The notes beneath the pieces were generated by a model. That model was not told the origin of the DNA. It worked only from the letters and a program-made list of their open reading frames with translations, and searched no databases. From positions 1 to 9,921 of the forward strand of contig SLGR01000240.1 of NCBI GenBank assembly GCA_007136585.1: a stretch of 9,921 bases of DNA. The letters are read 5' to 3'. The DNA comes from Candidatus Sumerlaeota bacterium. Its GTDB lineage: Bacteria; CG03; SLGR01. The position numbers were made by a program, and so were the translations under genes. Positions 1 to 9,921 of the stretch are shown here, one piece after another (positions within the stretch are counted from its first letter, which is position 1; each line of letters begins with the position of its first letter).

Positions 1-255
1 TATCAAGTATAGCGTTTTAAAACAGCCATTTAAATTATTTCATTGATATCTCTTACACTCAGGGCCGGCATCAGTTTTTATTTTACCGTATTTAATCGGT
101 CGTATTGATTTTTTAAGGGTATATTATTACCCTATAGTTGCCAAGTTAAGTTAAAAATCAGGATAAATGACCGGGGTTTTCAGCTGTTCGGTTTATGAAG
201 CTGTATTCAGGGATTTGAAAGGCCCGGAAAAGGATAAGCACAGGAGAAAATTATT
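1..255. other. Non-coding leader upstream of the hydroxylase genes
   Basis: AT-rich sequence with no convincing open reading frame on either strand. It ends in a good ribosome binding site (AGGAG at 242-246, 9 nt before the ATG at 256). The only structured element I see is the palindrome at 116-133, listed separately. A convincing -35/-10 pair for the downstream genes could not be placed; TATTAT at 122-127 is a possible -10 but lacks a matching -35. The window edge hides what lies further upstream. Confidence 0.6.
116..133. promoter_or_regulatory. Operator-like palindrome upstream of the hydroxylase operon
   Basis: AGGGTA-TATTAT-TACCCT is a perfect inverted repeat with 6-bp arms and a 6-bp AT spacer, about 120 bp before the start of the FAD-subunit gene. 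The spacer TATTAT resembles a -10 hexamer, so a dimeric regulator bound here could block a promoter. No regulator gene is present in the window, so the operator role is inference from symmetry and position only. Confidence 0.3.
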
Positions 256-1053
256 ATGAAATATATGGCGCCCGCAACTCTGAAGGAGGCCGAAAAACTA
301 AAGGACAGCTTAAAAAAATCCCGCTACCTTGCGGGCGGGACGACGCTAAACTGGCGCTCGGCCCCGGAGGGCTCCCCGGTCATAGATCTCAAGAACCTCC
401 CTATTCACGGGATAAAGAAAAAAGGATCCGCCATAGAGATCGGGGCCCTGACCGTTTTAAGCGATCTGAAATCAAGCCCCCTCATCCCCGCCGGGCTCAA
501 AGAAGCCGTCGGGATGTTTGATGCTCTCAACATCCGCAATATGGCAACGGTGGGGGGCGCTTCCGCGGGAGCCTTTTTCATATCCAATATACTCCCTGTC
601 CTTATCGCATACAAAGCCTCCGCAGCTTACTACTTCAACTCAAGGAAAAACACAATGCTGCTTGAGAACTGGCTGAAAGAGAAGAAAGGGATTTTATGCT
701 CTATCCTGATAACACATCCGAAACGCAGAGTTTACGCGGCGCAGGATAAAGTAGCGGCCATAGATTTTCCTTCCGTGGTGACAGCGGCAGGGTTTAACTT
801 AACCTCCGGCAGGATCAAAGATGCCGTCCTTGCGGTAAGCGGCCTCTCCGGAAAACTGCAGGTCTTAACCGACGCGGCGGCGTACCTGAACTCCGTTTCC
901 GCGGAGGAACTGGATTTCTCGCGTCTTAACAGTATCGTTCAGGAGAGCATCTCTCCCTCCGGGAATGTAAAGGTCAGCGCAAGGGTCAAACGCAGGTTTA
1001 TTGAAAAACAGATCAGGGAAATTCTGGATCATATAGGAAGGGATTCATCATGA
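256..1053 (+). CDS. Molybdenum hydroxylase FAD-binding subunit, YgfM-like
   Basis: A 265-residue protein of the CoxM/XdhB flavin-subunit fold, expected to pass electrons from the Fe-S partner to an acceptor in the cytoplasm. The N-terminal flavin-binding loop is visible as LAGGTTLNW (25-33). The second loop is IRNMATVGGASAG (93-105), followed by LPVLIAYKA (113-121). Usual members have GGN at 100-102; here it is GGA. The protein is also short (typical members are about 290 residues). Both traits recall E. coli YgfM (about 259 residues) in the putative selenate reductase/selenium-dependent hydroxylase group. AGGAG lies 9 nt before this ATG and 18 nt before the next in-frame ATG (265), which favours 256. 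The stop overlaps the next start by 4 nt (ATGA), indicating translational coupling. The substrate cannot be read from this subunit. Confidence 0.88.
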   Translation: MKYMAPATLKEAEKLKDSLKKSRYLAGGTTLNWRSAPEGSPVIDLKNLPIHGIKKKGSAIEIGALTVLSDLKSSPLIPAGLKEAVGMFDALNIRNMATVGGASAGAFFISNILPVLIAYKASAAYYFNSRKNTMLLENWLKEKKGILCSILITHPKRRVYAAQDKVAAIDFPSVVTAAGFNLTSGRIKDAVLAVSGLSGKLQVLTDAAAYLNSVSAEELDFSRLNSIVQESISPSGNVKVSARVKRRFIEKQIREILDHIGRDSS

Positions 1054-3845
1054 AAATAACCTTTACACTTAACTCCAGGAGGGTAACCGTTGAGGCCGGC
1101 GAGTACGAAAAGGTCCTTCCTCTCCTTAAAAGGCTTAATATACGATCGGTCAGGAAAGGGTGCGACGAGGAGGGAAAATGCGGCAACTGTTCAATAATAC
1201 TTGACGGGAAACTTGTAAACTCCTGTCTTTTAATCGCCCCACAGATAGACGGAAGGACCGTTGAGACCGTTGAATCCCTTTCCGGGGGGCCAGGGCTGAG
1301 CCGACTGCAGGAGGCCTTCATAAAAGCCGGGACAGTGCAGTGCGGATACTGTACCCCTGCCCAGCTCCTGGCCGCAAAGGCTCTACTTGATAAAGTGAAA
1401 GACCCCACCAGGGAAGAGATACGCGAGGCCTTCGGGGGGGTCGTCTGCCGCTGCACCGGGTACGCAAAATTCTTTAACGTCTTTGAGATACTCAAAGGCA
1501 GGTCCCCTAAAGATTTTACCCCGGAGTATAAAAAAGAGTACAAGGTCGTAGGAAAGATAACAGATAAGATAGACGCCGTACAGCAGGTGAGGGCGGAGCC
1601 CTCTTACGTGGAGGATTACGTCAGCCCCGACGCATGCCGCCTTTATATCCTCAGAAGCCCCCATCCCCACGCGGAGATAATATCCATAGATACCTCGGAA
1701 GCGGAAAAAATGCCCGGGGTTGAGTTTATACTTACCCATAAGAACTCCCCGAAAAATTTCTACACACAGGCCGGGCAGAGTTACCCCGAACCCTCCCCTT
1801 ATGACAGGCAGGTAATAGGAAAGAAGATGAGGGTCATAGGCGACAGGGTTGCCGCGGTGCTTGCCGGAACACTTGAGGAGGCCGAAGCCGCCGCCAGGAA
1901 GATAAAAGTCCGGTACAAGTCCCTTGAGCCGGTATTTACGATTGAGGACGCGCGCCGGAAAGGGGCTCCCGTCATACATAACCGGGATACTTCCATCGAC
2001 CCCCTGTATATCGGAGGCGACCCCTCAAGGAACCTCGTCTGCCATAACAGCGGGGGGATTGGCGATACTGAAAAGGGGTTCAGGGAATCCGAACTTACAG
2101 TTGAAAGGACCTGCAGGACCCCGAACGTCCAGCATACCCCGATGGAGCCCCATACGGCCTACGCCTATATGAAAAACGGGCGCCTGGTCATACACTCCTC
2201 CGTTCAGACCCCTTATCACGTAAGGAGGATAGTATCCGGGATCCTCGGTCTCAGCGAGAACAGGGTAAGGATCATAAAGGAAAAAGTCGGCGGAGGGTAC
2301 GGGGCCAAGCAGGACTGCGGCGTTGAGGATATAGTCGGAACCGTCGCATATCTCTCCGGGAAACCCGTTTACTACCGTATGACCCGGCGTGAAGAATTTG
2401 TTGTCCGGACCAGGCCCCCTCTCCATATTACCGTAAAAGCGGGGGCGGATAAGAACGGCAACCTTAAAGCCATAAAGATAAACACCCTCTCCGATACGGG
2501 GGCTTACGGGCCCCACTGCCTAACTGTCCCTATGAACGGGTGCTCAAAAACCCTGCCGATGTTCACCTGCAAAAATATGTCCTATGAGGTAAAATCCTAC
2601 TATACAAACAATATAGTCACCGGGGCCTACCAGGGGTACGGGGTGCCCCAGACCAATTTTGCCGTCCATATGGTCCTGGCGGAACTCGCCAAAGGGCTGG
2701 GTATGAGTTTTGAGGATTTCATAGCAAAAAACCTTGTAAAAAAAGATTATAAGCTTGATATCCTCAAGCAGCTCGGGGAGGGAACCGAGGGGCTGGCCCA
2801 GAAGATCTCAAGCTGCGGACTGGGCGAGTGCATAGAAAAAGGCCTTAAGAGATACAGGAAATGGAAGAATAACAAATACCCTGCCTCCGGAGATTACGTT
2901 CAGGGCAAGGGTATGGCCGTAATGATGCAGGGCTCCGGGATCCCCGGGATAGATTCTGCCAACGCAATGATAAAGATGATATCAGACGGGACATTTATGC
3001 TTTATATAGGCGGGGCAGACCTCGGAACAGGCGAGGATACCGTTGCCGCTAAAATAGCGGCTGAAGAACTCTGTGTTACACAGGAACAGATCGCGGTAAC
3101 CTCGGCGGATACGGATACAACTCCCTTCGACAAGGGCTCGTACGCCTCAAGCGGAACCTTCTTCACGGGAAACGCCTCATACAGGGCCGCAAACAATATG
3201 AGGAAACTTATCATAAAGGCGGCTGCCGATATCCTGAGAGTGAAGAGATCCGATATAAAAATCGGAAACGGGAAAATAACAGCCGGCAGGAAAACCCTGA
3301 CCTATAAAGACCTGGCCTACAAGACCCAGTCCGGTTCAGGGTGCGGGCAGCTTATAGCCACGGGGGCCTTTACTACCGAACAATCCCCGATCCCGTACGC
3401 GGCTCATTTTGCCCAGGTCACAGTAAACAGGCGAACAGGGATAATAAAAGTGGATAAGTATTACGCTCTCCACGACTGCGGTATCCCCGTAAACCCCGAC
3501 CTGGCGGAAGGGCAGGTCTACGGAGGGATTATGAAAACAATAGGCCACTCTCTCTACGAGGCTGTAGAGTTCAATGAAAAAGGGATATGCCTGAACGCGG
3601 ATTTCACCAACTACCCGGTACCCGGGATCAAGGACCTGCCGGAAGAGATTGATGTTGAGCTCATAGAGGTAGATGACCGCATAACCCCTTACGTCGGAAA
3701 ATCAATATCAGAGATCGCCTGCAACGGAGCCGCCGCCTGTATAGCGATGGCGGTAAACGATGCCCTCGGGATATGGTTAAGGGAATGGCCTTTCAGGCCC
3801 GAGAAGTTACTGGCTGCCCTTGAGGAAGCTGAGAAAAATACCTGA
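1050..3845 (+). CDS. Fused [2Fe-2S]/molybdopterin hydroxylase subunit, XdhD (YgfN)-like
   Basis: A 931-residue fusion of the small Fe-S subunit and the large Mo-binding subunit of the xanthine dehydrogenase family. Residues 1-75 hold a plant-type [2Fe-2S] domain with C38, C44, C47 and C59. Residues 85-150 hold the second cluster domain with C98-x2-C101 and C133-x-C135. From about 165 to the end is the Mo-pterin region, with GGGYGAK (414-420), GAYQGYG (525-531), GGADLGTG (654-661) and a C-terminal GKSISE whose E888 aligns with the catalytic Glu of the family. GAYQG replaces the usual GAYRG, and GTG replaces the Mo-contacting GQG. As I recall its sequence, E. coli YgfN shares both changes and much of the C-terminal region, so I place this protein in the selenium-dependent xanthine dehydrogenase/putative selenate reductase group. 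The selenium would be a cofactor ligand, so no selenocysteine codon is expected and none is seen. The substrate is probably a purine or another N-heterocycle, but unproven. An AGGAAGGG SD lies upstream. Confidence 0.9.
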   Translation: MKITFTLNSRRVTVEAGEYEKVLPLLKRLNIRSVRKGCDEEGKCGNCSIILDGKLVNSCLLIAPQIDGRTVETVESLSGGPGLSRLQEAFIKAGTVQCGYCTPAQLLAAKALLDKVKDPTREEIREAFGGVVCRCTGYAKFFNVFEILKGRSPKDFTPEYKKEYKVVGKITDKIDAVQQVRAEPSYVEDYVSPDACRLYILRSPHPHAEIISIDTSEAEKMPGVEFILTHKNSPKNFYTQAGQSYPEPSPYDRQVIGKKMRVIGDRVAAVLAGTLEEAEAAARKIKVRYKSLEPVFTIEDARRKGAPVIHNRDTSIDPLYIGGDPSRNLVCHNSGGIGDTEKGFRESELTVERTCRTPNVQHTPMEPHTAYAYMKNGRLVIHSSVQTPYHVRRIVSGILGLSENRVRIIKEKVGGGYGAKQDCGVEDIVGTVAYLSGKPVYYRMTRREEFVVRTRPPLHITVKAGADKNGNLKAIKINTLSDTGAYGPHCLTVPMNGCSKTLPMFTCKNMSYEVKSYYTNNIVTGAYQGYGVPQTNFAVHMVLAELAKGLGMSFEDFIAKNLVKKDYKLDILKQLGEGTEGLAQKISSCGLGECIEKGLKRYRKWKNNKYPASGDYVQGKGMAVMMQGSGIPGIDSANAMIKMISDGTFMLYIGGADLGTGEDTVAAKIAAEELCVTQEQIAVTSADTDTTPFDKGSYASSGTFFTGNASYRAANNMRKLIIKAAADILRVKRSDIKIGNGKITAGRKTLTYKDLAYKTQSGSGCGQLIATGAFTTEQSPIPYAAHFAQVTVNRRTGIIKVDKYYALHDCGIPVNPDLAEGQVYGGIMKTIGHSLYEAVEFNEKGICLNADFTNYPVPGIKDLPEEIDVELIEVDDRITPYVGKSISEIACNGAAACIAMAVNDALGIWLREWPFRPEKLLAALEEAEKNT

Positions 3846-3855
3846 CCCGGTCAGG
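3834..3855 (-). terminator. Intrinsic terminator of the msrB-msrA-flavodoxin operon
   Basis: CCTGACC-C-GGTCAGG (3841-3855) is a perfect inverted repeat, folding as a 6-bp stem with a 3-nt loop. Read on the minus strand it is followed by TATTTTTCT, the T-tract of an intrinsic terminator. Read on the plus strand it is followed by AACCCGTT, so it is not a good terminator for the hydroxylase genes. The TGA stops of both convergent genes lie inside the arms (3843-3845 on plus, 3853-3851 on minus). The short stem makes the strength uncertain. Confidence 0.55.
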
Positions 3856-4426
3856 AACCCGTTAAATATCTAAGCCCGAGCTCCACTTTTTTCTCTATCT
3901 TTTTTTCCCGGGCTTCGGTCAGTTTCAAAGCTTTATCTACAACAAAAGCCCTTGATTTTATACCGCAAAACTTAAGGGTATCTTTCCTGAGAACCTTAAC
4001 GCTTCTGTCTGCGGAGGTAAGTTTTGTAAGAATTCTAGGGGCCCCCGTACTTGTAAGTATGAGCGCTTTTTTTCCCTTGAGAAGCCCCCTTGGGATTTTC
4101 CCTTCATACTTATAGGCAAAATGAGGGGTAAATACCCTGTCAATGAACCCTTTCAGTATTGAAGGCGTATTCTGCCACCAGGTGGGATAAATGAAGACCA
4201 GCTTTTCTGAATCTTTAATTTTTTCCTGTATCTTAAGGACCTCGGGGGCTATCTCCCTGCGCCCTGAGGTATAATGCTCCGAAGGTTTCAGGACCGGACC
4301 GAAATTATCCTCATACAGGTCTACAAGCTCATATTCAATATCTCTCCCCTGAAGTTTCTTTTCAAGAGTTGAGAGAAAGAAACCGCAGTGACCGTCCCTG
4401 TTTGGGTGAGCGTATATTATCAGCAT
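3851..4426 (-). CDS. Flavodoxin-fold NAD(P)H oxidoreductase (NQO1/KefF/MdaB-like)
   Basis: A 191-residue FMN- or FAD-binding reductase that would use NAD(P)H for two-electron reduction of quinones or similar acceptors in the cytoplasm. The N-terminus MLIIYAHPNRDGHC (1-14) is the beta1/phosphate-binding start of the family. The hallmark YPTWW (80-84), followed by PSILKGFIDRVF (88-99), lines the flavin ring, and LTSTGAP (124-130) is the third flavin loop. The length fits the family (about 175-200). AAGGAG lies 8 nt before the ATG. The gene starts 23 bp after the msrA stop, so it is probably the last gene of an msrB-msrA operon. This context suggests an oxidative or electrophile stress role. Whether it acts as a KefF-type ancillary protein or a free quinone reductase cannot be told; no potassium channel gene is nearby. 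Confidence 0.87.
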   Translation of the reverse strand: MLIIYAHPNRDGHCGFFLSTLEKKLQGRDIEYELVDLYEDNFGPVLKPSEHYTSGRREIAPEVLKIQEKIKDSEKLVFIYPTWWQNTPSILKGFIDRVFTPHFAYKYEGKIPRGLLKGKKALILTSTGAPRILTKLTSADRSVKVLRKDTLKFCGIKSRAFVVDKALKLTEAREKKIEKKVELGLRYLTGS

Positions 4427-4449
4427 ATGATTATCTCCTTCTTTACTTT

Positions 4450-4944
4450 TTATTTCTCGTCCATATACCCGGGAAACCTTATTCTATGGCAGGTATACCC
4501 CCCGGGGTTCTTCTGAAGGTAATCCTGGTGGTAACATTCAGCCGGGTAAAAGCCGGCGAGAGGTTCAACCGCCGTAACGACAGGATCTTTCCACCTGCCC
4601 GAATTGTTAACAATTGCAATAAACTCTTCTGCCTGCTTTTTTTCCTCCTCGTTCTCATAGAAAATTGCCGAACGGTACGAGCTCCCGGTATCGTTACCCT
4701 GCCTGTTCAGCGTCGTGGGGTCGTGGATGCGGAAGAAAAAATCCAGAACCTCCTTATAAGATATAACTCTCTCGTCATACTCTACCTCTAAGGCCTCGGC
4801 ATGCCCGGGATGATTCTCATAGGTCGGATCCGGGTTCTCCCCGCCGGTATACCCGACACGGGTGCCGACGATCCCCGGCTGTTTTCTAAAGAGCTCCTGC
4901 ATCCCCCAAAAACATCCTCCTCCCAAAACAGCTTTTTTAATCAC
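4450..4944 (-). CDS. msrA: Peptide methionine (S)-S-oxide reductase MsrA
   Basis: A 164-residue enzyme that reduces the S-epimer of methionine sulfoxide, free or in proteins, with thioredoxin as usual electron donor. The catalytic motif GCFWG is at 10-14 with nucleophile C11. Other family signatures are GYTGG (31-35), the [13 protein letters not shown] segment (42-54), [12 protein letters not shown] (74-85) and YHQDYL (138-143). C152 near the C-terminus sits where many MsrAs carry a recycling cysteine; C137 replaces a more usual acidic residue just before YHQ. The start is GTG, with GGAGGAG 4 nt upstream inside msrB. The first 8 nt overlap the msrB stop, so the two are translationally coupled. 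No signal peptide is seen, so it should be cytoplasmic. Confidence 0.96.
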
Positions 4945-5314
4945 TATACTCCTCCGGGATAAATTTTAAAGATAATGAATTAACGCAATGACGGGTGTTT
5001 TTTGGGGTAAACCCTTCACCCGAAAAAATATGCCCCAGATGTCCCCCGCACCGCGCGCAGGAAATCTCTCTCCGGATTCCGTCCGCATCCGGGGTTTCCC
5101 TTACCGCCCCGGGAATCTCATCGTCAAAAGCGGGCCATCCGCACCCGGAACTGAACTTATCTTCCGAGCGGTAAAGCGGAGCGTTGCACTGCCGGCACAG
5201 GTATACCCCGTCCGCCGTGTTACTGAGATACTCCCCTTTAAACGGGGGTTCCGTTCCCTTTCCTTGAATAACCCTCTTCTCTTCTTCAGTAAGTTTATTC
5301 TTTTTTATATCCAT
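4937..5314 (-). CDS. msrB: Peptide methionine (R)-S-oxide reductase MsrB
   Basis: A 125-residue enzyme that reduces the R-epimer of methionine sulfoxide, complementing MsrA encoded directly downstream. The structural zinc site is complete: C40-x2-C43 and C86-x2-C89. SGCGWPAF is at 57-64, where C58 could act in disulfide recycling. The catalytic RHCVNS motif is at 108-113 with nucleophile C110. The length is normal for a stand-alone MsrB. No Shine-Dalgarno sequence precedes the ATG; instead a possible -10 hexamer ends 6 nt before it, suggesting a leaderless transcript (listed separately). No other methionine or GTG start near the N-terminus has a better ribosome binding site. It is likely the first gene of the msrB-msrA-flavodoxin operon. 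Confidence 0.96.
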
Positions 5315-5425
5315 AAGTTTATGATAACAAAATTAAAGCCTTACTCCAAAAGCCCCTTTTCCCTGGAGAGGAGACATTTAAGCTGATCCGCGGAAACCTC
5401 GGGCCGAAAATAAAAAATTATTCTG
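5315..5425. other. Gap between the PorV-like gene and msrB
   Basis: This 111-bp gap contains the possible msrB promoter. A T-rich stretch follows the PorV-like stop on the minus strand, but I could not find a stable GC stem in front of it, so I do not call a terminator. AAAAG-CCC-CTTTT (5348-5360) and the enclosing CTCCA/TGGAG form a weak nested inverted repeat of unknown meaning. No small gene is evident. Confidence 0.4.
5321..5349 (-). promoter_or_regulatory. Possible promoter giving leaderless msrB mRNA
   Basis: On the minus strand TTGGAG (5349-5344) and TATCAT (5326-5321) are 17 nt apart. TATCAT matches the -10 consensus well, but the -35 matches only at TTG. Only six bases, AAACTT, separate the -10 from the msrB ATG, so initiation would fall at or next to the start codon. 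The absence of a Shine-Dalgarno sequence upstream of this ATG fits. Both points are indirect. Confidence 0.35.
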
Positions 5426-6349
5426 TTAAAAACCCTTAAAGGAAAGAGATATGCGGTGGGCGAGCCCGAGTTTGCCGTAGGGGCTTGCGGCGTAATCAAA
5501 AATTATATTATCCCTGGAAACCCCGAACCCGAAGGAAAATTCCGACAGCCCGTCAAGGGCGCTGTTTGTTTTATACCCCGCCCTTACGGAAACAGGGACC
5601 CCGGATATAACCCCAAATGTATACTCGGACCCGATATGGATCCCCGCATCATTATCATTGGGAATATTCATCTGAACCGCACCGGAGAGGTTTTCCGTTA
5701 AATGATACCCCGCCCCAAGGCGCATCAGAAACGGGAGTTTATGAGAGTTTTTATCCAGTTCCATTTCGGAGCCTAGGTTGGCAAATGAAAACCCCAGATC
5801 AAGCTTATCGTCCAGCATCCTGCCCCTGAGCCCGAAATCAACGGCAAGGGCCGAACCCTGCTTATCATATATTTTCTGGTGGATATACTTAAGGGTTAAG
5901 CCGGTATCCACCCCGTACAGGGTGCGGGCATAAGAAAGAGCTACAGCCAGGTCGTAAGGGGTAAAATCCCCTTTCCTTTCCCCCGCATCAGTTATTCTAC
6001 TGATACTGCCGTAATTCAGATAGGTTACCGCAGCCCCCAGGCTCCCCCTTGCGAAATCCGACGGACGGGCATAGGCCAGGTAACTGTAGTTTATTCCCTG
6101 AAACCAGAAGGAATGCATAAAAGAAATTTCACCTTCGCTTATATAATTCAGCCCCGCGGGGTTGAAATAAACAGAGTAAACGTCATCGGCAAGCGGGGCG
6201 TAGGCCTCCCCCATTGCCGCCGGCCGGGCTCCGGGGGCAAGTTTAAGAAATACAGAGCCGGTCGTGCCCGTGTCTGAAGTGCCGTAACCGGCGCAGAGCT
6301 CCGAAGCAAGTAAAAAACCCAGAAAGATAAAAACAGATAAGAACTTCAT
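5426..6349 (-). CDS. PorV/PorQ family outer-membrane beta-barrel protein
   Basis: A 307-residue protein of the PorV/PorQ (UPF0164-type) family, predicted to be an outer-membrane beta-barrel. In type IX systems PorV shuttles exported proteins bearing a C-terminal signal to the surface-attachment machinery. A signal peptide covers about residues 1-20, with a hydrophobic core and likely cleavage after LCA. The family block GARPAAMGEAY (40-50) and YFNPAGL (61-67) follow, then alternating strands to a C-terminal phenylalanine typical of barrels. The frame is open further upstream, but that part overlaps the preceding gene and lacks a signal sequence. The ATG at 6349 forms TAATG with the propeller gene stop and gives a clean signal peptide. 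No strong Shine-Dalgarno is present, so reinitiation after the upstream gene is likely. No other type IX genes are in the window, so the export role is inferred. Confidence 0.85.
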   Translation of the reverse strand: MKFLSVFIFLGFLLASELCAGYGTSDTGTTGSVFLKLAPGARPAAMGEAYAPLADDVYSVYFNPAGLNYISEGEISFMHSFWFQGINYSYLAYARPSDFARGSLGAAVTYLNYGSISRITDAGERKGDFTPYDLAVALSYARTLYGVDTGLTLKYIHQKIYDKQGSALAVDFGLRGRMLDDKLDLGFSFANLGSEMELDKNSHKLPFLMRLGAGYHLTENLSGAVQMNIPNDNDAGIHIGSEYTFGVISGVPVSVRAGYKTNSALDGLSEFSFGFGVSRDNIIFDYAASPYGKLGLAHRISLSFKGF

Positions 6350-8460
6350 TATCTGATAACCGCGATCTTCACTACTTTCTCCCGGCTCCCTGCCCTGACC
6401 CAGCACAGGTAAACCCCGGAGGCAACATACTCGCCCCGGTAATTTATCCCGTCCCAGCCCACATCCCACCACTGGTTGGCAGGCTTAGGCTCATTATCAA
6501 GAAGGGTTATTACGCGCTCCCCGGCTATATTATAGATCTCAATGCTTACTCTCTCTTCAGCCGCGGTATTTATCTTTATTCTTGTCACCCCGGAAGTCCC
6601 GGAACCCGGGTAAAAAGGGTTGGGCTGAATCTTCACTTCCTTAAAGACAGTATCTTCCGCGGGCTCCTGCGGTTCGTAAAAAACGCCGTAAGTTCCGGAA
6701 TGATTGCTGTAAAAGGATACTCTCTGATTCTCTGTATCCACGGTTCCACCGACCCTCTCCCAGACGCTCCCTGTCCAGTAATAGGCCCTCAGCTTTGTCT
6801 CATCTATCGCTCCCGGTCCGGCAAAGTTTTCTGTGGAGTAATATATGTTGTACCTGGCCATTTTCCTGAGAGGTTTGTTTACGGTAAACTGCCGGGCGGA
6901 ACCGGGAATAAGCTTATTATCCGGCATCTGAGCGTAAACCCTGCCCTGGGCGGAGATTTTCTCCCGGTACATCGCCCCGGCTTCTACGGCCCGGTTCATC
7001 TCAGGCAGCTCCTCCGCGGGCCCCGCTCCTACCGAGACCAGGGACTCTTCCTCTAACGCCCCCTCTTCCACATCGACCCGGTTGAACGCTGTATCCCTTG
7101 CCACCCCTCCCTCGACCCCCAGCAGGGTTCCGCTGAGAAAACTCACAACCCTTGCGACAAATACATCCAGCTTTCCCGCATCCGGGTCTTCGGAGTAGTT
7201 AAGATCTTCGGGGTAATTGGATTGAAAAATGTCCATATTGTGCGTAACATAGCCGAAAAGCCCGTCGGGGGACCATAACGGCGGGATGATGGGGGTGCCT
7301 AGCGGGTCTACGCCCTTCTCCCCGCTTCCGTCAGCATTTATCAGCACAAATTCAAGTTCTCCCGGTTCCGGTTCGGCAATGGAGATAACCTTCTCACCGT
7401 CATACGTCCAGGAAGGAAACATCCCCGGCGTATCGCTTATCCGGATTATTGAATCTTTCATATCCGCCGGGTCATCCTTATGTTCCATTACGTATATGTA
7501 ATGGTCTTCATCGTAAGCTTCGGCCCCCTGAAAGGCCATTTTGTATGAATCCTCCTCCGGGTAGTATTTAAGGTTAAATGGTTCGCAGAAAAAGTCTCCC
7601 CCTGACCATTTCCCCGCGGCAGTAACCCACTGTGTGGTCCCGGAAGTTAAATCCACGCGCCCTATCTTCTGGTACTGCCCGCTGTTACTGAAATCGTCAT
7701 GGTCATAGCCGGAACTGACAGTGAAATAAAGATAACCCTCAACTGATACCGGATGAAGACTATTGATAAGGCTCTCGTAATCATAAGGCCCGCCCTCCTT
7801 GCACTGATATAATTTCTCCGCGCTGCTTCTGTCAATTCCCGATACCCATATCTCGGAAGTAATATCTCCCCCGTGAGGATGATATACCTTCACATAAGCT
7901 ATTTTATCATCAGATATCCAGGTGGCCCCCTCTATCCATCCCCCCTGGCCGGTGTATACCCCTGTTATCAGAACTATTTCATAAGGGGCAGGCCCGCTTT
8001 CAAGATCAATGTAAGCAACCGCGGAGAGGTTCCCCGGCTCGGCGCTGTAATCTCCCGTATCGGTATCGTCGGCCCAGTAAGTAAAAACTATCTTACTTCC
8101 GTCGGGAGAAAAATAGGCCGCTTCCACAAACCCTTCCTGGTATACTGTTTTACTTAAAAGACTTTCTTTTACGCCGGTCTCAAGGTTGTACTTATATAAT
8201 TGTGACGGTACAGGGGGAGAGTCCTCAGGGAGTGGAAACTCGTCCTCCTCCCAGAAGATTATTTTCTTGCTGTCAGGGGACCAGGAGGCTGCGCGGGGTC
8301 CGGCCAGTTCATGGTGGTGGTGGGCGGAAACGTCTCTTCTTACCACAACCTGGCCCAGGGAGCCTCCCATAAAATCAGGCCCGTCTTCTCCTTTTACCTC
8401 AGGATAAGCGGCCCCGCAGAGAACAGGGCAGAAAAGTAAAAATAATATCAGTGTTTTCAA
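6349..8460 (-). CDS. Secreted TolB-like beta-propeller protein with FlgD-like C-terminal domain
   Basis: A 703-residue exported protein. Residues 1-18 are a signal peptide. Residues about 55-410 carry PD40/WD40-like propeller repeats, seen as ASWSPDSKKIIF (58-69), AYFSPDGSKIVF (115-126), ATWISDDKIAYV (179-190), SWTYDGEKVISI (350-361) and LWSPDGLFGYV (395-405). Residues about 555-593 form a small beta domain (YYWTGSVWERVGG). From about 605 comes a FlgD-Ig/type IX-type sorting-like domain: IQPNPFYPGSG (611-621), IYNIAGERV (642-650), WDGINYRGEYVASGVY (669-684), then a basic end. Such C-terminal domains direct secretion or cell-surface anchoring in lineages with PorV-like proteins, and one is encoded immediately downstream (TAATG overlap). 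The start codon is TTG, chosen because the signal peptide begins there; a weak AAGGG lies 11 nt upstream. A natural AHHHHE run is at 46-51. The ligand or enzymatic role, if any, is unknown. Confidence 0.82.
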   Translation of the reverse strand: MKTLILFLLFCPVLCGAAYPEVKGEDGPDFMGGSLGQVVVRRDVSAHHHHELAGPRAASWSPDSKKIIFWEEDEFPLPEDSPPVPSQLYKYNLETGVKESLLSKTVYQEGFVEAAYFSPDGSKIVFTYWADDTDTGDYSAEPGNLSAVAYIDLESGPAPYEIVLITGVYTGQGGWIEGATWISDDKIAYVKVYHPHGGDITSEIWVSGIDRSSAEKLYQCKEGGPYDYESLINSLHPVSVEGYLYFTVSSGYDHDDFSNSGQYQKIGRVDLTSGTTQWVTAAGKWSGGDFFCEPFNLKYYPEEDSYKMAFQGAEAYDEDHYIYVMEHKDDPADMKDSIIRISDTPGMFPSWTYDGEKVISIAEPEPGELEFVLINADGSGEKGVDPLGTPIIPPLWSPDGLFGYVTHNMDIFQSNYPEDLNYSEDPDAGKLDVFVARVVSFLSGTLLGVEGGVARDTAFNRVDVEEGALEEESLVSVGAGPAEELPEMNRAVEAGAMYREKISAQGRVYAQMPDNKLIPGSARQFTVNKPLRKMARYNIYYSTENFAGPGAIDETKLRAYYWTGSVWERVGGTVDTENQRVSFYSNHSGTYGVFYEPQEPAEDTVFKEVKIQPNPFYPGSGTSGVTRIKINTAAEERVSIEIYNIAGERVITLLDNEPKPANQWWDVGWDGINYRGEYVASGVYLCWVRAGSREKVVKIAVIR

Positions 8461-8471
8461 CTGTTTTTATA

Positions 8472-8508
8472 CCCTTATAATTTGATTTTCATTATGATAT
8501 TATAAAGG
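8472..8508 (-). repeat. Inverted repeat able to pair over the propeller ribosome binding site
   Basis: On the minus strand CCTTTATAAT (8508-8499) can pair with ATTATAAGGG (8481-8472) through ten pairs including one G-T. The 3' arm contains AAGGG, the only Shine-Dalgarno-like word before the TTG start of the propeller gene. A transcript starting upstream of 8508, for example from the neighbouring IS, would include the full hairpin. The sequence is AT-rich, so chance pairing is a real alternative. Confidence 0.3.
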
Positions 8509-8534
8509 TATATTAAAAGTCAAGCATAATGAAA
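8487..8534. repeat. 10-bp inverted repeat flanking the propeller promoter
   Basis: TTTCATTATG (8487-8496) and CATAATGAAA (8525-8534) are perfect inverted copies with a 28-bp gap. The gap contains the proposed -35; the left arm overlaps the proposed -10. The right arm ends 6 bp before the IS end. It may be an operator pair or chance in AT-rich DNA. Confidence 0.35.
8494..8523 (-). promoter_or_regulatory. Possible sigma70-type promoter of the propeller-PorV genes
   Basis: On the minus strand TTGACT (8523-8518) is a 5/6 match to a -35 box. TATCAT (8499-8494) lies 18 nt further on, with an alternative TAATAT (8502-8497) at 15 nt. The surrounding 60 bp are very AT-rich. The proposed start point would be about 27 nt before the TTG start codon. 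The -10 assignment is ambiguous because several TATA-like words overlap. Confidence 0.45.
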
Positions 8535-8540
8535 GAGACC

Positions 8541-8563
8541 GAAGCAAGAAAAACTTTGTGGTA
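8541..8563. repeat. IS left terminal inverted repeat
   Basis: The 23-bp repeat begins GAAGCAAGAA and ends TTGTGGTA. It is a perfect inverted match to 9896-9918. The transposase TGA begins at the very next base on the inside. A GGCACAC word lies 7 bp further in (8571-8577) and recurs inverted near the other end, so it may be a subterminal transposase-binding site. Confidence 0.95.
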
Positions 8564-9826
8564 TCAAACCGGCACACCCCTTGCTGCCCAGTACTTGTCC
8601 CACTCACCGTTCAGCTTTAATAGCCTCAAAGATAAAAGACTTGATAAGCCCGGGCGAATCCAGCTCATCCCTCTCTTTTTAAACCTTCTTGCAATTGTAA
8701 TGTCTACTGTCTTCTCAATTGCCCCACTTGCTCCGAGGCATTTTACTTTCTTCCAATTCTCTATTCCTTCTTCATTGCTTTTGACATAGCCGTAAAGTTT
8801 TTTAAGTCTTTCCTGTAAATCCGGATCTCTGATCCTGACATACAGACTTCTGATTCTCTTGAGAAGCAGCCGGGCATTACTAGTAGTTTTAACTTCAGCT
8901 ATCCAGTTGTCAGCTGCACGTTTATGATCTTCTCCAAGAGCCCTTGTAATATTCTGAGCCAGGTGCCAGAAATCCAGAAGATAAACAGCTCCCGGGAAAT
9001 CGTATTTACACATCTTTTTTATCCATGATGCGCCGTCAGCCACATACAGTATCTCTTCGGCGTCCCACACACCCCAACCGGTACACTCGGCTATGAACTC
9101 TTCCCTGAAGGAATCTATGTTACCTACCGTAGCGTATGTTCTTTTATCCAGTATCCTGAATCGGTTTTTACTCACTTTCGCCTTTTCTGAGTAAATGACT
9201 CCTACCTTACATTCGACCGATCCCGGCTTGCTCCGGTCTTTTACAAATGTGCCGTCAACCTGGACAAAAACTCGCTTTCTCTTTTCTTCACTTTCAGGAA
9301 TACAGTTATCATCAAAGATCTGCTCTCTTTTTCTTCTGACTGATTCCTGAACCTTTTCACCTTCTTCCTTAGCCCAGTTCTGTATCTGGCGGCCGCTCAG
9401 TTCTATTCCTGTCAGTTTCTTTAAGTTATCCGCGGCCTTATCATACGCCGTATCTGTCGCAAGATAAAGAGTCTTCTCCTTCAACCCGAGCGTTACGTTT
9501 CCGTTTTCCTGAAGACCGAGAACCTCATCCAGGGGATATCTCTCTTTGCCGCAGGTACAGCATTTAAATCGTGTCCTTGCATATTGAACTTCTCCGACTA
9601 TCGTAGTAATTTTTCTTCTTACTCTTCCGATATTCTTTAATCGTCCTCCGCATAGACAACTTCTTTCCAGGTTACTCAGTTCATATTCTTCAATTCCCCG
9701 AATAGAATCCCTGAGCAGTCTTTCACCCAAATCACGTGTTGTTTCAAAGATCTTCTTCTCTACAAGATTGATGTCAAAGTCATTGATATTTACTTCGACC
9801 TTATCTTTTACTAAAATCTCTTTCAC
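8564..9826 (-). CDS. DDE transposase, ISLre2/ISKra4-like (UPF0236-related)
   Basis: An intact transposase of 420 residues from the GTG at 9826. I prefer this start because AAGGAG lies exactly 7 nt upstream; an in-frame TTG at 9850 would add 8 residues but has no ribosome binding site. Numbering from the GTG, a cysteine-rich probable zinc ribbon comes first (C57, C59, then C89, C90 and C92). It is followed by YPLDEVLGL (97-105) and a helix-turn-helix-like stretch (LTGIELSGRQIQNW, 138-151). The catalytic acids are probably D191 in VDGT, D264 in ADGASW and E371 in GAIEKTVD. LLDFWH (283-288) follows the second Asp. The C-terminus KKRGMSW...GEWDKYW is typical of the group. It catalyses movement of the surrounding IS. 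No frameshift or internal stop is seen, so the copy may be active. Confidence 0.9.
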   Translation of the reverse strand: MKEILVKDKVEVNINDFDINLVEKKIFETTRDLGERLLRDSIRGIEEYELSNLERSCLCGGRLKNIGRVRRKITTIVGEVQYARTRFKCCTCGKERYPLDEVLGLQENGNVTLGLKEKTLYLATDTAYDKAADNLKKLTGIELSGRQIQNWAKEEGEKVQESVRRKREQIFDDNCIPESEEKRKRVFVQVDGTFVKDRSKPGSVECKVGVIYSEKAKVSKNRFRILDKRTYATVGNIDSFREEFIAECTGWGVWDAEEILYVADGASWIKKMCKYDFPGAVYLLDFWHLAQNITRALGEDHKRAADNWIAEVKTTSNARLLLKRIRSLYVRIRDPDLQERLKKLYGYVKSNEEGIENWKKVKCLGASGAIEKTVDITIARRFKKRGMSWIRPGLSSLLSLRLLKLNGEWDKYWAARGVPV

Positions 9827-9827
9827 G

Positions 9828-9878
9828 GGCACACTCCTTTCTTGTTTCAATGACTAACAAGATTTTACAGAGTGTGCC
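9828..9878 (-). promoter_or_regulatory. Hairpin sequestering the transposase ribosome binding site
   Basis: On the minus strand GGCACACTC (9878-9870) is perfectly complementary to GAGTGTGCC (9836-9828), which contains the GAG of the AAGGAG Shine-Dalgarno. One T-G pair extends the stem. Inside it CTTGTT (9861-9856) pairs with AACAAG (9846-9841) around a 9-nt loop, giving a two-part hairpin. Only RNA begun outside the element contains the whole 5' arm, because the internal promoter has that arm in its spacer. Confidence 0.7.
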
Positions 9879-9890
9879 TGTTTTTATCAA
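9862..9890 (-). promoter_or_regulatory. Transposase promoter, near-consensus sigma70 type
   Basis: On the minus strand TTGATA (9890-9885) and TAAAAT (9867-9862) are each 5/6 matches to consensus with the ideal 17-bp spacer. Transcription would begin near 9854-9855, about 28 nt before the GTG start and 15 nt before the AAGGAG. It lies wholly inside the IS, just within the right terminal repeat. Confidence 0.75.
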
Positions 9891-9895
9891 TTACC

Positions 9896-9918
9896 TACCA
9901 CAAAGTTTTTCTTGCTTC
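9896..9918. repeat. IS right terminal inverted repeat
   Basis: Perfect inverted copy of 8541-8563, lying next to the transposase promoter. The inverted GGCACAC word (read as GTGTGCC at 9872-9878) lies further in and doubles as the 5' arm of the ribosome-binding-site hairpin. The window ends three bases outside this repeat. Confidence 0.95.
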
Positions 9919-9921
9919 TGA

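Follow-up and report, generated by a model that had tools for sequence, protein, structure and literature searches.

The insertion sequence at the end of the 9,921-nucleotide contig analysed here (SLGR01000240.1 of a Candidatus Sumerlaeota bacterium, hereafter the window) carries an inverted repeat around the start of its transposase gene, and the question is what this repeat does. In IS10 and IS50, a fold-back structure hides the transposase start in RNA that is started externally. The sequence-only reading of this locus had proposed a switch of the same kind, in which RNA entering from the flank would be silenced and RNA from the element's own promoter would be translated.

The element spans positions 8541-9918 on the minus strand (ca 1.38 kb) and is bounded by perfect 23-bp terminal inverted repeats (8541-8563 and 9896-9918), a trait of ISLre2 elements. 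Its transposase gene (8564-9826, minus strand, GTG start at 9826-9824) encodes 420 amino acids with a match to Pfam UPF0236 (E 2e-27). The score is 194 bits with the NCBIfam ISLre2 model NF033529, just under the cut-off of 200, and 172 bits with the ISKra4 model, for which the cut-off is 205; because the former lies under its cut-off, the family name is kept at ISLre2-like only. The contig stops 3 bp beyond the right end of the element (9919-9921) and two further contigs end within copies of it, which means that the element occurs in more than one copy and interrupts the assembly. Contigs C15 and C244 also carry left ends of it. Left ends of other, related IS types are found at 3653-3776 of G000:C49 and 1-130 of G004:C147 (L004, L013); these have the same terminal sequence followed by GGGGCAC, and their transposase starts are not in the assembly.

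At its left end, the tip of the window element lies 17 bp from a target promoter, TTGACT-N18-TATCAT (8475-8540, minus strand). Seven left-end junctions could be compared, namely this one and those on C15, C244, C49, L010, L013 and L037, and the -35 box of a sigma70-like promoter was found at an offset of 17 in six of them and of 18 in the seventh. The 3' end of the transposase gene faces the target -35 box, and the transposase and the target gene run in the same direction. ISLre2 is described to insert 15-17 bp upstream of the -35 box of sigmaA promoters in a fixed orientation (PMC3942029), and this behaviour is seen at 7/7 junctions of the window type. The element is thus promoter-targeting, and the junctions also indicate that the hosts use sigma70-like consensus promoters. 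Since the transposase promoter faces the upstream neighbour, sense read-through would be an expected hazard.

The predicted transposase promoter (9862-9890) is TTGATA-N17-TAAAAT, with 10 of 12 consensus matches, in which the -35 box occupies 9890-9885, the 17-bp spacer 9884-9868 and the -10 box 9867-9862; transcription is predicted to start at A9855. The outer 5' arm of the hairpin, GGCACACTC (9870-9878), lies within the spacer, and the 3' arm, GAGTGTGCC (9828-9836), overlaps the Shine-Dalgarno sequence AGGAG (9834-9838), which is located 7 nt 5' of the GTG codon. Together they form an outer stem of 9 bp with a tenth pair, U9869-G9837. The inner 5' arm TCTTGTT (9856-9862) ends just ahead of the predicted start and pairs with AACAAGA (9840-9846), giving a stem of 7 bp by folding, or 6 bp without the first U-A pair. 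All of these features are on the minus strand, and re-reading of that strand confirms the positions that the sequence-only reading had given for the promoter, the arms and the Shine-Dalgarno sequence: the 9-bp stem (10 bp with U-G) and the inner stem are exactly placed over the latter, and the outer 5' arm is indeed inside the spacer. The transcription start had been put at ca 9854, one nucleotide from the start predicted here, and the location of the 5' arm upstream of the predicted start stands. With a start at A9855, the native RNA would therefore contain neither the outer nor the inner 5' arm.

The minimum free energy of 9828-9890 was calculated to be -21.7 kcal/mol (z -4.8), and a longer stretch of 132 nt has a z of -3.5; for both, none of 200 shuffled sequences was equally stable. 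The cost of opening the region from the Shine-Dalgarno sequence to the start codon was calculated as 15.0 kcal/mol for RNA that begins at the tip of the element, against 2.7 kcal/mol for RNA starting at 9855, that is, the start region is predicted to be open only in the native RNA, as the earlier proposal had it and as is typical of IS10. When only the DNA upstream of the Shine-Dalgarno sequence was shuffled, the observed cost was reached in 1 of 2000 cases.

The closest full relative, L010, is located on the Elusimicrobia MAG contig PWEK01000033.1, and its transposase is 59% identical in protein sequence. The right end of L010 is laid out in the same way, with a TTGAAA-N17-TAAAAT promoter at the same place as in the window, GGCACACC in the spacer and AGGAGGTGCGCC before the ATG codon; the CTTGTT part of the inner 5' arm is invariant and directly precedes the predicted start. 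Two pairs of the stem are changed on both sides relative to the window (U-A to C-G and C-G to U-A), so the compensatory changes that the proposal calls for are present in a related copy that keeps the promoter. One pair of the L010 sense stem has turned into an A.C mismatch, and additional outer pairs form. The opening cost follows the pattern of the window element (12.3 kcal/mol for read-through and 4.7 kcal/mol for native RNA). Scans of genome contigs and viral contigs gave no close relative besides L010 (= L046) and fragments, and covariation for the window element therefore rests on one homologue; a copy that loses the pairing and keeps the promoter was not seen among the close relatives. 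The lone right end L033 (1489-1580, G004:C102), from a genome that shares its order, but not its family, with the window source, is near-identical to the window element up to AAAGGAGT and then continues into unrelated DNA. It is a shortened copy or one-ended remnant, and was rejected as an informative copy since it is a fragment in which the 5' arm is kept and the 3' arm is lost after the Shine-Dalgarno sequence.

We have also considered the 5' regions of 22 elements of the ISLre2 type, which come from plasmids, phages and genomes, with 84 ordinary genes, taken from only two plasmids and the window, as controls. The hairpin is not peculiar to the window element but recurs in ISLre2-type elements, in most of which the predicted 3' arm covers the Shine-Dalgarno sequence and extends to the start codon. 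The median opening cost is 10.6 kcal/mol for the elements and 2.8 kcal/mol for the control genes. With burial defined as a cost of more than 8 kcal/mol, the Shine-Dalgarno sequence is buried in 19 of the 22 elements and in 1 of the 84 genes (p 3e-11; as the sample is limited in size and includes some redundancy inside clades, this and the following p-values overstate independence). It could be argued that the palindrome of the window arose by chance in a single element, for which nothing speaks beyond the scarcity of close relatives; the shuffling result makes this hard to accept, and the recurrence across the family refutes it, leaving it a negligible probability. Aligned arms consist of 90% Watson-Crick pairs, and in one clade four pairs are altered on both sides, which was matched by 4 of 500 shuffles. 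With the exception of L121r, a partial case, all elements that have a sense hairpin show a predicted sense start past the entire 5' arm; these promoter scores come from an E. coli model. L113 has no hairpin. In L115, the sense hairpin is degraded and the antisense hairpin is retained (-29.5 kcal/mol); at 1219-1293 of this Lacticaseibacillus paracasei ISLre2 copy, C.A mismatches of the sense strand are G.U pairs on the antisense strand. Four plasmid ISKra4 elements showed no such fold, with opening costs of 0.1-4.9 kcal/mol.

The arm sequences of different clades were found to have little or nothing in common, as can be seen from GGACTCTCTCCCT in a Geobacillus ISGsp3-like element, GAAATAACTCTCT in Ligilactobacillus, GAGACCTCACC in G404, GGGTTACTCCTT in pTB19 and AGAGAACACC in a faecal phage scaffold. 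This bears on another option, namely that the repeat is a DNA site bound by the transposase or a repressor. The motif GGCACAC does occur near both ends in the window element and L010; at the other end, it lies ca 31 bp inwards from the IS tip. However, the left-end GGCACAC codes for GVP, which is conserved at the C-terminus of the transposase, related left ends read GGAACAC or GGAACCC, and the arms of the other elements share no motif and are nevertheless complementary. The subterminal GGCACAC was judged to be mostly coding and was rejected as a binding site, and we consider a DNA site to be very improbable.

The opposite strand, which the sequence-only reading had missed, carries signals of its own. 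In the window, a predicted promoter TTTACT-N17-TAAAAT (9789-9817, plus strand, 9 of 12 matches) in the first transposase codons would start transcription at ca 9824, at the base of the hairpin. The resulting RNA of ca 62 nt (9824-9885, plus strand) is predicted by folding to form a hairpin of -25.7 kcal/mol, with a terminator-like run of five T behind it (9881-9885, plus strand) that corresponds to the minus-strand A-tract beside the 5' arm. The plus strand thus reads the hairpin and then TGTTTTT; in L010 it is followed by TTTTTATTT. Cofolding gives a full duplex between this RNA and the 5' end of the native mRNA. A predicted antisense promoter in the gene start together with a terminator-like signal upstream of the predicted mRNA start, as in IS10, is therefore present in the sequence, and an RNA-OUT-like antisense RNA opposite the transposase start is probable. 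No Rfam family, RNA-OUT included, matched the hairpin of the window element or of eight relatives. In Ligilactobacillus acidipiscis pLAC2, just downstream of the ISLre2 element (L114, 2544-2880), there are Rfam matches to the RatA antitoxin RNA and to rli28 on opposite strands.

The antisense signals also recur in the family. A run of at least four A beside the 5' arm, i.e. the antisense T-tract, is present in 18 of the 22 elements, compared with 14% expected (p 1e-12), and it is kept in L086, L048 and L114, where no recognisable -35 box includes it. A sigma70-like antisense promoter is predicted at the aligned place in L010 (TTTACA-N17-TACAAT), and also in L012 (TTGACT-N17-TATACT) and in L083 and L106 (TGATATAAT). 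Antisense -10 sites located 5-9 nt from the start codon have a mean score of 6.7, compared with 1.0 ± 0.5 at other positions of these genes. The antisense promoter scores, which come from the same E. coli model, are above those of 78 control genes (p 2e-5), with values of at least 8 in 9/21 elements and 3/78 genes. In the GC-rich L076 and L022, no antisense promoter was found.

Two simpler explanations have to be weighed against this evidence. If the hairpin were a fold-back lock only, with the terminator-like appearance of the other strand as a by-product, this would account for the buried Shine-Dalgarno sequences, for the 3' arm that reaches the start codon and for the free native RNA. It would also fit an element whose insertion 17 bp upstream of promoters in the same direction exposes the transposase promoter end to the upstream neighbour. 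What it leaves unexplained is the conserved T-tract where there is no -35 box and the peak of antisense promoters, and we regard it as unlikely. Conversely, the selected feature could be the antisense terminator or RNA only, with the sense hairpin as its passive mirror image, which is consistent with the T-tract, the antisense promoter, the retention of only the antisense hairpin in L115 and the antisense RNA described for IS256 (PMC10266640). The pairs in the arms comprise 312 Watson-Crick, 8 sense G.U and 12 antisense G.U pairs, and the pair statistics do not tell which strand is selected; sense G.U pairs, which break antisense pairing, are nevertheless also present. Moreover, an antisense function would not need the element's own predicted start to lie just past the 5' arm, as it does in nearly all elements. 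This second option appears to us somewhat less likely still than the first.

Our preferred reading, to which we assign a probability of roughly 0.6, is that one palindrome would combine both functions, a fold-back lock against read-through RNA and an antisense RNA, in the manner of IS10. Read-through RNA from outside, if it occurs, would carry the 5' arm, the Shine-Dalgarno sequence would be buried and translation would not take place. RNA from the element's own promoter would start past the 5' arm, leaving the Shine-Dalgarno sequence free for translation. The promoter on the opposite strand would, if it works, produce the hairpin RNA of ca 60 nt ending at the T-tract, and this RNA could pair with the 5' end and the Shine-Dalgarno sequence of the native mRNA, such that the transposase falls as the copy number rises. 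The proposed read-through lock of the window element is supported by the survey and by L010, and the mechanism as a whole is plausible from these predictions, better supported than the first reading of the DNA could know, and of a known kind, that of IS10.

In IS10, RNA-OUT is an antisense RNA of 69 nt, of which 35 nt are complementary to the translation start, and repression of the transposase by it has been shown by others (PMC5006887). As a positive control, the same computation on IS10 gave 8.5 and 3.2 kcal/mol and recovered the known RNA-OUT hairpin. In both IS10/Tn10 and the window element, a single inverted repeat surrounds the start of the transposase gene and the element's own start is inside the loop, and in both, by prediction in the window, the 5' part of the transposase gene gives an antisense hairpin RNA of ca 60-70 nt and read-through RNA buries the start. 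The sequences are unrelated, the IS10 transposase being of the IS4 family and the present one Mutator-like, and unlike in IS10 a canonical T-tract ends the antisense hairpin in the window.

IS256 is a distant relative within the Mutator superfamily and has the same fold over the Shine-Dalgarno sequence (10.5 and 1.9 kcal/mol), but it belongs to another family (p-MULT 1) and is without promoter targeting. According to the accessible text of PMC10266640, its antisense RNA has a sigma70 promoter, lies over the start and lowers Tnp-GFP in E. faecalis; loss of the RNA raises Tnp-GFP but lowers, rather than raises, circle formation, so the link between antisense RNA and transposition is not simple. 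A fold-back is not described in that text. The same type of fold was found in IS905, ISEf1 and an L. brevis element, weakly in IS16, and not in IS1414. In IS50/Tn5 the start is hidden in externally started RNA, as predicted for the window element, and we know of no antisense RNA of the IS10 kind there. In IS200, a stem-loop in the 5' part of tnpA hides the Shine-Dalgarno sequence and a separate antisense RNA, art200, acts on tnpA (PMC12594629); that stem-loop is in the native transcript, whereas the native transcript of the window element should lack the hairpin. ISPpu9, of another family, has an antisense RNA and a 5'-UTR structure at the transposase start (Asr9/Ssr9; PMC8450116), but Asr9 stimulates translation. 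Short antisense RNAs overlapping transposases are also described in Listeria (rli23, rli25 and rli35; PMC4374534). For ISLre2, no description of hairpin or antisense control was found in the literature searched, which is thin in subscription journals; for antisense in ISLre2, the one paper found was a survey of general scope on the insertion sequences of plant pathogens. As far as this literature shows, control of the IS10 type would thus be new for ISLre2.

Finally, ISLre2-like elements are widespread and insert beside promoters, which raises the question of how they avoid activation by transcription from their neighbours. At about even odds, in our estimate, the palindrome with lock and antisense RNA may be a module of Mutator-like elements (ISLre2-like, part of the IS256 family) in which the letters of the arms are free and which is independent of IS10. 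If true, such a module, conserved in shape and free in sequence, would explain how transcription from neighbours is avoided. It provides small-RNA predictions for many cultivated species, among them Geobacillus, Enterococcus and lactobacilli, and would represent an instance of convergence with IS10, which simple RNA-seq can check.
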